DNA from: Chloroflexota bacterium
GTDB taxonomy: Bacteria > Chloroflexota > UBA6077 > FW602-bin22
DNA length: 64,000 nucleotides
Assembly: GCA_004297775.1 (NCBI GenBank)
Contig: SCUE01000012.1
Span: forward strand, 62,001 to 126,000
Direction of reading: 5' to 3'
Below are positions 1-64,000 of the stretch, piece after piece; position 1 is the first letter of the stretch, and each line of letters begins with the position of its first letter. The position numbers and the translations under genes are program-made. Below the pieces are notes generated by a model. The model was given only the letters and a program-made list of their open reading frames with translations, ran no database searches and was not told the DNA's origin.

Positions 1-30
1 TCGAGCGACCAGGAGCCAGCCGAGGCTCCG

Positions 31-1542
31 ATGTTCGATGTGCCGATACGCGCGATCGCGGCCGCGATCGCCGGGATCGGCTCGCTCGTCGTCTCGGCAC
101 AACTGGGCGCACTCACCGGAATCCCATCCGACCGATGGTTCTCGGCGGTCGTCCCGCTCGGCCTCGCGGTTACCTTGCTGCTCGCACGAGGTGTGCGCAC
201 CGACTTGCGCCTGGCGATGGCGCTCATTCCGTTGGCGATCGCCCGGGCGGCAGCCATTCTCGGTGGCGAGGAACTGTTTGGCGAGGCCGCGGGGTTGTTC
301 GTGCTCGGTGCACTGGCGGTATCGCTGCCCTGGTTGTCCGCACTTGCCAGGCGAGTCGCCGGCGGTGTCGGGCCGATCGCGGCCACCGGCGCGTGTGGCG
401 TCGTCGCGGGGGGCGTTGCGCTGATCGCCGCCGCCGAGCTCATCCTTGGCGCTTCCGCGGCGACGGACCTGGCGATTCGTGTGGTTGTCGGCTCGGCCGT
501 CGCCATCGCGGCGCTGGCGCTGTCCGTCGTCGATACCGCGCCGTCGACGCGCACGAGGGTCGCCCTGGCGACTGCGATTCTGTCTGTCGCGACCATCGCC
601 GAACCGACGCGCCTCGGGCTGATTGCCACGATCGGAGCACTCGCACTGGCGCTGATGTTGGCCGACGAAGGCAGTGACGACAAAACACGGCCACGCCACG
701 GACGGCTCGTCGACGTCGCGAGCGTTCTCGCCGGTCTGGGTGGATCGCTCGTCGTGGCGCCGGTCCTGGTGTCGGCTCTTGGCGCAACCTCGCCGGTCGT
801 GCCGGTCGTTCTGCTCGGGGTGGGACTCTGTCTCAGCCTGGGCGTTCTGCCGATCGGCGTGTGGTCGGAGACCGTGTCGCGGCTGCATCCAATCTGGTCG
901 ATCGTGCTGGTGGCCCTGCCGACCGTCGCGATCGGTGGAGCGGTACGCGAGATGCTGGATGCCGATGCCACGGTGCTGGGATTGCACGGCGCGCGCGCAT
1001 TCCTGTCGACGGTCGCAATCGGCCTCGCGCTGGCGAACGCGGCGTTCATCGTCGCGGACGGAACGCCCCTGGCGCTCGGTCAGCGCGTCGCCGGGTCACG
1101 GGTCGCAATTGCGTTCGCGCTCCTTGGAGCTAGCGCCGGCGTGGCGGCGTTTGAGGCGATCCTGGTCGAACGCGCAATCTGGTGGGCCGCGCTGTGTGTG
1201 GCCCTGATGGCGCAGGCTCGGGTCGAGCGCCGCCGGTCGCTTCTCACCCGATTGGCGACATGGCCAGGGTTCGCGCTGGTCGTCGCGTCGGCCGGACTGG
1301 GAGGATTGCTGCCGATCGGCGCGACCGGCGCGATCGCGTCCGCGATGGCCACGGTTCCGAATTCAGATCCAGGTCTCGTCGTGGTCGTCGTCACGACGAC
1401 GCTCTCCGCCGCGTGGGCGCTTCGTCGCCAGGCGATCGTCACGGCCGGGCTCGGCGACGCGCCGCCGCGATCGACACGTCTGGCCACTATCGTTGCCTGG
1501 ATGCTGATCGCGATTGGGCTCATCGCATCGTTAGTAGCCTGA
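31..1542 (+). CDS. Polytopic membrane protein, function unknown (5' end may lie outside window)
   Basis: At least 503 residues, almost entirely hydrophobic Ala/Val/Leu/Ile stretches separated by short Arg- or Asp-containing loops, so roughly a dozen or more membrane segments. The frame is open through the first 30 bases to the window edge, so the ATG at 31 may not be the true start. One clearly hydrophilic loop sits near residues 213-225 (DEGSDDKTRPRHGR). I recognise no family; a complex-I-like antiporter or another multipass transporter are possible but no diagnostic motif is visible. The next gene starts with GTG one base after this stop, so the two are very probably cotranscribed and translationally coupled. 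Confidence 0.7.
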   Translation: MFDVPIRAIAAAIAGIGSLVVSAQLGALTGIPSDRWFSAVVPLGLAVTLLLARGVRTDLRLAMALIPLAIARAAAILGGEELFGEAAGLFVLGALAVSLPWLSALARRVAGGVGPIAATGACGVVAGGVALIAAAELILGASAATDLAIRVVVGSAVAIAALALSVVDTAPSTRTRVALATAILSVATIAEPTRLGLIATIGALALALMLADEGSDDKTRPRHGRLVDVASVLAGLGGSLVVAPVLVSALGATSPVVPVVLLGVGLCLSLGVLPIGVWSETVSRLHPIWSIVLVALPTVAIGGAVREMLDADATVLGLHGARAFLSTVAIGLALANAAFIVADGTPLALGQRVAGSRVAIAFALLGASAGVAAFEAILVERAIWWAALCVALMAQARVERRRSLLTRLATWPGFALVVASAGLGGLLPIGATGAIASAMATVPNSDPGLVVVVVTTTLSAAWALRRQAIVTAGLGDAPPRSTRLATIVAWMLIAIGLIASLVA

Positions 1543-1543
1543 C

Positions 1544-2695
1544 GTGTTCATTCGCTGGCTGCGTAAGGGTGAACTTCCCGGACTCGATGACTGGGATCTG
1601 TGGCGGTTGCGCGAGATTGCGGCGTGGGGCGATGGTGGACGGCGGCTCGGCTCCCATTGGGAGGCGATTGGCGGCGCGGCGCTAACCGAGATGTTCGGCG
1701 AGCGCGTTGTGCCGCTCTGGTCCGATCGCGCGCTATCGCGCTGGCTTGGCACGATCGGCGGCCGCAATCCTGACGCGATCGCCTGGGAGCGGGACGGTTC
1801 CGAGATCACACTTCGCGCGCTCGATCTGAAGTTCTCGGTCGACACGGCCGAGCACGATCAAGTGTCCGCCGATACGCTGGCGGGCCTATTCGAGCGCGGG
1901 GGCGAACGCCTCGCGGCCCTGTTGCCGATGGCGGAAACGATGCGCTTCGCTGATGGCGCGTTCGTGTCGCCGGAGCGGCCGCTCAATCGGGCCTTCACGC
2001 GCTCGGGCGCGAATGCGCGCCTCTCACGACCGATTCGCGACGATGACATCGTCTATCTGCCGTTCGATGCGCACGGTTTTTTCGAGGCGATGCCCGGTTG
2101 GCGCGTCGCGATCGCCCTCGCGCGCATCGAGGATGCGCTCGACGACCTCGTCGATACCGAGACCGCGAGCCGCTATTACCACCTGGGGGTCGGCATACAC
2201 GGCGAGATGAGCGAGGCACGCCGTGGGATCTTTGCCCCGCGTGAGGGAGTCGCGGATGACGAACTCCTGCGGCTATCTCCGGAGGACGAGGCCGAGTCGG
2301 TCGTCGATCTCGATCGAATCGCGCGGGCGGGCGACCTGACATCGGCGCGCGCCATTGCGCGATGGCTGGAGCGTCGGCGGGCCGGTCGGCAACACGTCGT
2401 TGCCCGCCGAAAGGAGATCGAGAAACTGCCGTATCGCTGGGCGGAGTACCTGAGCGATGCGCGCCGTCGCGGCCTCGATCTCGGTGATGCCGACACCAAC
2501 GCGGCGGTGCGAACGCTGCACCGCGCCCTGGCGCACGGCCATCGCGATGCCGTTCGCGCCCGTGGACGCGAGATGGCGCTCGGCGGCATGACCGATGAGG
2601 AAGCGCTCGACGCGCTGATGGCCGAGCACGAGCGCTTCAGCGTCGATGCTCGGCGCAGCGCCCGCGCGCGCCTGGACGAATTGCGGCACGCGTGA
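1544..2695 (+). CDS. Soluble protein of unknown function
   Basis: 383 residues, GTG start one base after the stop of the upstream membrane protein, which implies coupling. The protein is hydrophilic with no signal peptide or membrane span. The N-terminal part is Trp-rich (IRWLRKGELPG, DWDLWRLREIAAW), the middle contains acidic runs, and the last 130 residues are helical and rich in Arg and Glu, ending in a coiled-coil-like segment. No recognised catalytic motif. Codon use and GC match the neighbours. The pairing with a polytopic membrane protein suggests a cytoplasmic partner, but this is only inferred from position. Confidence 0.7.
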   Translation: MFIRWLRKGELPGLDDWDLWRLREIAAWGDGGRRLGSHWEAIGGAALTEMFGERVVPLWSDRALSRWLGTIGGRNPDAIAWERDGSEITLRALDLKFSVDTAEHDQVSADTLAGLFERGGERLAALLPMAETMRFADGAFVSPERPLNRAFTRSGANARLSRPIRDDDIVYLPFDAHGFFEAMPGWRVAIALARIEDALDDLVDTETASRYYHLGVGIHGEMSEARRGIFAPREGVADDELLRLSPEDEAESVVDLDRIARAGDLTSARAIARWLERRRAGRQHVVARRKEIEKLPYRWAEYLSDARRRGLDLGDADTNAAVRTLHRALAHGHRDAVRARGREMALGGMTDEEALDALMAEHERFSVDARRSARARLDELRHA

Positions 2696-2817
2696 CGCGG
2701 CAGCTATCGCGAACCCGGATTGACCGACCTTTACTCTGACGCGAAACGGCTCTCGGCGTGTCGCCCGCGCGGTCGCGACCCGAGCGAGATCGAGATCACC
2801 CCTGGAACCTGCCGGCT

Positions 2818-4398
2818 TTAGCTGGCGCTGGGGACAATGGCCTCAGCGGGGAGTATCCCAGCCCGCTTGAGCAGATCGCCCGCGAGGACGCGGACGACGC
2901 TGCCCGGGGCGGGCATCCCGGGAACCGCCTCGACCCAGTGCTGGAAGGTGATGCGCTGAAAACGCTGGGTGATGAACGGACCATGCCGCTCCGGCCGCGA
3001 CATCGGCAGGCCGTACATCTCAATCGCCCGATCCAACGAGTCCGACGACAGGAACTGTTGCCGAATCGCGTCGTCGGTCATCCAACCGAACCGAGTCTGC
3101 TTCGCGGCGGCCCAGTTGCCGCTCGAGCCGTCGTCGTCGATCGGCTGTGGCACACCGGCCGTCTGGAGCAGCCAGTCGTCTTTGCCGGCCTCGCTGAACC
3201 ACTCCATCGTGTTCGCAGGCACGGCCCGGCCGTACTCCGGCCGCCACTGCAACACCGCGCCCTGCATCGCCTGGTAGATGAACCCGCCGCGCTGGAAGCG
3301 CTGCGTTGCGGGGAAGCCAAGCGCCTCGACGCCGCCCAGCGCACGGAAAGACGAGAACAGCCCGACTCCGTCGCGGTTGGTGACGGCGTAGCCGCCCTTG
3401 CCCTCGCCCGCCTCGGTGTAGAAGGCGCCGTCGCCGGTCGCGACATTCGCCGTCGGCGTGGCCGGCGTCGTCGCATCGCCGGCCACACCGACGGCAGCCG
3501 CGCCTTCGCGGGTGAGCCGCAGGAACAGATCGCCGTAGCTCTTGCTCGGCTCGATCTGGCTGCCCTCCAGCCACTCGTTCCACGACGTGATCGAGATGAA
3601 CGCCGGGCGGGTCGCGATCGCGCCCTGCCACATGCGCTGGTAGTACGCGCCGCCCTGGCGGTCGACGGAGAAACCGTCCGGCCGTCCGAGCCGGGTGTCG
3701 TTGTAGCCCGGCATCACCGTCGCGACCCACAGCTTATCGCCGTAGGCGCGGGTGCGGCTGGCGTAGCTGGCCAGCTGGCTCGACGGGTCGGGCGACCACG
3801 CCACGGAGTAAGGATGCATCCCGTCGAAGATCTGGAGGTAGGTGAAGATGTCCCCCTCGCCGATCCAGAGCGCGCCTTCGTCGCCAGCCGCGCCGCGGAT
3901 GCTCGCCCACGTGCCGACGTCGTACTTGCGGATGCCATAGAACGACACGACCGGCCGCCTGTTGTACTTGAACCAAGCCGGATCGCCGAAGTAGCGCTTC
4001 AGGTACGAGAGCGCGTGAGTCACGTCGCCGCTGCTGTTCAAGAAGGGCGAGTTCAGGTCGACGTCGACCGTGACCTTGAATCCCTTCGCCTTCGCGACGG
4101 AGAGCAGCGCTTGCAGGTTGCTATCAGTCGGGTTGCCCGGCCCCCACCAGTCCAGCGTGAAGCCGTCGATCCCGGCCGACTGTGCCTGAGCCACCTGGCG
4201 CTCGATCGCGCCGCGGTCCGCCGAGGAGTACAGTGCGGCCGGCTGGTCGGTCAATTGACCGCTTCCCCAGGTGTTGCCGTCGAACCAGGCGTAATACTTG
4301 GCGAGCACCGGCGCCTCGCCCGAGGCGACCGCCGGCAGGGTTGGCACGATCGTCAGCAGCAGGGCCGCGCTCGCCAGGACGTTGAGGAATCGGCGCAT
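2818..4398 (-). CDS. Secreted GH99-like glycoside hydrolase with C-terminal LGFP-like repeats
   Basis: 526 residues from the ATG at 4398, chosen because it begins a clear Sec signal peptide (MRRFLN, hydrophobic core, cleavage near VASG). The frame is open further upstream, but that part is not protein-like. Residues about 30-330 match the endo-alpha-mannosidase/GH99-type fold: APVLAKYYAWFDG at the start, GFTLDWWGPG, SYLKRYFGDPAW, and near the end ITSWNEWLEGSQIEPS, the typical Asn-Glu-Trp signature with acidic residues of the active site. Residues about 345-526 form a separate module with two related repeats (ALGFPATQRF... and YGLPMSRPER...), also present in the secreted protein at 13046. It probably acts outside the cell on glycans, with the repeats binding a surface. 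Downstream of gnd on the same strand, 130 bp away. Confidence 0.8.
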   Translation of the reverse strand: MRRFLNVLASAALLLTIVPTLPAVASGEAPVLAKYYAWFDGNTWGSGQLTDQPAALYSSADRGAIERQVAQAQSAGIDGFTLDWWGPGNPTDSNLQALLSVAKAKGFKVTVDVDLNSPFLNSSGDVTHALSYLKRYFGDPAWFKYNRRPVVSFYGIRKYDVGTWASIRGAAGDEGALWIGEGDIFTYLQIFDGMHPYSVAWSPDPSSQLASYASRTRAYGDKLWVATVMPGYNDTRLGRPDGFSVDRQGGAYYQRMWQGAIATRPAFISITSWNEWLEGSQIEPSKSYGDLFLRLTREGAAAVGVAGDATTPATPTANVATGDGAFYTEAGEGKGGYAVTNRDGVGLFSSFRALGGVEALGFPATQRFQRGGFIYQAMQGAVLQWRPEYGRAVPANTMEWFSEAGKDDWLLQTAGVPQPIDDDGSSGNWAAAKQTRFGWMTDDAIRQQFLSSDSLDRAIEMYGLPMSRPERHGPFITQRFQRITFQHWVEAVPGMPAPGSVVRVLAGDLLKRAGILPAEAIVPSAS

Positions 4399-4528
4399 AT
4401 TCGTTCTGATTGCTTCAGTGTGACGACGCGACGGTCCCCCATTCAATGAGGTATCGGTCCCAGCCCATCCGGACGGGCATTCGGCGGGCAGGGCGGCTGC
4501 GCTGTCCTCGGGACGTGATCCGCGGCGT

Positions 4529-6013
4529 CTAATGTCCCGATCCTGGCCCGGCCGGATCGCTCGACACGAGGCGCGTGCCGGGTCTCGGTCCGCGCTTCTC
4601 ATCGAGCCACTCGGTGTGGAACGTGCCGGGGCGATCGACCCGCTGGTACGTGTGGGCGCCGAAGTAGTCGCGCTGACCTTGAAGGAGATTCGCCGATAGG
4701 CGAGCGGTGCGATAGCTGTCGTAGTAGTCGAGCGATGCGCTCGTGGCCGGGCACGGAATGCCGAGCGCACGGGCGGTCCGGACGGCGTGGCGCCATCCGG
4801 CCTGGCGCTCGTCGATCGCCTCGCGGAAGTCGCGATCGAGCAGAAGATTGGTGAGTCCGGCGTCTCGCGAGTAGGCCGACTGAATCTCGTTCAGTAGACG
4901 GGCGCGGATGATGCAGCCGCCTTTCCAGATCCGCGCGATCTCGCCGAGGTTCAGGTTATACGAGCGCTCGGCCGATGCTGCCGCAAGGAGCGCCATGCCC
5001 TGGGCATAGGAAGCGACCTTCGAGGCGTAGAGGGCCTGCCGTACCGCCGCCACCAGCTTGTCCACGGCCGCGCCGCGCAGGCGGCGAACCGAAGGACCGC
5101 GCAGCGACTTCGCGGCCGTGACGCGCTCGTCCTTGAACGCCGAGATGTTGCGAGCCCACAGCGCGGCCTCGATCGTCGGGATCGGAATGCCGAGTTCCAG
5201 CGCGTCCTGGGCAGTCCAGCGGCCGGTGCCCTTCTGCCCCGCCTGGTCGAGGATCACGTCGACCATCGGTTTGCCCGTGTCGACATCAATCGACTTGAGC
5301 ACGGTCGCGGTGATTTCGATCAGGTATGAGTCGAGTTCGCCCTGATTCCACTCCTCGAAGATCGCGCCCAACTCGGGGGCGGAGAAGCCGCCGGCGCGAG
5401 ACAGCAGGTCGTACGCCTCGGCGATCAACTGCATATCGCCGTACTCGATGCCATTATGGACCATCTTGACATAATGACCGGCCGCACCGGTGCCCATATA
5501 GGCGACGCACGCGCCATCCGGGACCTTCGCCGCGATTTTTGTGAGGATTGGCTCGATGAGGGGGTAGGCGGCGGCGGGACCGCCCGGCATGATCGCCGGA
5601 CCCTTCAAGGCGCCTTCTTCGCCGCCGGAAACGCCGACACCGAAATAGTGGATGCCGGTTGGCTCGATCGCGGCCGAGCGGCGGGCCGTATCCGGGAAAT
5701 ACGAGTTGCCGCAATCCATCACGAGGTCGCCGGGCGCCAGCAGCGGCAGCAACTGATTCAGAACCGCGTCGACCGGCGCGCCCGCCTGGACCATGATCGC
5801 GATCCGTCGCGGCCGATCGATCGAACTGACGAACTCCACGAGACTGTAGGTTGGTGTGACTGGCTTCCCGACCGCGCTCGTCGCGGCGTATTTCTCGGTG
5901 ACCGACCGCGTGCGGTTGTAGACCGAAATCTGAAATCCGTTGTTCGCGATGTTGAGGGCGAGGTTCTCGCCCATCACGGCCAGACCAATCAGGCCAACGC
6001 TCGATCCTGCCAC
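4529..6013 (-). CDS. gnd: 6-phosphogluconate dehydrogenase (decarboxylating)
   Basis: 494 residues, slightly longer than the usual 470-480 owing to a short C-terminal tail. It oxidises and decarboxylates 6-phosphogluconate to ribulose 5-phosphate in the oxidative pentose phosphate pathway. Visible marks: N-terminal Rossmann motif GLIGLAVMGENLALN, the NRT turn that selects NADP, VSGGEEGALKGPAIMPGG, the active-site YVKMVHNGIEYGDMQL with catalytic Lys and substrate-binding His-Asn, and DQAGQKGTGRWT. The GTG start is supported by a GTGAGG-type ribosome site just upstream. A -10 box TATGAT (minus strand, 6043-6048) lies in the 42-bp gap after the helicase gene, followed by a small hairpin (CTGCC/GGCAG) in the leader, so the gene has its own promoter. 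Confidence 0.97.
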   Translation of the reverse strand: MAGSSVGLIGLAVMGENLALNIANNGFQISVYNRTRSVTEKYAATSAVGKPVTPTYSLVEFVSSIDRPRRIAIMVQAGAPVDAVLNQLLPLLAPGDLVMDCGNSYFPDTARRSAAIEPTGIHYFGVGVSGGEEGALKGPAIMPGGPAAAYPLIEPILTKIAAKVPDGACVAYMGTGAAGHYVKMVHNGIEYGDMQLIAEAYDLLSRAGGFSAPELGAIFEEWNQGELDSYLIEITATVLKSIDVDTGKPMVDVILDQAGQKGTGRWTAQDALELGIPIPTIEAALWARNISAFKDERVTAAKSLRGPSVRRLRGAAVDKLVAAVRQALYASKVASYAQGMALLAAASAERSYNLNLGEIARIWKGGCIIRARLLNEIQSAYSRDAGLTNLLLDRDFREAIDERQAGWRHAVRTARALGIPCPATSASLDYYDSYRTARLSANLLQGQRDYFGAHTYQRVDRPGTFHTEWLDEKRGPRPGTRLVSSDPAGPGSGH

Positions 6014-6055
6014 GTCCTCACCCCTGCCAAACGGCAGAGATCATCATACGCGGAG

Positions 6056-7915
6056 TCAGTCCGCCAGTTTCGGCGGTCCTTCGGATCGTGGTTGGCGACG
6101 GGGTTCGACGCGGTCGTCGCGTCGGCGGAAACCGCGTCGGAATGCGCCGGCGTCACCCGGCGCCGGGCGAGCGTGCCAATCTGGCGGCCCGCCGTGACGG
6201 CGATCGTCGCGCATCCGCGGACGCATCCACGGCCCGCGCGGTTGGTCGCCACCCCGCTCAATTCCACGCTGGCGCGTTCGTTCGAGTCCTTCCGCAACCT
6301 GGCCTGGCGTGGCGACTTCGACGCGAACTTGCTCGCCTTTGAAGTTCGCGCGACGCAGTATCTCGATGATCTCGTCGCGACGACTGGCCGGCACTTCGAC
6401 CAGCGAGTAGTCGGTCAGAATATCGATCGACCCGATCTGCCGACCGGATAATCCGGCCTCGTTTGCGATCGCGCCGACGAGGTCCGCCGGACGGATACCC
6501 GAGCGGCGGCCGATGCCGATCGATAGGCGCGCCATGCCGTTTTCCGTCGGGGCTTCCTCGGCCTTGGAATCCACCGACGCGAGCGATCGTGGTTGCGTTG
6601 CTTCGGCGGCGACACGCGCGAACGCCGCCGCTACTTCGCCGGGATCGAATTCTTCACCCAATTCGGCGACCATGGTGAGATAGCTTTCGAGATTCCCGGC
6701 TGCGATTGCCTGGCGAGCCTGGTCCTTGAGCGAATCCAACTGACGCGTCACGATGTCGGCCGCGGTTGGCAGGCGCATCGGCTTGAGGCGAGTCCCGACA
6801 ACCCGCTCGATCGTTCGCAGGGCGCGCTGTTCGCGCGGCGTCACGAATGTGATCGCGATGCCGGATCGCCCGGCTCGGCCGGTCCGTCCGATGCGGTGCA
6901 CGTACGCGTCGGGATCATCCGGAAGGTCGTAGTTCACGACGTGGGAGACGTTCTCGATGTCGAGACCACGGGCGGCGACATCGGTGGCGACGAGAATCTC
7001 GACGTGACCTTCGCGGAACCGCTTCATGACCCGATCGCGCTGGGCCTGGCTGAGATCTCCGTGCAGGGTCTCGGCCGGATATCCGCGGCCGAGCAAGCTT
7101 TCGCCAAGGTCGTCGACGTCGCGCTTCGTCCGGCAGAAGATCATCACCGACTCGGGATCCTGGTGATCGATCACCCGGCAGAGCGCATCGAGTCGGGCTG
7201 ATCGTCCGACCTCGACGTAGGTTTGTTCGATCTGAGGGACTGTGACCGAGGTGGCCGTTGAAATGTGAATGCGCTCGGGCGTGCGCATGTACTTCTGCGC
7301 CAGCGCGGCGATGCGCGGCGGCACCGTTGCCGAGAAGAGCGCGGTCTGGCGCTCGCCGGGAACCGACTGCAGGATCCATTCGATGTCCTCGACGAATCCC
7401 ATGTCGAGCATCTCATCCGCCTCGTCGAGGACGAGGAAACGGACCGTGCTCAGGTCGAGCGTGCCGCGTCGCATGTGATCCATGATGCGGCCGGGCGTAC
7501 CGACGACGATCTGAACGCCGCTGCGCAGGGCGCGAAATTGTCGGTCGATCGGTTGGCCGCCGTAAATTGGCACGATCGAGATGCCACGATGGCGCCCGAG
7601 TCGATGGGTCGCCTCGGCAATCTGGACGGCGAGTTCGCGGGTCGGGGCGAGGACGAGCGCCTGCACGCGCGGCCGACCTCGTTCATCGACCAGTTTGCCA
7701 TCGAGCCGCTCGATGATCGGGATCGCGTACGCGGCGGTCTTGCCGGTACCGGTCTGGGCCTGGCCGATGACGTCGCGGCCGCCGAGGAGCAGGCCGATCG
7801 TCGCGTTCTGGATCGGGGTTGGCGCCTCGTAGCCGAGTTCTTCGATCGCGCGCATGACTTCGGCGCCGAGGCCGAGATCGGCGAATGTGGCCGGTGTTTG
7901 TTCTTCTTGTGACAC
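6056..7915 (-). CDS. DEAD-box ATP-dependent RNA helicase with DbpA RNA-binding domain
   Basis: 619 residues from the GTG at 7915. The frame continues upstream without a stop, but the helicase begins at this GTG (VSQEEQTPATF) and a -10 box TATTAT ends 6 nt before it, giving a leaderless start. Helicase motifs appear in order: Q motif (PTPIQ), AQTGTGKT, PTREL, TPGR, DEAD, SAT, TDVAARGLDIE, HRIGRTGRAGR. Residues about 470-550 form a DbpA/RRM-like RNA-binding domain (MARLSIGIGRRSGI...EIIEILRR). The tail is Arg/Gly/Pro-rich and likely binds RNA non-specifically. This CsdA/DeaD-type organisation suggests roles in ribosome assembly or RNA unwinding. The divergent ORF at 7919 starts only 4 bp away. 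Confidence 0.95.
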   Translation of the reverse strand: MSQEEQTPATFADLGLGAEVMRAIEELGYEAPTPIQNATIGLLLGGRDVIGQAQTGTGKTAAYAIPIIERLDGKLVDERGRPRVQALVLAPTRELAVQIAEATHRLGRHRGISIVPIYGGQPIDRQFRALRSGVQIVVGTPGRIMDHMRRGTLDLSTVRFLVLDEADEMLDMGFVEDIEWILQSVPGERQTALFSATVPPRIAALAQKYMRTPERIHISTATSVTVPQIEQTYVEVGRSARLDALCRVIDHQDPESVMIFCRTKRDVDDLGESLLGRGYPAETLHGDLSQAQRDRVMKRFREGHVEILVATDVAARGLDIENVSHVVNYDLPDDPDAYVHRIGRTGRAGRSGIAITFVTPREQRALRTIERVVGTRLKPMRLPTAADIVTRQLDSLKDQARQAIAAGNLESYLTMVAELGEEFDPGEVAAAFARVAAEATQPRSLASVDSKAEEAPTENGMARLSIGIGRRSGIRPADLVGAIANEAGLSGRQIGSIDILTDYSLVEVPASRRDEIIEILRRANFKGEQVRVEVATPGQVAEGLERTRQRGIERGGDQPRGPWMRPRMRDDRRHGGPPDWHARPAPGDAGAFRRGFRRRDDRVEPRRQPRSEGPPKLAD

Positions 7916-7918
7916 GCT

Positions 7919-8410
7919 TTGATAATAGGGGGCACGGGTATTGTTGCGAGCGGATTCGCCGACCCGCCATCGTGCCGGACCACCGGCGATGCGAGGGACG
8001 CCACGGAGAACCAGCGGACCGGCGAGGGATCGCCGTACTACCGGCTGCCGCCCGGCGAGTGGGGTGACATCGACGCCGATGGATGGGATTCGCTGCGTAC
8101 TCTGGCGGAGTTGAGCGCGGCGGCGCTCGACACGGGCGATCCGGCGCGGCCGCCGCCGCTCGACGTCGCGCTGAAGGCTCACGAAGTCTCACGGGCGCTG
8201 TTCGCAAGCCTCGCCGGCGACGAAGGCGATTTGCGTCAGATCATCACGACGCTCCGCACGGCTCACGCGGTCGCGTGGGATATGTACGACGCTGGTCAGG
8301 CCGAGCGCGCGACCGTCGCAGCGTTTATGACGCGTTTGCGCGAGACGATCGAGGACTTCGAGCGCGATCTCGGCGCCTTGCAGAAGCCGTCGACGCGAGA
8401 AACGGACTGA
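7919..8410 (+). CDS. Small uncharacterised helical protein (start uncertain)
   Basis: Up to 163 residues. The convincing protein-like part begins near residue 40 (SPYYRLPPGEWGDIDADGW) and continues with long amphipathic helices (LRTLAELSAAALDTG, AAFMTRLRETIEDFERDLGAL). The only canonical start before this core is TTG at 7919, which lies upstream of the GATAAT-like -10 (7921-7926) that could drive the gene; no ATG or GTG is in frame in the first 100 codons. A rare start codon, or a transcript beginning further upstream, would be needed. Codon periodicity looks real. No family recognised. The stop is 12 bp before the end of the convergent enolase-family gene. Confidence 0.55.
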   Translation: MIIGGTGIVASGFADPPSCRTTGDARDATENQRTGEGSPYYRLPPGEWGDIDADGWDSLRTLAELSAAALDTGDPARPPPLDVALKAHEVSRALFASLAGDEGDLRQIITTLRTAHAVAWDMYDAGQAERATVAAFMTRLRETIEDFERDLGALQKPSTRETD

Positions 8411-8422
8411 CCACCGCGCCGA

Positions 8423-9514
8423 TCATCGCGAATCGTCGTGCGACTCGTACCACCGGATCGCGTCGCGATCGATCTGCCACCCGATGCCCGGCGTCTCACC
8501 GAGGTCGATTTCGCCGTTCGTGACAACTAGCGGCGCGACGACGGATGGCGACGAAGTGACCCGCCCGGCGTACATGCCTACCTCGACGATCATTCCATTC
8601 GAGACGCCGCCGACGCAGTGCGCGCCGACGTGGGCGCTGCCGTGGGGAGCCATCGGCAGACTGTGCGCCGCCGCGTAGTGCGCGATCTTGCGCCACTCGG
8701 TCAGGCCACCACAGTACAGCGCGTCGGCCTGCACGATGTCGCAGCCGCGCGCGTCGATCATGTCGCGAAAGGCGTAGCGCGTGCTGACGTTCTCTCCGGT
8801 CGCGACCGGCACATCGAGCGCTCGCGCGACCTCGGCGCAGCCGCGATAGTCCCACGGGTCCACCGGCTCCTCGAGCCAGAAGATGTTCTCCTCACCGACC
8901 GCGCGTGTGAAGCGGATCGCTTCTGACGAAGTCCAGGCGTGGTTGGCGTCGATCATGACGCCGATCGAGGAACCAAGCGCGGCGCCGACGGCCCGGACGC
9001 GGGCGAGGTCCTCGGCGAAGCTGAGCCGCCCGACTTTCATCTTCACGACCGTGAAGCCGTGGTTCGCGAAGTCGGCCATTTCGGCGACGAGCTCGTTGAT
9101 CCCCTTGCCGGGCTGATACATGCCGCCGGCGCCGTACGCCTTGACGCGCTGGCGCGCGCCGCCGAGCAGCCGCCAGACCGGCTGACCGAGCGCCTTGCCG
9201 ACGAGATCCCAGATTGCGATGTCGACCTTGCTGAGCGCCATCACGTCATCCATCTTCGGGTGACGCCACCCCTGCCAGAGCTTCGACCAGACGTCCTCGA
9301 TGTTGCGCGGATCCATTCCCACAATCGTGGGCTTCAGATCGGTCTCGACGACGGATGGATGGGCGGCGCCGGGACAGAACCCGGAGATGCCTTCGTCGGT
9401 CAGGACTTCGACGTAGCCGAAGACGCGGCGCTGATTGGCGTAGCCGCCATCGCTGTTTGGATGCGCGCCGGGACCACGATCTCGGTAGACGGCTCGGATG
9501 TCTGTTATTCGCAT
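8423..9514 (-). CDS. Mandelate racemase/muconate lactonizing enzyme family protein (enolase superfamily)
   Basis: 363 residues, ATG at 9514, preceded 7 nt upstream by a TATATT -10 box. Enolase-superfamily architecture: N-terminal capping domain, then a TIM barrel. The KxK motif is VKMKVG, metal ligands are in MIDANHAW and FWLEEPVDPW with the third in ATGEN, and an Asp (DIVQADALYCGG) with a His (PMAPHGSAHVG) form the dyad typical of the mandelate racemase subgroup. Such enzymes abstract a proton alpha to a carboxylate, most often as sugar-acid dehydratases; the exact substrate cannot be read from sequence. The overlapping divergent promoter with a sugar-phosphate-isomerase-like gene suggests a shared sugar-acid catabolic role. 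Confidence 0.9.
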   Translation of the reverse strand: MRITDIRAVYRDRGPGAHPNSDGGYANQRRVFGYVEVLTDEGISGFCPGAAHPSVVETDLKPTIVGMDPRNIEDVWSKLWQGWRHPKMDDVMALSKVDIAIWDLVGKALGQPVWRLLGGARQRVKAYGAGGMYQPGKGINELVAEMADFANHGFTVVKMKVGRLSFAEDLARVRAVGAALGSSIGVMIDANHAWTSSEAIRFTRAVGEENIFWLEEPVDPWDYRGCAEVARALDVPVATGENVSTRYAFRDMIDARGCDIVQADALYCGGLTEWRKIAHYAAAHSLPMAPHGSAHVGAHCVGGVSNGMIVEVGMYAGRVTSSPSVVAPLVVTNGEIDLGETPGIGWQIDRDAIRWYESHDDSR

Positions 9515-9521
9515 GGGCGCG

Positions 9522-9529
9522 AATATACT
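9522..9529. promoter_or_regulatory. Overlapping bidirectional leaderless -10 boxes
   Basis: On the minus strand TATATT (9522-9527) ends 7 nt before the ATG at 9514; on the plus strand TATACT (9524-9529) ends 7 nt before the GTG at 9537. The starts are 23 bp apart, so transcription should begin at or next to each start codon, and RNA polymerase cannot open both promoters at once. Confidence 0.7.
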
Positions 9530-9536
9530 CGGCCGC

Positions 9537-10580
9537 GTGATACGACAGAAGCTCGGCGTTGACAGCTATTCCTTGCGATTCCAGGGATGGAGCGCGCACG
9601 AATACCTCACCTACTCGGCCGGCCTGAACCTCGATACGGTCCAGTTCTCCGATCGCGCGAACCTCGCCTCGCTCGAACCCGGGTATCTGGCCGAGTTGAC
9701 CGCTGAGGCGAAGCGTCTCCACATCGAGATCGAACTTGGGATGGGGAGCTTCGACCGATTCGCGGCGTCGTTCAAGATCGAGCGGGGCACGGCCGAGGAG
9801 CAGCTCGGTGTCATGATCGAAGCGGCGGCGCGCGTCGGTTCGCCGGTCGTCCGCTGCTTCCTCGGCGATCAGCGCGATCGGAACGGCGTGACGCCGTTCT
9901 TCGAGCACCTCGCCGAGTGCCGTCGCGTCTTGCATGCCGTCGCCCCCCTCGCCCGCGATCGTGGAGTCAAGATCGCGGTCGAGAATCACGGTGGAGTCGA
10001 CGTGTTGGCGCGCGAACTGCGGACGCTGATTGAGGATGTTGGGTTCGATGTCGTGGGCGCCTGTCTGGACACCGGCAACCCGGCCTATGGTGGTGAGGAT
10101 CCCGAGTTCTGCGTCGAGATCATGGCCGAATACTCGATCACGACGCACTTCCGCGACACGGCGGTGTGGGAAGCCGCCGACGGTGCGATGGCGCAATGGG
10201 TCGGTCTCGGCGAAGGCAACGTCGATCTTCGGGCGTGCTTGGCGACGCTGGCGACGAAAGCGCCCGACTGTCCGATCGACCTCGAGATCATCACCGGCGC
10301 GCCTCCATCGTCGGTGCCGTTCCTGGCCGCCGATGGTCAGTTCTGGCGGGCCAATCCGGATGTTCCGGCGCGAGACTTTGCTCGCTTCGTCAGATTGGCC
10401 CGAAACGGGACGAGTCGAGGAATCGGGCCGCGCCGACAAGTCGTCGCGCCCCGCGCTGGCGATCCTCCAGCCGACCTGTTCGAGGCGCTCCGGGTTCAGC
10501 AACGCGCCGATTTCGAGGCAAGCGTTCGCTATGCGCGCGGCGTGCTCGGCCTCGGGCGCAACGGACGCGCCGAGAGCTAG
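9537..10580 (+). CDS. Sugar phosphate isomerase/epimerase family protein (xylose-isomerase-like TIM barrel)
   Basis: 347 residues from the GTG at 9537, chosen over the in-frame ATG at 9498 because the latter lies inside the divergent gene and the -10 TATACT (9524-9529) is 7 nt before the GTG. The AP-endonuclease-2/xylose-isomerase-like barrel is visible: LGVDSYSLRFQGWS at the start, GMGSFDRF, VENHGGVDVLARELR, GACLDTGNPAYGGEDP (metal-binding Asp) and THFRDTAVWEA (metal-binding His and Asp). Members isomerise or epimerise sugars such as inosose or tagatose. The last 50 residues are a more variable helical tail. Substrate unknown; paired divergently with the enolase-superfamily gene. Confidence 0.85.
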   Translation: MIRQKLGVDSYSLRFQGWSAHEYLTYSAGLNLDTVQFSDRANLASLEPGYLAELTAEAKRLHIEIELGMGSFDRFAASFKIERGTAEEQLGVMIEAAARVGSPVVRCFLGDQRDRNGVTPFFEHLAECRRVLHAVAPLARDRGVKIAVENHGGVDVLARELRTLIEDVGFDVVGACLDTGNPAYGGEDPEFCVEIMAEYSITTHFRDTAVWEAADGAMAQWVGLGEGNVDLRACLATLATKAPDCPIDLEIITGAPPSSVPFLAADGQFWRANPDVPARDFARFVRLARNGTSRGIGPRRQVVAPRAGDPPADLFEALRVQQRADFEASVRYARGVLGLGRNGRAES

Positions 10581-11146
10581 CGCGCGTCGCGCATGAGGTC
10601 GACCGGGGCGCCGAGTGCGCGCAGATCGTCGCGCGAGAACGCTGGCCCGATCGCGCGCGGCGCCCAGACGCCGCCCGTAAAGCGCAGGATCACGAACTCG
10701 GAACGGCTGTCGCCGGCGGTCACCTTCACGACCGCCCATCCGGGCTTGCCGTCGACGGTAAGCCCGCGCAGCGAGTCTTGCGGAACGCCAAGCGAACTCG
10801 CGGCATAGACCCGGGCGGTCGTCACCATCTGAGCGACCTCGCCTGTTCCGGCGAGGGTCGCGCGCCATCCATCGATCGTCAGCCCCGCCCAAATGAAAGC
10901 GGGCACCATCATCACACCGGCCAGAGCCGCCGGCGTCGGCTGTCGAGCCCGGATTGCGCGCGCCGCGACCGTGCCCATCGACAGAAGAAGGGCCGCGCAA
11001 ACCAGCAGTTTCCCGATGACCTGAACGAACCCACAGTTGATCGGCCCGCAGTCGCCGGTCTGCCAACCGAAGTAGCCGGGCGACACGGCGAATACGACAC
11101 CGACCACGAGGATCGCGCCGGCGGATTGGTGAATGCGTCGGGTCAC
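10577..11146 (-). CDS. Small membrane protein, function unknown, coupled to argC
   Basis: 189 residues from the GTG at 11146, overlapping the argC stop by 4 bp (GTGA), so translation is coupled. Three hydrophobic segments (about residues 10-25, 45-62, 73-92) are followed by an extracytoplasmic C-terminal domain of about 90 residues with a predicted beta-rich pattern (KPGWAVVKVTAG, SEFVILRFTGGVWAP). No cysteine pair, catalytic motif or known family recognised. The link with arginine biosynthesis may be only transcriptional. The stop meets that of the plus-strand isomerase gene (4-bp overlap). Confidence 0.7.
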   Translation of the reverse strand: MTRRIHQSAGAILVVGVVFAVSPGYFGWQTGDCGPINCGFVQVIGKLLVCAALLLSMGTVAARAIRARQPTPAALAGVMMVPAFIWAGLTIDGWRATLAGTGEVAQMVTTARVYAASSLGVPQDSLRGLTVDGKPGWAVVKVTAGDSRSEFVILRFTGGVWAPRAIGPAFSRDDLRALGAPVDLMRDAR

Positions 11147-12213
11147 GGGTAGAGCGGAACGCGGTCCAGGCCGCGCGCTTCGTCGATGCCGAGCATCAGG
11201 TTGATGTTCTGGAGCGCCATGCTCGCCTGACCCTTCATGAGATTGTCGATCGACGACGCGACGACTAGCCGCCCGTTCTCCTCGTCAACGAACAAGGAGA
11301 TGTCGCACAGGTTGCTGCCGTGAACCGCCTTCGGACCGGGCGCGCTGCCGAGTGGCAACACGCGGATAAAGTGCTCGCCGCCGTAGGTGCTCAGATAGGC
11401 GTCGCGCGCCTGCGCGGCGGTCAGCGACCCGGTCAGTGTCGCGTAGCAGGTGCATTCGATCCCGCGCGAGATCGGCACGAGGTGCGGAACGAACGTCAGT
11501 CCGACATCCTTGCCCGAGAATCTCGATAGGTGAACCGCTGCCTCGACGCCGTGCTGATGCGCGGCGACGCGGTACGGCGTGACGTTCTCGACCCGCTCCG
11601 GAAAGTGGAACGTCGGACTCGGCTTCTTGCCCGCGCCGGAGATGCCGGTCTTGCCGTCGACGACGATCGAACGCGGCTCGACGAGTTCGGCCTTGAGGGC
11701 CGGCGCGAGCGCCAACTCCATCGCGACCGAGAAGCAGCCCGGATTGCCGACCAACGACGCTCCGCGAACCTCGTCGCGAAATAGCTCTGGGATGCCATAT
11801 CCGGAACGCGCCAGAAGCTCCGGGCACCCGTGTGGCCTCCCAGCGACCGATGGCTGGCGGGCGGCGTAGCGCCCGTAGGCGTCGAGTTCTCGAAAGCGAA
11901 AGTCGCCCGAGTAGTCGATGACCTTGACCCCGGCGACGAGGAGACGCGGCGCGTACTGCATCGCGACGCGATCCGGGGTCGAAAAGATAACGATGTCGGC
12001 GTCCTGCCCGACCCGATCATCCGAGGCTTCTTCGACGATGCGATCACAGAAGCCGCGCAGATGCGGGAAGAACTCGCTCAGCGGCTTGCCGACATCGGTC
12101 TTCGCCAGAAGTGCCGAGATCTCGATGTCGGGGTGGCGGAGTAGCTGCTCGGTCATCCCCAGGCCGCCATAGCCCGTGGCGCCGACGATCTGCGCGCGGA
12201 ACGTCTTGCTCAT
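11143..12213 (-). CDS. argC: N-acetyl-gamma-glutamyl-phosphate reductase
   Basis: 356 residues from the ATG at 12213 (MSKTFRAQIVGATGYGG), selected because GATAAT on the minus strand (12221-12226) ends 7 nt before it. It reduces N-acetyl-glutamyl phosphate to the semialdehyde with NADPH, step three of arginine biosynthesis. Evidence: Rossmann motif VGATGYGGLGM, catalytic cysteine in LVGNPGCFSVA, and HQHGVEAA and VPHLVPISRGI from the substrate domain. A LysW-dependent paralogue (LysY) acting in lysine synthesis is an alternative that sequence alone does not exclude. No argJ, argB or argD lies next to it, so the pathway genes are dispersed. Confidence 0.92.
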   Translation of the reverse strand: MSKTFRAQIVGATGYGGLGMTEQLLRHPDIEISALLAKTDVGKPLSEFFPHLRGFCDRIVEEASDDRVGQDADIVIFSTPDRVAMQYAPRLLVAGVKVIDYSGDFRFRELDAYGRYAARQPSVAGRPHGCPELLARSGYGIPELFRDEVRGASLVGNPGCFSVAMELALAPALKAELVEPRSIVVDGKTGISGAGKKPSPTFHFPERVENVTPYRVAAHQHGVEAAVHLSRFSGKDVGLTFVPHLVPISRGIECTCYATLTGSLTAAQARDAYLSTYGGEHFIRVLPLGSAPGPKAVHGSNLCDISLFVDEENGRLVVASSIDNLMKGQASMALQNINLMLGIDEARGLDRVPLYP

Positions 12214-12259
12214 CGATCCGATTATCGTCATGGCCGTAGCCCATTGCTATGCTGGCAGC

Positions 12260-13003
12260 GTGGCCGACTGCCTCCTGTACCTCGTCGGCGCCGCCAGCGA
12301 GTACGGCGACGGCGCCCGCATCCTGGCTGGATTGACGCGCTACCTCATTGCCGAAACCGGGATTGAGGACGCGATCGAATGCAGCTACCGATCGGATCCG
12401 GACGGGTGCCCGACGCGGTATGAACGCGTCGATACATCGGCCGCGCTTGACGTGTCAGTTGGCCACGCCGCCGCGATTCTCGGCTACCACCGTCGCCGAC
12501 TGGGCGTGTCGGGGCGGCTTCATCTGCTCGGATGGAGCCTGGGCGGGGTCATCCTGTTCGAGGCCGCCACGCGCCTCGTGGCGATGGATCGCGCCTGGCA
12601 CGGCAGTTTTGGCGCGATTGTGACGCTCGGCAGTCCCCTCAACGGCTGCGACGCCGATGGCGTCGAGGAGATCGGCGCGGTCGCGGCCGGAGATGCCGGA
12701 CGGGAGTTGATTCGTCGCGCGGCCGATCCGGGTCATCGCGCCCGAGTCGCCGACGCGGCCAAGACCCTGACGGCTTCGGGCGCCCGTGTCGTGACGTTGG
12801 GCGCAGCCGAGGACGTGGTCGTGACGCCAGAAGACTCGATCGTCGCCCGGTCGGCCGAGGAACGCGCCCGGTGGACGTTTCGGTCTCGGCCTCGCCTGGG
12901 GTCGGACTTGATGGAACAGCACCTCGGCCACGGCGCGATCCTGCACGATCCCGCCGCATGGAGGATCGTGCGGGCGGTGATTCGTGGGGAGCCGACGCCG
13001 TAG
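12260..13003 (+). CDS. Alpha/beta hydrolase-fold (lipase-like) protein
   Basis: 247 residues from the GTG at 12260; the -10 box TATGCT (12248-12253) ends 6 nt before this codon, so upstream in-frame codons are non-coding. The nucleophile elbow is LLGWSLGGVILFE (Gly-Trp-Ser-Leu-Gly), the acid is probably in GAAEDVVVTPEDS, and the His is in LGHGAILHDP. An early VTLGSPLNG strand is typical of triacylglycerol-lipase/PGAP1-like hydrolases that act on esters. No signal peptide, so probably cytoplasmic. Divergent from argC. Confidence 0.75.
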   Translation: MADCLLYLVGAASEYGDGARILAGLTRYLIAETGIEDAIECSYRSDPDGCPTRYERVDTSAALDVSVGHAAAILGYHRRRLGVSGRLHLLGWSLGGVILFEAATRLVAMDRAWHGSFGAIVTLGSPLNGCDADGVEEIGAVAAGDAGRELIRRAADPGHRARVADAAKTLTASGARVVTLGAAEDVVVTPEDSIVARSAEERARWTFRSRPRLGSDLMEQHLGHGAILHDPAAWRIVRAVIRGEPTP

Positions 13004-13045
13004 TCGAAAAGCGCCCCTCGGTCTCGGATAGACTCGGGCCTCGCC

Positions 13046-14299
13046 ATGAAACGCTTCACGCGACCGCTGCTCGCCGTCATCGCTCTGGGACTCGTGTTCA
13101 CCCAACCGATGTCGGCGGCTGACGCAATCGAACGAGATGTCGCGGGCGGGCGCTGGTACTCGCAGACGGCCCGGCCGGGCGAACTCGGATTCGCGCTGCG
13201 GGACGACGAGACGGCTCGATTCTGGAGTGAGTTCCAGCGACTGGGCGGCGTACCGGTGCTTGGTTATCCGATCTCCGAGCGTTTCGAGTTGGACGGCTTC
13301 GTCGTCCAGGCGACGCAGCGTGTCATCTTGCAGTGGCATCCCGACCGCGGCGAGGCCATGGCGGTCAACGTGCTCGATCGGCTGCACGATTCTGGAAGCG
13401 ATGACTGGCTGCGAACCGTTCGCCAGACCCCGCCGCCGGATCGCTTCACCGAGGGCGGCAAGTCCTGGTCGGCGATCGTGCGAGAAAGACAGTCCATTCT
13501 GGACGATCACCCCACCATCCGGGCGATGTATTTCGCGGGACCGGGCGATCCGCTGGCGATGCACGGGTTGCCGACGTCGCGAGCGGTCGACGTTGGAAAC
13601 CACGTCGCGCTCCGAACGCAGCGTGCCGTCTTCCAACTCTGGAAAGAGGATGTGCCGTGGGCCAAGGCCGGTGAGGTCACTCTGGCGCTTGGCGGCTCGA
13701 TCGCGCTCGAAGCGGGTTTGATCCCGCGGACGGTGACGCGTGGCGGACCGGCCGACGTCGCGCCCGTCCCGCCTGGACCGGTCGTGGCGTGGCCGATCGC
13801 GATAGATCCGGGCGAACTGAACCTGACGGGGGGCGACCTTGGTCTCGGCGCGCGACTGATCGACGACCGCGCCATCGGCGCGACGCCAGGAACGCGACTG
13901 TCACGGAACGGATTTGCGGCCGGTCACCGGCGTGGCTATGTCGTCGAGGTCGCCGGCGGGACGCGAACTCGCGACACAATCGTGATGGGGCAGATCGACC
14001 TGTTCCGCGACATCGAGGGAACTCGCGCGTTCTGGGAGGCCGACGCGTTGCGACAGTGGATCGCCGATGAACCGGCCGCGCGTGCGGATCGAGTGACAAT
14101 CGCGCAAATCGGCGACGAATCGGTCGGGTTTCGGATCGTGTCCGGCGACATCGCCGCGCGCGGCTACCTGGTGATGGCGCGTCGCGCCAACGCGATCGTG
14201 GCCGTCTCAATGCTGAGCCAGGAGGCGTGGCCGACCCTGGGAGAGACCGCGCGGCTTGCCTCGATCCTCGAACGAAGGGTTCGAGGCGCGGCACGCTAG
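13046..14299 (+). CDS. Secreted protein with tandem LGFP-like repeats
   Basis: 417 residues with an N-terminal signal peptide (MKRFTRPLLAVIALGLVF... cleavage near SAADA). Residues about 45-235 hold two related repeats: VLGYPISERFELDGFVVQATQ then HGLPTSRAVDVGNHVALRTQ, each with a Gly-x-Pro turn, an aromatic/Gln-rich strand and a QxV-Q-W end. The same pair forms the C-terminus of the GH99-like enzyme at 2818. Residues about 250-417 form a further beta-rich domain with a DIEGTRAFWEADALRQW segment, unknown. A TAGACT -10 (13029-13034) lies 11 nt before the ATG, leaving about 4-5 nt of leader. Likely a surface or cell-wall associated protein; no enzymatic motif seen. Confidence 0.75.
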   Translation: MKRFTRPLLAVIALGLVFTQPMSAADAIERDVAGGRWYSQTARPGELGFALRDDETARFWSEFQRLGGVPVLGYPISERFELDGFVVQATQRVILQWHPDRGEAMAVNVLDRLHDSGSDDWLRTVRQTPPPDRFTEGGKSWSAIVRERQSILDDHPTIRAMYFAGPGDPLAMHGLPTSRAVDVGNHVALRTQRAVFQLWKEDVPWAKAGEVTLALGGSIALEAGLIPRTVTRGGPADVAPVPPGPVVAWPIAIDPGELNLTGGDLGLGARLIDDRAIGATPGTRLSRNGFAAGHRRGYVVEVAGGTRTRDTIVMGQIDLFRDIEGTRAFWEADALRQWIADEPAARADRVTIAQIGDESVGFRIVSGDIAARGYLVMARRANAIVAVSMLSQEAWPTLGETARLASILERRVRGAAR

Positions 14300-14448
14300 C
14301 TCGATGCTCGTGCCGTCCGCGTTCTATTAGTCGCACATCGCGAAATGAACGATCGTTGATGATCCGCTCCTCGCCGAATCGCTGCCGGCGATTGACATCG
14401 CGGAGGTGAGTCTGTACCGCTCGCGCTGGTCGTCGCCCCTCCTGGTAT

Positions 14449-14477
14449 TTGACACGACGCGAGGTAGCTCATACCTT
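14449..14477 (+). promoter_or_regulatory. Strong sigma-70-type promoter of the ABC uptake operon
   Basis: TTGACA (14449-14454), a 17-bp spacer, then TACCTT (14472-14477). The predicted start is near 14484, giving a leader of about 75 nt before the ATG at 14559 with the ribosome site GGAGGA at 14544-14549. This contrasts with the leaderless genes around it and fits a highly expressed binding-protein operon. Confidence 0.75.
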
Positions 14478-14558
14478 ACGCGGCACATGCCGGCACGCCA
14501 ATGTGGGCGCGGTGATGGTCCATGGCAGATTATGCGACATAACGGAGGAATTTTCAGG

Positions 14559-16469
14559 ATGGCAATCAAGCGAGTAGGGCGCAGAGGCGTACTGGCAGGA
14601 GGTCTCGCGCTGAGCGCGACCGCGCTGTTGGCTGCGTGCGCTGCCCCAGCCCCAACCGCGACGCCCGTATCGGCCAAGCCAGCCGAGGCGCCGAAGCCGG
14701 CCGCGCCGATCGTGGCCGCGCCAGCTGCAGCGCCGACCAGGCCCGCCGAGGCGCCGAAGCCGGAGCCGACGAAGCCCGTGGCCGCGCCCGCGCCAACCAA
14801 GCCCGCCGCGGTGGCCAAGCCAGCCGCGACTGGTCGTGGCTCCGCCGGGACCCTCAAGGTTCTGTACTGGCAGGGACCGACGATCCTGAACCCGGCTCTC
14901 TCGGTCGGGACGAAGGATGTTCACGCGTCCCGCCTGGTCTGCGAGCCGCTCATGACCTTCGACGCCGCCGGGAATTTCGTCCCGGTTCTGGCCGCGGAAG
15001 TGCCGAGCAAGTCGAACGGCGGCCTGTCCGAAGACGGGAAGAGCGTCACGTACAAGTTGAAGAAGGACATCAAGTGGGCCGACGGCAAGCCGTTCACGGC
15101 CGATGATGTCGTGTTCACCTACAAGTTCATCATCGACAAGGAAACGGCTTCGACCCAGGTCGGAGGCTACACCGAACTGGACAAGGTCGAGGCGGTCGAT
15201 CCATTGACGGTCAAGCTGACCTTCAAGGCCCCGGCGCCGGGCTGGTTCGTGCCGTTCGTCGGAGAGGGCGGACAGATCATTCCGAAGCACGCCCTCGAGC
15301 AGTACATGGGCGCCAAGTCTCGCGAGGCACCATTCAACCTGAAGTCTTTCGGCACTGGTCCGTTCATGGTCGACTCGTTCAAGCCGGGCGACTCAGTCAT
15401 CTACGTGGCGAATCCGAACTACCGCGATCCGGCCAAGCCGGCGTTCGGTCGGGTCGAAATGAAGGGCGGCGGTGACGCAGTTTCGGCCGCGCGCGCGGTC
15501 TTCCAGACCGCGGAGTACGACTTCGCGTGGAACCTACAGGTCGAGTGGGCGGTGCTCGACGAGTTGATCAAGACTGGCGGCAAGGGAACTCTCCTAACGC
15601 TGCCCGGGATTGGCGTCGAGGCGATTCACTTCAACATGACAGATCCGAACAAGGAAGTCGATGGCGAGAAGTCGTCGCTCAAGTCGAAGCACCCTTTCCT
15701 GACCGACAAGAAGGTGCGCGAGGCATTGTCGCTCGCAATCGATCGTGACACGATGGCGAAGCAGTTGTACGGTGAGACCGGCGTGGCGACGCCGAACGTA
15801 TTGACGACGCCGCCGAAGGTCAATTCCAAGGCGACGAAGTACACGCTCGATCTGGCAGCGGCGAATAAAATCCTCGATGACGCCGGCTACAAGAAGGGTG
15901 CCGACGGCATCCGCGTGACGCCGGACGGCGTGAAGATGAAGGTCGTTTTCGCTACCTCGATCAACAGCCTTCGTCAGAAGGAGCAGGCGTTGATCAAGGA
16001 CGGCTGGCAGAAGATCGGCGTCGAGACCGAGCTGAAGGCGATCGACGCCGGCGTCTTCTTCGCCAGCGATCCCGGCAAGCCTGATACGATCGGCCAGTTC
16101 CCGTGGGACGCGCAGATGTTCACGTCGACCTTCGGATCGCCGTCTCCGGAGGGCTACATGAAGAGTTGGTATTCGGGCGATGTTGCGCGCGACATCGCAC
16201 AGAAGGCGAACAAGTGGTCCGGAGATAATCGGCAGCGGTGGATCAGCGCCGACTTCAACAAGGCGTTCGACGCGGCGATCAAGGAGCTTGATCCCGAGAA
16301 GAGTGCTGCCCTGTGGGCGAAGGCGAATGACGTCGTCGTGAACGAGTTCGTCAGCATTCCGCTGATCGACCGAAAGCGGGTCGACGCTTATTCGAAGCGG
16401 ATCAAGGGGCCGATGCTCGTGCCGTTCGATTCCGATCCCTGGAACATGGGCGACTGGACCGTCGCGTAG
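14559..16469 (+). CDS. ABC transporter substrate-binding lipoprotein, family 5 (peptide/nickel type)
   Basis: 636 residues from the ATG at 14559, chosen for GGAGGA 9 nt upstream. The N-terminus has a twin-arginine element (KRVGRRGVLAGG), a hydrophobic core and the lipobox LLAAC, so the protein is probably a Tat-exported lipoprotein. A 65-residue Ala/Pro/Lys-rich linker follows, then the SBP family 5 domain: GTLKVLYWQGP, the family signature near KYKLKKDIKWADGKPFTADDVVFT, TGPFMVDSFKPGD, KKVREALSLAIDRD. It captures oligopeptides or similar solutes outside the membrane and delivers them to the two permeases downstream. A hairpin separates it from the first permease. Confidence 0.93.
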   Translation: MAIKRVGRRGVLAGGLALSATALLAACAAPAPTATPVSAKPAEAPKPAAPIVAAPAAAPTRPAEAPKPEPTKPVAAPAPTKPAAVAKPAATGRGSAGTLKVLYWQGPTILNPALSVGTKDVHASRLVCEPLMTFDAAGNFVPVLAAEVPSKSNGGLSEDGKSVTYKLKKDIKWADGKPFTADDVVFTYKFIIDKETASTQVGGYTELDKVEAVDPLTVKLTFKAPAPGWFVPFVGEGGQIIPKHALEQYMGAKSREAPFNLKSFGTGPFMVDSFKPGDSVIYVANPNYRDPAKPAFGRVEMKGGGDAVSAARAVFQTAEYDFAWNLQVEWAVLDELIKTGGKGTLLTLPGIGVEAIHFNMTDPNKEVDGEKSSLKSKHPFLTDKKVREALSLAIDRDTMAKQLYGETGVATPNVLTTPPKVNSKATKYTLDLAAANKILDDAGYKKGADGIRVTPDGVKMKVVFATSINSLRQKEQALIKDGWQKIGVETELKAIDAGVFFASDPGKPDTIGQFPWDAQMFTSTFGSPSPEGYMKSWYSGDVARDIAQKANKWSGDNRQRWISADFNKAFDAAIKELDPEKSAALWAKANDVVVNEFVSIPLIDRKRVDAYSKRIKGPMLVPFDSDPWNMGDWTVA

Positions 16470-16480
16470 CGTGAGGTAAG

Positions 16481-16506
16481 GCGTGGCAGCGTTCGCGCTG
16501 TCACGC
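16481..16506 (+). promoter_or_regulatory. Intercistronic stem-loop between binding protein and permease genes
   Basis: An 11-bp stem (GCGTGGCAGCG / CGCTGTCACGC, one G-U pair in RNA) closes a TTCG tetraloop. No T run follows, so it is more likely an mRNA-stabilising or attenuating element than a full terminator. It would keep the binding protein more abundant than the permeases. Confidence 0.65.
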
Positions 16507-16522
16507 TAACTCGCCTCCCGAC

Positions 16523-17467
16523 ATGGCGACGTACATCACGCGTCGGCTGCTGATCGCAATCCCGACACTACTTCTCATCAGCCTTGTGGTGTTCTCGATC
16601 CTGGCCCTCGCGCCGGGCGATCCGCTCGCCCAGTTCGCGGCTAATCCCGACGTTCCGGCGGAGGTTCGCGAGAACGTTCGGCGGCAGTTCGGTCTCGATC
16701 AGCCGATGCACATTCGGTATGTGAAGTGGGCCGTTGCGATGACCCAGGGCGATTGGGGCTATTCATTCGCCAGTCGCATCAGCGTCCTGACACTGATTCT
16801 TCAACGGTTTCCGACAACTTTGCTTGTCATCGGGACCTCATATGTCTTGGCGGTCATCATCGCGATTCCGCTCGGTGTCGCAACCGCGACGCGGCAGTAT
16901 TCGCTGTTCGACCAGATCGTCACCACTCTGAGTTTCATCGGATTTTCGCTGCCGACCTTCTTCACCGGTTTGATCCTGATCCTCGTGTTCAGCGTCCGGC
17001 TCGGCTGGCTGCCGTTCGTCTATGACGGCAACACGACCGACCCGATCATTCAGATCAAGCAGATGATCATGCCGGTCCTGGTCTTAGCAACGTTTCAGGC
17101 CGCGACGTTGTCGCGATTCGTGCGCGCCTCGATGCTCGACAATCTTGGGCAGGACTATGCCCGGACCGCGCGTGCCAAGGGATTGGCCGAGCGCATCGTC
17201 GTGACGCGCCATGTTCTTCGCAACGCGCTCTTTCCAGTCGTCACGCTCATCGCGTTGCAGTTGCCGAACGTGTTCACCGGCGCGGTGGTCACCGAGCAAA
17301 TCTTCCGCGTACCGGGTATGGGTGCGCTGTTGATCAAGTCGATTCAGGATGGCGACACTCCGGTCGTGATGGGCATCGTCATCCTCTTTTCCGTGCTCGT
17401 CGTTGCGATGACGCTGGTCGCGGACGTCCTGTACGGCTGGCTCGACCCGCGGGTGAAGTACTCTTGA
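16523..17467 (+). CDS. ABC transporter permease, DppB/OppB type
   Basis: 314 residues with six membrane segments, starting with the typical TRRLLIAIPTLLLISLVVF and the large first periplasmic loop (ALAPGDPLAQF, VRRQFGLDQPMHIRYVKW). The EAA loop near residue 225 reads YARTARAKGLAERIVVTRHVLRNAL, which contacts the ATPase subunit. Forms one half of the transmembrane channel for the solute bound by the upstream lipoprotein. Its stop overlaps the ATG of the next permease (TGATG), so the two are translated together. Confidence 0.95.
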   Translation: MATYITRRLLIAIPTLLLISLVVFSILALAPGDPLAQFAANPDVPAEVRENVRRQFGLDQPMHIRYVKWAVAMTQGDWGYSFASRISVLTLILQRFPTTLLVIGTSYVLAVIIAIPLGVATATRQYSLFDQIVTTLSFIGFSLPTFFTGLILILVFSVRLGWLPFVYDGNTTDPIIQIKQMIMPVLVLATFQAATLSRFVRASMLDNLGQDYARTARAKGLAERIVVTRHVLRNALFPVVTLIALQLPNVFTGAVVTEQIFRVPGMGALLIKSIQDGDTPVVMGIVILFSVLVVAMTLVADVLYGWLDPRVKYS

Positions 17468-18408
17468 TGGCCCGTCACGCCGCGGTCGTGCTCCCGCGAG
17501 TGTCGCCCGAGGAGATCGATCTCGACGCGGCTGAGCGGAGTCTCTGGCAAGACTCGTGGCGTCGTTTTCGCCGTCACCGCCTCGCGCGAACCGGCCTCGT
17601 CATCTATGTGTTGGTCGCGACGCTCACCTTCATTGGACCTTTCCTCTGGCGCCTGCCAATCGACAACATCGACTTCATGGCCGCGAATGGTGGCATGACG
17701 TCCGCGCATCCGATGGGAACCGATGATCTCGGTCGGGATACGTTGGCGCGCATCCTCTGGGGCGGTCGGGTGTCGATCGCGGTGGGCATCGCCGCAATGC
17801 TCGTGTCCATCTCGACCGGTACACTGATCGGTGCGCTGGCTGGATTCTTTGGCGGCCGGGTCGACGTTCTGCTGTCGCGCGTGATCGAGGTCTTCCTGGC
17901 GATACCGCAGTTACCCCTACTGCTAGTCGTGACCTACTTGTTCCGGCCCGTCTTCACGAATGCGCTCGGATCCGAGTTCGGCGTATTCGTCATGATCGTC
18001 TCGGTCATCGGCGGCCTGACGTGGATGCCGACCGCGCGCCTCGTGCGCGCGGGTTTCCTCTCGCTACGCGAACGGGAGTTCGTCGAGGCATGTCGCGTTC
18101 TCGGCGTCGGCTCCACGCGAATCATCTTTCGCCATATCCTGCCGAACACGCTCAGCCCGATTATCGTGTCGGCGACGCTGGCGGTCGGGTCGGCGATGAT
18201 CGCCGAGGCGACCCTCTCGTTTCTCGGTCTCGGCTTCCCGCCCGATTTCCCGACCTGGGGTCGGCTGCTGAACGACGCGCAGAACTACATGACTCTGAAT
18301 CCGCTGATGGCGCTCTTCCCAGGTGTGATGATCTTCATGAGCGTCCTGTCGATCAACTTCGTCGGCGATGGCTTGCGCGACGCGCTCGATCCTCGCCGCG
18401 CTTCCTGA
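17467..18408 (+). CDS. ABC transporter permease, DppC/OppC type
   Basis: 313 residues from the ATG at 17467, which overlaps the stop of the first permease; a TTG one codon upstream is an unlikely alternative. Family marks: HPMGTDDLGRDTLARILWGGRVSIAVG after the first membrane span, and the EAA loop REREFVEACRVLGVGSTRIIF near residue 215, then FLGLGFPPDFPTWGRLLND. It pairs with the DppB-type permease. No ATP-binding subunit (DppD/DppF) follows; the next gene is on the opposite strand, so the ATPases must be supplied from another locus. Confidence 0.95.
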   Translation: MARHAAVVLPRVSPEEIDLDAAERSLWQDSWRRFRRHRLARTGLVIYVLVATLTFIGPFLWRLPIDNIDFMAANGGMTSAHPMGTDDLGRDTLARILWGGRVSIAVGIAAMLVSISTGTLIGALAGFFGGRVDVLLSRVIEVFLAIPQLPLLLVVTYLFRPVFTNALGSEFGVFVMIVSVIGGLTWMPTARLVRAGFLSLREREFVEACRVLGVGSTRIIFRHILPNTLSPIIVSATLAVGSAMIAEATLSFLGLGFPPDFPTWGRLLNDAQNYMTLNPLMALFPGVMIFMSVLSINFVGDGLRDALDPRRAS

Positions 18409-18414
18409 CCGCGC

Positions 18415-19650
18415 CTACGAAAAGCGGAAGACCGCGTAGAGGTCGTTGCGTGGCTCGACGACGATCGAAAGGCGAAACAGTCCGTTCGCGCTGAACTCAC
18501 GCGGCGCCTGCAAGCGAAGGTCGACCGTCCGGGTCGCCCGTGGCGGAATGATGTTTCGCGGCATCGAATCGGCCGAGCTGTAGGCGAGACGGCCTACCGA
18601 ATCGACGACATAGAAGTCCCGGTTCGTTCCGGTGGGATCATCGAGCGTGGCGCCGACCGGCAGCGGACGATCCGTGAGGTTTTCGGCGCTGATCCTCGTG
18701 GTGACGACGCGTTGGCCGCTTCGGTCCGGTTGGCCGACCGTGATGCCGAGCGCCGTGAATGACCAGATCTTGCCCACTTCCAGGCGCGATTCCTTGCCGT
18801 TCACGCGCGAGCGATCCGATGGCGCGAGCACGTCGGCTGGTGACGCCGTCTCATCGAGGCGGATGCGCGCGCGCACGCCGCCGGCGTCTGCCCCAAAGAG
18901 AGCCATCAGTCCGAACGGCTCGGCGGTCCGGGTCGGCAGGGCGAAGGCGTACGTCAGCCGAATCGCGTCTCCCGGCGCGGAAATGAAGTTGTAGCCACCG
19001 GTTGGATCGCCGTCGGCGCCGACGAAACCGCCGCCGTACTGACGGTCGGCCGCGTCGACCAGGTAGAGGGAGAGCGTCGGTGGATCGCTGCTCTGGATTG
19101 GTTGCCAGTTCGAAGTCAGGTCGGGATTCCAGGTGGCGCGACTTGAGCGGGGTGGTGGATCGATCGTGGCTGGAACGATCAGGGTCGCGGCGCGATCGCC
19201 ATCGTTCTTGACCGTCAAATCGACGAAAACACGGCGACCGCCGTCGGCGAGCGACTCGCTCCGCGTGTCGTTGACCATCAACCGCCATTGCCGAGCGGCG
19301 ATGATCTCTCCCCGCCGCGCCGCGATGTCGCCGCTGGCAGTCGTCGGCGTAGGTGGACGGGGCGCCAGCCGGGCGGGTGCTGGCTCGGTATCGCGTGGCG
19401 CCCCGGGCACGAATGCCGCCGGTGGCGCCTCGGAGGGGGGATTCGGCGAGTCTTCGTCGGACAAACGTGGCGGCGCGCTGGTTGCGACACCCGTGAACGA
19501 ACCGCGCGTATACAGCGCCAGTGGCACGGCGAGTCCGCTTGCGCTGATCAACCACAGGATGCTTCCGAGCGCGACGGCCAGGGCGAGTGTCGTACCGCCC
19601 CAGAACCAGGCCCAACCAGAGCCCTTGCGCGCCGGACTTGTCGACGTCAT
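18415..19650 (-). CDS. Membrane-anchored extracytoplasmic protein with Ig-like domains
   Basis: 411 residues. A single membrane anchor lies at about residues 12-35, followed by a Pro/Ala/Ser-rich linker (to about 110) and two beta-sandwich-like regions: about 118-275 (VFVDLTVKNDGDRAATLIVPA, NFISAPGDAIRLTYAF) and about 300-411 (VTTRISAENLTDRPLPVGA, RTVDLRLQAPREF). The pattern resembles DUF4352/CARDB-like extracellular domains. No catalytic motif. A TAGCAT -10 on the minus strand (19660-19665) ends 9 nt before the ATG. Its stop lies 7 bp beyond that of the DppC-type gene. Confidence 0.7.
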   Translation of the reverse strand: MTSTSPARKGSGWAWFWGGTTLALAVALGSILWLISASGLAVPLALYTRGSFTGVATSAPPRLSDEDSPNPPSEAPPAAFVPGAPRDTEPAPARLAPRPPTPTTASGDIAARRGEIIAARQWRLMVNDTRSESLADGGRRVFVDLTVKNDGDRAATLIVPATIDPPPRSSRATWNPDLTSNWQPIQSSDPPTLSLYLVDAADRQYGGGFVGADGDPTGGYNFISAPGDAIRLTYAFALPTRTAEPFGLMALFGADAGGVRARIRLDETASPADVLAPSDRSRVNGKESRLEVGKIWSFTALGITVGQPDRSGQRVVTTRISAENLTDRPLPVGATLDDPTGTNRDFYVVDSVGRLAYSSADSMPRNIIPPRATRTVDLRLQAPREFSANGLFRLSIVVEPRNDLYAVFRFS

Positions 19651-19691
19651 TGTCAGTCGATGCTAGTCACGCCATTCCGCGATGGGCAAGT

Positions 19692-19722
19692 TAGACTTAC
19701 CGAACAACAGCATTTTCGGAGA
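19692..19722 (+). promoter_or_regulatory. fumC promoter and ribosome-binding site
   Basis: TAGACT (19692-19697) is a good -10 box; GGAGA (19718-19722) is the ribosome site 6 nt before the ATG at 19729. Predicted leader about 25 nt. The -35 region shows no good match. Confidence 0.55.
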
Positions 19723-19728
19723 CGGCGA

Positions 19729-21141
<1,413 letters not shown>

Positions 21142-21235
21142 CTCGCGCGCACCCGCGCGGGCAGACGCGACGAGACTTACTCGCTCCGCGGTGCCGTGGG
21201 CGGCGTCGGCAGCGATGCCAATGAATGCGCCGCAA

Positions 21236-21682
21236 TCACGTCGGCGGAGACTCGGTGGGCCCTGAACGCTGGCGCTCCTGCGCCGAGGCTTGCTCGCGAA
21301 TGTAGGCTGTGAAATTAACCGTCCGCGGCGTGCCGCCGCTGTCGACGCGCACCTTCATGAATTCGTGGTCGTCGGCATCCTCGCATGGGTCGTCTGGGTC
21401 GCCCCAGCACTCCTCGCATCGCACCGCGTCGCAACTCATACAGAGCGCGTACGGGCGCGACACAAAGACTTTGCCGTCGCGATGTCGAACCTCGACCACG
21501 GTGCGGCAGAGGCCGCAGCGTGTGTTCGCCACGACCTCCGAGCGAGTAACGCTGTTCGCTTGACTCTCGGACATCTCTCCCTCGGCCGACTCTCCGTCGG
21601 CAGGGAACTCTTTGACTTCACGCGCCTCAGCCCACTGCTGTCGGCTTCCCCGCGTACGGATTCTTTGCTTCCCGCGTGCCAT
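21236..21682 (-). CDS. Cysteine-rich (zinc-ribbon-like) protein
   Basis: 148 residues from the ATG at 21682, preceded by AAGAAGAG as a possible ribosome site; a TTG at 21709 would add nine residues. The basic, disordered N-terminus (about 55 residues) is followed by a Cys cluster: CGLC, CMSC, CEEC, then a single Cys in DDPCEDADDHEF, compatible with one or two zinc sites. The tail is short and polar. Function unknown; a nucleic-acid or protein-binding zinc ribbon is plausible. A perfect TATAAT -10 on the minus strand (21726-21731) suggests good expression. Confidence 0.65.
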   Translation of the reverse strand: MARGKQRIRTRGSRQQWAEAREVKEFPADGESAEGEMSESQANSVTRSEVVANTRCGLCRTVVEVRHRDGKVFVSRPYALCMSCDAVRCEECWGDPDDPCEDADDHEFMKVRVDSGGTPRTVNFTAYIREQASAQERQRSGPTESPPT

Positions 21683-21725
21683 CGCTCTTCTTGGCGGTCC
21701 CGACGCCAACAGGTGATTCGATTCG

Positions 21726-21792
21726 ATTATACCCGCTCGCGGACGAAGCGGTCAGACCGGGCCGGCCAGCACGAACCAATGCGTTTACGCAT
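21726..21792. promoter_or_regulatory. Promoter for the zinc-ribbon gene and a nearby inverted repeat
   Basis: The minus-strand -10 is TATAAT (21726-21731). About 50 bp further upstream, in the divergent gap, AATGCG-TTTA-CGCATT (21778-21793) is a perfect 6-bp inverted repeat that could bind a dimeric regulator of either this gene or the plus-strand gene at 21838. Confidence 0.45.
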
Positions 21793-21837
21793 TTCACACG
21801 CTCGGACTCGCACTCCATAGCGTTGACGTAACAGCGC

Positions 21838-23067
21838 GTGCGCACAATTCCAATCGTGGCGAGGACTCTCGCGCTGGCGGTGGTGGCGTGGCTGCTAGTA
21901 GTGGGATGCTCGGTCGCCTCCGCCCAGGCACCCCGACGATTGTTCGTTCCGCTCGCCTATCGGAGCGCGTCAGAGGGGTTGATAGTCACGTCCGCGGCGG
22001 CGCAACTCGCGTTGACTCCACTCGAGTTCCGACAGGCCGCCGGGCATGCCGGCTTTCAGGACCTGACCGTATCCGGCGCAATCGAGGAGGCGGTGCTCGT
22101 CGCCGACTGCGCGGACCCGGACGCGTCGCGGGCACGACTGCGTGGCCTTGGATTTCAGACGGCGTATCGCTCTGTCTTGCGCGGTGAGAGCACCGCGACC
22201 GTGTCGCGGGCAGAGCACATCGTGGCGACGTACGGCAGCGCCGGCAGCGCACATTACGTCGCTCAAGAGATGGCCACCTGTCCGGGATTGCCGTGGCAGG
22301 CGGTCGGCATCGAGCCGGTCGGCCAGGAGACCCGGGCGTGGATCTCGGTCGCGTCCGGCGCGACGACCGGCGCCTACCGGCTGTTATTCATCGAGCGCGA
22401 TTCAGTCCAGCGGATCGACGTGACCGCGACGGTCGGTGGGGGCCTCGATGCGCTGATCGCGCTCGGACGAATCGCCGCGACGAAGGCAAATCCGGCGACT
22501 CCGACGCCATTGGCGTCGGCGACCGTCACCGCGTCGCCAACCGCCACGCCAACGGTCTCTCCGACATCGACGACGACGGCGACGGCGACCGCGACGCCGC
22601 CTCCTGGGATAGATGTCGCAGCTGGTCGTGGAGCCAGCGCATTGTCGCCACCTGCACCCGGTCATCCGGCTGGCGATGCGGTGGATCTCCTAGGAGGCGG
22701 GCAGACCGGACAGGACGCCGCCACCTTCTGGCTCGCGGCTTCTCCGGCTAGTGCCACGACCAACCAACTGATTCGCGTCGCACTCGAGCAGGCTCGGACC
22801 GTTTCGGCCGTCCAAGTACGACTGGCCCTGCCGACATCCGGAACAGTCGCGGCGCGCATTGACCTTCGGGATTTCTTCGGAACGACGATCCTATCCAGCA
22901 TCACGCTCGTGAATGGAACGGCGGTGGACGATCAAGCGTTTGGTTTCGTCTACGGGACGCCCGTTCCAAATGTCCGGAACGTCGATATCGTCTTCACCGA
23001 TAGTCCGGCCGGCGTGGCACCCGGCTTGCGTACGCTCGGCGTATACGCACCCACGCCGACGGCTTGA
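21838..23067 (+). CDS. Secreted protein with Thr/Pro/Ser linker and discoidin-like C-terminal domain
   Basis: 409 residues from a GTG start, with a hydrophobic signal segment containing a possible lipobox Cys (VAWLLVVGCSVASA). Residues about 50-215 form a globular domain with Cys residues (LVADCADPDASR, MATCPGLPW). A 50-residue low-complexity linker of Thr/Pro/Ala (PTPLASATVTASPTATP...) follows, then a C-terminal domain of about 140 residues (ATFWLAASPASATTNQLIRVAL...) that resembles an F5/8-type (discoidin) beta-sandwich used to bind carbohydrates or surfaces. No catalytic residues seen. Likely surface-exposed. Confidence 0.7.
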   Translation: MRTIPIVARTLALAVVAWLLVVGCSVASAQAPRRLFVPLAYRSASEGLIVTSAAAQLALTPLEFRQAAGHAGFQDLTVSGAIEEAVLVADCADPDASRARLRGLGFQTAYRSVLRGESTATVSRAEHIVATYGSAGSAHYVAQEMATCPGLPWQAVGIEPVGQETRAWISVASGATTGAYRLLFIERDSVQRIDVTATVGGGLDALIALGRIAATKANPATPTPLASATVTASPTATPTVSPTSTTTATATATPPPGIDVAAGRGASALSPPAPGHPAGDAVDLLGGGQTGQDAATFWLAASPASATTNQLIRVALEQARTVSAVQVRLALPTSGTVAARIDLRDFFGTTILSSITLVNGTAVDDQAFGFVYGTPVPNVRNVDIVFTDSPAGVAPGLRTLGVYAPTPTA

Positions 23068-23170
23068 GTCGTCCTGCCTGGTCCTGTTGAGCAAGGCTGT
23101 GGAGCGTGCGCGTTCGGCGTCTACGCACGCCCCAGCATTCACGACCAGCGGAGGAGCCGCACCGGCCAGG

Positions 23171-23392
23171 TCAGGCCGCGACGCGCGCCCGCAACTCGGC
23201 CCGCCGCTCCGGGGAGAGACCGGCCCAGAACGCGGCGAACGACACACGCATGTCGGTTTCCAGGCGCGCACCGCGGGACATCACGACCGGCGCCGCCAGG
23301 CTCGCGCCCGGAGCGCGTCTGCGCACCCCGTGCGACCGCGACGTCACTGGAACCGTCTCGCCGTCAAACAACGTCATCTGCCGCGCATCCAT
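23171..23392 (-). CDS. Small protein with a putative SOS-type promoter
   Basis: 73 residues, ATG at 23392, beginning MDARQMTLFDGETVPVTS and ending with a short helix (SPERRAELRARVAA). No domain recognised. I regard it as real because of its upstream region: on the minus strand TTGACA (23450-23455), a 17-bp spacer and TATTCT (23427-23432), with GGCGGAGC just before the ATG. The spacer is occupied by a LexA-like box, so the gene is probably damage-inducible. The basic middle (RSHGVRRRAPG) could bind nucleic acid. Confidence 0.6.
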   Translation of the reverse strand: MDARQMTLFDGETVPVTSRSHGVRRRAPGASLAAPVVMSRGARLETDMRVSFAAFWAGLSPERRAELRARVAA

Positions 23393-23426
23393 TGCTCCGC
23401 CTATAGAACATAAGTGCTATGCGCAA

Positions 23427-23477
23427 AGAATAGAACGCACGTTCGGTCTTGTCAATACGCGCCGCGCGCATTAGTCT
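23427..23477. promoter_or_regulatory. Divergent promoters with overlapping -35 boxes and a LexA/SOS-type operator
   Basis: Minus promoter: TTGACA (23450-23455), 17 bp, TATTCT (23427-23432). Plus promoter: TTGTCA (23449-23454), 17 bp, TAGTCT (23472-23477), with the GTG start 8 nt later. The two -35 boxes coincide, so the promoters compete. CGAACGTGCGTTCT (minus strand, 23432-23445) matches the Gram-positive SOS box CGAACRNRYGTTYG at 13 of 14 positions and fills the minus spacer exactly. Confidence 0.65.
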
Positions 23478-23485
23478 GCGCGCTC

Positions 23486-24742
23486 GTGGCACGAGCGCGA
23501 ATCGGCCTGGTCGGATGCGGTGCGATGGGACGCCGTCACATCGCCGGTTACGCCGAGTTGCGCCGGCTCGAGCACGCCAATATCGAAGTCGTCGGGTTGT
23601 GCGACCTGGACGAAAACGCGGCCGAGGAGCTGGCGGAGGAGACGCGCGTTCTGACCGGGTCACGCCCGCGCGTGTTCCGGTCGATCGCGACCATGGCGGA
23701 GTCGATCGACGGCCTCGTTGGGATCGACATAACGACCGATATCAAGTCCCACCATCGTGTGGCGATCGAATGCCTGGATCGGGGTCTATACGTCCAGGTC
23801 GAGAAGCCTCTCGCGATCACGATGCGCGCGGCGACGCTCATGGCGCGGGCGGCACGCCGGAACGAGCGTGCGCTGATCGTTGCCGACAATTTCCGCCGCG
23901 ACCCGATGAATCGCCTGGCCCGCGCGTTGATCGATGACGGTGCGATCGGCGCTCCGCATATGTGCATCGATATTTCGGCTCGCGGTGGCGATCGCGTCGT
24001 CGGATCCGCATGGCGTCACGATCGACTCAGCGGAGGAGTGACCCTCGATCTTGGTATTCACGCGGCGTCGATCCTTCGCTATCTCCTCGGCGACGTCGAA
24101 TCGGTGGTGGGAATCACCCGGCTGCTCCGACCGGTGAGACGCCGACCAGACGATGGTCGCGAGCTTGGCCGGCGCCGCGCGAGAGGCCAGATCACCGCCA
24201 CGGCCGACGACGCGCTCTGGGCGCTCCTCCGATTCAAGTCGGGCGCGATCGGCCAATGGTGTCTCAACGCCGGCGCGGCCGGGCTGCCGTTGCGCCAGCG
24301 CATCATTCACGGTGAACGCGGCTCACTGGTCGTCTCGGCGGACGCGACCGGTCGCGCGCCGAGACTCGATCTTCTCAGCGGCCGCAGCATCACCGACGAC
24401 GCGCTCCTCGAGTACGCGCCCAGCTATCGTCTCGATTCCGTCGCGGCCCGTGCGTTCGAACGCGATCGATCGACGAGTTACAGCCTGTCGGCGGTCGAGG
24501 TCGACCGAAAGCTACTCGCGCTCGTGTTACACGAGTTCGGCGACGTCATCGCGGGGAACAGGTTGCCGGAAGTCGGCGTGGACGACGGTCGACGCGATGT
24601 CGCGCTCGTTCTGGCGGTCAGCGAATCGGCGATCCTGAGCGGCTACGTCTCGCTCGATCAGGTCGAGGACGGCTCGGTCGACGCGCACCAGCGTGACCAC
24701 GACGCCGATCTTGGTCTGATCGAGGTGCTCAGCATCGAATAG
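23486..24742 (+). CDS. Gfo/Idh/MocA family NAD(P)-dependent oxidoreductase
   Basis: 418 residues from the GTG at 23486, 8 nt after the TAGTCT -10; the in-frame ATG further upstream lies before the promoter. N-terminal Rossmann fold (IGLVGCGAMGRRH), the family motif VEKPLAI with the catalytic Lys (residues about 105-112), and GGVTLDLGIHAASILRYLLGDV with the His/Asp region of the C-terminal domain. An Arg-rich insertion (RPVRRRPDDGRELGRRRARG) is unusual. Likely oxidises a sugar or inositol derivative; substrate unknown. The sequence does not say whether the SOS-type box affects this gene. Confidence 0.85.
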   Translation: MARARIGLVGCGAMGRRHIAGYAELRRLEHANIEVVGLCDLDENAAEELAEETRVLTGSRPRVFRSIATMAESIDGLVGIDITTDIKSHHRVAIECLDRGLYVQVEKPLAITMRAATLMARAARRNERALIVADNFRRDPMNRLARALIDDGAIGAPHMCIDISARGGDRVVGSAWRHDRLSGGVTLDLGIHAASILRYLLGDVESVVGITRLLRPVRRRPDDGRELGRRRARGQITATADDALWALLRFKSGAIGQWCLNAGAAGLPLRQRIIHGERGSLVVSADATGRAPRLDLLSGRSITDDALLEYAPSYRLDSVAARAFERDRSTSYSLSAVEVDRKLLALVLHEFGDVIAGNRLPEVGVDDGRRDVALVLAVSESAILSGYVSLDQVEDGSVDAHQRDHDADLGLIEVLSIE

Positions 24743-24849
24743 CGCGATCCGCGCCCGGACGCGTTTCGCGGCGTCCTATGTGAATGAAACGTTGGTCGCG
24801 CCTAACGATTAGCTTGTGCAACTACAGGGCCGGCTGGTAGATTCCGCCG

Positions 24850-26616
24850 GTGCGGACGCTCGTCCGAATTACTTCGTACCTCATACCGCACTGGTGGGCG
24901 GCTGCTCTGGTCGCGACACTCCTTGGCGCGATCACCGCGCTGCGGATGGCTCCGGCCCGCTTGACCCAGATCGTCATCGATGAGGTCATTCCGGGCAGCG
25001 ATTGGTGGCGACTGGCTCTTCTGGTGGTCGCCGTGTTCGCTTCGGCCGGGATCCTGAATGCGCTGATGTCCTGGCAGACCTATGTCGGCCAGATGATGGG
25101 TCAAAGGATCCTGCTCGATTTGCGATCGGACGTGTACCGGCATCTGCAATCGCAGTCGATGAGCTTCTTCGACGAGAACCAGACCGGCCAATTGATGTCG
25201 CGCGTTACCAACGACGTCGGCATGGTGCAGTTCTTCGTCACCGGCGCGCTCATTCAGGCAGTGAACTTCATCCTGATGGTCGCGCTCAACATCTGGGCGA
25301 TGTGGGCGATCAGCGGCTCGCTGACGCTACTCACGGTTTCGGTCGCACCCTTGATCGTGCTGATCCAATTGCAGGCGTCGAGTGCGATGCCGATGTGGCG
25401 GATGATTCAGCAGCGCATGGCGAGTCTCAGCACGATCCTGCAGGAGAACATCGCCGCGATCAAGCTCGTCAAGGCGTTCACGCGCGAGGTTCACGAGGCG
25501 GAACGATTCAATTTGGTCCTGCGGGACGTCCGCGACATGCGGCTCAAGACGAGCCGACTGATGCAGGGCTTCATGCAGGCGATGATGCTGTCGACGATGC
25601 TGAGTCAGGGCCTCGCACTCTGCTACGGCGCCCTGCTGGTGATCGATGGGTCGATCACGATCGGCCAACTTTTCGCCTTCCAGAGTTACGCGATGTTGCT
25701 CTGGATGCCCACGCAGCAGCTCGGGTTCATCAACATGATGAGCCAGCAGGCGATCGCGGGCGGCGAACGCATCTTTGAGATCATCGATACGCCGCTCGAC
25801 GTCGCCGAGAAGAAGGACGCGATCGATCTCGCGTCCATGCGCGGCCACGTCCGATTCGAGGGCGTGTCATTCGCCTACGGTAAGGCCGGCCCACTCCTTC
25901 GGGACATCTCGTTCGAAGTGGCGCCGGGACGGACACTCGCGATCGTTGGACCGTCCGGGTCGGGCAAGAGCACGGTCATCAATCTGATTCCGCGGTTCTA
26001 CGACGCGACGGCCGGCCGTGTCACGATCGACGGTCACGATGTGCGCGACCTCACGTTGGAGTCACTTCGGTCGCGCACCGGAATGGTCATGCAGGAGACG
26101 TTCCTCTTCAACATGACGATCCGGGAGAACATCAAGTACGGCCGCGCCAATGCGAGCGATGAAGAGTTGTTCGCCGCGGCGCGAGCGGCGAACGCGCACG
26201 ATTTCATTGTCGAGATGCCAGAGGGCTACGACACAATGATCGGCGAGAAGGGCGTCCGCCTCTCTGGCGGGCAGCGTCAGCGCATCGCGATCGCGCGTGC
26301 GATCGTGGTCGATCCGCGCATTCTGATTCTCGATGAGGCGACATCGGCGGTCGACACGCGTACCGACTATCTCATTCAGGAAGCGCTCGATCGCCTGATG
26401 CGCGGACGCACGACCTTCGTCATCGCCCACCGCCTGACAACGGCGCAGCGAGCCGACGAGATCCTCGTGCTAGTGGACGGTCGGGTCGCCGCGCGCGGGC
26501 GGCACGATGAACTCCTACTCTCGAGCCCACATTACCGTTCGGTTTACGAAACGCAACTGCGTCCCACCGCCACGACGACGCAGTCCGAAACCGTCCCCGT
26601 CGCCGCCGGAGGGTAG
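24850..26616 (+). CDS. ABC exporter half-transporter (subunit 1 of a heterodimer)
   Basis: 588 residues, GTG at 24850 with TAGATT (24838-24843) ending 6 nt upstream. Six-span type I exporter membrane domain (residues about 1-310) followed by the ATPase domain: Walker A GPSGSGKST, Q-loop VMQETFLF, signature LSGGQRQR, Walker B ILILDEATSAVD with catalytic Glu, H-loop IAHRLTT. Exports lipids, drugs or peptides; substrate not deducible. The second half-transporter begins 5 bp after this stop, so the pair probably assembles as a heterodimer like BmrCD or TM287/288. Confidence 0.93.
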   Translation: MRTLVRITSYLIPHWWAAALVATLLGAITALRMAPARLTQIVIDEVIPGSDWWRLALLVVAVFASAGILNALMSWQTYVGQMMGQRILLDLRSDVYRHLQSQSMSFFDENQTGQLMSRVTNDVGMVQFFVTGALIQAVNFILMVALNIWAMWAISGSLTLLTVSVAPLIVLIQLQASSAMPMWRMIQQRMASLSTILQENIAAIKLVKAFTREVHEAERFNLVLRDVRDMRLKTSRLMQGFMQAMMLSTMLSQGLALCYGALLVIDGSITIGQLFAFQSYAMLLWMPTQQLGFINMMSQQAIAGGERIFEIIDTPLDVAEKKDAIDLASMRGHVRFEGVSFAYGKAGPLLRDISFEVAPGRTLAIVGPSGSGKSTVINLIPRFYDATAGRVTIDGHDVRDLTLESLRSRTGMVMQETFLFNMTIRENIKYGRANASDEELFAAARAANAHDFIVEMPEGYDTMIGEKGVRLSGGQRQRIAIARAIVVDPRILILDEATSAVDTRTDYLIQEALDRLMRGRTTFVIAHRLTTAQRADEILVLVDGRVAARGRHDELLLSSPHYRSVYETQLRPTATTTQSETVPVAAGG

Positions 26617-26620
26617 ACCG

Positions 26621-28438
26621 GTGGCGAACATGTGGGCATTCGGCGCTACCGACGAGATTCGCATCGCCGATCCTCGCGGCACGCTGCTTCGCCTCTGGAG
26701 CTACCTGGATGCCCATCGCGCCACCCTGGTCGGAGCGGCGGTGTCGATCCTGGTCGTTTCCGGCCTCTCAATGATCCCACCGTGGTTGGCGAAACACGTC
26801 ATCGACGACATCATTCCGCGCTCCGAGAACGCCGGAACCAAGCTCGCACAGATCGGCGTCGCCCTGGCGATGGTCCACATCGCACGCGCGGTCCTGACCT
26901 ACGTGAACCGGTATGCGATCGCGGTTGTCGGACAGCGCGTCGTCCTGACGATCGGACGCGAGATGTTCGGGCGCCTCGAACGCATGCCCATGCGGTACTT
27001 CGAGCGCCAGGAATCGGGCGTGACCATGTCGCGCCTGGTCAACGACGTCAACGCGCTTCAGCAGGCCTTGATCGGGCCGACCGTGAACGCGGCGGTCGGC
27101 ATCATCGACATGTGCATCTACGTGTTCATCCTGACGAATCTGAACTGGCGGCTCACGCTGATGATCGTGGCGACGGTCCCAGCCCTGATCGTCACGACCC
27201 GTGTGATTTCCGACGTGTTGCGCGTGCGGTATCGGCGCGTGCAGGAGTCGGCCGCGCGGGTAAACGCGGTGCTTCAGGAGAACGTGGCCGGCGTGCGCGT
27301 CGCGCGGGCGTTCGCTCGCGAGCGGACCGAGTTGCAGCGGTTCGAAAGCCAGAATCGGCAGAACATGGGCGCGAACATGGAGGCGGTCCGTGTTCAGGCG
27401 ATTGCCACGCCGACGATGCAGATGATCGCCGCCGCCGGAACGGCGCTTGTGATGTGGTACGGCGCCGCTCAGGTGATGACGAGTCACACGACGATTGGCG
27501 AACTCGTCGCATTCATGACGTACCTCATTGCCTTCTATCAGCCGATTGCGCAGTTCAGCGAGGTCAACAACGTCGCGTCGCAAGCGCTGGCGGCGGCCGA
27601 CCGCATCTTCGGGTTTCTCGACCAGCCGATCGAAGCCGAGAAGCCGGGCGCGGTCGATCTGCCGCCGATTCGCGGGTACGTGCGCTTCGAGGGCGTTTCC
27701 TTCGGCTATCAGGCCGAACAGACGGTTCTCCACGACATTAACTTCGACGTTCAGTCCGGCGAGGTCGTTGCCCTGGTCGGTCACACCGGCTCGGGCAAGA
27801 CGAGTCTCGCCAATCTGGTTGGGCGCTTCTACGATCCGACCGCTGGTCGGGTCACGGTCGATGGTTACGACCTACGCGATGTGACGCTCCATTCGTTGCG
27901 ATCGAGAATGGCGATCGTGTTGCAGGAAACTTTCCTGTTTGCGTCGACGATCCGGGCCAATATCGCCTATGGGCGACTCGATGCGACCGACGCCGAAGTC
28001 GAGCGCGCGGCCAGACTCGCGAATGCCGACGAGTTCATCGAGAAGTTGCCGGATGGATACTCGTTCAACGTCGCCGAAGGTGGATCGCGGCTCTCGCGCG
28101 GTCAGAGGCAGCGCATTGCGCTCGCGCGCGCGATTCTGCGCGACCCGCGAATCCTGATCCTCGACGAGGCGACCTCGGACGTCGATACGGAGACCGAAGT
28201 CCAGATTCAGGCGGCGCTCGATCGCGTCATCGAGGGTCGAACCGTGTTCGTCATCGCGCACCGACTCTCGACGATCCGCAACGCCGACAAGATCGTCGTG
28301 CTCGACCACGGGCGCCTCCTTGAGATCGGTTCGCACCATGAGCTCATTGCGCGTGACGGCGCGTATCGGCAGTTGATCGAGATGCAGTTCGCCCCGGTGC
28401 GAGCCTCGGCCGAACCTGTCTCGGTGCCGGTCGCGTAG
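26621..28438 (+). CDS. ABC exporter half-transporter (subunit 2 of a heterodimer)
   Basis: 605 residues from the GTG at 26621, preceded by GGAGGG at the end of subunit 1; an ATG three codons later is possible. Membrane domain with six spans (about 35-320) and ATPase domain with GHTGSGKTS, VLQETFLF, LSRGQRQR, ILILDEATSDVD and IAHRLST. The signature carries Arg in place of the second Gly, while subunit 1 has the consensus LSGGQ, so the two nucleotide sites are not identical. Its TAG stop is also the first half of the -10 box of the next gene. Confidence 0.93.
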   Translation: MANMWAFGATDEIRIADPRGTLLRLWSYLDAHRATLVGAAVSILVVSGLSMIPPWLAKHVIDDIIPRSENAGTKLAQIGVALAMVHIARAVLTYVNRYAIAVVGQRVVLTIGREMFGRLERMPMRYFERQESGVTMSRLVNDVNALQQALIGPTVNAAVGIIDMCIYVFILTNLNWRLTLMIVATVPALIVTTRVISDVLRVRYRRVQESAARVNAVLQENVAGVRVARAFARERTELQRFESQNRQNMGANMEAVRVQAIATPTMQMIAAAGTALVMWYGAAQVMTSHTTIGELVAFMTYLIAFYQPIAQFSEVNNVASQALAAADRIFGFLDQPIEAEKPGAVDLPPIRGYVRFEGVSFGYQAEQTVLHDINFDVQSGEVVALVGHTGSGKTSLANLVGRFYDPTAGRVTVDGYDLRDVTLHSLRSRMAIVLQETFLFASTIRANIAYGRLDATDAEVERAARLANADEFIEKLPDGYSFNVAEGGSRLSRGQRQRIALARAILRDPRILILDEATSDVDTETEVQIQAALDRVIEGRTVFVIAHRLSTIRNADKIVVLDHGRLLEIGSHHELIARDGAYRQLIEMQFAPVRASAEPVSVPVA

Positions 28439-28441
28439 ACT
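28436..28441 (+). promoter_or_regulatory. khpA -10 box overlapping the upstream stop codon
   Basis: TAGACT; its first three bases are the stop codon of the ABC exporter gene, and it ends 6 nt before the ATG at 28448, giving a leaderless transcript independent of the exporter operon. Confidence 0.6.
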
Positions 28442-28447
28442 AGGCCG

Positions 28448-28747
28448 ATGCGTCCACGCGGCTTTGCGCGCGCGCCGATTGTTCCGGCGGCCGACCAGTT
28501 CTGTCTGAACGTGTCGCGCCTCGTCGTCGGTGATCCGGGGAATCTGCGCGTGTCCAGCGTCGAGGGACCGAATCTCGTCGTGATCGAATTGAGCGCGCCG
28601 CCAGACGATATCGGGCGCCTTGTCGGACGCGATGGCCGCACGATCGGCGCGGTGCGTGTTCTGGCCGATGCGCTGGCGCAACGGCTCGGCAAGCGCGTGA
28701 TCGTCGACGTCCAGCCGGTTCTGCGGAGCAACGGCCCGCACGGCTAG
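28448..28747 (+). CDS. khpA: KH-domain RNA-binding protein (KhpA-like)
   Basis: 99 residues, within the size range of KhpA once its N-terminal extension of about 20 residues is allowed for. The KH GxxG loop is visible in IGRLVGRDGRTIGAVRVL, flanked by the expected strands (LVVIELSAP before, KRVIVDVQP after). KhpA binds RNA, often with KhpB/Jag, and influences cell shape and sporulation-type processes in Gram-positive bacteria. In many genomes it follows rpsP; here it stands alone after an exporter with its own leaderless promoter. Confidence 0.8.
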   Translation: MRPRGFARAPIVPAADQFCLNVSRLVVGDPGNLRVSSVEGPNLVVIELSAPPDDIGRLVGRDGRTIGAVRVLADALAQRLGKRVIVDVQPVLRSNGPHG

Positions 28748-28772
28748 CGCACCGGAGCGAGGATCGCTCGGC

Positions 28773-28798
28773 TAGACTGAGCCCTCGCAAACGGAGGT
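28773..28798 (+). promoter_or_regulatory. Promoter and ribosome site of the aldolase gene
   Basis: TAGACT (28773-28778) is the -10 box and GGAGGT (28793-28798) is a near-perfect ribosome site 6 nt before the ATG at 28805. This is one of the few leadered genes in the window. Confidence 0.55.
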
Positions 28799-28804
28799 GC
28801 CAGC

Positions 28805-29557
28805 ATGATCAGGGAGAACACGGCCCGTAAGCTTCTCAAGCAGGGCAAGCCAGCGGTCGGGGTGTGGCTGTCGATTCCTAGCCTCGTCTCGGCCGAGGCG
28901 CTCGCGACGCAAGGCTGGGATTGGCTGACGCTCGATGTCGAGCACGCCTGCATGGATCACGAGTCACAGCAGACGATGTTCCTCGCGATCGCCTCGCAAG
29001 ACTGCGTTCCGTTGGCGCGTATTCCGGCCAACGACCCAACCATCATCAAGCAGACGCTCGACGCGGGCGCGATGGGCGTGGTGGTCCCGATGGTGTGCTC
29101 GGCCGAGGAGGCGCGCGCGGCAGTCGCGGCGTGCAAGTACCCACCGGAAGGCATTCGGTCGGCCGGTGGCGGGCGCTGGCGCTACTCCTACGGCGCCGAC
29201 TTCGTTCAGCGCGCGAACGAGGAGATCCTCTGCATCGTCATGATCGAGCACCAGACCGGCGTCGAGTGCGCCGAGGAGATCCTCAGCGTGCCGGGCGTCG
29301 ATGGCTGCTTCATTGGCCCGAACGACCTGTCGTGGTCGATGGGGCTGAAGGGCCAGCGAAACGATGCGCATGCGGCGGCGCTCCTTAAGGTGCGCGACGC
29401 CGGCAAGAAGGTCGGCACGCCGGTCGGTCTGCATTGTCAGTCGCCGGGCGAGGTCGTCGAGCGCATCGGTCAGGGCTTCCAGTTCCTGGCCTGCCAGGCC
29501 GACATGGGCTTCTTGACGACGGGCGCGGCGGCGGCGTTGAAGCAGATTCGCGGCTAA
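28805..29557 (+). CDS. HpcH/HpaI family class II aldolase
   Basis: 250 residues, normal for the family. It cleaves 2-keto-3-deoxy acids to pyruvate and an aldehyde using a divalent metal. Family marks: VGVWLSIPSLVSAEALA, WLTLDVEHACMDH (general base His and neighbouring acid), ARIPANDPTIIKQTLDAGAMGVVVPMV with its conserved Arg, CIVMIEHQTGVECAEEIL (metal-binding Glu) and FIGPNDLSWSMG (metal-binding Asp). 2,4-dihydroxyheptenedioate, 2-keto-3-deoxy-rhamnonate or similar sugar acids are candidate substrates. A short imperfect copy of the 3' end of this gene lies at 29612-29632. Confidence 0.92.
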   Translation: MIRENTARKLLKQGKPAVGVWLSIPSLVSAEALATQGWDWLTLDVEHACMDHESQQTMFLAIASQDCVPLARIPANDPTIIKQTLDAGAMGVVVPMVCSAEEARAAVAACKYPPEGIRSAGGGRWRYSYGADFVQRANEEILCIVMIEHQTGVECAEEILSVPGVDGCFIGPNDLSWSMGLKGQRNDAHAAALLKVRDAGKKVGTPVGLHCQSPGEVVERIGQGFQFLACQADMGFLTTGAAAALKQIRG

Positions 29558-29632
29558 TCACCGAAGAGCGAGGTCGGGCGCGAGCGTGGGGCGATCGTGA
29601 TTGCGGCGACCTTGAAGCACCTTCGCGGCTAA
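29537..29632 (+). repeat. Short direct repeat derived from the aldolase 3' end
   Basis: The 21-bp 3' end of the aldolase gene (29537-29557) recurs at 29612-29632 with 19 of 21 identical bases, including the TAA. The 75-bp repeat period suggests a small tandem duplication that has since diverged in its other part. Confidence 0.5.
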
Positions 29633-29671
29633 ACGCGCCGCGCGTCGGCGGACGCCAAGAGAGGAGTCAAA

Positions 29672-30418
29672 GTGGGACTGCACGGCAAGGTGGCCATCGT
29701 CACGGGTGGCGCGCGCGGCATCGGTGGCGCGGCCGCAATTGAACTCGCGCGAGAAGGTGTGCGCGTCGTCGTCGCCGACCTCCGCGCCTCGGACGCGGTC
29801 AGGACCGTCGCCGAAATCACGCGCGCCGGAGGCGAAGCCGTCTCCGTGCCGGTGGATGTCACCGACGAATCGAGCGTGGCGGCGATGGTCGCGTCGGCAA
29901 TCGAGCGATGGGGTTCGATCGATATCCTCGTCCACGCGGCCGGGATCCTGAAAGGCGCCGCGCTCACGGTCGACGAACTCCCGACCGATGTCTTCGACGA
30001 GGTAATTTCGGTCAACTTGCGTGGGGCGTTCCTTTGCTCGAAGCACGTCGCGGCTCACATGCGATCGCGACAGAGCGGCGTGATGCTGTTGATCGCGTCC
30101 GGCGCGGGCGTTCGCGGCGGCTCTTCATCGGTCGCCTACGGTTCGAGCAAGGGCGGTGTCCACGGCTTGTCGCTAGTGCTGGCGCCGCAACTTGAGCCGC
30201 ACGGTATACGCGTCCACGGGATCTGCCCAGGGAGTATCGCGACCGAGTTGAAGCTGGACAATGTGGCGGATATGGCGCGGTCGCGCGGCGAGGATCCGGT
30301 TGCGGCGCGTCGTCAGGCGGCCGTCGAACTGGGTGATCCGGCCGGGGTCGCGCACGTTCTGACGTTTCTGGCGTCGGACGCGGCCGACTACGTGCGCGGG
30401 TCGATCTTCACGCGCTGA
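29672..30418 (+). CDS. Short-chain dehydrogenase/reductase (SDR)
   Basis: 248 residues, GTG start with GAGGAG about 8 nt upstream. Classical SDR: cofactor motif VTGGARGIGG, NAG-equivalent VHAAGILKG, catalytic Ser in LLIASGAGV and YGSSKGG as the YxxxK pair, then ICPGSIATEL. The Asp in VVVADLRAS after the second strand favours NAD. Oxidises or reduces an alcohol/ketone; its place after an HpaI-type aldolase suggests sugar-acid metabolism. The C-terminus ends at SIFTR, slightly short of the usual GG-containing tail. Confidence 0.9.
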   Translation: MGLHGKVAIVTGGARGIGGAAAIELAREGVRVVVADLRASDAVRTVAEITRAGGEAVSVPVDVTDESSVAAMVASAIERWGSIDILVHAAGILKGAALTVDELPTDVFDEVISVNLRGAFLCSKHVAAHMRSRQSGVMLLIASGAGVRGGSSSVAYGSSKGGVHGLSLVLAPQLEPHGIRVHGICPGSIATELKLDNVADMARSRGEDPVAARRQAAVELGDPAGVAHVLTFLASDAADYVRGSIFTR

Positions 30419-30530
30419 CGCCGGCTCACCTACGGCGGGCCGCTCGTGACTACTCGGACAGTGTTCGAAGGATGACCGTCATTCGACGCTGAAGCCCATC
30501 CCGACCCCGCGCCCAGTGAAATGAGCGAAC

Positions 30531-31589
30531 TCACTCCTCGCGTGTGTGCGCCAGCACTGCCTCGACAATCTGGTCGGTCGTGACGCCGGCGACCTCACCG
30601 GCCAGATTCCGCTTGATTCGGTGTCGCAGCGACGGCGCGGCGATCGCTCGAATATCGGCGAAAGATACGTTGTACCGGCCGTCGAGCAAGGCGCGCGCCT
30701 TCGCCGCCAGGACGAGCGACTGCGCGCCGCGCGGGCTCGCGCCGTGCGAGACGAACTGCCGGACGATGCGCGGCGAGGTTCGCGACGGTTGCGTCGCCAG
30801 GACGAGGCGCGCCGCGTAGTCGCGCACGTACGAGGCGATCGGCAATTCCCTCACGACCGCCCGTGCCGTCAGGAGCGCGTTGGCATTCGCGACGCAGTTC
30901 GTCTCGACCTGAGCGCCAGCCGTCGTCGCGACGAGGATTCGCATCAGATCGTCGTGGTCGGGGAAGCCCGCGGTGAGCTTGAAGAAGAAGCGATCGAGCT
31001 GGACTTCCGGTAGAGGGTACGTTCCTTCCATTTCCAATGGGTTCTGGGTCGCGAGGACGAAGAACGGGTCGGGCAGCGGAATCGCGCGGTTTCCGACCGT
31101 CGCCTGCCCCTCCTCCATCGCCTCAAGGAGAGCGGACTGAGTCTTCGGAGTCGCGCGGTTGATCTCGTCGGCCAGAAGAACCCCGGCGAAGAGCGGCCCT
31201 GTCTCGAAGCGCAGCGACCGCGTGCCGTCGCCGTCCATGCCGAAGATATTCGTCCCGATGATGTCGGTCGGCATCAGATCGGGCGTGAACTGGATGCGGC
31301 TGAAGGTCAATCCGAGGGCACGCCCGAGCGTGCGAACGAGCAGGGTTTTGCCGAGGCCGGGTGTGCCTTCGACGAGACAGTGCCCGCCGCAGAGGAGGGC
31401 GATCACCACGCACTCCACGAGATCTGTCTGTGCGACGACCTGTCGTCCGACTTCGTCGCGGATACGTCCGGCCGTGTCGCGCGCATCGAGCACCGGATCG
31501 GCGAGCGCGCCGGCGCCATGGCCGCGAACGTGAATCGGCTGGCGCTGTTCCGAGGCGAGTGTTCGGCCGAGCCGCAGCGGATCGCGCAT
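30531..31589 (-). CDS. MoxR-family AAA+ ATPase
   Basis: 352 residues from the ATG at 31589, with TATTAT (minus strand, 31598-31603) ending 8 nt upstream. Motifs: Walker A [12 protein letters not shown], Walker B [24 protein letters not shown], sensor 1 [21 protein letters not shown]-like segment, and an arginine finger in QLDRFFFKL, then the C-terminal lid domain. MoxR proteins act as chaperones that insert metals or activate von Willebrand-domain partners. The usual neighbours (DUF58, VWA, transglutaminase) are absent here, so its partner must be encoded elsewhere. Confidence 0.92.
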   Translation of the reverse strand: [352 protein letters not shown]

Positions 31590-31596
31590 CCCGGTC

Positions 31597-31603
31597 GATA
31601 ATA
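31597..31603. promoter_or_regulatory. Overlapping bidirectional -10 boxes of moxR-like and alaX-like genes
   Basis: GATAAT on plus (31597-31602) ends 9 nt before the ATG at 31612; TATTAT on minus (31598-31603) ends 8 nt before the ATG at 31589. Only seven base pairs hold both boxes, and both transcripts are expected to be nearly leaderless. Confidence 0.65.
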
Positions 31604-31611
31604 GACCGGCC

Positions 31612-32319
31612 ATGACGGTACCGTTGTATTACGAGGACGCGTACAGCACCGCCTGCGAGGCGCGCGTGGTCGCGCGCGGGGATGACGGCATCATCCTCGA
31701 CCGATCGGTCTTCTATCCCGGCGGGGGCGGACAGCCGAGCGACCGTGGCATTATTCGCTGGGGGGAGACCGAGGCACGTGTGACGGACATTCGCCGAGGC
31801 CCGGCCGGAGCCGTTCACGTCCTCGACGTTCCGGGACCGGCCGTCGGCGAATCGGTTGAATGCGCGATCGATTGGGCCAGGCGACACGCGCTGATGCGCG
31901 CCCACACGGCGCTGCACATTCTGTGTGGCGTCATCTGGCGAGATTTCAAAGCATCCGTGACCGGCGCGCAGATGGAGGTCGGCGCGGCCCGCATGGACTT
32001 CGAACTCGAACGGATGGATGCCGAATTCTCGCGTGACATTGAGGCGCGCGCATTGGCCGAGATCGAGGCATCGCGAGTGGTGACGAGTCGTGACCTGCCG
32101 CGCGACGAGGCATTCGAGATCCCCGACCTCATTCGGACACGCATCAATCTCTTACCGCCGGGCATCATCCGTGTGCGTGTCGTCGAAATCGTGGGTCTCG
32201 ATCTGCAAGCCGATGGCGGCACGCACGTCGCGAACACGCGTCACGTCGGTGCATTTCGGGTCGTTGGGCACGAATCGAAGGGAAGACTGAACAAGCGATT
32301 GCGGATCGCGCTCGATTGA
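31612..32319 (+). CDS. AlaX-type alanyl-tRNA editing protein
   Basis: 235 residues, medium-length (AlaX-M) type. It deacylates Ser-tRNA(Ala) or Gly-tRNA(Ala) in trans, protecting translation fidelity. The N-terminal glycine-rich domain carries DRSVFYPGGGGQPSDRG (residues 30-46) and the metal-binding core has HTALH (His98 and His102). The second part, usually CGGTHV, reads DGGTHVANT (Asp201, His205), so the expected Cys ligand is replaced by Asp. The ATG at 31612 follows GATAAT by 9 nt. The next gene overlaps the stop (TGATG). Confidence 0.88.
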   Translation: MTVPLYYEDAYSTACEARVVARGDDGIILDRSVFYPGGGGQPSDRGIIRWGETEARVTDIRRGPAGAVHVLDVPGPAVGESVECAIDWARRHALMRAHTALHILCGVIWRDFKASVTGAQMEVGAARMDFELERMDAEFSRDIEARALAEIEASRVVTSRDLPRDEAFEIPDLIRTRINLLPPGIIRVRVVEIVGLDLQADGGTHVANTRHVGAFRVVGHESKGRLNKRLRIALD

Positions 32320-32768
32320 TGGGCTTGCCGGCCGAGAGCGCGTCGATCCGGGCCTGGGTCGCGCGCGCGCCGGCGCCGCCGCGAGTCCGCCTCGCCCAGG
32401 CCGCGATCGTCGGATTCCTGGCGGCCTCGCTGGCCGTGCAACTGATTCCCGCGCCGGAGCCGGCCCTGGTCGATGTCCCGGCGGCGGTGATACTCGGCGT
32501 CGAGTGGGTGGTATCGACACTGTGGATTCCCGTCGGCGCGCTAGTCTGGGGGCGCCGACGTCGCGGCTTCGTCTTCGCCGCCCTGTTGCTCGGCTACTCG
32601 CTCTGCGTGCAGGTCGCGACCGACTGGGTCCCCTGGTTCGCACCCGACGCCGTCGGCGTCACGGCGGATTCGCGAAGCTTTCCCGGCGCTCGTCGTTCGG
32701 CCAAGCTTCTCGTCACGCTCGGTGGCCTGGTCCTCTGTCCATTGGTCGCGCGAGGACAACCAGACTAA
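32319..32768 (+). CDS. Small polytopic membrane protein, unknown
   Basis: 149 residues from the ATG at 32319, overlapping the alaX-like stop (TGATG), so coupled to it. Four hydrophobic segments (about 27-42, 55-75, 85-100, 125-142) with a positively charged loop RRRR near residue 80. A cytoplasmic N-terminus with Arg residues is likely. No family recognised. Confidence 0.6.
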   Translation: MGLPAESASIRAWVARAPAPPRVRLAQAAIVGFLAASLAVQLIPAPEPALVDVPAAVILGVEWVVSTLWIPVGALVWGRRRRGFVFAALLLGYSLCVQVATDWVPWFAPDAVGVTADSRSFPGARRSAKLLVTLGGLVLCPLVARGQPD

Positions 32769-32780
32769 CCAGCGCGCGCG

Positions 32781-32806
32781 TAGAATGGCCTGACTTCGAA
32801 GGGGGC
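32781..32806 (+). promoter_or_regulatory. Promoter and ribosome site of the TPP enzyme gene
   Basis: TAGAAT (32781-32786) as -10, then GAAGGGGG (about 32798-32805) 6-7 nt before the ATG at 32812. Leader about 18 nt. Confidence 0.5.
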
Positions 32807-32811
32807 CGGTC

Positions 32812-35241
32812 ATGGCAGAGGCGGCTCGCAGATCGCGCACGGGAACGGCCGCGGCGCTCGAAACGCATCCGTGGACGGGTATCAGCGCGGCGGAGCTCCC
32901 CGTGCTCGAGTCGATTCAGAAGCGCGTACTGTGGCTTTCGACACAGATGGTCCACCACGCGAACAGCGTCCGGCCGAATGTCGACGGTTTGAAGGTTGGC
33001 GGCCACCAGGCGTCGTCGGCGTCGATCGTGTCGATCTTCACCGCGCTCTGGTTCGCCTACCTGCGATCAGGCGACCGCGTCGCGCCGAAGCCGCACGGGT
33101 CGCCGGCGTTTCACGGTATTCAGTACCTGCTCGGTAACCTCGATCGTTCATTGTTGCCGCGGCTTCGCGATTTCCACGGCCTTCAGTCGTACCCGTCCCA
33201 GACGAAGGACCCGGGGCCGGTCCATTTCTCACTCGGATCGATGGGGTTTGGTGCGACTGTGCCCGCGTTCGCGGCTTTGCTGAGCAAGTATTCCGAGGCA
33301 CATTTCGGCGCGCCGGGCGGTCGCCGATTCGTGTCGGTCGTCGGTGACGCGGAGTTGGACGAAGGTTCGATCTGGGAGGCCGTCGCCGAAGAGCAGATCG
33401 GCACGCTCGGAAACGTTCTCTGGATCGTCGATCTCAATCGCCAGAGCCTGGATCGCGTCATACCCGGGATTCGCGCTGGCCAGTTGCAGGAAATGTTCCG
33501 GGCCAACAACTGGCACGTCCTCGAAGCGAAGTATGGCCGCAAGCTACAGGCCGCCTTCGCGCGCCCGGGTGGCGACGCCCTTCGCCGCGCGATCGACGAG
33601 ATGAGTAACCAGCAGTATCAGGCCCTCATTCGACTCGACGGTGGCGAGATCCGCGACCGCCTGGCCCACGTCCCGAACGGTGACGCTGTCGCGCGCTTCC
33701 TGCGACCGTACGCGGACGCCGATCTGGCTGACCTAGTCGGCGATCTCGGCGGTCACGATCTCGGCGAACTGACGCGGAAGTTTGCCGAGGCGGAGCGCCA
33801 CACCACGTCGCCGACTGTCCTGTTCGCCTACACCGTCAAGGGGTGGGGTCTGCCGTTCGCGGGCGAACCCATGAATCACTCGGCTCAGTTGACACAACAG
33901 CAGATGGACGACCTTCGGGTGAAGCTCGGGATCCCCGCGGACGATCTGTGGGCTGGATTTGCTCCAGATACGCCCGAAGCCGAGTTGATTCAACGGGCGG
34001 CCGGGCGATTGACCGAGGATGAGCCTGACACGCGAAAGCTCGTGCCAGCCACGGCGATTCCGTCGACGGTGAACACTCGTTTCCAGGATCGTATGTCGAC
34101 CCAGGAGGCGTTCGGTCGCGTCATGACCGACCTCGCGCCGCTGGCCGGCGTCGGCGACCGCATCCTGACGATGTCGGCCGACGTGGCCGTCTCGACGAAC
34201 CTGGGCGGATGGGTGAACCGGGTCGGCGTCTTCCACGCGACGTCGCAGGAGGAGGTACCCCTCCCGGGACCACGACTACTCCGTTGGCAGCCGGGGCCGG
34301 CCGGGCAGCACATCGAACTCGGGATCTCCGAGATGAACCTGTTCACGCTGCTCGGACAGGCCGGAGTCAGCGCGGAACTGATCGGTCAGCACCTCTTGCC
34401 GATCGGCACTGTCTACGACCCGTTCATCTGCCGCGGACTCGACGCGATCGTCCACGCGCTGTACTCCGGCAGCAAGTTCATCATCGTGGCCACGCCGTCG
34501 GGCATCACACTTAGCCCGGAGGGTGGCGCCCACCAATCAACTGTGACACCCGGGCTCGGCATCGAACTCCCGGGGATGAGGCCGTACGAACCGGCGTTCG
34601 CGCGCGAACTGGAGTGGTGCCTGCTCGAGGCGCTGCGCCTCTGCTGTGACCGGGAGAACGGGCTGGCGACTTACCTGCGCCTGTCGACCAAGCCGGTCGA
34701 TCAGGCACTCATCGAGCCGGCGTTGCGCCGGCTCGGCGAAGAGCAGTTGCGCGCCGACGTTCTGGCTGGCGGCTACCGACTCGTTGATTGGCGTGACTAC
34801 GCGGGTGATCTCGACTCGGCGGATCTCGTTCACATCGCAACCGTGGGGACGATCGTGCCGGAGGCGATTGAGGCCGCGCGACGGCTGCGAGCCGAGGGAG
34901 TTCCGACAAACGTCCTGAACCTAACCAGCGCCGGGCGTCTGTTCGACGAATACGCTGGTTCGCGGCGGCAGGTGATTCGGACCGGGCGCGGCGGCGCCGA
35001 TCTCGGTCAACTCGGACGACTGATCCCGCCCGACGAACGGCGTGCGCCGATCGTGACCGTTCTCGATGGCTCGTCGCACGCGCTGGCGTTCCTTGGGTCG
35101 GCGATTGGGACCCGGGTCGTTCCGCTGGGCGTCGACGCCTTCGGGCAATCGGGGTCGATGCCGGACCTCTATCGCGAATACGGCGTCGATGCCGATCACA
35201 TTGTCAATGCGGCGCTTCTGGCGCTCGAAGAGGCGCGGTAA
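32812..35241 (+). CDS. AceE/transketolase-like thiamine-diphosphate enzyme
   Basis: 809 residues, the layout of homodimeric E1/transketolase enzymes: ThDP-binding (PP) domain, pyrimidine (Pyr) domain, then a transketolase C-terminal domain. The Mg/ThDP motif is VVGDAELDEGSIWEA (about 178-192) with the distal DLNRQSLDRV in place of the usual Asn segment; the Pyr domain carries ELGISEMNLFTLLGQAG with the activating Glu, and GSKFIIVATPSGITLSPEGGAHQS resembles AceE. Substrate His are in HHANSVRP and KPHGSPAFHGIQYLL. Pyruvate or another 2-oxo acid is likely, but no E2 or E3 gene is nearby, so transketolase-like activity is possible. A methyltransferase gene follows 5 bp downstream. Confidence 0.85.
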   Translation: MAEAARRSRTGTAAALETHPWTGISAAELPVLESIQKRVLWLSTQMVHHANSVRPNVDGLKVGGHQASSASIVSIFTALWFAYLRSGDRVAPKPHGSPAFHGIQYLLGNLDRSLLPRLRDFHGLQSYPSQTKDPGPVHFSLGSMGFGATVPAFAALLSKYSEAHFGAPGGRRFVSVVGDAELDEGSIWEAVAEEQIGTLGNVLWIVDLNRQSLDRVIPGIRAGQLQEMFRANNWHVLEAKYGRKLQAAFARPGGDALRRAIDEMSNQQYQALIRLDGGEIRDRLAHVPNGDAVARFLRPYADADLADLVGDLGGHDLGELTRKFAEAERHTTSPTVLFAYTVKGWGLPFAGEPMNHSAQLTQQQMDDLRVKLGIPADDLWAGFAPDTPEAELIQRAAGRLTEDEPDTRKLVPATAIPSTVNTRFQDRMSTQEAFGRVMTDLAPLAGVGDRILTMSADVAVSTNLGGWVNRVGVFHATSQEEVPLPGPRLLRWQPGPAGQHIELGISEMNLFTLLGQAGVSAELIGQHLLPIGTVYDPFICRGLDAIVHALYSGSKFIIVATPSGITLSPEGGAHQSTVTPGLGIELPGMRPYEPAFARELEWCLLEALRLCCDRENGLATYLRLSTKPVDQALIEPALRRLGEEQLRADVLAGGYRLVDWRDYAGDLDSADLVHIATVGTIVPEAIEAARRLRAEGVPTNVLNLTSAGRLFDEYAGSRRQVIRTGRGGADLGQLGRLIPPDERRAPIVTVLDGSSHALAFLGSAIGTRVVPLGVDAFGQSGSMPDLYREYGVDADHIVNAALLALEEAR

Positions 35242-35246
35242 GTCGC

Positions 35247-36032
35247 GTGCATCAGGATACGATCCGGCGGGAGTTCGCCCATCAATCCTCGGCGTTCAAC
35301 GTCAGCCCGTTCATGCGGTCGGCCGAGGCGTTGACCGGGCTGATTGACTTCTTACCATTGGCGGACGATCAACGATGGCTGGACGTAGCCTGCGGTCCCG
35401 GTCTGGTTGCGCGTGCGCTGGCGCCGTGTGTTCGGTCGGTCGATGGCGTCGACCTAACGTCGGCGATGATCGATCTGGCCACGAGCGAGGCGCGCCGCGA
35501 GGCAATCACGAACGCGCGATTCAGCGTCGGTGACGTCACGGCGTTGAAGTGGTCAGACGGCGAGTTCGACGGCGCGGTGACTCGCTTCAGTTTGCATCAC
35601 ATTCCGCTCCCAGAGCGATGCGTCGAGGAGATGGCACGGGTCGTGCGAAGCGGCGGCTTCGTCGCAATCGGCGACCACCTTGGCGCGCGCGATCGCGCCG
35701 ACGGCGACTGGCATGAGACGATCGAACGTCTGCGCGATCCGTCGCACTGGGCGTGTCTGCCGCTCGCGATGGTCCAGGGGATGGCCGAGCGCGCTGGGCT
35801 CATGCGCGAAGGCGAGAAGGTCGTGCCGTTCGCGCTCGAGTTCGACGAATGGCTCAATCGCGGGTCGGGCGGTCCGGCGGCGCGACCGCTGATCGAGCGC
35901 GCACTCCGCGACCGACCGAATGGCGTCGAGAGCTTTCGGGTCGAGGTCGATGGGTCCGGTGTCGCGACGCTGCATTTGATGTACGGAATCACGCTGTGGC
36001 GGAAGCCCGTACTGACGGTCGCGAGCGGCTGA
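35247..36032 (+). CDS. Class I SAM-dependent methyltransferase
   Basis: 261 residues, GTG start 5 bp after the upstream stop, so probably in one operon. Methyltransf_11-type Rossmann fold: motif I WLDVACGPGLVARAL (residues about 44-58), VDGVDLTSAMIDLA for the ribose-binding acid, ARFSVGDVTALKWSDGEFDGAV, and FSLHHIPLPERCVEEMARVVRSGG. The C-terminal part is variable and probably binds the substrate. It may methylate a small molecule or a quinone precursor; substrate unknown. Confidence 0.85.
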   Translation: MHQDTIRREFAHQSSAFNVSPFMRSAEALTGLIDFLPLADDQRWLDVACGPGLVARALAPCVRSVDGVDLTSAMIDLATSEARREAITNARFSVGDVTALKWSDGEFDGAVTRFSLHHIPLPERCVEEMARVVRSGGFVAIGDHLGARDRADGDWHETIERLRDPSHWACLPLAMVQGMAERAGLMREGEKVVPFALEFDEWLNRGSGGPAARPLIERALRDRPNGVESFRVEVDGSGVATLHLMYGITLWRKPVLTVASG

Positions 36033-36080
36033 GTCAGCGTGACCCGCTGCCCAGGTCGCGTTGAGGCCCGAGTAACGCGG

Positions 36081-36086
36081 TAGACT
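36081..36086 (+). promoter_or_regulatory. Leaderless promoter of the thioredoxin-fusion/selenoprotein operon
   Basis: TAGACT ends 7 nt before the GTG at 36094. The selenoprotein gene downstream overlaps the first gene and has no -10 of its own, so both are probably read from here. Confidence 0.6.
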
Positions 36087-36093
36087 ACCGATC

Positions 36094-37635
36094 GTGGCTG
36101 CGCCGCCGTTTCGCCTGTACGACCAGCGTGGGCACGAGCGCGCATTCCCAACCGGTCGCCAAACGCTCCTGATCTTCGTCAACGCCGAATGTCCCACCTG
36201 CGCGATGACGCTGCCGCTGGTCGATCGCCTCGCGGCGGCAGTTGGCAGCGCGGCCGACATCTTCGTCATATCGCAGGACGATCTGCCCGACCGCGTCATC
36301 GAGCGCTACGGATCATCGCTGACGGTGCTCGACGATACCGACCTGGCGGCGTCGCGTACCTTCGACATCGACGTGGTGCCAACCGTTGTTCACGCCTATC
36401 CCGACGGGAACGTCCTGACGCGCTTCGTCGGTTTCGATCGCCATGCCTGGCGTGATCTTGCGCTCGACCTGGCGAATGTGACCGGGACGGCAATGCCACC
36501 GATCGACTGGGCGTCTCTGCCAGAAACCCGACCGGCGTGTGGATCGCGGTCGGTCGACATCGCGATCGAGGACATCGGCGACGCCGACCTCGTGTCGCGC
36601 AAGATCGACATCGCGCCGGGACGCGATCCGTTCGAGACGCTGATCGATATGGGCGTCACCGACGGATTGCCGGTCGTTCCGCCGACCCCTGAGCGTGTGC
36701 GGGCGATGCTGACCGGGACCGTCCGCGCGCCGGACGACATCGTCGCGGTTGTTCCGCCGAGTATGGGCACGGCGACGGTCGAGAAGGTGGCGATCAACGC
36801 AGTGATGGCCGGGTGTCGTCCCGAGTACCTGCCGGTGGTGATCGCGGCTGTCGAGGCGGTCTGTTCCGACGATTTCAACATTCACGGAGTCCTTGCGACG
36901 ACGCATTTCGTCGGACCGATCCTGATCGTCAATGGTCCGGTGCGCGATCGAATCGGCATGAATTACGGCGTGAATGCGCTCGGGCAAGGCAACCGCGCGA
37001 ACGCGACGATCGGCCGCGCGGTCCAACTCCTCGTACGCAACGTCGGAGGCGGTCGGCCGGGTGAGATCGATCGAGCCACTCTGGGCCAGCCCGGGAAGCT
37101 GACGTTCTGCTTCGCCGAGAACGAGGGGCGCAGTTCGTGGGCGCCGCTCCACGTCGAACGCGGATTCGCCGCCAGGCAGAGCACAGTGACCGCTTTCGCC
37201 GGAGTTGGTCCGGTCCCGATTGCCGACCAGGTGTCGCGATCGGCCGCGTCGTTGGCCCGGAGCTACGGCCTGGCACTCGCCGCGGCGTCGCACCCCAAGC
37301 AGTACGGTCTGGGCGAGATCGTCGTCATCATTCCGCCCGAGCACGTCGACACGTTTGCGCGCGACGGTTGGCCGAAAGAGAGCGTTCGCGCGGCGATTCA
37401 GGAGGCGACCCGAAAACCGGCCAGCGCCCTGCGCCGCGACGATGAGTGCCACGAGGGGATGCTTCCGTCAGACGTCGAGCGCGTCGGTTCGGCGACGCCG
37501 ATCGAGAAGTTTCGCTCGGTGCGCGATATTTCGATCGTGGTGTCCGGCGGCGATGCCGGGAAGTTCGGCGCCTACATACTCGGCTGGGGTGGTGGCTCCC
37601 GCATGACGACGCGATCGATAGAGGTGATGCCGTGA
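36094..37635 (+). CDS. Thioredoxin-like domain fused to large domain of unknown function; UGSC partner
   Basis: 513 residues, GTG start 7 nt after TAGACT. Residues about 1-130 form a thioredoxin-like fold: strand TLLIFVNAE, active-site CPTC (Cys33, Cys36), and the cis-Pro loop VVPTVVH (Pro96). A linker holds CGSR (149-152). Residues about 178-513 are a conserved-looking domain of unknown function: DGLPVVPPTPERVRAML, ATVEKVAINAVMAGCRPEYLP, NYGVNALGQGNRANATIGRA, LGQPGKLTFCFAENEG, and a glycine-rich C-terminus (YILGWGGGS). The stop overlaps the selenoprotein start by 4 bp (GTGA), so production is coupled. From memory, relatives of this domain occur next to UGSC proteins in other phyla. Probably reduces or is reduced by the selenoprotein; substrate unknown. 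Confidence 0.75.
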   Translation: MAAPPFRLYDQRGHERAFPTGRQTLLIFVNAECPTCAMTLPLVDRLAAAVGSAADIFVISQDDLPDRVIERYGSSLTVLDDTDLAASRTFDIDVVPTVVHAYPDGNVLTRFVGFDRHAWRDLALDLANVTGTAMPPIDWASLPETRPACGSRSVDIAIEDIGDADLVSRKIDIAPGRDPFETLIDMGVTDGLPVVPPTPERVRAMLTGTVRAPDDIVAVVPPSMGTATVEKVAINAVMAGCRPEYLPVVIAAVEAVCSDDFNIHGVLATTHFVGPILIVNGPVRDRIGMNYGVNALGQGNRANATIGRAVQLLVRNVGGGRPGEIDRATLGQPGKLTFCFAENEGRSSWAPLHVERGFAARQSTVTAFAGVGPVPIADQVSRSAASLARSYGLALAAASHPKQYGLGEIVVIIPPEHVDTFARDGWPKESVRAAIQEATRKPASALRRDDECHEGMLPSDVERVGSATPIEKFRSVRDISIVVSGGDAGKFGAYILGWGGGSRMTTRSIEVMP

Positions 37636-38147
37636 GGATTCTCGATCCGACCGACGAACGGGTACCGCCACGACTGGTCATGGCGCCACGCACGCGCGTG
37701 CTCGCGGGCACCGTCGGTATTCTCGACATTTCCAAACCGCGCGGCGACGTCTTTGTCGCGCGCGTTCGCGAGCGCCTGACCGAGATCGACCCGGGGCTCA
37801 CTCTGCGCAGCTACCGAAAGCCGACCTACACGCGACCAGCCCCCGAAGACCTTCGGCAGACGATTCAGCGCGAATGCCAGTTCGTCATCGAGGCGCTGGC
37901 TGACTGAGGGTCCTGCACGACGTGCAGTGTGCACGACACGATCTGGTTTGAAACGCATGGTATCCCGGCCGTCTTCGTGGCATCGAGCGCGTTTCGCGTC
38001 GCGGCCGAGGTACAGGCCGATGCGCTCGGCATGCCGGATGCCCGGCGCGTCTTCGTTCCGCACCCAATCCAGGACGCGACCGATGACGAGATGCGCGCGA
38101 AGGCCGACGCGGCGGTGGAGGATTTGCTGAGGTCGCTGCGCCTGTAG
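37632..38147 (+). CDS. UGSC-family selenoprotein (Sec at codon 92, in-frame TGA)
   Basis: 171 residues when the TGA at 37905-37907 is read as selenocysteine. The GTG at 37632 overlaps the stop of the partner gene. Before the TGA the product is 91 residues (VRILDPTDERVPPRL... ECQFVIEALAD); after it the same frame continues as GSCTTCSVHDTIWFETHGIP and runs to a TAG at 38145. The motif is therefore U92-G-S-C95-TTC98, the hallmark of the UGSC (seleno)protein family, whose members have the same SVHD segment and ALGMPD...PHP C-terminus. A hairpin suited to a bacterial SECIS follows. The active selenol and neighbouring Cys suggest a redox enzyme, with the thioredoxin-like partner upstream. SelA/B/C/D are not in the window. 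A conventional gene caller would split this into one or two false ORFs. Confidence 0.88.
37905..37935 (+). promoter_or_regulatory. UGA selenocysteine codon and candidate bacterial SECIS hairpin
   Basis: After UGA (37905-37907) the stem CGUGCA (37921-37926) pairs with UGCACG (37930-37935) around a GUG loop. The loop starts 19 nt after the codon, within the 16-37 nt window known for bacterial SECIS elements, and its first base is the required G. An alternative stem CUGCAC/GUGCAG (37913-37927) lies too close to the UGA and competes with it. Confidence 0.7.
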
Positions 38148-38238
38148 ATCGGATCCGCGTCCGTGGTGGGGCGACGGTTGCGATCACCGCGAGCACGTGT
38201 TGCGTGTAAGCGCACCTCGCTGGCCTGTCAATGCTTCG

Positions 38239-38502
38239 CTACGGTCCGGAGTTGGCCGCCAGGTTGTCGAATCGCGCCCGATACTGCTGATGCGCGCGGC
38301 GCACGGCGTCGCTGACCGCGTGCGGATCTTCCTTGAGGCGATGCCAATTCTCGGATGACATCTGGCGCATCTGTTCGCGCGTCGCCGTCATCCCCACGGC
38401 CGCCTCGACCGTCGCGTTGGCCGATTTGAGCCACTGGGCGGCCTGTTCGCGCGTCAACCCCTCGGGCAGACCCTTATTGAGTTCGTCAAACGTGAGAACC
38501 AC
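38239..38502 (-). CDS. Small helical protein, unknown
   Basis: 87 residues from the GTG at 38502, overlapping the end of the upstream TPP-enzyme gene by 17 bp. Sequence begins VVLTFDELNKGLPEGLTREQAAQWLKSANATV and is predicted to be alpha-helical; the LTREQAAQWLKSANATV part resembles a helix-turn-helix or four-helix packing unit, and NWHRLKEDPHAVSDAVRRAH a second. No known domain. Codon use is consistent with coding. The plus-strand selenoprotein gene ends 91 bp from its stop. Confidence 0.5.
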   Translation of the reverse strand: MVLTFDELNKGLPEGLTREQAAQWLKSANATVEAAVGMTATREQMRQMSSENWHRLKEDPHAVSDAVRRAHQQYRARFDNLAANSGP

Positions 38503-40105
38503 CGCGCCGATTGTAGGCAGGCGCAGCCAAGCCTTCGATCGCGACGTCGATCAGCGCAGGTTTGCCGGACGCGATCGCGCGTTCGATGGCCGGTCCGAGG
38601 TCGCACTCGTCTTCGACGCGCTCACCATGGCCGCCGAGCGCGGCCGTGGCGAGATCATAGCGAGCCGGATCGAGATCCAGCGATGGAAGCGAGGGGCCGC
38701 CCAACCGCCGCTGAATGACGACCTCGGCATTCCAGCGGCGATCGTTGCCGACGATGCACACGAAGGGCAGTCGATTGCGCGCGGCCGTCTCGAATTCGGC
38801 CAGGTGATATCCGAGGGCGCCATCGCCGGTGAACGCGAAAACCCGCGTGTCCGGCCGAGCGATCCGAGCGCCGATCGCGAACGGTACCGCGCCGCCGATC
38901 GCGCCGGATGGCCCGTTGATGACTCTCTCGCGCCGACGGACCACTGCTTGCGCCCACTGGCCGAACTCGCCGCCGTCGACGACGAGGATGTCGCGCTCGC
39001 CGATCGCCCGTCCGACGATGTCGGCGAGCCGACCCGGATGTATCGCGTGGGGCGATCGTGAGGGCATGTCCGGCATCACGGCTGTCTCGGTTGCGATGTC
39101 GCGACGCCAGCCCAACCAGTCCGGCCACGAGAGGTTCCTGGCCGCGATCGTCAAGGCGTCGAGAATTGATGCCGGCTCGCCGTCGATGCTCGCCGCGATC
39201 GGCCTGTCCGGTCGCGATTCGTCGAACCGCCCGGCCGTCGCGAGTACGCACGAAGCCGCAACCGCTGGCGGACGGCCAAACCCCAGACCAACGTCGAATC
39301 GACGGCCAAGCGCGACGATCACATCGGCCTGCGCGACGATTCCGGCGAGGCGGCCGAGCGACGGATCGTTGACCCCGCGCGGGCTCTCCAAGGCCAGCGC
39401 GGAGCAGCCGGTGATCTCGGTGAAGGCGGCGAGAGCGGCCGCCTTCGCGCCTCGCACCCAGGCCGGACCGGCCGCGATGAGAGGGCGCTTCGCGCCGTGC
39501 AGGAGTGCAAGCACCCGTTCGACCTCGACGCCGTTCGGCGCGCGGCAGCGGGTGGTGAAGCGAAGGCTCGACGATCGACGCTCGGACGGAATCGGCGCAG
39601 TCAGGATGTCGGCCGGAAGGCTCAGGTGCGTCGGACCGGGCACGGGACTCATTGCCGACCGCCACGCCCGCGCGAAATCCGCGCCGAGTCGCTCCGGTGC
39701 ACCGACGGTCCACGATCCCTGGCAAACCCAGGCAGCCATCCCGGTTTGATCCATCTCCTGGAACGCGCCGTATCCGAGGCGGGATCGCTCGGCGTGACCG
39801 GACAGTGTCACGACCGGAGATTGTGCCATCCGGGCGCTGTAGATCGCGCCCATCGCGTTGGCGTGTCCGGGTCCGGCGGTGAGCAGCGCCACCGAGACGG
39901 AGTCCGTCAGGCGCGCGATCGCGTCGGCTATGTGGATCGCGGCCGCCTCGTGCCGCGCGTGAATGAGCCGTATTCCGGCTGCCTCGATGCGCCCGTAGAG
40001 CGGCATGATCTGATTGCCGGACAGCGTCGGAATGACTGAGATTCCGCGACCGAGCAGCAATTCGACGAGGACGTCCGCGCCGATTCGCGACCCATCCAAC
40101 GTCAT
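38486..40105 (-). CDS. Thiamine-diphosphate-dependent enzyme (acetolactate synthase/benzoylformate decarboxylase family)
   Basis: 539 residues, ATG at 40105, TAGACT (minus strand, 40115-40120) ending 9 nt upstream. Three-domain ThDP layout: Pyr domain with HARHEAAAIHIADAIARL (activating Glu) and LLTAGPGHANAMGAIYSA, a middle domain, and the PP domain with FTGDGALGYHLAEFETAARNRLP as the GDG...N-type cofactor motif (Asn in CIVGNDRRWNAE). No FAD-specific region is obvious. Such enzymes carboligate or decarboxylate 2-oxo acids. Not part of an ilv operon, so probably a catabolic decarboxylase rather than biosynthetic acetolactate synthase. Confidence 0.88.
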   Translation of the reverse strand: MTLDGSRIGADVLVELLLGRGISVIPTLSGNQIMPLYGRIEAAGIRLIHARHEAAAIHIADAIARLTDSVSVALLTAGPGHANAMGAIYSARMAQSPVVTLSGHAERSRLGYGAFQEMDQTGMAAWVCQGSWTVGAPERLGADFARAWRSAMSPVPGPTHLSLPADILTAPIPSERRSSSLRFTTRCRAPNGVEVERVLALLHGAKRPLIAAGPAWVRGAKAAALAAFTEITGCSALALESPRGVNDPSLGRLAGIVAQADVIVALGRRFDVGLGFGRPPAVAASCVLATAGRFDESRPDRPIAASIDGEPASILDALTIAARNLSWPDWLGWRRDIATETAVMPDMPSRSPHAIHPGRLADIVGRAIGERDILVVDGGEFGQWAQAVVRRRERVINGPSGAIGGAVPFAIGARIARPDTRVFAFTGDGALGYHLAEFETAARNRLPFVCIVGNDRRWNAEVVIQRRLGGPSLPSLDLDPARYDLATAALGGHGERVEDECDLGPAIERAIASGKPALIDVAIEGLAAPAYNRRGGSHV

Positions 40106-40114
40106 TCGCCGCGG

Positions 40115-40124
40115 AGTCTACAAT
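40115..40124. promoter_or_regulatory. Overlapping bidirectional leaderless -10 boxes (TPP enzyme / DinB-like)
   Basis: TAGACT on minus (40115-40120) ends 9 nt before the ATG at 40105; TACAAT on plus (40119-40124) ends 8 nt before the ATG at 40133. Two bases are shared. Confidence 0.65.
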
Positions 40125-40132
40125 GCGGCGCC

Positions 40133-40654
40133 ATGAGCAGTGGCAACGCACCGTTGAAGTCCGGCGAGCTTTCCGAACTCATTCGCGCGAGCGGCCAGGC
40201 GATCGGCGTCGAACTCCTCGCGATGACCGATTCCGTCGCCGGATTCCACCCGGCGGCCGGTGAGTGGTGCGCGCGCCAGATCATCGGGCACCTCATCGAG
40301 GCCGAGACGCGGTCGTTCACGGGCCGCATTCGTACGATCCTGGCGTCAGATACGCCGGCCGTGACGCCCTGGGATCAGAATGTCGTCGCGGCCGAACGTC
40401 GCGACTGCGAACGTCGCCTGCCGGAGTTAGTCAAGGAATTCCAGGTTCTCCGAGCGGTCGGAGTCGCGCTGGTATTCCGTTTGCGCGACGCCGAGCTCGA
40501 CCGGGCGGGGAACCACCCCGAACTCGGGCGCATGACCGTGCGCGAGATCGCCTACCAGTGGGCGTACCACGATCGCGATCACGTCCGGCAGATCGCCGAG
40601 AACGTCCGTGCCTACGTGCGCGACCTCCGCGGGAAGGCGTTCGGCTACTCCTAG
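40133..40654 (+). CDS. DinB-like four-helix-bundle protein
   Basis: 173 residues. DinB/DUF664-type fold with the metal triad: His in FHPAAGEWCARQIIGHLIEAE (first helix pair) and His-Asp-His in WAYHDRDHVRQIAEN near the C-terminus, the usual sites for a divalent metal. Many family members are metal-dependent thiol transferases or damage-linked proteins. A leaderless start follows TACAAT. Its stop overlaps that of the convergent ABC gene. Confidence 0.8.
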   Translation: MSSGNAPLKSGELSELIRASGQAIGVELLAMTDSVAGFHPAAGEWCARQIIGHLIEAETRSFTGRIRTILASDTPAVTPWDQNVVAAERRDCERRLPELVKEFQVLRAVGVALVFRLRDAELDRAGNHPELGRMTVREIAYQWAYHDRDHVRQIAENVRAYVRDLRGKAFGYS

Positions 40655-41667
40655 TCCGATCGGATCGGTGACGATCCGTCGATTCCCTCCTGGTAGATGC
40701 GCCGGACGATCGATTCGATGTCCGGCTCCTCGATCGTGAGGTCGGCGATCGGGTAACGCACCGCGACGGCTGAGATGACAGTCGAAGCGGAGGTTTCGGC
40801 GCGTTGAAAGCGGAGCCAGCGGCGCGGTCCATCGCGCCGTACCTCGATTGCGCCTGGCACGTCGAGCGGCGCGGCCAATTCAACGGTCGCCAGATCGACC
40901 ACGAGCGTGCGCTCGCCGCCGAAGCGGTCGAGGATGTCGCTGAGTGCGCCATCGAACAGCAGCGCGCCGCGGTCGATGATGATCATGCGACGGCATAGCT
41001 GCTCGATGTCGGTCATGTCGTGGGTCGTCAGCAGGATCGTCACGCCGAGATCGCGGTTGATCGCGCGCAGGAACTCACGCACGCGGTACTTGGCGACAAC
41101 GTCGAGGCCGATCGTCGGCTCGTCGAGGAACAGGATTTCCGGTTCGTGGAGGAGCGCGGCTGCCAGGTCGCCGCGCATTCGCTGCCCGAGCGATAGCTGA
41201 CGCACTGGCGTAGACATGAACTCGCCGAGACCGAGCAGCGCGTCCAGCTGATCGACGCGGCGCCTATAGGCTACTTCAGTCACCTTGTACATGTGGCGCA
41301 GGAGCTCGAACGACTCGATCAGCGGCAGGTCCCACCAGAGTTGCGTGCGCTGTCCGAAGACGACCCCAATGCGTTGAGCGATGCGCTTTCGCTCGCGTTC
41401 CGGGCTCATCCCGAGCACCTCGATCGACCCAGCGCTCGGGAGAAGGATGCCGGTCAGCATCTTGATCGTCGTCGATTTCCCGGCGCCATTGGGACCGACA
41501 TAGCCGACCATCTCGCCAGGCTGAATCGCAAACGTGACGCCCGCGACGGCCACGACGTCGCGGTACTCGGCGCTGAAGACGTTCCGGATCGGACCGAGGA
41601 GGCCGCCGCGCCGTTGGGCGACGCGGTACGTCTTGGCGAGGTTCATGGCACGAATTGCCGGTGCCAT
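40651..41667 (-). CDS. ABC-2 type exporter, ATP-binding subunit
   Basis: 338 residues. Walker A VGPNGAGKSTTIKM, Q-loop VVFGQRTQLWWDLP, signature LSLGQRMRG, Walker B ILFLDEPTIGLDV, H-loop TTHDM. The extra C-terminal region (about 235-338) resembles the accessory domain of the ABC-2 NatA-like group that works with two large permeases. It lies just after the second permease gene (adjacent stop/start), so the order is permease, permease, ATPase, as in DUF990-type exporters. Cargo unknown. Confidence 0.92.
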   Translation of the reverse strand: MAPAIRAMNLAKTYRVAQRRGGLLGPIRNVFSAEYRDVVAVAGVTFAIQPGEMVGYVGPNGAGKSTTIKMLTGILLPSAGSIEVLGMSPERERKRIAQRIGVVFGQRTQLWWDLPLIESFELLRHMYKVTEVAYRRRVDQLDALLGLGEFMSTPVRQLSLGQRMRGDLAAALLHEPEILFLDEPTIGLDVVAKYRVREFLRAINRDLGVTILLTTHDMTDIEQLCRRMIIIDRGALLFDGALSDILDRFGGERTLVVDLATVELAAPLDVPGAIEVRRDGPRRWLRFQRAETSASTVISAVAVRYPIADLTIEEPDIESIVRRIYQEGIDGSSPIRSD

Positions 41668-42468
41668 TCAGGAGCCAGCGCTCGCGTACCGTCGTGTCCC
41701 CGCCCGCCACGCCAACTGGGCGATCAAGGCGCAGGCCAGGGCGGCGATCGGCGAGGTCCATCTCAGCCAGTCGGGCCAACCGAACGGCATCGCGCGGTCG
41801 AGCAGGAGTAGCGTCGGGAAGTACGCCACGAACGCGACCGGGACGAGCGACACGACGACCTGACGCAGCCAGCCCGGAAAGATGTCGATCGGGTAGCTGG
41901 CCACGAACGAGCCGCCGTTGGTGAAGATGTTGACCACTTCGGTTCCCTGAACGGTCCAGAAGGCGTAGGCCGAGCCGATCACGAAGATCGAGAAGTAGAT
42001 CGCGACACCGCTGGCGACGGCCGGGATCGCGATACCGGCGTTCCCCGGGGTGGGCGAAACGCCAGCCGCCGTCAATCCGTAGATGAGAACGAGCAAGTAT
42101 CCAGTCACGCGGCTGAATCGCCGCACTCCGATGCCGGTCGCGATGACCTGGAAGAACGCGCCGCGCGGCCGCGCCAGGATTCGGTCGAAAGTCCCCTGAA
42201 CGAGCAGGTTTGGCAATTGCTCGAACCCGGTTGCCATCGACTCCGCGATCGCAAACGTCATGCCGCTTAGCCCGAACAGGATCATCACCTCGTTGAGCGT
42301 CCAGCCGCCGATTGTCGGCACGTGGTCGAAGTAGAGGCGCAGGCCGAGAAACTCGGCGGCTGAGATCGCGACCGCGCCAATCGTCATGAGAATGAATGAG
42401 AGGCGATACTGCATGACGCCACGCTCGTGCGCCCACGCCAGGCGGGCGTAAAGCCGAATGCTATCCAC
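41668..42468 (-). CDS. ABC-2 type exporter permease
   Basis: 266 residues with six predicted membrane segments and an N-terminal amphipathic start (DSIRLYARLAWAHERGVMQYR). The LLVQGTFDRILARPRG motif and DIFPGWLR near the end are typical of the DUF990/ABC-2 permease family. Starts 8 bp inside the end of the other permease gene and ends directly at the ATPase start. Confidence 0.88.
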   Translation of the reverse strand: MDSIRLYARLAWAHERGVMQYRLSFILMTIGAVAISAAEFLGLRLYFDHVPTIGGWTLNEVMILFGLSGMTFAIAESMATGFEQLPNLLVQGTFDRILARPRGAFFQVIATGIGVRRFSRVTGYLLVLIYGLTAAGVSPTPGNAGIAIPAVASGVAIYFSIFVIGSAYAFWTVQGTEVVNIFTNGGSFVASYPIDIFPGWLRQVVVSLVPVAFVAYFPTLLLLDRAMPFGWPDWLRWTSPIAALACALIAQLAWRAGTRRYASAGS

Positions 42469-43261
42469 CTTGGATGATCACCCGCCGTGTCGCGACGGCG
42501 ACGAGGGCGCGCGTGGCCGCGAGCAGCGTGATTGCCCATGCCAATTGCGTCGCAATCGCAATCGCCGCGTCGGCTCCGGCGAGTCGTCCGAGGAAGATGT
42601 CGACCGGTGTCTGCGAAACGCCGGCAAACGGTGACAACAGTAGCCAGGTCCTGATCGGCTCGGGAAAGAAGTGGAGGGGCAGGATGAACCCGCAGGCCAG
42701 GCTGATGATGGTCGTCCCGATGAGACCGAGGCCGCGGGCGTCGGTCGTCCAGAACGCGCTTAGGTTGATGGCGAACCGCCAGCAGAAGGACACCATGACG
42801 CCGAGGAGAACGCTGGCGGCGAACGCCAGCCACGTCAACGGATCGATCGGCATACGCAGCCCGAAGACGACCTGACCGAAGGCCAGAATTGGCAAGCCGC
42901 GAAACAGGGCAAAGAACGCGGCTCGGCCGACATCACGCGCGAGCCAGTAGTACAAGAAATCGAGCGGTCGAAAGAGATCGGTCACGACATCGCCGCTACG
43001 AATCGTCGCCTCCACGTCGTACCAACCCCAGAGATGCACGACCATGATCAACGCCTGAATGAGCCACGAGTAGGTGATAATGTCGCGCGTGTCATAGCCC
43101 GCGACCACCGGCTGCAACTGAAAGAGCGACAGGAACACCGCCGTTCGCAGGAACCCGAAGACCGCGTTCGTGATGAGCCCGGCCAGATTCGCCGATCGGT
43201 AGGTTTGCCGGCGGCGGAACTCGCGGAGCGCGATCGCCCAGACGAGATTCACCGACGGCAC
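42461..43261 (-). CDS. ABC-2 type exporter permease
   Basis: 266 residues, GTG start, six membrane segments. Conserved pieces: REFRRRQTYRSANLAGL at the start, RSGDVVTDLFRPLDFLYYWLARD in the middle and LPLHFFPEPIRTWLLLSPFAGVSQTP near the end. First gene of the three-gene exporter operon. A 102-bp gap separates it from the upstream CoA-transferase gene; no clear promoter seen there. Confidence 0.88.
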   Translation of the reverse strand: MPSVNLVWAIALREFRRRQTYRSANLAGLITNAVFGFLRTAVFLSLFQLQPVVAGYDTRDIITYSWLIQALIMVVHLWGWYDVEATIRSGDVVTDLFRPLDFLYYWLARDVGRAAFFALFRGLPILAFGQVVFGLRMPIDPLTWLAFAASVLLGVMVSFCWRFAINLSAFWTTDARGLGLIGTTIISLACGFILPLHFFPEPIRTWLLLSPFAGVSQTPVDIFLGRLAGADAAIAIATQLAWAITLLAATRALVAVATRRVIIQGG

Positions 43262-43363
43262 GACCTAGATTCGGAAATGCGGCCGCGCCAGAACGACTCG
43301 CGTCGCGGCACCGACACGCGCGTCGGCCAGACAATGATTGACGGGCTCCACTTCCGTCTCAGC

Positions 43364-44560
43364 CTATCCCGGCACGACGAGGACGCCGGCGCTGACCAGC
43401 GCGGCGATGTCGCCATCGGACATACCGATTTCCTGGAACACTTCGTGGCCGTGTTGGCCGAGAATCGGCGCCGCGGCCGGACGTCTGGTCGGCGTGCCGC
43501 CGAAGTGTATGGGACTCGCGACCATTCGTACTTCGCCGGCGCGCGGATGATCGACCGTGGCGACCATGCCTCGTTCGCGGACGTGATCGGTCGCAAGCGC
43601 CTCGTCGTAACGGTAGATCGGGCCGCTCGGCACTCCGGCTTCGCCGAGGCGAGTCTGCCAGTGATCGCGCGGCATCGTGATCGTCACAGCCTCCAGGATT
43701 TCGGCGAGCTCGCGCTCTCGACTCTTTCGTTTGACCACGGTGTCGAATCGCGAGTCCTTCTCAAGGTGTTCTTCCCCGAGCGCCACGCAGACTCCGTGCC
43801 AGCTCGCGGGCGTGACTGCGCCGAGCGTGATGTAGCCGTCGACACAACGGAACGCCTGATACGGCGCGCTCGATCGATGGCCTGAGCCGAGCGGCTCAGC
43901 GACTTCGCCGGTTGCGAAGTACTGCGCCGTCTCCCAGACACCGAGCGCGAGCGCGCTCTCGAAGAGACTGAGGTCGATCGTCTGCCCGACGCCGGTTTCG
44001 TCGCGAGCGCGCAGCGCGGCCGTGATCGCCAATGCGCCGTACAGCGCCGTCGCGAGATCGGCCACCGGAATGCCGCATTTGACCGGCGCGCCGCCCGGCT
44101 CGCCGGTGATGCTCATGATTCCCGACGCCGCTTGGGCAATCAGATCCAAACCGGCCCGACTCGACCACGGTCCCGTCTGTCCGAATCCCGAAATCGAACA
44201 GTAGATCAGGCGTGGATTGATCGAACGGACGGTCTCGGCATCGATGCCGAGATCGGCCATCGCACCCGGCCGCATATTCTCGATCAAGACGTCGGCCGTT
44301 TCGACGAGGCGCAGAAACGCCGCGCGCCCGCGCCGGTCTTTCAGGTCAAGCGCGACGCTGCGTTTGCCTCGGTTCAGGGCGAAGAACGCCGCGCCGTCGC
44401 CGGCCACGATCGGAGGATTGCGCCGAGCGTGATCGCCCGCTCCGGGAGTCTCGATCTTGATGACGTCGGCTCCCAGGTCGGCCAACTGGCAGCCGCAGAA
44501 CGGCCCGGCGATGAAGTTGGTCAGTTCGAGGACGCGGACTTCGGCCAGTGGGTGGCTCAC
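43364..44560 (-). CDS. CaiB/BaiF family CoA-transferase (class III)
   Basis: 398 residues from a GTG. Class III CoA-transferases move CoA between carboxylic acids. The conserved first domain reads VRVLELTNFIAGPFCGCQLADLGADVIKIE, the linker ENMRPGAMADLGID, and catalytic Asp is in RAGLDLIAQAASGIMSITGEP. The C-terminal part has DHWQTRLGEAGVPSGPIY. Substrate unknown (dicarboxylate or aromatic). Leaderless: TACCCT (minus, 44568-44573) ends 7 nt before the start, overlapping the thymidine kinase promoter. Confidence 0.92.
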   Translation of the reverse strand: MSHPLAEVRVLELTNFIAGPFCGCQLADLGADVIKIETPGAGDHARRNPPIVAGDGAAFFALNRGKRSVALDLKDRRGRAAFLRLVETADVLIENMRPGAMADLGIDAETVRSINPRLIYCSISGFGQTGPWSSRAGLDLIAQAASGIMSITGEPGGAPVKCGIPVADLATALYGALAITAALRARDETGVGQTIDLSLFESALALGVWETAQYFATGEVAEPLGSGHRSSAPYQAFRCVDGYITLGAVTPASWHGVCVALGEEHLEKDSRFDTVVKRKSRERELAEILEAVTITMPRDHWQTRLGEAGVPSGPIYRYDEALATDHVRERGMVATVDHPRAGEVRMVASPIHFGGTPTRRPAAAPILGQHGHEVFQEIGMSDGDIAALVSAGVLVVPG

Positions 44561-44567
44561 GGACCCT

Positions 44568-44577
44568 AGGGTATCAT
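44568..44577. promoter_or_regulatory. Overlapping bidirectional leaderless -10 boxes (CoA transferase / tdk)
   Basis: TACCCT on minus (44568-44573) is 7 nt from the GTG at 44560; TATCAT on plus (44572-44577) is 7 nt from the GTG at 44585. Confidence 0.65.
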
Positions 44578-44584
44578 CGCATCC

Positions 44585-45238
44585 GTGCGTGATTCGCCCG
44601 GAAACGAGCGAATCGGTTCGCTCGAACTGATTGCCGGCTGCATGTACTCCGGCAAGAGTGAGGAGCTAATTCGCCGTCTGCGTCGCGCGTTGATCGGACG
44701 CCAGCGCGTACAGGTGTTCAAGGCCGCGATCGACGATCGTTACTCGGCGGTCGACGTCGTCTCCCACGACGGGCAGCGGCTATCGGCCCTGCCGGTGCGG
44801 AATGCCGATGAGGCCTGGCACCGTTCCGACGGTGGCGCGGACGTGATCGCGGTCGACGAAGCCCAGTTCTTCGACGCGGCGCTCGTCGACGTGTGCGAGG
44901 AGCTTGCCCACCGTGGGCACCGCGTGATCGCGGCCGGCCTCGACCTCGATTTCCGCGGCGAGCCGTTTGGTCCGATGCCGATGCTGATGGCGCGCGCCGA
45001 TTCGTTGACGAAGCTCACCGCCGTGTGCGCTGTCTGCGGGGCACCGACCGCGACGCGGACCCAGCGATTGGTCGGCGGCTTGCCGGCGAGCTACTCCGCC
45101 CCGCTCATCGCGGTCGGCGCGACCGACATGTATGAAGCGCGATGTCGGGCACATCACGAGGTTCCCGGCCGCCCCCGCCCTCACGCGCCCTGGCAGGCGA
45201 TGATGCAGGCCGCCGCGACGCCATCTACGACAGGGTGA
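44585..45238 (+). CDS. tdk: Thymidine kinase
   Basis: 217 residues. Phosphorylates thymidine with ATP in pyrimidine salvage. P-loop [15 protein letters not shown], Walker B-like [12 protein letters not shown] with the catalytic Glu, lasso-domain zinc ligands CAVCG and a later CRAHH, and [24 protein letters not shown] that holds the thymine. Normal length with a slightly long tail. Its last 14 bp overlap the convergent kelch gene. The GTG start is leaderless after TATCAT. Confidence 0.95.
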
Positions 45239-46580
45239 GGCTTCCGGCGTCCTTCCAGGTGTTCGACGCCGGGTCGTAGATTTCGGCGTCGTCGAGGTAG
45301 CCAGACTTCCGAAAACCCGCGACCACCAGAACTGTGCCGTCGCGAAGCGTCGTCGCCGTGTGCAGGGACCGCGGTTGCCGCATCGGTGGCCCGGCGACGA
45401 TCGTCAGCGTGGTCGGATCGAGCAGCCAGGTACGCTGGAGAGTGTCGGGAGTCTCGACGCCGATTGCGACGGCAACGCCGCCCGCGATCAGTACGCGTCC
45501 GTCGCGCAGGCCGGCGAGCGAGAATCCATCGATCAGATCGGCCGGCCAGGGCGCTTCACTCCAACGATCGGTTCCGCCGTCATAAATCTGTGCGCGCGCA
45601 TCGCCGCGAAGACCGGCCCGACTGATCCAGAGCGTTCGCCCATCGGGCAGCGAAAGGGCACTCGGTCCTGGCGTGATCGGTCCTGGTCCAGACGTCGTGC
45701 GCCACCGACTTGCCTTTGGATCGTATACCTCCGCGTCACGCGGCTCGCTCGGCAAGAATCCGCCCGCGACGACCACCGTCCCATCGCCCTGAAGGGCGGC
45801 GGCAACGCTTTCACGGGGCGCGAGCATTCGCTCAGCCGGCGTCCAAGCGCGCGACGACGGATCGAACAAGAGCGCCGCGGCAACGTCCCCGCTCGGCGAT
45901 TCTCCACCGACCGCGAACACCCGACCGTCGGCCAAGCGGATCGCGGAATGACTCTTGCGTCCGACGCCGCTATCCAACAATTGGAACGCGGTCGCGCCAG
46001 AATCGAGAATTTCATCGCGTCCGATCGCGCCAGTCCCGGCGCAACAGCCGCCCGAAATCAGGACGCGCCCGTCGCCGAGCGCGGTCGCGGCCTGACCGGA
46101 ACGACCGATTGCCATGATCGGCCCACTGATCCAGCGCCCATCCGCGTCGCGAATGCGCGTCGTGCGCAACACGCCGTGATTTCCGGTGCCGCCGGTGACA
46201 AGAACGCGTCCGTTGTCCAACAGGACGGTGGCGTGTCCGGCTCGAGCCTGGAACGCGTCGCGGGCATATGGTGGATAGATGATGTTCGTCAGAACCAGGC
46301 CAAGAATCGCCGAAATCGGTACGGCGATGATTCCGATGACCGTCGGCACCGCGCTGACCGCGTAGTCGCGGCGGCGCTGGCGAATGAATTGAATCCAGAA
46401 TCCGGCCCAGCCCACCGCGGTGATGATCGGGATCCCGATGCACGCGAAGACGAATGCGCCGTTTCCGGCAACCGCGTACCCCTGACGCGTCAGTTCGGAT
46501 CGGCTGGCGGCGTCGGTCAGGAACCAGAGAACAGCGCCGGCGGCGATCGCGGCCAGGACGCCGATGATGATGGCGCGCAC
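45225..46580 (-). CDS. Membrane-anchored kelch-repeat protein
   Basis: 451 residues, GTG start 5 bp after the stop of the hydrolase-fold gene. Three hydrophobic segments at residues about 1-20, 43-68 and 78-100 are followed by a beta-propeller of about six kelch repeats: [51 protein letters not shown], ...[13 protein letters not shown]..., ...GRVLIAGGV..., [16 protein letters not shown], each ending in a two-glycine strand and a Tyr-Asp (EVYDP, EIYDP). Extracellular propellers of this kind usually bind ligands or oxidise sugars (galactose-oxidase fold), but no Tyr-Cys copper site is seen. Confidence 0.85.
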
Positions 46581-46585
46581 GATTC

Positions 46586-47431
46586 CTACCGGCCGATGAA
46601 GTCGGCGACGACGGTCGAGACCGACTCCGGTTGCTCGATGTGGGCGAAGTGACCGGCGTTCTCGATCGTCGCGAGCATCGCATTCGGACAGGCGCGCGCG
46701 ATTGCGTTCGCTCGATCGGCCGATACGTTGTGGTCGTGGTCGCCGCGTACCACCAGAACCGGACAGGCCAACGATCGTAACAGCAGGCCATCGTCGACCC
46801 GACCGGCCTCGGTCAAGATATCGGTGTCGGTTCGTCGCGTGTCACGCTGGTCGACGACACGCGCGTAGACCGTGCGCGCGGCGTCGGACCCTATGGATCC
46901 TGTCGCGACCTGTCGCGCGTGCGACGCGAGGTCGCCGTCGGTGGCGTAGAGGTGGCTCTCCGCGAGCGCCTCGTCGGCGGTGATGCGACGCTGTGGTCCG
47001 TCCATGCCGCCGACCACCGGTGAAATGAGTACCAGCCGATCCACGACGTATGGCGACGCGGCCGCGATCTCGATCGCGATGAATGCGCCGATGCCGTGCC
47101 CGACGACCGCAACGCGCTCTTCCCCGAGAGCCTTGGCAAACAGGACGAATGCGCGGCCCAGCGTCGCGCGACCGTTGCCCTCACGCGGGACGCCGCTGTC
47201 GCCACAACCGGGCCGATCCGGCACGAGCACGCGCCGGCCTTTCGATGCCAGGCGTGTCGCGACGTCATTCCAGACGCGGCCGCTGGTGCCACTGCCGTGG
47301 ATGAGGAGAACGGCGCGCCCTCGACCGGATTCGCGATAGGCGAACGAGCACTGCGCCGTGTTGACTGTTCGGGCGATCGATTCTGTCATTTCACACGAAT
47401 TGGAGGCAAGGGAGGCCATCTTAGCACGCAC
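46586..47431 (-). CDS. Alpha/beta hydrolase-fold protein lacking the nucleophile
   Basis: 281 residues from 47431; a later ATG at 47389 (MTESIARTV) would give 267 and matches where the fold starts. Fold marks: VLLIHGSGTSGRVWNDVATRLASKG (oxyanion hole HGSG), VPDRPGCGDSG, then the elbow VVGHGIGAFIAIEIA. There the usual Ser/Cys/Asp of GxSxG is Gly, so there is no canonical nucleophile. The acid (VRGDHDHNVS) and His (NAGHFAHIEQPESV) are still present. It could be a non-hydrolytic member (lyase, cofactor-free oxygenase, or binding protein). Between the flavoprotein and kelch genes. Confidence 0.8.
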   Translation of the reverse strand: MRAKMASLASNSCEMTESIARTVNTAQCSFAYRESGRGRAVLLIHGSGTSGRVWNDVATRLASKGRRVLVPDRPGCGDSGVPREGNGRATLGRAFVLFAKALGEERVAVVGHGIGAFIAIEIAAASPYVVDRLVLISPVVGGMDGPQRRITADEALAESHLYATDGDLASHARQVATGSIGSDAARTVYARVVDQRDTRRTDTDILTEAGRVDDGLLLRSLACPVLVVRGDHDHNVSADRANAIARACPNAMLATIENAGHFAHIEQPESVSTVVADFIGR

Positions 47432-47459
47432 CTGCGAGGACTCCGGCTGGCTTGGAGCG

Positions 47460-47984
47460 CTAGGATCCCGCCAGCGCCGAGGTCACGGCTCCGAGAATGG
47501 CGCGATCATCGGCCATCGTGATCTCGTCGCCGTTCGGGACGGGTTCGAGGACCGTGACGCCCCATCCTAGCAAGGTCGCGACCGATTCCTTCGCGCGCGG
47601 ATGCGTCCAGAGGGGTACGTTGACGGACACGGCCACGATCACCGGCGTTCGTCGTCCGACCGCCTCCGAGACGATCGAGATCGCGAGGTTGTCGGCGATT
47701 CCGGCCGCGACCTTGTTGAGGGATCCAAACGTACACGGCGCGAAGAGAACGACCCCACGGGGCGGGCGAGGCACGATCGCGTCATCGAAGTAACTCTCGA
47801 CGACGCGGTGACGTGGCCATGGCCGCAGAGCCAGCGCGATGTCGCGCGGCGCGATGACTCGCTCCGCGTTCGGCGTCGAAACGACGATGATGCGCGGACC
47901 GATGGTCGCCAGCGTCGCGGCTAGCCCAGGGATTCGTCGCGCGGTTCCGGCTCCGCTGACGATGAGGTAGAGGTGGTCGAGCAC
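47460..47984 (-). CDS. Flavoprotein of the HFCD family (phosphopantothenoylcysteine decarboxylase/UbiX-like)
   Basis: 174 residues, GTG start with TATGAT (minus, 47991-47996) ending 6 nt upstream. FMN-binding Rossmann-like fold: LYLIVSGAGTARRIPGLAATL at the start, VVSTPNAERVI, LFAPCTFGSLNKVAAGIADNL resembling the conserved PxTxNTxxKxAxGIxDNL segment of PPC decarboxylases, with Thr/Asn contacts kept. Either a prenyl-FMN-linked or a CoA-pathway-like decarboxylase; the full CoaBC is not here. First gene of a possible three-gene operon with the hydrolase-fold and kelch proteins. Confidence 0.8.
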   Translation of the reverse strand: MLDHLYLIVSGAGTARRIPGLAATLATIGPRIIVVSTPNAERVIAPRDIALALRPWPRHRVVESYFDDAIVPRPPRGVVLFAPCTFGSLNKVAAGIADNLAISIVSEAVGRRTPVIVAVSVNVPLWTHPRAKESVATLLGWGVTVLEPVPNGDEITMADDRAILGAVTSALAGS

Positions 47985-47989
47985 GCTCG

Positions 47990-47996
47990 TATCATA
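47990..47996. promoter_or_regulatory. Overlapping bidirectional leaderless -10 boxes (flavoprotein / small membrane peptide)
   Basis: TATCAT on plus (47990-47995) ends 6 nt before the ATG at 48002; TATGAT on minus (47991-47996) ends 6 nt before the GTG at 47984. The starts are only 18 bp apart. Confidence 0.7.
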
Positions 47997-48001
47997 CGTT
48001 T

Positions 48002-48145
48002 ATGCGTGGTCGAAGCTGGGAGAAGTATGTGCTCATCGCGCTCGTTCTGGCCGCGCTGGGGACGTTCCTGGTCGCGGGGGCGCTCGATCCGCCGTCGCGC
48101 TTGAAGACTCGACCGGCCACCGCGACGGAGGTCGTTCGCCGATGA
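48002..48145 (+). CDS. 47-residue single-span membrane peptide
   Basis: A short ORF: MRGRSWEKYVLIALVLAALG then TFLVAGALDPPSRLKT and a basic tail ending EVVRR, then TGA. One hydrophobic helix (residues about 9-26) follows a basic N-terminus, as in a small bitopic membrane protein. TATCAT ends 6 nt before the ATG, giving a leaderless start divergent from the flavoprotein gene. Function unknown. Its size would exclude it from most gene calls. Confidence 0.55.
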   Translation: MRGRSWEKYVLIALVLAALGTFLVAGALDPPSRLKTRPATATEVVRR

Positions 48146-48203
48146 TCGTGACACGGCGTCGAAGTCGAAGATGTCGCGCGCGACATCTTCGACGAGCGCC
48201 GGA

Positions 48204-48824
48204 CTACGGCGCGATCGGGCGGGTCAGGAGCACGCAGTTCAATCCGATCAGTCGCGTCTCGACGATCCGCAAGTACTGCGCGATCCGGCGTAGGCGTCGG
48301 CCGGTCGTGCCATCGCGAATCAGGTTGAAGGCGACGATACCGTCGGCCGCGCAGAGTTCGCGTACGCGCCGAAGGAACGGTCGCGCAATGGCACCGCGGT
48401 CGAACACGGCGGCGCGATACAGATCGATCGCGATGTAGTCGAACGATGCGCGCTCGGTCACCAGTTCGCGGGTGGTGGCGAACGCGTCGCCCAGCCGAAT
48501 CGTCAGCCGCGGGTCGTCGATCCTCAGACGTAGGCTGCGCTTCGCCGCCGCGAGGACCTTCTCGTCGTCGTCGACCGCCAGTAATTTGATGCCGGGGTTG
48601 GCATCGAGCAATAGGCGCGCGATTGTTCCGCCACCCAATCCGAGCAGCAGTCCGCGTTCGACCGGCCGATCGGGCAGCATATGTGGCCAGTACCCGGGCG
48701 TCGGTTCGTTCGGGATGACCTCGATCGACTGAACGATGCCGTCGACCGCCAGGGCGCGGCGCCCCTCGGATCGCACGATGCGCGCGACGCCGCGTGGCCG
48801 CGCATCGGCGGACTCGTCAGTCAT
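48204..48824 (-). CDS. Spermidine-synthase-like methyltransferase-fold protein
   Basis: 206 residues, ATG at 48824. Polyamine-synthase/Rossmann fold: GLLLGLGGGTIARLLLDANP (dcSAM/SAM-binding loop), KLLAVDDDEKVLAAAKR with the acidic ribose contact, RLTIRLGDAFATTR, and FDYIAIDLYRAA with the catalytic-type Asp. Shorter than full spermidine synthase (~290 aa), lacking the N-terminal beta domain apart from a short segment (YWPHMLP), so it may be a stand-alone relative rather than a polyamine enzyme. Follows the SRPBCC gene on the same strand. Confidence 0.75.
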   Translation of the reverse strand: MTDESADARPRGVARIVRSEGRRALAVDGIVQSIEVIPNEPTPGYWPHMLPDRPVERGLLLGLGGGTIARLLLDANPGIKLLAVDDDEKVLAAAKRSLRLRIDDPRLTIRLGDAFATTRELVTERASFDYIAIDLYRAAVFDRGAIARPFLRRVRELCAADGIVAFNLIRDGTTGRRLRRIAQYLRIVETRLIGLNCVLLTRPIAP

Positions 48825-48870
48825 CCCCGGCGCGCTCCGCCTGGGAGAGGGGCAGAGGGAGGTCGCGCCG

Positions 48871-49287
48871 TCATGTCCGCTGCGCGAGATAGGCGCGCAT
48901 CGGCGCCCAGTAGAAGTCCTCCCAGCCCTGGGCGTAGTCGTCGATCTGCGACGCGGGAACGTCGCCGTGAACCATCGTCAGGATGCATCCTTCGCCGTCG
49001 GCGGCGAGAACGATTTCCAGGCGTGATGGCGGTGCGCCTTCCGGCCATTCGCTCGTTCGCCATTCCTGAACGATGAGGCGGCCCGGTTCCAGAACCAGGT
49101 GGCGTCCGACGATGTACTCGGCCCAGGCCGTGAATGCACCGTTGACGACCGGTTCGCCAGTCGCCGGCGCGTCAGTAAACGCAGTGTGCCGTTCGGGATC
49201 GACCAGCAAGGCGTAGACAATCGCGGGCGAAGCGTCGAGGCGGACCGTCTGGCGAATCACGCCCGTTTCCACGCCTCCTCCGCCCAT
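48871..49287 (-). CDS. SRPBCC/AHSA1-type protein
   Basis: 138 residues (possible GTG start a few codons in, at VETGVIRQTV). START-like helix-grip fold: IRQTVRLDASPAIVYALLVDPERHTAFT, GRHLVLEPGRLIVQEWRTSEWPEG, ILTMVHGDVPASQIDDYAQGWEDFY. Members bind hydrophobic ligands or act as Hsp90 activators or small cyclases. Ligand unknown. No clear promoter; the plus-strand neighbour starts about 120 bp away. Confidence 0.85.
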   Translation of the reverse strand: MGGGGVETGVIRQTVRLDASPAIVYALLVDPERHTAFTDAPATGEPVVNGAFTAWAEYIVGRHLVLEPGRLIVQEWRTSEWPEGAPPSRLEIVLAADGEGCILTMVHGDVPASQIDDYAQGWEDFYWAPMRAYLAQRT

Positions 49288-49409
49288 CTCCGAACTAGAA
49301 GTCCGGCCGGAAGGTCACGTGACGGCAGGGTGTGATCACAGGCGGTAGGATAGCGCTCAGACGGTTTCACCGTCGATCAAGGTTGCGCCCCGGTTCGAGT
49401 CGGTCTATA

Positions 49410-49835
49410 TTGATCGATAAGGCAAGCGGACGGACGGAGCCGGCTGGCCGGGGTCGACAGATCTTTGGCGGGGGACGCAAGCGCATACTCGTTGTGCTGT
49501 TTGTCCCCAGCTTTGAGCGAGACGGTACGACCACGATTGATCAAGATCGCTGGGTCGCGGCGGCGCTGGAAATGTTCGGACGCGTTTTCGGCGGGGCGAC
49601 TGCCTACCCGAGGGCAAAAGGCATCTGGCGGGACGACGAGCGGAGTCGCGCCCTGGTGTGGGACGAGCTAATCGTCGTGCACTGCTACGTAACCCCGGCC
49701 GATATCGAGGACGCGCGCAATCTGGCCGAACTCGCCCGATTCTGTCGGACAATGGGGCGTGAGGCCCATCAGGGCGAAATCGGTTTGATCGTCGGCGACG
49801 AGTATTTCGCCATCCGCGATTTCGTGGAGGAGTAA
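49410..49835 (+). CDS. Uncharacterised protein, first gene of a two-gene cassette
   Basis: 141 residues if started at the TTG (49410), with GTG at 49494 as alternative. The core reads FGGGRKRILVVLFVPSFERDG, VAAALEMFGRVFGGATAYPRAKGIWRDDERSR and REAHQGEIGLIVGDEYFAI. I recognise it as a conserved hypothetical type but can give no function. A TTGCGC-N17-TATATT promoter-like pair (49383-49411) precedes and overlaps the TTG, which leaves the true start in doubt. The stop is 14 bp before the next gene's ATG, with GTGGAG as ribosome site between them. It begins an accessory island with defence-type genes. Confidence 0.6.
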   Translation: MIDKASGRTEPAGRGRQIFGGGRKRILVVLFVPSFERDGTTTIDQDRWVAAALEMFGRVFGGATAYPRAKGIWRDDERSRALVWDELIVVHCYVTPADIEDARNLAELARFCRTMGREAHQGEIGLIVGDEYFAIRDFVEE

Positions 49836-49849
49836 GTGGAGTGTCTGCG

Positions 49850-50215
49850 ATGACGATGCCTCTCAATATGGACAAGATCGCCAAGGGATTGCGCGCCGAG
49901 CGCAGGGGTAGAGTCGCCGCGTCGGGTGGGTACTTCGGAGCGCTTCAACTCCTGGCGGATGTCGAGGCGCGGTTTCGCGTGCCCGCCGGCGGTGGGAGGG
50001 CGACCGACCCACGCTGGACCAAACGGCGCCTGGTCCCACTGGCGCCGGCAACTCTCAAGCGGCTCGACGACTTCACGGCCATCGTCTGGGAGCGCAGCGG
50101 CGTGCGCGTCGAGCCGATGCAACTCGCCGCCCTGCTGCTCGAGAGAACGACCGAGCAGCTAAGCGACGACGACGCCAACGAGCTCGTCCGAACGCGGCGA
50201 CCGGGACCACGCTGA
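49850..50215 (+). CDS. Small protein, second gene of the cassette
   Basis: 121 residues from the ATG at 49850 with GTGGAG 8 nt upstream; a GTG at 49841 is less likely. Basic N-terminus (MDKIAKGLRAERRGRVAASGG), then a predicted ribbon-helix-helix-like or helical region (VPLAPATLKRLDDFTAIVWERSGVRV, QLAALLLERTTEQLSDDD). Could be a DNA-binding partner of the upstream gene, as in toxin-antitoxin or other paired systems. The last 15 codons and the stop lie inside a 53-bp tandem duplication. Confidence 0.55.
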   Translation: MTMPLNMDKIAKGLRAERRGRVAASGGYFGALQLLADVEARFRVPAGGGRATDPRWTKRRLVPLAPATLKRLDDFTAIVWERSGVRVEPMQLAALLLERTTEQLSDDDANELVRTRRPGPR

Positions 50216-50276
50216 GCGGGCGAGACGCCAACGAACTCGTCCGAACGCGGCGACCGGGACAACGCTGAGCGGGCGA
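50171..50276 (+). repeat. 53-bp perfect-length tandem duplication at the gene end
   Basis: Units 50171-50223 and 50224-50276 differ at two positions. The first contains the last codons and stop of the 121-residue gene; the second repeats the same C-terminal codons (DANELVRTRRPGQR plus stop) out of frame. 53 is not a multiple of three, so the original stop is kept. Recent slippage or illegitimate recombination. Confidence 0.85.
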
Positions 50277-50319
50277 ACCGCGGCACACCTTCTCGCGCGG
50301 ACATCCCACGATGCCTCGG

Positions 50320-50892
50320 TCAGCGGACTCCTTGCCAACGGCGCTTGGCGAACGGCAGGAAGACCAGTCCCAGGAGCGCCGCGACGCCCATCAGGCGCTC
50401 CGAAAGTTTGTGGAGGTCGTTGAAACGGACGCGCGCCCGATCGTCGAGCGCAATCTGCTCGATCGGCGCGGGAAACGCCGTCTGAATCGCGCGCATCTCG
50501 CCCGAAATCACAACGCCGACCACGACGGCCAGCGCGGCCATCCCGCCCAGCAATGTCCACCGCGCGATCTCGGCCGGCCCGCCCGAGCGCGTGACGGCGA
50601 ATCGAACGCCGCCTGAAGCGGTCAGGAGAGCAACGGCGACGTACAGGATCGGAAAGAGTCGTTCGAGCATCGCGCCGAAGACGCGTCCGGCCAGATCGCG
50701 CGATGGAACGATCTGGAAAACCACTGGCGCGACCGCCGCGATCGTGGCGATGCCGCCGATCCAGAGCGCGAGCGCGCCGATCTCGACGTAATCCGCGACC
50801 CGAAGAAGGCGGAGGCGACTACGGCCCGGTGCGCTGGCTGGCCGGGGGAATGGGATGACTGGCGGCGGCTGAGTGCTTCGAGCGGAGCGCAT
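50320..50892 (-). CDS. DUF4149-like membrane protein
   Basis: 190 residues, ATG at 50892, with TAGAAT (minus, 50899-50904) ending 6 nt upstream: leaderless. Four membrane segments; the first includes ALALWIGGIATIAAVAPVVFQ and the pattern of the DUF4149/TMEM205 group (Leu-Trp-x-Gly-Gly ... Ala-Pro-x-x-Phe). The terminal DLHKLSERLMGV loop is also characteristic. Function unknown. Confidence 0.7.
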   Translation of the reverse strand: MRSARSTQPPPVIPFPRPASAPGRSRLRLLRVADYVEIGALALWIGGIATIAAVAPVVFQIVPSRDLAGRVFGAMLERLFPILYVAVALLTASGGVRFAVTRSGGPAEIARWTLLGGMAALAVVVGVVISGEMRAIQTAFPAPIEQIALDDRARVRFNDLHKLSERLMGVAALLGLVFLPFAKRRWQGVR

Positions 50893-50980
50893 CGCTTGAT
50901 TCTATGCGCCGTCCGCGCGAGTGGCGCCAAGACAGTGCACCGAGGCGAGTTTGGTTATCGGCGGCGTGTAGTAGGCAACT

Positions 50981-51015
50981 CTCGTGCCGGGCGCAGTATC
51001 CGCGCCCGGCACGAG
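50981..51015. repeat. Perfect 14-bp inverted repeat (strong hairpin)
   Basis: CTCGTGCCGGGCGC (50981-50994), a 7-nt loop, then the exact reverse complement (51002-51015). No T run follows, so not a typical terminator. It lies about 60 bp upstream of the point where PglZ homology starts abruptly; a recombination scar, a REP/MITE remnant or a protein-binding site are options. Confidence 0.7.
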
Positions 51016-51075
51016 CAACGGCGGCTAGGCGCCAACCCCTACCTTGACCATCGATGCAAACACAGATGGCGCGCG

Positions 51076-51795
51076 CGCCACGACGACTGGCGCTTCGAGG
51101 AGTATTTGTTGTTGGCGCAACTGCCGACCGTCACCGCCGTCTCGCGACAGGCGCTCGTGTCAGGACGTCGGCCGATCGACTTTGCCGCGACGATCCGGGA
51201 CAATCGGGCCGAGTCTGCCCTATGGAGCGCCTTCTGGACCGCCCAGGGGCTTCCCGCGGACACCATCGCCTACGAATCGGTCGCGCTCGACCGTGACGCA
51301 GCGTCGCTCGCGATCGAACAGCCGGGACTCCGCGTGCTCTGTCTGGTCGAGAACAGCCTGGACGACATCGTCCACGGCGCGACGCTCGGGGCCGCCGACG
51401 TGCATTCGTCGCTGCGGCTCTGGCTCGATGCGACCTCGCATCGCCTCGAAGCCGCGATCTCGGCGTTGCTCGCGCGCGGCTTCTCCGTCTACCTGGTCAG
51501 CGATCACGGTCACACCGAGGCGCGCGGCATTGGGCAGCCGAACGAGGGGCTACTCGTGCAGACACGAAGCCGCCGGGCTCGCGTTTACCGCGATCGCCGC
51601 CTGGCCGGGGCCATCCAGACGGCGTTCCCAAGCACGATTCTGTGGAGGCAGGACGGCTTGCTGCCGGTGGACACCTGGGCGCTGATGGCGCCGCACGGCC
51701 AGGCCTTCGCACCGCACAATGAGGTCGTCGTCACGCACGGTGGGGCGACACTCGACGAGGTGGTCGTGCCATTCGTCGCGATTTCGAGAGGTTAG
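51076..51795 (+). pseudogene. pglZ: 5'-truncated PglZ (BREX phosphatase-like) gene
   Basis: About 239 residues of a PglZ domain (full proteins are about 600-900). The remaining part starts near RHDDWRFEEYLLLAQLPTVTA, which is inside the alkaline-phosphatase fold, and keeps VSRQALVSGRRPIDF, VYLVSDHGHTEARGIG (metal-binding Asp and His) and the end THGGATLDEVVVPFVAI. Everything upstream, including the first metal-binding strand, is missing; the frame continues open to 50896 but as non-protein-like sequence, with no good start codon. BREX type 3 PglZ is followed by BrxA, as found here. Most likely a non-functional remnant. Confidence 0.7.
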
Positions 51796-51796
51796 C

Positions 51797-52549
51797 TTGG
51801 TCAACCGGAATGTCGGCTTCAACCGGAACATCCTGCTGCCCTGGCTCGACGCGGCCGCGGCCATTGCGGGCGAGCGGAGCGACCCGACTTGGCTGCGTTG
51901 CAAGCTCGACCCGATCGTCGCGCTGGAGATAGCCAGCCGCGAGAACCGCCGCAAGGCGATCGACATCCTCATCAACATCTGGCTGAAGAGCCGGGAGTTC
52001 GTCCCGGCACTCCGCGAAGAAGCGGTCGAACGCTTTCAGACCATCTCCGATCCTTCCGACCGCCTGTGGCTCCACTACGGTCTCACGCTCCTCTACTACC
52101 CGTTCGTTCGCGACGCTGCCGCCGCGATCGGGCAGATCGCGCTGCACCACGACACCGTGACACCCGCCCTGGTCAAGCAGCGCGTCGCCGCCGACCGCGG
52201 CCAGCTGGGCTCGCTGGCGATAGCCGTCGAGCGCATCCTGTACTCGCTGCGCAACTGGAACGTACTGTCCGTGTCCGACCGCCGTTACGTGTACGTGCCC
52301 CGTCGTGGCGCGTTCGCGACCGCCGACGTCGGCCTGCAGTGCTGGCTGCTCGCTTGCGCCCTTCGCGCCCACCCGGCCGAAGAGCTCCCATTTCCCGACC
52401 TGCCAAGACTGCCCGAGCTCTTCCCTTTCCGCTACACCGCGACGGTCGAAGATCTGCGAAAGAGCCCGTGCCTTGAGATCCAGCGTCAGGGATCGGGCTG
52501 GGATAGCGTCCGTGTGGTCGATCGCCTTGGCACGCTTTCAGAGACGTGA
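51797..52549 (+). CDS. BrxA-like protein (BREX type 3 remnant, probably intact)
   Basis: 250 residues from a TTG at 51797, one base after the PglZ stop; the start is poor and the gene probably relied on coupling. Begins VNRNVGFNRNILLPWLDAAA, then a helical region with ILINIWLKSREFVPALREEAVERF, LWLHYGLTLLYYPFVRDAAAAIGQIALHH and a winged-helix-like VERILYSLRNWNVLSVSDRR. BrxA proteins (DUF1819) are small helical DNA-associated factors of phage-exclusion systems and follow pglZ in type 3. The identity is from position plus resemblance, not a motif match. With PglZ truncated and no brxC/pglX, the system cannot work. Confidence 0.5.
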   Translation: MVNRNVGFNRNILLPWLDAAAAIAGERSDPTWLRCKLDPIVALEIASRENRRKAIDILINIWLKSREFVPALREEAVERFQTISDPSDRLWLHYGLTLLYYPFVRDAAAAIGQIALHHDTVTPALVKQRVAADRGQLGSLAIAVERILYSLRNWNVLSVSDRRYVYVPRRGAFATADVGLQCWLLACALRAHPAEELPFPDLPRLPELFPFRYTATVEDLRKSPCLEIQRQGSGWDSVRVVDRLGTLSET

Positions 52550-52701
52550 AGCTGTCGATGACTCCCTCGATCGAGTGCTGGGGCATTTGGCGCGCCTACC
52601 CATACCCTGCCCATCGATGAAACCATTGATGCCAGCCGTGCGGCTCCAGTCTCGGTGCGCTGCTACGCTAGGCATCCGGTTTGCGTCGTCGGAAGGCCCT
52701 G

Positions 52702-53409
52702 ATGATTAGCCCCGACCCACATCGACGGACGATTGTGTACATCGACGGCTTCAACGTGTACTACGGCCTCGTCAAGGACACGGCTTGGAAGTGGTTGGAT
52801 ATCGTTGCGTTTTGCCGCAAGATGCTGCCGCGTAACGAGATTGTTCGAGTCAAGTACTTCACGGCGAAGATTCAGTCCCGGTCAGACGATCCGCAGGCGG
52901 CAACCCGGCAGGAGACGTACCTTTCGGCGCTGGAGACGCTGCCCGATATCGAGATCCACTACGGACGATTCTTGGCCAATCCGACCAGGATGCCGTTGGC
53001 GAGTACGGTGCCTGGCTGGCCAGGTTTCGTTGGTGGCCCAGTGCGGACCGTGGAGGTGATGAAGACCGAGGAGAAAGGATCCGACGTCAATCTGGCCACG
53101 CACCTGGTTGTGGACGGGTTCGAGGGGGCCTACGACATCGCCGTTGTCGTATCGAACGACTCCGATCTCACCTATCCCATCGAGGTAGCTCGCAAACTGG
53201 GTCGAACCGTCGGCCTGATCGCCCCCGTTCTCGCTCCCGATCGGCGGCCCGGCGCGCGCAAACGCTACCCGAGTCGTGAGTTGACGCAAGCTGTCACGCC
53301 GAACTTCGTGCGGACAGTTCGCCCGAGCGTTCTTGCGCGATGCCAACTCCCGCCGCGGATCCATCACCCGACGACGGGACAGATCATCACCAAGCCAGCG
53401 ACGTGGTAG
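52702..53409 (+). CDS. NYN/LabA-like PIN-superfamily nuclease
   Basis: 235 residues from the ATG at 52702 with GGAAGG upstream; TACGCT (52664-52669) is a possible -10. NYN domain marks: TIVYIDGFNVYYGLVKD (first acidic residue), KGSDVNLATHLVVDG and AVVVSNDSDLTYPIEVA, giving the Asp set that binds the metal. A family-typical C-terminal LTPNFV-like TPNFVRTVRP follows. Predicted RNA endonuclease in an accessory island with defence remnants; may act in stress or defence. Confidence 0.85.
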   Translation: MISPDPHRRTIVYIDGFNVYYGLVKDTAWKWLDIVAFCRKMLPRNEIVRVKYFTAKIQSRSDDPQAATRQETYLSALETLPDIEIHYGRFLANPTRMPLASTVPGWPGFVGGPVRTVEVMKTEEKGSDVNLATHLVVDGFEGAYDIAVVVSNDSDLTYPIEVARKLGRTVGLIAPVLAPDRRPGARKRYPSRELTQAVTPNFVRTVRPSVLARCQLPPRIHHPTTGQIITKPATW

Positions 53410-53610
53410 GCAGTGTCCGACACACCGGAAATGCAGAAGCCGCCGACTCGCGCCAGCGGCTTCGCGCCCCTTCGCCGAAGCTCCAGGGGGGGTGCATCTA
53501 TGCTACCACGCGGCAGACCGCGCTGCCATAGGGCGGAAAGTCCTCAACGTCACTGACAAACGCGATGGGTCCATAACCGGGATTCGAATGATGAATGGGA
53601 GTCCGTGAAC

Positions 53611-53649
53611 GTGCAGCGAGTCGCGCGCGATCAGGACGTCTACGGTCTT
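53611..53649 (+). pseudogene. Decayed 5' fragment of an acetamidase gene
   Basis: A 39-bp stretch (gtgcag... VQRVARDQDVYGL) matches the first 13 codons of the intact acetamidase gene at 54535 (MQRIARNQYVYGF) at 31 of 39 bases. The reading frame stays open to 53880, but no similarity to the intact gene continues. The rest of 53410-53699 shows no gene. It looks like the remains of a duplicated copy displaced when vapBC was acquired. Confidence 0.45.
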
Positions 53650-53699
53650 CGTAGTCTCAGTGCCTGTCGCGGCGTGTCTGTCGCGGTGCTCACTATGAA

Positions 53700-54086
53700 C
53701 TACGTCGCGTATGGCGCTCGTAGATCAGGAAACATCGGAAGATGCTTCACGTTCCGCGTCCAGAGAGAGGCGCCGAGTCGCTCAACGGTCGCGGCAATGA
53801 TGAGATCGACTGGATCGACGCCGGGATGTGATCGGAGAAAGACCCGACCGAGTTCGCCGGCCCGATCGGCGATTCCCTGATCCGCCGCCACCCACTCGAT
53901 GAGGCCGAGAAGGTCCGTTGTCGCGATTTCCTCGCCGTTCCGCAGTCCGGCGAGAATCTCCATTCGCGTTAGGACCGATCCCACGAGCCTCGCCTGTTCG
54001 GCGAATCCCGACGCAAGGAGTGAACGCGCTCGCGAATCGCCACGCAGGTGATCGATCAAAACCGACGTGTCGATGACGACGGTCAT
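53700..54086 (-). CDS. vapC: VapC-type PIN-domain ribonuclease toxin
   Basis: 128 residues, ATG at 54086 overlapping the antitoxin stop by 4 bp. PIN marks: VVIDTSVLIDHLRGD (first Asp), TRMEILAGLRNGEE (Glu), then VDPVDLIIAATVERLGASLWTRNVKHL with the last two Asp/acidic positions. VapC cleaves tRNA or rRNA when freed of VapB. Length is normal. Confidence 0.92.
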   Translation of the reverse strand: MTVVIDTSVLIDHLRGDSRARSLLASGFAEQARLVGSVLTRMEILAGLRNGEEIATTDLLGLIEWVAADQGIADRAGELGRVFLRSHPGVDPVDLIIAATVERLGASLWTRNVKHLPMFPDLRAPYAT

Positions 54087-54349
54087 CGATCCAGGCGATG
54101 AGCCATTCCTTTCCGCAGTCCCTCAACATACGCGGCGCCATCGATGTTCCGCTCACGCCAGGCGCCGAACGTCGATCGAAGGATTTCCTCGGCCCGGCCT
54201 TCTTCGACCGCGGGATACGTCGCGACGATTGCTCGACGCACGAGTTCAGCCAACGACGCACCGGTTCGTTTCGACTCGTGCTTCAAAGTGTCGTAGAGAT
54301 CGTCGGTCAGTACGACCGGCGTACGGTGGCTCACGATGTCACGATACAT
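54083..54349 (-). CDS. vapB: VapB-type antitoxin (ribbon-helix-helix)
   Basis: 88 residues from the ATG at 54349; a GTG five codons later (54334) is an alternative since TATCGT ends 6 nt before it. N-terminal RHH domain: HRTPVVLTDDLYDTLKHES, then helices KRTGASLAELVRRAIVATYP. The C-terminal half (STFGAWRERNIDGAAYVEGLRKG) wraps the toxin. The operon is probably autoregulated. Reading frame is open far upstream, but that part is antisense to non-coding sequence. Confidence 0.85.
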   Translation of the reverse strand: MYRDIVSHRTPVVLTDDLYDTLKHESKRTGASLAELVRRAIVATYPAVEEGRAEEILRSTFGAWRERNIDGAAYVEGLRKGMAHRLDR

Positions 54350-54534
54350 CACTGTAGGCTCAGCCGGAAAGGCCATCGCCCATCCGACCACCTTGCGGCG
54401 CCAGGCATCGACGTCCCCGGCGATCAGGCGGCTATCCGGCGTTGGTCGCGACGTAGCCGAAGGCCAACGATCCGCGAGAATCACCGTCACAAGGCGGGAT
54501 TGCCACCCGCCGGCGTGCCAAGGAGCGAGCCACG

Positions 54535-55416
54535 ATGCAGCGAATCGCGCGCAATCAGTACGTGTATGGCTTCTCGGCGGACACAACGCCGGTCATCCAT
54601 GTCGAACCAGACGAATCGTTCATCGTCGAGACGTACGACGCCTCGACCGGTCGCATCCGCGCTGCGGAGGATCTGGCTGGCTATCTGGCGGTGCGAGACA
54701 TGCGGAAGGTGAATCCGGCCGGTGGACCGATCTTCGTGCGCGGCGCCCACTCCGGCGACGAACTGGTCGTGACAATCGAGCGGATCGGACTGGCCGATCA
54801 GTGGTACGTTCGCGCCGCGCCGGGAGGGCCAATCGTGCCCGATGTGGACGGACCGCGCGCGATGATCGTGCCGATCGATGGCGACACGATCGTTCTGGCC
54901 GGGCGCCTGCGTGTTCCCGCGCGGCCGATGGTCGGCGTGATTGGCACGGCGCCATCGCGCGGAGTCGTCTACACGGCCAATCCCGGGCCGCAGGGATCGA
55001 ACCTGGACTGCAACGCGATCCGCGTCGGATCCCGCGTGCATCTGCCGGTCGCGGTCGAAGGCGCGCTACTCGCGATCGGTGATGTTCACGCGGCCATGGG
55101 CGACGGCGAGATCTCCGGCACCGGTGTCGAGACGAACGGCGAGGTGCAGGCGCGCGTCGAGACCCTGTTCCGCGGGTCGCACGGCTGGCCGTGGATCGAA
55201 ACCGAGAATGAGATTGTCGCGACCGGCCACGCCCCAAATGTCGCGGACGCGATCAATCAGGCGGTCGATCGCCTCTGCCGCCTACTCGGCGAGTTCCACG
55301 GTCTTTCGAGGACCGACGCGTTCATGGCGATCAGCGCACGCGGCGACATCCGCATCGGCCAGTGTTGTGGCGGACTGGATGCAACCGCGTACGCCGCGTT
55401 CCCGCGGGTCGGCTAG
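54535..55416 (+). CDS. Acetamidase/formamidase family protein
   Basis: 293 residues, ATG at 54535 with a GGAGCGAG-like site upstream. FmdA_AmdA fold: MQRIARNQYVYGFSADT (N-terminal strand), KVNPAGGPIFVRGAHSGDELVVTI, and the metal/substrate motif LLAIGDVHAAMGDGEISGTGVE. It hydrolyses short-chain amides to ammonia and acid. First gene of a run of hydrolase/oxidoreductase genes; opposite orientation to the one that follows and overlapping its stop by 4 bp. Confidence 0.92.
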   Translation: MQRIARNQYVYGFSADTTPVIHVEPDESFIVETYDASTGRIRAAEDLAGYLAVRDMRKVNPAGGPIFVRGAHSGDELVVTIERIGLADQWYVRAAPGGPIVPDVDGPRAMIVPIDGDTIVLAGRLRVPARPMVGVIGTAPSRGVVYTANPGPQGSNLDCNAIRVGSRVHLPVAVEGALLAIGDVHAAMGDGEISGTGVETNGEVQARVETLFRGSHGWPWIETENEIVATGHAPNVADAINQAVDRLCRLLGEFHGLSRTDAFMAISARGDIRIGQCCGGLDATAYAAFPRVG

Positions 55417-56501
55417 ACCAGCGCGACCATTTTGCCGGACTTGACCGACTCGTAGGCCGCGTGGATGACGCGCGTGATCTCCAGCGCATCCTTGCCCGGG
55501 GTGTACGGCTGACGACCGGCCGCGATCGCGTCCACGAACTGCTGCGTGACGCTGCCGAAGTCCTGGTTGTAGTTGTCGGGCGTCAGCAGAATCTGCTCCT
55601 CGACCGCGCGGAACGACTCGCTTCCCATCCAGGAGGTCTTCTGGAGGCCGTCGGCGGCCGTCACCGGAGCGGCCGTGATCTTTGTCAGCGGGTCGAAGCG
55701 CAATCCCGCCTTCGTGCCGAACATGTAGAAGCCATCGGCGCCCTTCATATTGGCGACCCAGGCGGCCTCGACGATCGCGCTCTTGCCACCTTCGGCGGCG
55801 ATCATGATCACGACGTGGTCCTCCACGTCCTGCTTGATGCCGCCAGTTGGCGGTTCCTCGGTGAACTGCTTCATCGACGCCATGACCGAGGTGACCTTCG
55901 GATTTCCGAGCAGCCAGAGGACGGTGTCGATCTGGTAGACGGCGATATCCATCATCGCGCCTCCGCCGGCGCGCTGCATGTCGAGGAACCAGTGGGAATC
56001 CGGGAAGATGTGGTGGCCGGGGCGGCCGCGGAAACGCCAGCGGCTGCTGCGAACGTGGTATACGTCGCCGAGTTCGCCGCTCTCCATCATCTCGTGGGCC
56101 TTGCGCTGAGCCGCGTCGCATCGATTGCGCGCCGACGCGCAGGCCAGGAACTTGCCGGATCGATCCGCGATCTGGACCATTCGCTGCGCTTCATTGGGAT
56201 CGAGCGCAAACGGCTTCTCGCAGAGGACGTGCTTGCCGGCCTGAAGCGCCTTCATCGTCGGCTCGGCGTGGGCAAACGGGGGCGTGCTGACGATGACGGC
56301 GTCGACTTCCTTCATTGCCAGCAATTGCCCGATCGACGTGCAGACATTCGGGACGTGCCACTTCTCGGCGTACGCCTGCGCCCGATCGCCCAGGACGTCG
56401 AATACGGCCACGATCTCACCGCCGGGATAGTTCTGCAAGGCGGTCGCGTGGGAGTTTGCGATTGTGCCCGTACCTATAATGCCGATGCGAGTCTTCGCCA
56501 T
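55413..56501 (-). CDS. Gfo/Idh/MocA family oxidoreductase
   Basis: 362 residues from the ATG at 56501 with AGGAG 7-8 nt upstream and TACACT (minus, about 56529-56534) as -10. N-terminal IGIIGTGTIANSHATALQ (NAD(P) fold), HVLCEKPFAL (catalytic Lys), and GGGAMMDIAVYQIDTVLWLLG in the dimerisation domain; the region also has RWRFRGRPGHHIFPDSH, a substrate-contact strand. Probably oxidises a sugar or cyclitol. A second paralogue at 23486 shares the architecture only. Confidence 0.9.
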   Translation of the reverse strand: MAKTRIGIIGTGTIANSHATALQNYPGGEIVAVFDVLGDRAQAYAEKWHVPNVCTSIGQLLAMKEVDAVIVSTPPFAHAEPTMKALQAGKHVLCEKPFALDPNEAQRMVQIADRSGKFLACASARNRCDAAQRKAHEMMESGELGDVYHVRSSRWRFRGRPGHHIFPDSHWFLDMQRAGGGAMMDIAVYQIDTVLWLLGNPKVTSVMASMKQFTEEPPTGGIKQDVEDHVVIMIAAEGGKSAIVEAAWVANMKGADGFYMFGTKAGLRFDPLTKITAAPVTAADGLQKTSWMGSESFRAVEEQILLTPDNYNQDFGSVTQQFVDAIAAGRQPYTPGKDALEITRVIHAAYESVKSGKMVALV

Positions 56502-56582
56502 TTCGTGCTCCTGGTTGAGGTCGGCGGAGTGTAGCGCGCCGCGCGGCACACCACGGACGCTGGCGGTTCGTTGAGGTGTGAA

Positions 56583-57545
56583 ATGTCAGGCGGACCAGTT
56601 GCGCGCATTGACGCCGGAACGTACGGTGTCGCCGTCCATGAATTGACCACTATCGAGCAACTCGCCGCGATCGAGGCGGCCGATCGGATCGGCGTTCGCG
56701 CGATCTGGCTGACGACCGGCGGCGTCGGTCCCGATGCCCTGACGCTCTTCGCGGCGGCCGCGGTTCGAACCCATCAGATCGTGATGGGAACGGGCATCAC
56801 GCCGACGTTCCCGCGTCATCCGCTGGTCGTCGTTCAGCAGGCACACACGATCGCGTCCCTGGCGCCGGGTCGATTCCGCCTGGGAATCGGTCCGAGCCAC
56901 AAGCCGGGCATCGAGTCGATGTTCGGTATTCCGTTTGAACGGCCGCTTCAGCACCTGCGCGAGTACACGCGCATCGCGCGTTCGGCGTTGCAGGTCGGTC
57001 CGTTCGACTTCACGGGCGAGCGCTTCACCGTAAAAGGGAAGTTGTCGAATCCGCCGGGCATCCCGGTGATGGTTTCGGCGTTGCGACCGACGTCGTTCCA
57101 TCTGGCCGGCGAGATCAGCGACGGCGGGCTCGCCTGGATCTGCCCGCTACCATACCTGCGCGACCACGCGTTGCCCGCCCTGACGGCTGGCGCGGCGGTG
57201 GCCGGTCGTGAGAAGCCGCCGATGATCGGTCACTGCTTCGCGGCGGTTCACGATGACCTTTCGGCCGTGCGCGCCGAGGGGAAGGCGCGGCTCGGATTCT
57301 ACCTGCGGGCGCCGTTCTACCAGGAGATGTTCGCCCAGGCGGGCTATCCGGAGGCGCGCGAGGGCACGGTATCAGACGGAATCGTCGACGCGATCGTGGT
57401 CGGCGGTTCCGAGGAACGCGTCGCGGATGGTCTGCGCGCCTATACGGCGGCGGGCATGGACGAAATGATCGTTTCGACGCTGGTGGTCGGCGACGATCGG
57501 AAGAAGAGTTACGAACGAACCATGAGGTTGGTGGCATCTCTATGA
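56583..57545 (+). CDS. LLM-class flavin/F420-dependent oxidoreductase
   Basis: 320 residues from the ATG at 56583 (GAGGTG just before). Luciferase-like monooxygenase TIM barrel: ADRIGVRAIWLTTGGV, LTLFAAAAVRTHQIVMGTGITPTFPRHP, ASLAPGRFRLGIGPSH (flavin-binding loop), and GMDEMIVSTLVVG. Uses FMN or F420 to oxidise a small substrate. Its stop overlaps the next start (ATGA), so coupled to the PIG-L deacetylase. Confidence 0.9.
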   Translation: MSGGPVARIDAGTYGVAVHELTTIEQLAAIEAADRIGVRAIWLTTGGVGPDALTLFAAAAVRTHQIVMGTGITPTFPRHPLVVVQQAHTIASLAPGRFRLGIGPSHKPGIESMFGIPFERPLQHLREYTRIARSALQVGPFDFTGERFTVKGKLSNPPGIPVMVSALRPTSFHLAGEISDGGLAWICPLPYLRDHALPALTAGAAVAGREKPPMIGHCFAAVHDDLSAVRAEGKARLGFYLRAPFYQEMFAQAGYPEAREGTVSDGIVDAIVVGGSEERVADGLRAYTAAGMDEMIVSTLVVGDDRKKSYERTMRLVASL

Positions 57546-58366
57546 CACAGCCGCTCAATATCCTTGTCTTCGGCGCGCATCCGGACGATCCGGATTTTTC
57601 GGCCGGCGGCGTTGCTCACCTGTACGGACGCCTCGGGCATCGCGTGAAGTTCGTGTCGGTGACGAATGGCGATGCCGGCCATCATGAGATGGGTGGCGTG
57701 GAACTCGCTCGCCGGCGATACGCCGAGACGCAGGCGGTCGCTCGCGCGCTCGGTCTGGTCGAGTACCAGGTTCTCGACAACCACGATGGCGAGCTCGAAC
57801 CGACCTTGCCGAATCGTCGCCAGATCATCAAGGTGATCCGCGAGTATCGCCCCGATCTGATCCTGGCGCCGCGCCCGAACGACTACCACCCGGACCATCG
57901 CTACACATCGCAGTTGGTCCAGGATGCCGCGTACATGGTGACGGTGCCGAACGTCGTGTCGTTGACCGACTACCTGCGCATCAATCCGGTCATTGCGTAC
58001 GTGGGCGACAACTTCCAGAGGCCGTATCCGTTCGCGCCGGATGTGGTCGTTGACATCGATGAGGCGATCGAAGCTAAGCTCGATGCGCTGCATTGCCACA
58101 CGTCGCAGGTGTACGAGTGGCTGCCGTACAACGCGATGCGCGAGCACGAGGTTCCGGCCGACGAAGCCTCGCGTCGGACGTGGCTCGCCAGGCGGTATCT
58201 CGATCGCTTCGAGGACCGCGCCAATAAGTACCGCGATCTGCTGAAGCACTTCTACGGCGCCGAGCGCGGCGGTCGGGTTCGCTACGCCGAGGCGTTCGAG
58301 GGCTGTGAGTACGGATCGCGGCTCACCGGCGAACTGATTCCGAGACTCTTCCCGTTCCTTCCCTGA
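57542..58366 (+). CDS. PIG-L/LmbE family deacetylase
   Basis: 274 residues, start overlapping the previous stop. Zinc-dependent N-acetyl hydrolase: AHPDDPDFSAGG (His-Pro-Asp-Asp, first ligands), RPNDYHPDHRYTS (His-x-x-x-His ligand), and the base Asp in the first motif. Family members deacetylate GlcNAc-derived molecules, such as MshB or BshB in thiol synthesis. Coupling with an LLM oxidoreductase hints at modification of an unknown amide or sugar. Confidence 0.92.
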   Translation: MTQPLNILVFGAHPDDPDFSAGGVAHLYGRLGHRVKFVSVTNGDAGHHEMGGVELARRRYAETQAVARALGLVEYQVLDNHDGELEPTLPNRRQIIKVIREYRPDLILAPRPNDYHPDHRYTSQLVQDAAYMVTVPNVVSLTDYLRINPVIAYVGDNFQRPYPFAPDVVVDIDEAIEAKLDALHCHTSQVYEWLPYNAMREHEVPADEASRRTWLARRYLDRFEDRANKYRDLLKHFYGAERGGRVRYAEAFEGCEYGSRLTGELIPRLFPFLP

Positions 58367-58423
58367 GCCTGGCAATCGTGAGAGCCTCTCCGCGTTGGCG
58401 ACTCGAGGCGGGGTCGGTTCGCC

Positions 58424-58987
58424 GTGAGTGACAGCGTCGCGACCTCGGAGGAGATCGCTCAGAGCACGCTGACCGAGGCGGCCGTTCTCGTGCCGGTGTT
58501 TCGCGATCCGGCGGGGGTGCTCCGGGTTATTCTCGTGCTTCGTGGCCCAGGTGGACCGCACGGCGGACAGATCGGACTTCCCGGCGGTCGCCGCGAATCG
58601 TCCGATCCTGATTCGCGCGCCGCGGCGTTGCGCGAGGCGCAGGAGGAGATCGGCCTCGATCCCGACAGCGTCGACGTCCTGGCGGAGCTCGATTCGGTTG
58701 AAACCGCGTCGACCGGATTTCGGATCATCCCGTTTCTCGCCCGCGTCAATCGGTTGCCGTCGAATTGGATTCTCCAGGAGTCGGAGTTGGCCGAGATCTA
58801 CGAGGAAGCGATCGACGACCTGCTCCTTTCCGATCGTCGGTCGATCGAAACATGGCAACTGCCACATTGGAGTGGGCCGCGCGAGATCCCGTTTGTCTGG
58901 CTCCGGGGCCACAAGCTATGGGGCGCGACGTATCGGATCCTCGACTCGGTCTTACCACGCGTTCTTGCTGGCGAGTGGGCCTTCTGA
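58424..58987 (+). CDS. Nudix hydrolase, CoA-pyrophosphatase (NudL-like) type
   Basis: 187 residues, GTG start with GAGGCGGGG upstream. The Nudix box (GX5EX7REUXEEXGU) is complete at residues about 54-77, with GGRRESSD at its start and REAQEEIGL at its end, preceded by GGPHGGQIGLPGG, the NuCoA-type motif of the NudL/YeaB group. Probably cleaves CoA or acyl-CoA into 3',5'-ADP and phosphopantetheine. Confidence 0.9.
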   Translation: MSDSVATSEEIAQSTLTEAAVLVPVFRDPAGVLRVILVLRGPGGPHGGQIGLPGGRRESSDPDSRAAALREAQEEIGLDPDSVDVLAELDSVETASTGFRIIPFLARVNRLPSNWILQESELAEIYEEAIDDLLLSDRRSIETWQLPHWSGPREIPFVWLRGHKLWGATYRILDSVLPRVLAGEWAF

Positions 58988-59004
58988 CCGGTTCCGACCG
59001 CGCG

Positions 59005-59010
59005 TAGAAT
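59005..59010 (+). promoter_or_regulatory. Leaderless promoter of the amidase gene
   Basis: TAGAAT ends 7 nt before the ATG at 59018; no ribosome site. Confidence 0.6.
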
Positions 59011-59017
59011 CCGCGGC

Positions 59018-60637
59018 ATGATCGACGAGGTCCGCGCCCGACTGGCTCGCCGTGGAATCGCGCCACCGGAAGAGCGCCTGACGCGTATCGCGGCCGAGGT
59101 CGCCGCGATTCACGATGGAGTGGCCCGTGCCGGCGCCCTACTGGAGCCGAGCGATTCGCCGTGGACACCACCACGCGAGGAGAATGCGCCCGCGGCCGCG
59201 CCTACAGGGACCGCCCGACCCGACCGAGCCGCCCGGGCTGTGGATTCGAGTGAGATCGCCTGGCTCAGCGCGGCTGAGCTCGGCCGACGTATCCGCGATG
59301 GCGCCGTGTCGCCGGTCGAGGTCGTCCGCTCGCTGCTCGCTCGAATCGACGCCCTCGATGGCGCGCTCAACTGCTACGTCGCGATCGACGGCGATCGGGC
59401 GCTGGAAGCCGCGGAAACGAGCGAGCGCGAGCTTTCCGCCGGGAACTGGCGTGGGCCGTTGCACGGCGTGCCGATGGCGCTGAAGGACATCTATGACACG
59501 GCCGGAATGGCGACATGCGTCGGCTCCGACTTCCTGCGTCATCGCGTGCCAGATCGCGACGCGTTCTCGGTGACGCGGCTTCGGCAAGCTGGGGCGATCT
59601 TGCTTGGCAAGCTCAACATGCACGAGTTCGCCTACGGGTTGACCAGCGACAACCCGCATTTTGGACCGACTCGCAATCCCTGGGATCGGGAACGGGTGCC
59701 CGGCGGATCGAGCGGCGGAAGCGCCGCGGCGCTGGCGGCCGGTCTGTGTCACATTTCGCTGGGAACGGACACCGGCGCGTCGATCCGACTCCCGGCCGCG
59801 GTGTGCGGCGTGGTCGGATTCAAGCCGACGTTCGGCCGCGTATCACGGACCGGCGTCTTTCCTCTCTCATGGTCGCTCGATCACGTCGGGCCGATGGCAC
59901 GGTCGGTCGAGGACGCGGCCCTTGTCTACGACGCGATCGTCAGCCACGATCCCAACGATCCGTGGTGCGCTCGCGCGAGCGTCGCGCCGACCGTGCCTCA
60001 CCTCCAGGCGGGCATCGCGGGATGCCGAGTGGGCGTGCCGCGACGGCATTTCTACGAGCGACTGGCGCCGGACGTCGAGCGTGTGACCGACGCGGCACTC
60101 GATGTGCTCCGATCGCTCGGCGCGACGATCGTCGAGGTGGACTGCTCGATCGCGGCTGACATCGTGCCGATCGTCCTGGCGATCATCGGTGCCGAAGCCT
60201 CGGACGTTCACGCGGAGTGGCTGGCGGCACATCCCGAGCGCTACGGCGCGGATGTGCGTCACCGCCTGGAAACAGGCGCCGCGCTCGATGCGCTTGACTA
60301 TGCCCGAGCCCAGCGACTCCATCGCCGCGTCGCCCAGCGCATCGTCGCCGCGATGGCTGATGTCGACGTGATGGTCACCCCGACCGTGCCGCGAACGGCG
60401 CCACGATTCGGTGAGGTCATCTCGCGCGAGCCGACGGTGGCGTGGAATCGGCTCGTCTCGCCGTTCAACGTCAGCGGGCAACCGGCGCTCTCGCTGCCGT
60501 GTGGATTCGGCGATGATGGGACGCCGCTCGGATTGCAGATCGTCGGCCGGCCGTTCGACGAAGCGACGGTACTGCGCGTCGGTGCAGCGTACGAGCGCGC
60601 GACGGAGCGGCATCGCCACCGCCCCGCTCTTGCCTGA
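59018..60637 (+). CDS. Amidase-signature protein with fused GatC/AtzG-like N-terminal domain
   Basis: 539 residues. Residues 1-50 (RLARRGIAPPEERLTRIAAEVAAIHDGV) resemble the short GatC/AtzG (DUF4089) subunit normally encoded separately, followed by an Ala/Pro-rich linker to about 75. The amidase-signature domain then shows the Ser-cisSer-Lys triad: PMALKDIYDTAG (Lys), VPGGSSGGSAAALAAG (cis-Ser region) and GTDTGASIRLPAAVCG (nucleophile Ser). The end SGQPALSLPCGF is conserved. It hydrolyses an amide, such as a biuret- or urea-derived compound as in AtzE; substrate unproven. The fusion would fix 1:1 stoichiometry. Confidence 0.88.
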   Translation: MIDEVRARLARRGIAPPEERLTRIAAEVAAIHDGVARAGALLEPSDSPWTPPREENAPAAAPTGTARPDRAARAVDSSEIAWLSAAELGRRIRDGAVSPVEVVRSLLARIDALDGALNCYVAIDGDRALEAAETSERELSAGNWRGPLHGVPMALKDIYDTAGMATCVGSDFLRHRVPDRDAFSVTRLRQAGAILLGKLNMHEFAYGLTSDNPHFGPTRNPWDRERVPGGSSGGSAAALAAGLCHISLGTDTGASIRLPAAVCGVVGFKPTFGRVSRTGVFPLSWSLDHVGPMARSVEDAALVYDAIVSHDPNDPWCARASVAPTVPHLQAGIAGCRVGVPRRHFYERLAPDVERVTDAALDVLRSLGATIVEVDCSIAADIVPIVLAIIGAEASDVHAEWLAAHPERYGADVRHRLETGAALDALDYARAQRLHRRVAQRIVAAMADVDVMVTPTVPRTAPRFGEVISREPTVAWNRLVSPFNVSGQPALSLPCGFGDDGTPLGLQIVGRPFDEATVLRVGAAYERATERHRHRPALA

Positions 60638-60677
60638 GCGCGCCACACGCTATCCCGCGTAGCGGAGGAGAAGTCCG

Positions 60678-61658
60678 ATGTCACGGCGCGATTACGACCA
60701 TCACACCGATTTCAAGTTCCACCCGCGTATCACGCAGATCGGGTGCTATTGGGGTGGCGGCGGACACACCGAGTTGTACCTCGTCGAGGGCGATCGGCTC
60801 GCGATCATCGATACCGGAGTCAGCGAGACCCCTGAGGAGTACATCCGTCCAGCACTCGCGGCGATCGGGCGCGACCTCGGCGAGATCGAAGTCATCATCA
60901 ACACCCACGGCCACCACGATCACGCCGGGGGCAACCGGGCGGTACACGACGCGGCACACTGCGAAATCTGGATTCACGAGAACGACGCCGCGCTGACGCA
61001 GGACCCTGATTTCGCGTTCGACACGTTTTTCGTGCGCGACATGAAGCTGCTCGAGCAGTCGGCGCGGATCGATGAGGCGCGATTGAAGCATCGGCAGACC
61101 GCTGGACGTGCCGCGCCCCTGACCCGCCGGTTTCGCGACGGAGACCAGTTGGACCTCGGCGCGGGTGTGGTTTTCCGGGTCGTTCACACGCCCGGCCACA
61201 CGCTCGGTTGCTGCGTGTTTGTCTGGGAGCGGGAGGGGATCGCGATCTCGGGCGATTCGGCGCTCGGCCGCGGTAGCCGCGTTGGCGGCATGCCGCTCAT
61301 CTTCTACCCGGATGCCTATCGCGAATCGCTGGCGACGATTCGTCGCATTCAGCCGCGCGTGCTGTGCCTTGGCCATCACTATCGAACGTTGCGCCAGACG
61401 AACGAGTCGATCCGATACGGCGACGCAATCGCGGCATTTCTGACCGAAAGCGCCGAGATCCAGGATCTGATTGACGCGGCAATGGCGGCGGCGGTGGCTG
61501 AACTCGGTCGCGACGTGCCGTTTGCGCGGGTGGCGCGTCGCGCGTTGCGGCGCCTGGCCGACGACATGCCCCTGGTGGACGAGGCGAGCGGTTGGCCGAA
61601 CGGAGCGATTTCCGCCCTATCCGCGCCGTGGAGTCAAGCGACCGGCCAAGCCGTTTGA
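60678..61658 (+). CDS. MBL-fold metallo-hydrolase
   Basis: 326 residues, ATG with GGAGGAG 7 nt upstream. Beta-lactamase fold: TELYLVEGDRLAIIDTGVSE, THGHHDHAGGNR (HxHxDH metal motif), VVHTPGHTLGCCVFV (third His), SGDSALGRGSRVGG (bridging Asp) and CLGHHYRTLRQT (last His). Both zinc sites are therefore complete. Glyoxalase II-like, lactonase or other hydrolase; the extra C-terminal 70-residue helical region is family-typical for SoxH-like proteins. Ends the catabolic run. Confidence 0.92.
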   Translation: MSRRDYDHHTDFKFHPRITQIGCYWGGGGHTELYLVEGDRLAIIDTGVSETPEEYIRPALAAIGRDLGEIEVIINTHGHHDHAGGNRAVHDAAHCEIWIHENDAALTQDPDFAFDTFFVRDMKLLEQSARIDEARLKHRQTAGRAAPLTRRFRDGDQLDLGAGVVFRVVHTPGHTLGCCVFVWEREGIAISGDSALGRGSRVGGMPLIFYPDAYRESLATIRRIQPRVLCLGHHYRTLRQTNESIRYGDAIAAFLTESAEIQDLIDAAMAAAVAELGRDVPFARVARRALRRLADDMPLVDEASGWPNGAISALSAPWSQATGQAV

Positions 61659-61680
61659 CACGTTTCTATGCTTCACGTCG

Positions 61681-61710
61681 TTGACACTGACTGCTGATCG
61701 CACATAGAGT
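61681..61710 (+). promoter_or_regulatory. Promoter of the membrane glycosidase gene
   Basis: TTGACA (61681-61686), 18-bp spacer, TAGAGT (61705-61710). The ATG at 61721 is 10 nt beyond the -10, giving a leader of about 4 nt. Confidence 0.65.
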
Positions 61711-61720
61711 GCGCGCGCCA

Positions 61721-64000
61721 ATGTCGGCAACGTCATCGTACCCAGACGTGCGGGGGCGCGTAGGCGCGGTGTCCGCGGTGGTTAGCGCGACCGCCCCAAG
61801 CGCGTCCGTCGCGATGTCGCGTCCCACGCGAGCCCTCGCGTCGGTAGCCTCTTTTCTCGGTCTGGCTGTTCTGTCATGGTGCGCCGCGGTCGTGGCGCAC
61901 GAACTCCTCGTGCTATCGATTGCGGCGGCACTGCCCGGATTGTTGACGCCCGCGTTCGTCGAACCGATCATCGGCGCGCTGCCGGTCAATTACGTTTACG
62001 CGACCGCGATGGCGCGATTCGCGGGGCAGATCGAGCCGGCTGGCATCGCGGTGGCTGGGGATGTCGGCGACTATCTTGCGACTGCGCTGCCCGGCCTCTT
62101 CCAGAACGCCGGTTACGTCTCCGGGACCGGACCGTTGAGCGCGGTCATTGCGCCAGGCAGTTCACTGCTCGCGCGCGCGGTGGTCGCCGCGATCGCGAAT
62201 GTCGCCCTCCTCGCGCTCGGCCTCGTGTTCATGACGCGTGCCACGCGTTCGGTCGGGACGCGATCTCTGGCGCGCGTCCGCGGCTCCGCGGCCGCGCTTC
62301 TCGTCGGCGGTGGGACGATGGTCGCCGAAGTCGCGGCGCGTATCTTGCGCGATTTCGGATCCACGCGCGATCTGGAGACGATCGGGATACTGCCATTCGT
62401 CTTCCACCAACTCCTTCGTCTGCCGACCGAAACGTACGATCGCTTCACGCAGCGACTGGGAATGATGCTCGATCCCGCCTACCAGATCGCGATTCTTGGG
62501 ACTGCCCTCGTGGCGGCGTTCGTCATCGTCTGCGCAATCCAGCTCCTGGCGCGAATACGGGTTCGCGACCTTCGACGTGCGCTTAGAGCGCCGTTCGCGG
62601 CCCGGGGATGGCAGACCGAAGTACCCGATAGCGCGCCCGGCCGCCGACGCATATTCGACACGGTGCTGATCGCGGTGCTCGTCGCGGCGATGCCGGTCCT
62701 CGACATCGCGACGCCCGCGACGCGTTTCCTAGATTGGATCGGGGAACCCATCGCCGACGTTGAACCGGCCGCCGTCGAACCCGAGGAAATCGCAGTCGAG
62801 ATGACCGCGGTAGTGGCGATCGAAATCATCCCATCGCTTACGATCGAATCGGGGCCCGCTACGGTCGCGCCGCCGACACCGTTCGTGCCGTCCCGGCGGT
62901 ATGTGCCCCCACCAGGACTTCGCCCGAGTATCGTGACGGTCGCGGGCCAGGGTCTGCGGTACAGCTACATCGTCAATGGCGAACCCACGATGTTCAAGGG
63001 CATGGGGTACAACGTCACCCACGCCACGCTGCCGCGTGAGGAGCGGACGGTGCGCATGCGCGAGGACTTCGCGGCGATGCGCGAGGCCGGCGTCAACACC
63101 ATCGTCGGGTGGCGCACGCCCGAATGGGACGAGACCCTCCTCGATGTCGCCCAGGCCGCCGGACTCGGTGTGGTCATTCCGTGGGATTTCGACGAAAAAC
63201 TCGACTACGCCGATCGAGCGGTGAGGAACCGTGTCAAATCAGACGTTCTGGCCTGGGTGACGCGTTACCGTCGCCACCCGGCAGTCCATGTCTGGGGGCT
63301 GGGGAACGAAACACTTCTTCATCTGCGCCAGACCGCCCGGGCGCGGGCATTTGGCGAGTTCTACACCGATCTCGTCGATACGGTTCGCGCGTTCGACCCC
63401 GATCACCCGGTCATGGCGCGCGAAGCTGAGGATGTCTACATACGCTGGATACAGGAACCGTGGCGGGCCCGCGGCGGACCGCCGGCCGGATTCATCGTCG
63501 GCATGAACTTCTATACGTTCCGGATGCGCGAAGCGATCGAGGAGTGGCCAAAGCGCGCCTTCGATGCACCGATCGTGGTTTCGGAATTCGCGCCGGCTGG
63601 CTTTGGCCGCGTCGATCGGCCGACCGGATACCGTCGTATGTGGTCGATGATTCGCTCGCGGCCCGAGATGATCCTCGGGGTTGCGCCGTACGTCTGGAGT
63701 GTCGATGGTCCAGAGCCATCGGACCGCATTTTCGGCCTTACCGAGAACGGCAAGGCCATCGACGGCTCACTCGGCGCGATGAAGGAGCTGTACCGTGCCC
63801 CCGCCGCGCCCGACGGATGGGTGACTGTCCCGTCGCTCACCGGTGTGCGCGCGCCTGACGCGGAGAAGATCGTGGAGGATCTCGGCCTCAAGCTTGTGGG
63901 CGTCATCCACCAGCGCGCATCTGATCTGGCTGACGCCTCTCAGGTCCGGCGATTCGGGATCGGACGTGTCATCCACCAGCAGCCGGCGGCCGGCACCAAG
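61721..64000 (+). CDS. Membrane-anchored clan-A glycosidase with C-terminal PASTA-like domain (3' end outside window)
   Basis: 760 residues present, no stop in the window. Residues about 1-360 are a membrane region with at least five hydrophobic spans (e.g. ALGLVFMTRA, YQIAILGTALVAAFVIVCAI). Residues about 425-690 form a GH2/GH5-like TIM barrel: MGYNVTHATLPREE, MREAGVNTIVGWRTP, VWGLGNETLL with acid/base Glu530, VGMNFYTFRMR, and VVSEFAPAGFG with the nucleophile Glu622. Residues 701-760 (VPSLTGVRAPDAEKIVEDLGL... VIHQQPAAGTK) match a PASTA repeat, usually a peptidoglycan-binding or beta-lactam-sensing unit. The combination suggests a surface glycosidase directed at the cell wall or bound to it. 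It probably continues with further repeats. Confidence 0.8.
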   Translation, partial: MSATSSYPDVRGRVGAVSAVVSATAPSASVAMSRPTRALASVASFLGLAVLSWCAAVVAHELLVLSIAAALPGLLTPAFVEPIIGALPVNYVYATAMARFAGQIEPAGIAVAGDVGDYLATALPGLFQNAGYVSGTGPLSAVIAPGSSLLARAVVAAIANVALLALGLVFMTRATRSVGTRSLARVRGSAAALLVGGGTMVAEVAARILRDFGSTRDLETIGILPFVFHQLLRLPTETYDRFTQRLGMMLDPAYQIAILGTALVAAFVIVCAIQLLARIRVRDLRRALRAPFAARGWQTEVPDSAPGRRRIFDTVLIAVLVAAMPVLDIATPATRFLDWIGEPIADVEPAAVEPEEIAVEMTAVVAIEIIPSLTIESGPATVAPPTPFVPSRRYVPPPGLRPSIVTVAGQGLRYSYIVNGEPTMFKGMGYNVTHATLPREERTVRMREDFAAMREAGVNTIVGWRTPEWDETLLDVAQAAGLGVVIPWDFDEKLDYADRAVRNRVKSDVLAWVTRYRRHPAVHVWGLGNETLLHLRQTARARAFGEFYTDLVDTVRAFDPDHPVMAREAEDVYIRWIQEPWRARGGPPAGFIVGMNFYTFRMREAIEEWPKRAFDAPIVVSEFAPAGFGRVDRPTGYRRMWSMIRSRPEMILGVAPYVWSVDGPEPSDRIFGLTENGKAIDGSLGAMKELYRAPAAPDGWVTVPSLTGVRAPDAEKIVEDLGLKLVGVIHQRASDLADASQVRRFGIGRVIHQQPAAGTK

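Follow-up and report, generated by a model that had tools for sequence, protein, structure and literature searches.

One gene in the window, the 64,000-nucleotide stretch of Chloroflexota DNA that was analysed, very probably encodes a real selenoprotein with selenocysteine (Sec) at an in-frame TGA, and its sequence places it in the already known UGSC family. GrdB is the substrate-attacking selenoprotein of glycine/sarcosine reductase. New here are an apparent homology of UGSC to the Sec domain of GrdB, a near-obligate partner domain that we call U1, and a linkage to a cassette of sel genes. The coordinates of the features are given in Table 1.

Table 1. Features of the UGSC locus in the window.
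Feature	Position	Strand	Basis
UGSC-family selenoprotein gene (very probable), 171 residues, Sec92, GTG start, TAG stop	37632..38147	+	NF041046 and PF24696
In-frame TGA, very probably selenocysteine, residue 92	37905..37907	+	TGA in 80/80 named relatives; Sec machinery of the genome
UxxCxxC motif, U92 G S C95 T T C98	37905..37925	+	Alignments of family members
Bacterial SECIS-like hairpin, CGTGCA-GTG-TGCACG, six pairs, three-base loop	37921..37935	+	Conserved among relatives
Partner gene, 513 aa, redoxin domain and uncharacterised U1 domain	36094..37635	+	Stop overlaps UGSC start
ResA/thioredoxin-like redoxin domain, CxxC at residues 33-36 (codons 36190-36201)	36094..36588	+	Foldseek ResA
U1 domain, near-obligate UGSC partner	36589..37632	+	Without Pfam match
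SAM methyltransferase-like gene, 61 bp before the partner gene	35247..36032	+	Profile match

The UGSC gene and its in-frame TGA

Under the standard code (table 11) the open reading frame listing ends the frame at 37907 and restarts it at a GTG at 37929, as the first-pass annotation had said. Its reading through the TGA was also confirmed on the sequence: from that codon onward the translation is UGSCTTCSVHD, and the frame stays open to a TAG at 38145-38147. That the frame is open before and after the TGA says little by itself: at 66% GC, the window has 101 TGA codons, counted over six frames, that are flanked by comparable open stretches (at least 85 codons before and at least 70 after). The reading stands above chance because homology runs through the TGA and because the codon recurs in the relatives. 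Model NF041046 matches residues 27-169 with 159.6 bits (cut-off 125) and PF24696 matches residues 3-169 with 155 bits (cut-off 25). Both matches extend across the TGA and exceed the curated cut-offs, and the [U/C]GSC motif is present as U92-G-S-C95.

A genome collection was scanned with six peptide patterns, which returned 382 stretches, 133 of them encoding a relative; the best 80 were kept and are referred to as the named relatives. All 80 (best 80 of 133; 56-67% identity) have TGA at the motif. The window product can be aligned with UGSC/CGSC members along almost all of its sequence, and none of the 80 shows a normal stop or a lost C-terminal half, that half being conserved. By title, the named relatives come mostly from Chloroflexota, Gammaproteobacteria and Alphaproteobacteria, with Acidobacteriota and others also represented; the closest (66-67% identity) are mainly Chloroflexota. 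Positions 92, 95 and 98 are invariant in 81/81 close members (alignment A2). Among more diverse members (alignment A1), positions 92 and 95 are kept in 36/36 and position 98 in 22/36, Cys98 being missing in 14. The earlier statement that the C-terminal half would lack its catalytic N-terminus was imprecise, as Sec lies in the middle of the protein and the two further motif cysteines belong to the C-terminal half.

Six of nine plasmid-borne relatives were examined. Five carry Cys at the motif (two haloarchaea, Arthrobacter, Embleya and Variovorax) and one, from Acidovorax, carries TGA. The latter lies on plasmid p2-T1 of Acidovorax sp. T1 (L195:4920-5210), which is typed IncP and conjugative; it is annotated as a 96-aa hypothetical protein ending at the Sec codon, likely a misannotation. 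Divergent UGSC-like copies were also seen. The first copy of locus L185 and that of L186 read UGSCST.. followed by a GIP/GVP stretch, and in sequence they look midway between UGSC and GrdB. The copy in L173 reads UGAC, and in the second copy of L185 neither U nor C occupies the site. The genome under study holds a second copy (C6:144825-146375; L139:6757-8382), fused as UGSC-U1, in which USTC replaces UGSC; a TrxB-like gene (258.8 bits, under the cut-off of 343) begins 3 bp after it.

The genome (96% complete, 7% contamination, 38 contigs) was searched for selA, selB, selC and selD, and the four were found. selA lies on contig C12 (553 bits) and selB on contig C19 (296.7 bits; 327.6 together with its neighbours in frame). 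selD lies on the window's own contig (394 bits) and has one inner TGA of its own (Sec-type selD). A tRNA-Sec with a TCA anticodon (UCA) is located about 11 kb past the end of the window (ARAGORN; Rfam 74.4 bits). The Rfam search gave matches in all 14 control genomes, over the cut-off in 5, and a second match over the cut-off in the own genome (47.1 bits) reads as tRNA-Ser; the tRNA-Sec call therefore rests on ARAGORN and the 74.4-bit match together. We also considered selB presence as a marker of UGSC genomes and set it aside, since it separates them weakly: selB is over the cut-off, judged by eye from E-values, in 37/41 UGSC genomes versus 269/359 others, the remaining 4/41 being G209, G258, G328 and G343.

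Bacterial SECIS elements are described as hairpins that follow the UGA and carry a guanosine in their small apical loop (PMC1088965, in the portion available), and this feature is present in the window, with a loop that starts 19 nt after the UGA. At least 6 of 7 examined pairs are kept in 107/110 sequences and G is first in the loop in 109/110, although these counts are non-independent because many rows are close relatives. The mean number of pairs formed is 6.05, versus 4.75 (maximum 5.03) in 500 synonymous-codon shuffles. In the window sequence the conserved hairpin (-7.4 kcal/mol) falls short of the minimum-energy fold, an alternative reaching -11.8 kcal/mol. The stretch that follows the TGA shows no stability beyond that of shuffles (z +1.03), and 190/1000 synonymous shuffles fold as well. 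Support for the hairpin thus comes from conservation, without local energy support. The assignment as a UGSC selenoprotein rests on the family cut-offs, the Sec machinery, the TGA in all named relatives and the kept hairpin.

The partner gene and the sel cassette

The UGSC gene and the partner gene before it overlap at GTGA (37632-37635), GTG being the start of the former and TGA the stop of the latter, an arrangement suggestive of translational coupling. The N-terminal domain of the partner scores 25.1 bits with Pfam Redoxin, just under the cut-off of 26.6, and is ResA-like in the predicted model (Foldseek ResA, TM-score by target about 0.8). U1 has no Pfam match even at E 10, and the whole 513-aa protein has no NCBIfam match except a weak MauD match on the redoxin part. 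The listed fold matches of the whole partner are filled by thioredoxin-domain structures and give no placement for the fold of U1. Among 28 diverse U1 copies, N235, N303, R308, E342, E344 and W349 are among the residues kept at 85% or more, and none of the residues so kept is a Cys.

U1 is a near-obligate partner of UGSC. It was found in 73/80 named loci, together with a redoxin in 69/80, and redoxin and U1 form one continuous open reading frame in at least 65 of the 80; the DNA fetched for the other 7 loci holds no U1. In a count that includes overlapping loci more than once, U1 lies within 700 bp on the same strand at 160/180 UGSC places; of the other 20, 7 are cut by an end and 13 lack U1 though both flanks exceed 1.4 kb. 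Separate searches of 400 genomes of the phylum found UGSC in 41, U1 in 41 and both in 40, so that 42 genomes hold one or the other (Fisher p 8.5e-53 for co-occurrence), with UGSC alone only in G250 and U1 alone only in G073. The U1 query was built from UGSC neighbours and could favour such copies; divergent copies elsewhere would be missed, not miscounted. In many genomes UGSC is fused to U1, and U1 is probably the "Unknown_1" domain of the GOS paper (PMC2398784). Four haloarchaeal plasmid loci (L192, L197, L198 and L199) also carry UGSC-U1 pairs; a DUF6282 gene lies near the pair in L192, L197 and L198, and UGSC is flanked by two U1-type genes in L197 and L199.

selA and/or selB open reading frames were observed within the DNA fetched, which spans at most 6 kb on either side, in 29/80 named loci, the selA, selB and Ndh-SelD clusters each being identified from one representative. 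In 19 of these 29 a single strand carries selA-selB-(redoxin-U1)-UGSC in that order. ARAGORN was run on 59 of the 80 loci and found tRNA-Sec in 28/29 sel-linked loci (the exception being L111) and in 0/30 others scanned. Ndh-SelD type open reading frames occur in 11 named loci. In Alphaproteobacteria and some Acidobacteriota, UGSC-U1 travels with its own selA-selB-tRNA-Sec, sometimes with Ndh-SelD, and may thus be the client for which those lineages keep Sec. Among the matches in 12 sel-linked genomes no formate dehydrogenase has an inner stop, so this enzyme does not look like a Sec client there. Clusters of selABC with fdoGHI, with two further open reading frames beside selB, have been described in Alphaproteobacteria (PMC8124441); UGSC is not among the cluster genes in the available part of that paper.

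The neighbours of UGSC other than U1 and the sel genes vary widely: across the 80 named and 50 other loci, the recurrent ones are scattered and mostly catabolic-looking. The order trxB-trxA-U1-UGSC occurs in Arthrobacter. TrxB-like genes were found in 6/50 further loci and CoA transferase genes likewise in 6/50. Transporters of the tripartite tricarboxylate, TRAP and lactate/oxalate-type MFS classes (the MFS below cut-off) lie near several copies, and phosphosulfolactate synthase genes are present in two plasmid loci, as a lead only. The methyltransferase-like gene of the window is absent from the recurrent neighbours; it directly follows a gene at 32812-35241 for an 809-aa transketolase/pyruvate dehydrogenase E1-like protein (204 bits versus an aceE cut-off of 860).

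Relation to GrdB and predicted fold

We compared the UGSC profile (A1) with seven GrdB/GrdF sequences, one of them annotated as the sarcosine reductase of Peptoclostridium acidaminophilum, using hhalign. The alignment has a probability of 96.7% (E 4.4e-10) over 93 columns, places Sec on Sec, and pairs UGSC from residue 72 to its end with GrdB/GrdF columns 330-426. Controls were far lower: none of 25 other open reading frame clusters of the same loci, some of which may be spurious, exceeded 2.07%, and column shuffling, repeated 20 times, gave no more than 1.04%. Masking residues 92-98 leaves 88.4% over 61 columns, and masking 88-100 leaves 88.0%. The closer-relative alignment A2 gives 92.9%. 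Scores are weaker against PrdB alone (75% with A1, 33% with A2), and are 61% (A1) and 12% (A2) against small GrdB-like proteins. These profile comparisons indicate homology between UGSC and the Sec domain of GrdB, with UxxCxxC in common, and, together with the constant partner gene, suggest that UGSC may work like the selenium half of glycine reductase.

The Pfam model of GrdB, PF07355, ends just before the Sec; it has no match to the UGSC protein even at E 10 and none in the own genome. A search of the own genome for GrdA gave no match, and the controls gave none either. U1 was also tried as a relative of GrdE and rejected (0.55-1.06%). It resembles neither GrdE nor GrdB, so the partner of UGSC differs from that of glycine reductase. 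In another genome of the same class, an 11.6 kb contig (L165; G065:C216:1-11584) carries three TGA-containing GrdB-type genes, each adjoining, by eye, a GrdE-like open reading frame.

The AF2 model of UGSC (pLDDT 93.4) comprises five strands alternating with helices in a Rossmann-like arrangement, with Sec just after strand 3. Among its best PDB fold matches are riboflavin/lumazine synthase and flavodoxin-type folds, none above a TM-score of 0.54; the likeness is one of fold class and does not mark a homologue. No thioredoxin occurs in the best 50 of 1790 PDB fold matches (up to E 10), and the predicted fold is not thioredoxin-like. The UGSC profile found nothing meaningful among PDB sequences (best E 0.11), and a GrdB structure sought in the PDB was not found (best E 0.098). 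The link to GrdB consequently rests on profiles, not on a solved fold.

Proposed role, alternatives and comparison with known systems

The reading to which we give moderate confidence is that of a GrdB-like reductase, in which the TGA encodes Sec, UGSC is a minimal, free-standing relative of the GrdB Sec domain, U1 is the substrate part and the redoxin is the electron carrier. Decoding of the TGA would yield a small Rossmann-like protein with Sec just after its third strand, in UxxCxxC. As part of glycine reductase, GrdB binds the substrate glycine (PMC13188914, available in part). We infer that here U1 would bind or activate the substrate and present a small organic acid, and that the Sec92 selenolate would attack the carbon bearing a leaving group and displace it. 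Cys95/Cys98 and the redoxin would then regenerate the selenol by reducing the selenium adduct or selenenylsulfide, with release of the reduced acid; elsewhere, thioredoxin and thioredoxin reductase would replace the redoxin as reductant. The computed features on which this scheme builds are the recoding context, the GrdB homology, the near-obligate U1 and the redoxin/thioredoxin-type partner in many loci. The organic acid itself is suggested circumstantially by the transporters and CoA transferases near several copies. The likely role is thus a thioredoxin/redoxin-driven reductive cleavage of an organic acid that U1 would bind. Taken further, UGSC and U1 could constitute an undescribed class of Se-dependent reductase at home in lineages other than the classical amino-acid fermenters, in which a stripped-down GrdB-type Sec protein and a new subunit for substrate binding would draw on redoxin or thioredoxin to cleave a C-X bond of an organic acid; this wider proposal is tentative, and we put it slightly below an even chance.

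Other explanations account for parts of the data. An ordinary thioredoxin-like thiol/selenol-disulfide oxidoreductase, with the redoxin as electron donor and protein disulfides or peroxides as acceptors, would fit the UxxC motif and the redoxin domain of the partner gene, and the available part of the GOS paper suggests a Trx-like fold for UGSC (PMC2398784). We consider it unlikely: the AF2 model is Rossmann-like and thioredoxins are absent from its best 50 of 1790 PDB matches, UGSC scores 1.25% against the redoxin-bearing alignment A3 versus 96.7% against GrdB, and the near-obligate U1 would be left unexplained. The closely spaced Sec and Cys ligands of UxxCxxC might instead bind a metal or organometal, as suggested for the Sao-type selenoproteins SaoB and SaoC and for UXX-star in the accessible text of PMC13188914. 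This is improbable, since homology points to GrdB and no metal transporter was recognised among the listed open reading frame clusters of UGSC loci. One small cluster from 4 Chloroflexota loci resembles a MerR regulator, judged by reading its sequence.

A role of UGSC and U1 in selenium handling, such as delivery to SelD or selenium sensing, would account for the linkage to selA and/or selB and tRNA-Sec in 29/80 named loci and to Ndh-SelD in 11. We judge it improbable, because 51/80 named loci (many of them incomplete) have no selA/selB open reading frame in the fetched DNA and five of the six plasmid relatives examined carry Cys. Of these five, both haloarchaeal ones have CoA-transferase genes nearby and the Arthrobacter one adjoins trxB-trxA. 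Finally, the TGA might genuinely terminate translation, or be an error, with the gene being a pseudogene or a pair of small genes, given that the standard code splits it and that the local RNA fold is not unusual; with TGA in 80/80 named relatives, a conserved C-terminal half and Sec machinery in the genome, the probability of this is very low. The GrdB-like reductase remains our preferred reading.

Among the selenoprotein families of the GOS data, UGSC ranks fifth by number, with 255 sequences (Table 2 of PMC2398784). The first-pass annotation called it a known family whose role is open, in agreement with the portions available of PMC2398784, PMC13188914 and PMC9312934, which give no function. 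Neither the link to GrdB nor the Sec cassette appears in the available parts of these three papers or of PMC5029168, PMC5330540, PMC7435645, PMC7539508, PMC8124441 and PMC1088965. An abundant uncharacterised selenoprotein family thereby gains a mechanistic hypothesis, a partner that is nearly always present and a cassette that brings its own recoding genes. With the GrdB link and the tie to U1, what was an "unknown redox protein" can be treated as a two-component reductase open to testing. If true, glycine-reductase-like use of selenium would extend outside Stickland fermenters, and this would explain why some Alphaproteobacteria keep the whole Sec cassette.

The window protein has the motif, length and Sec of the UGSC family as modelled in NF041046 and PF24696, whereas the redoxin-U1 partner is no part of either model. 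The UGSC/Unknown_1 fusion of the GOS data (PMC2398784, seen in part) likewise joins UGSC to an uncharacterised domain, probably U1; that paper stresses Cys and infers a Trx-like fold, whereas U1 here has no Cys kept in 85% of the 28 copies. GrdB, which binds glycine, releases NH3 and has UxxCxxC (PMC13188914, in the part available), has in common with UGSC that motif, an E..GIP stretch and a C-terminal HP stretch. No part of UGSC aligns with about the first 330 residues of GrdB, so that only the Sec half is common. The trxB-trxA genes that precede one U1-UGSC pair may be compared with the redoxin gene that lies, by eye, upstream of one GrdB-like gene (locus L141, genome G065; one case).
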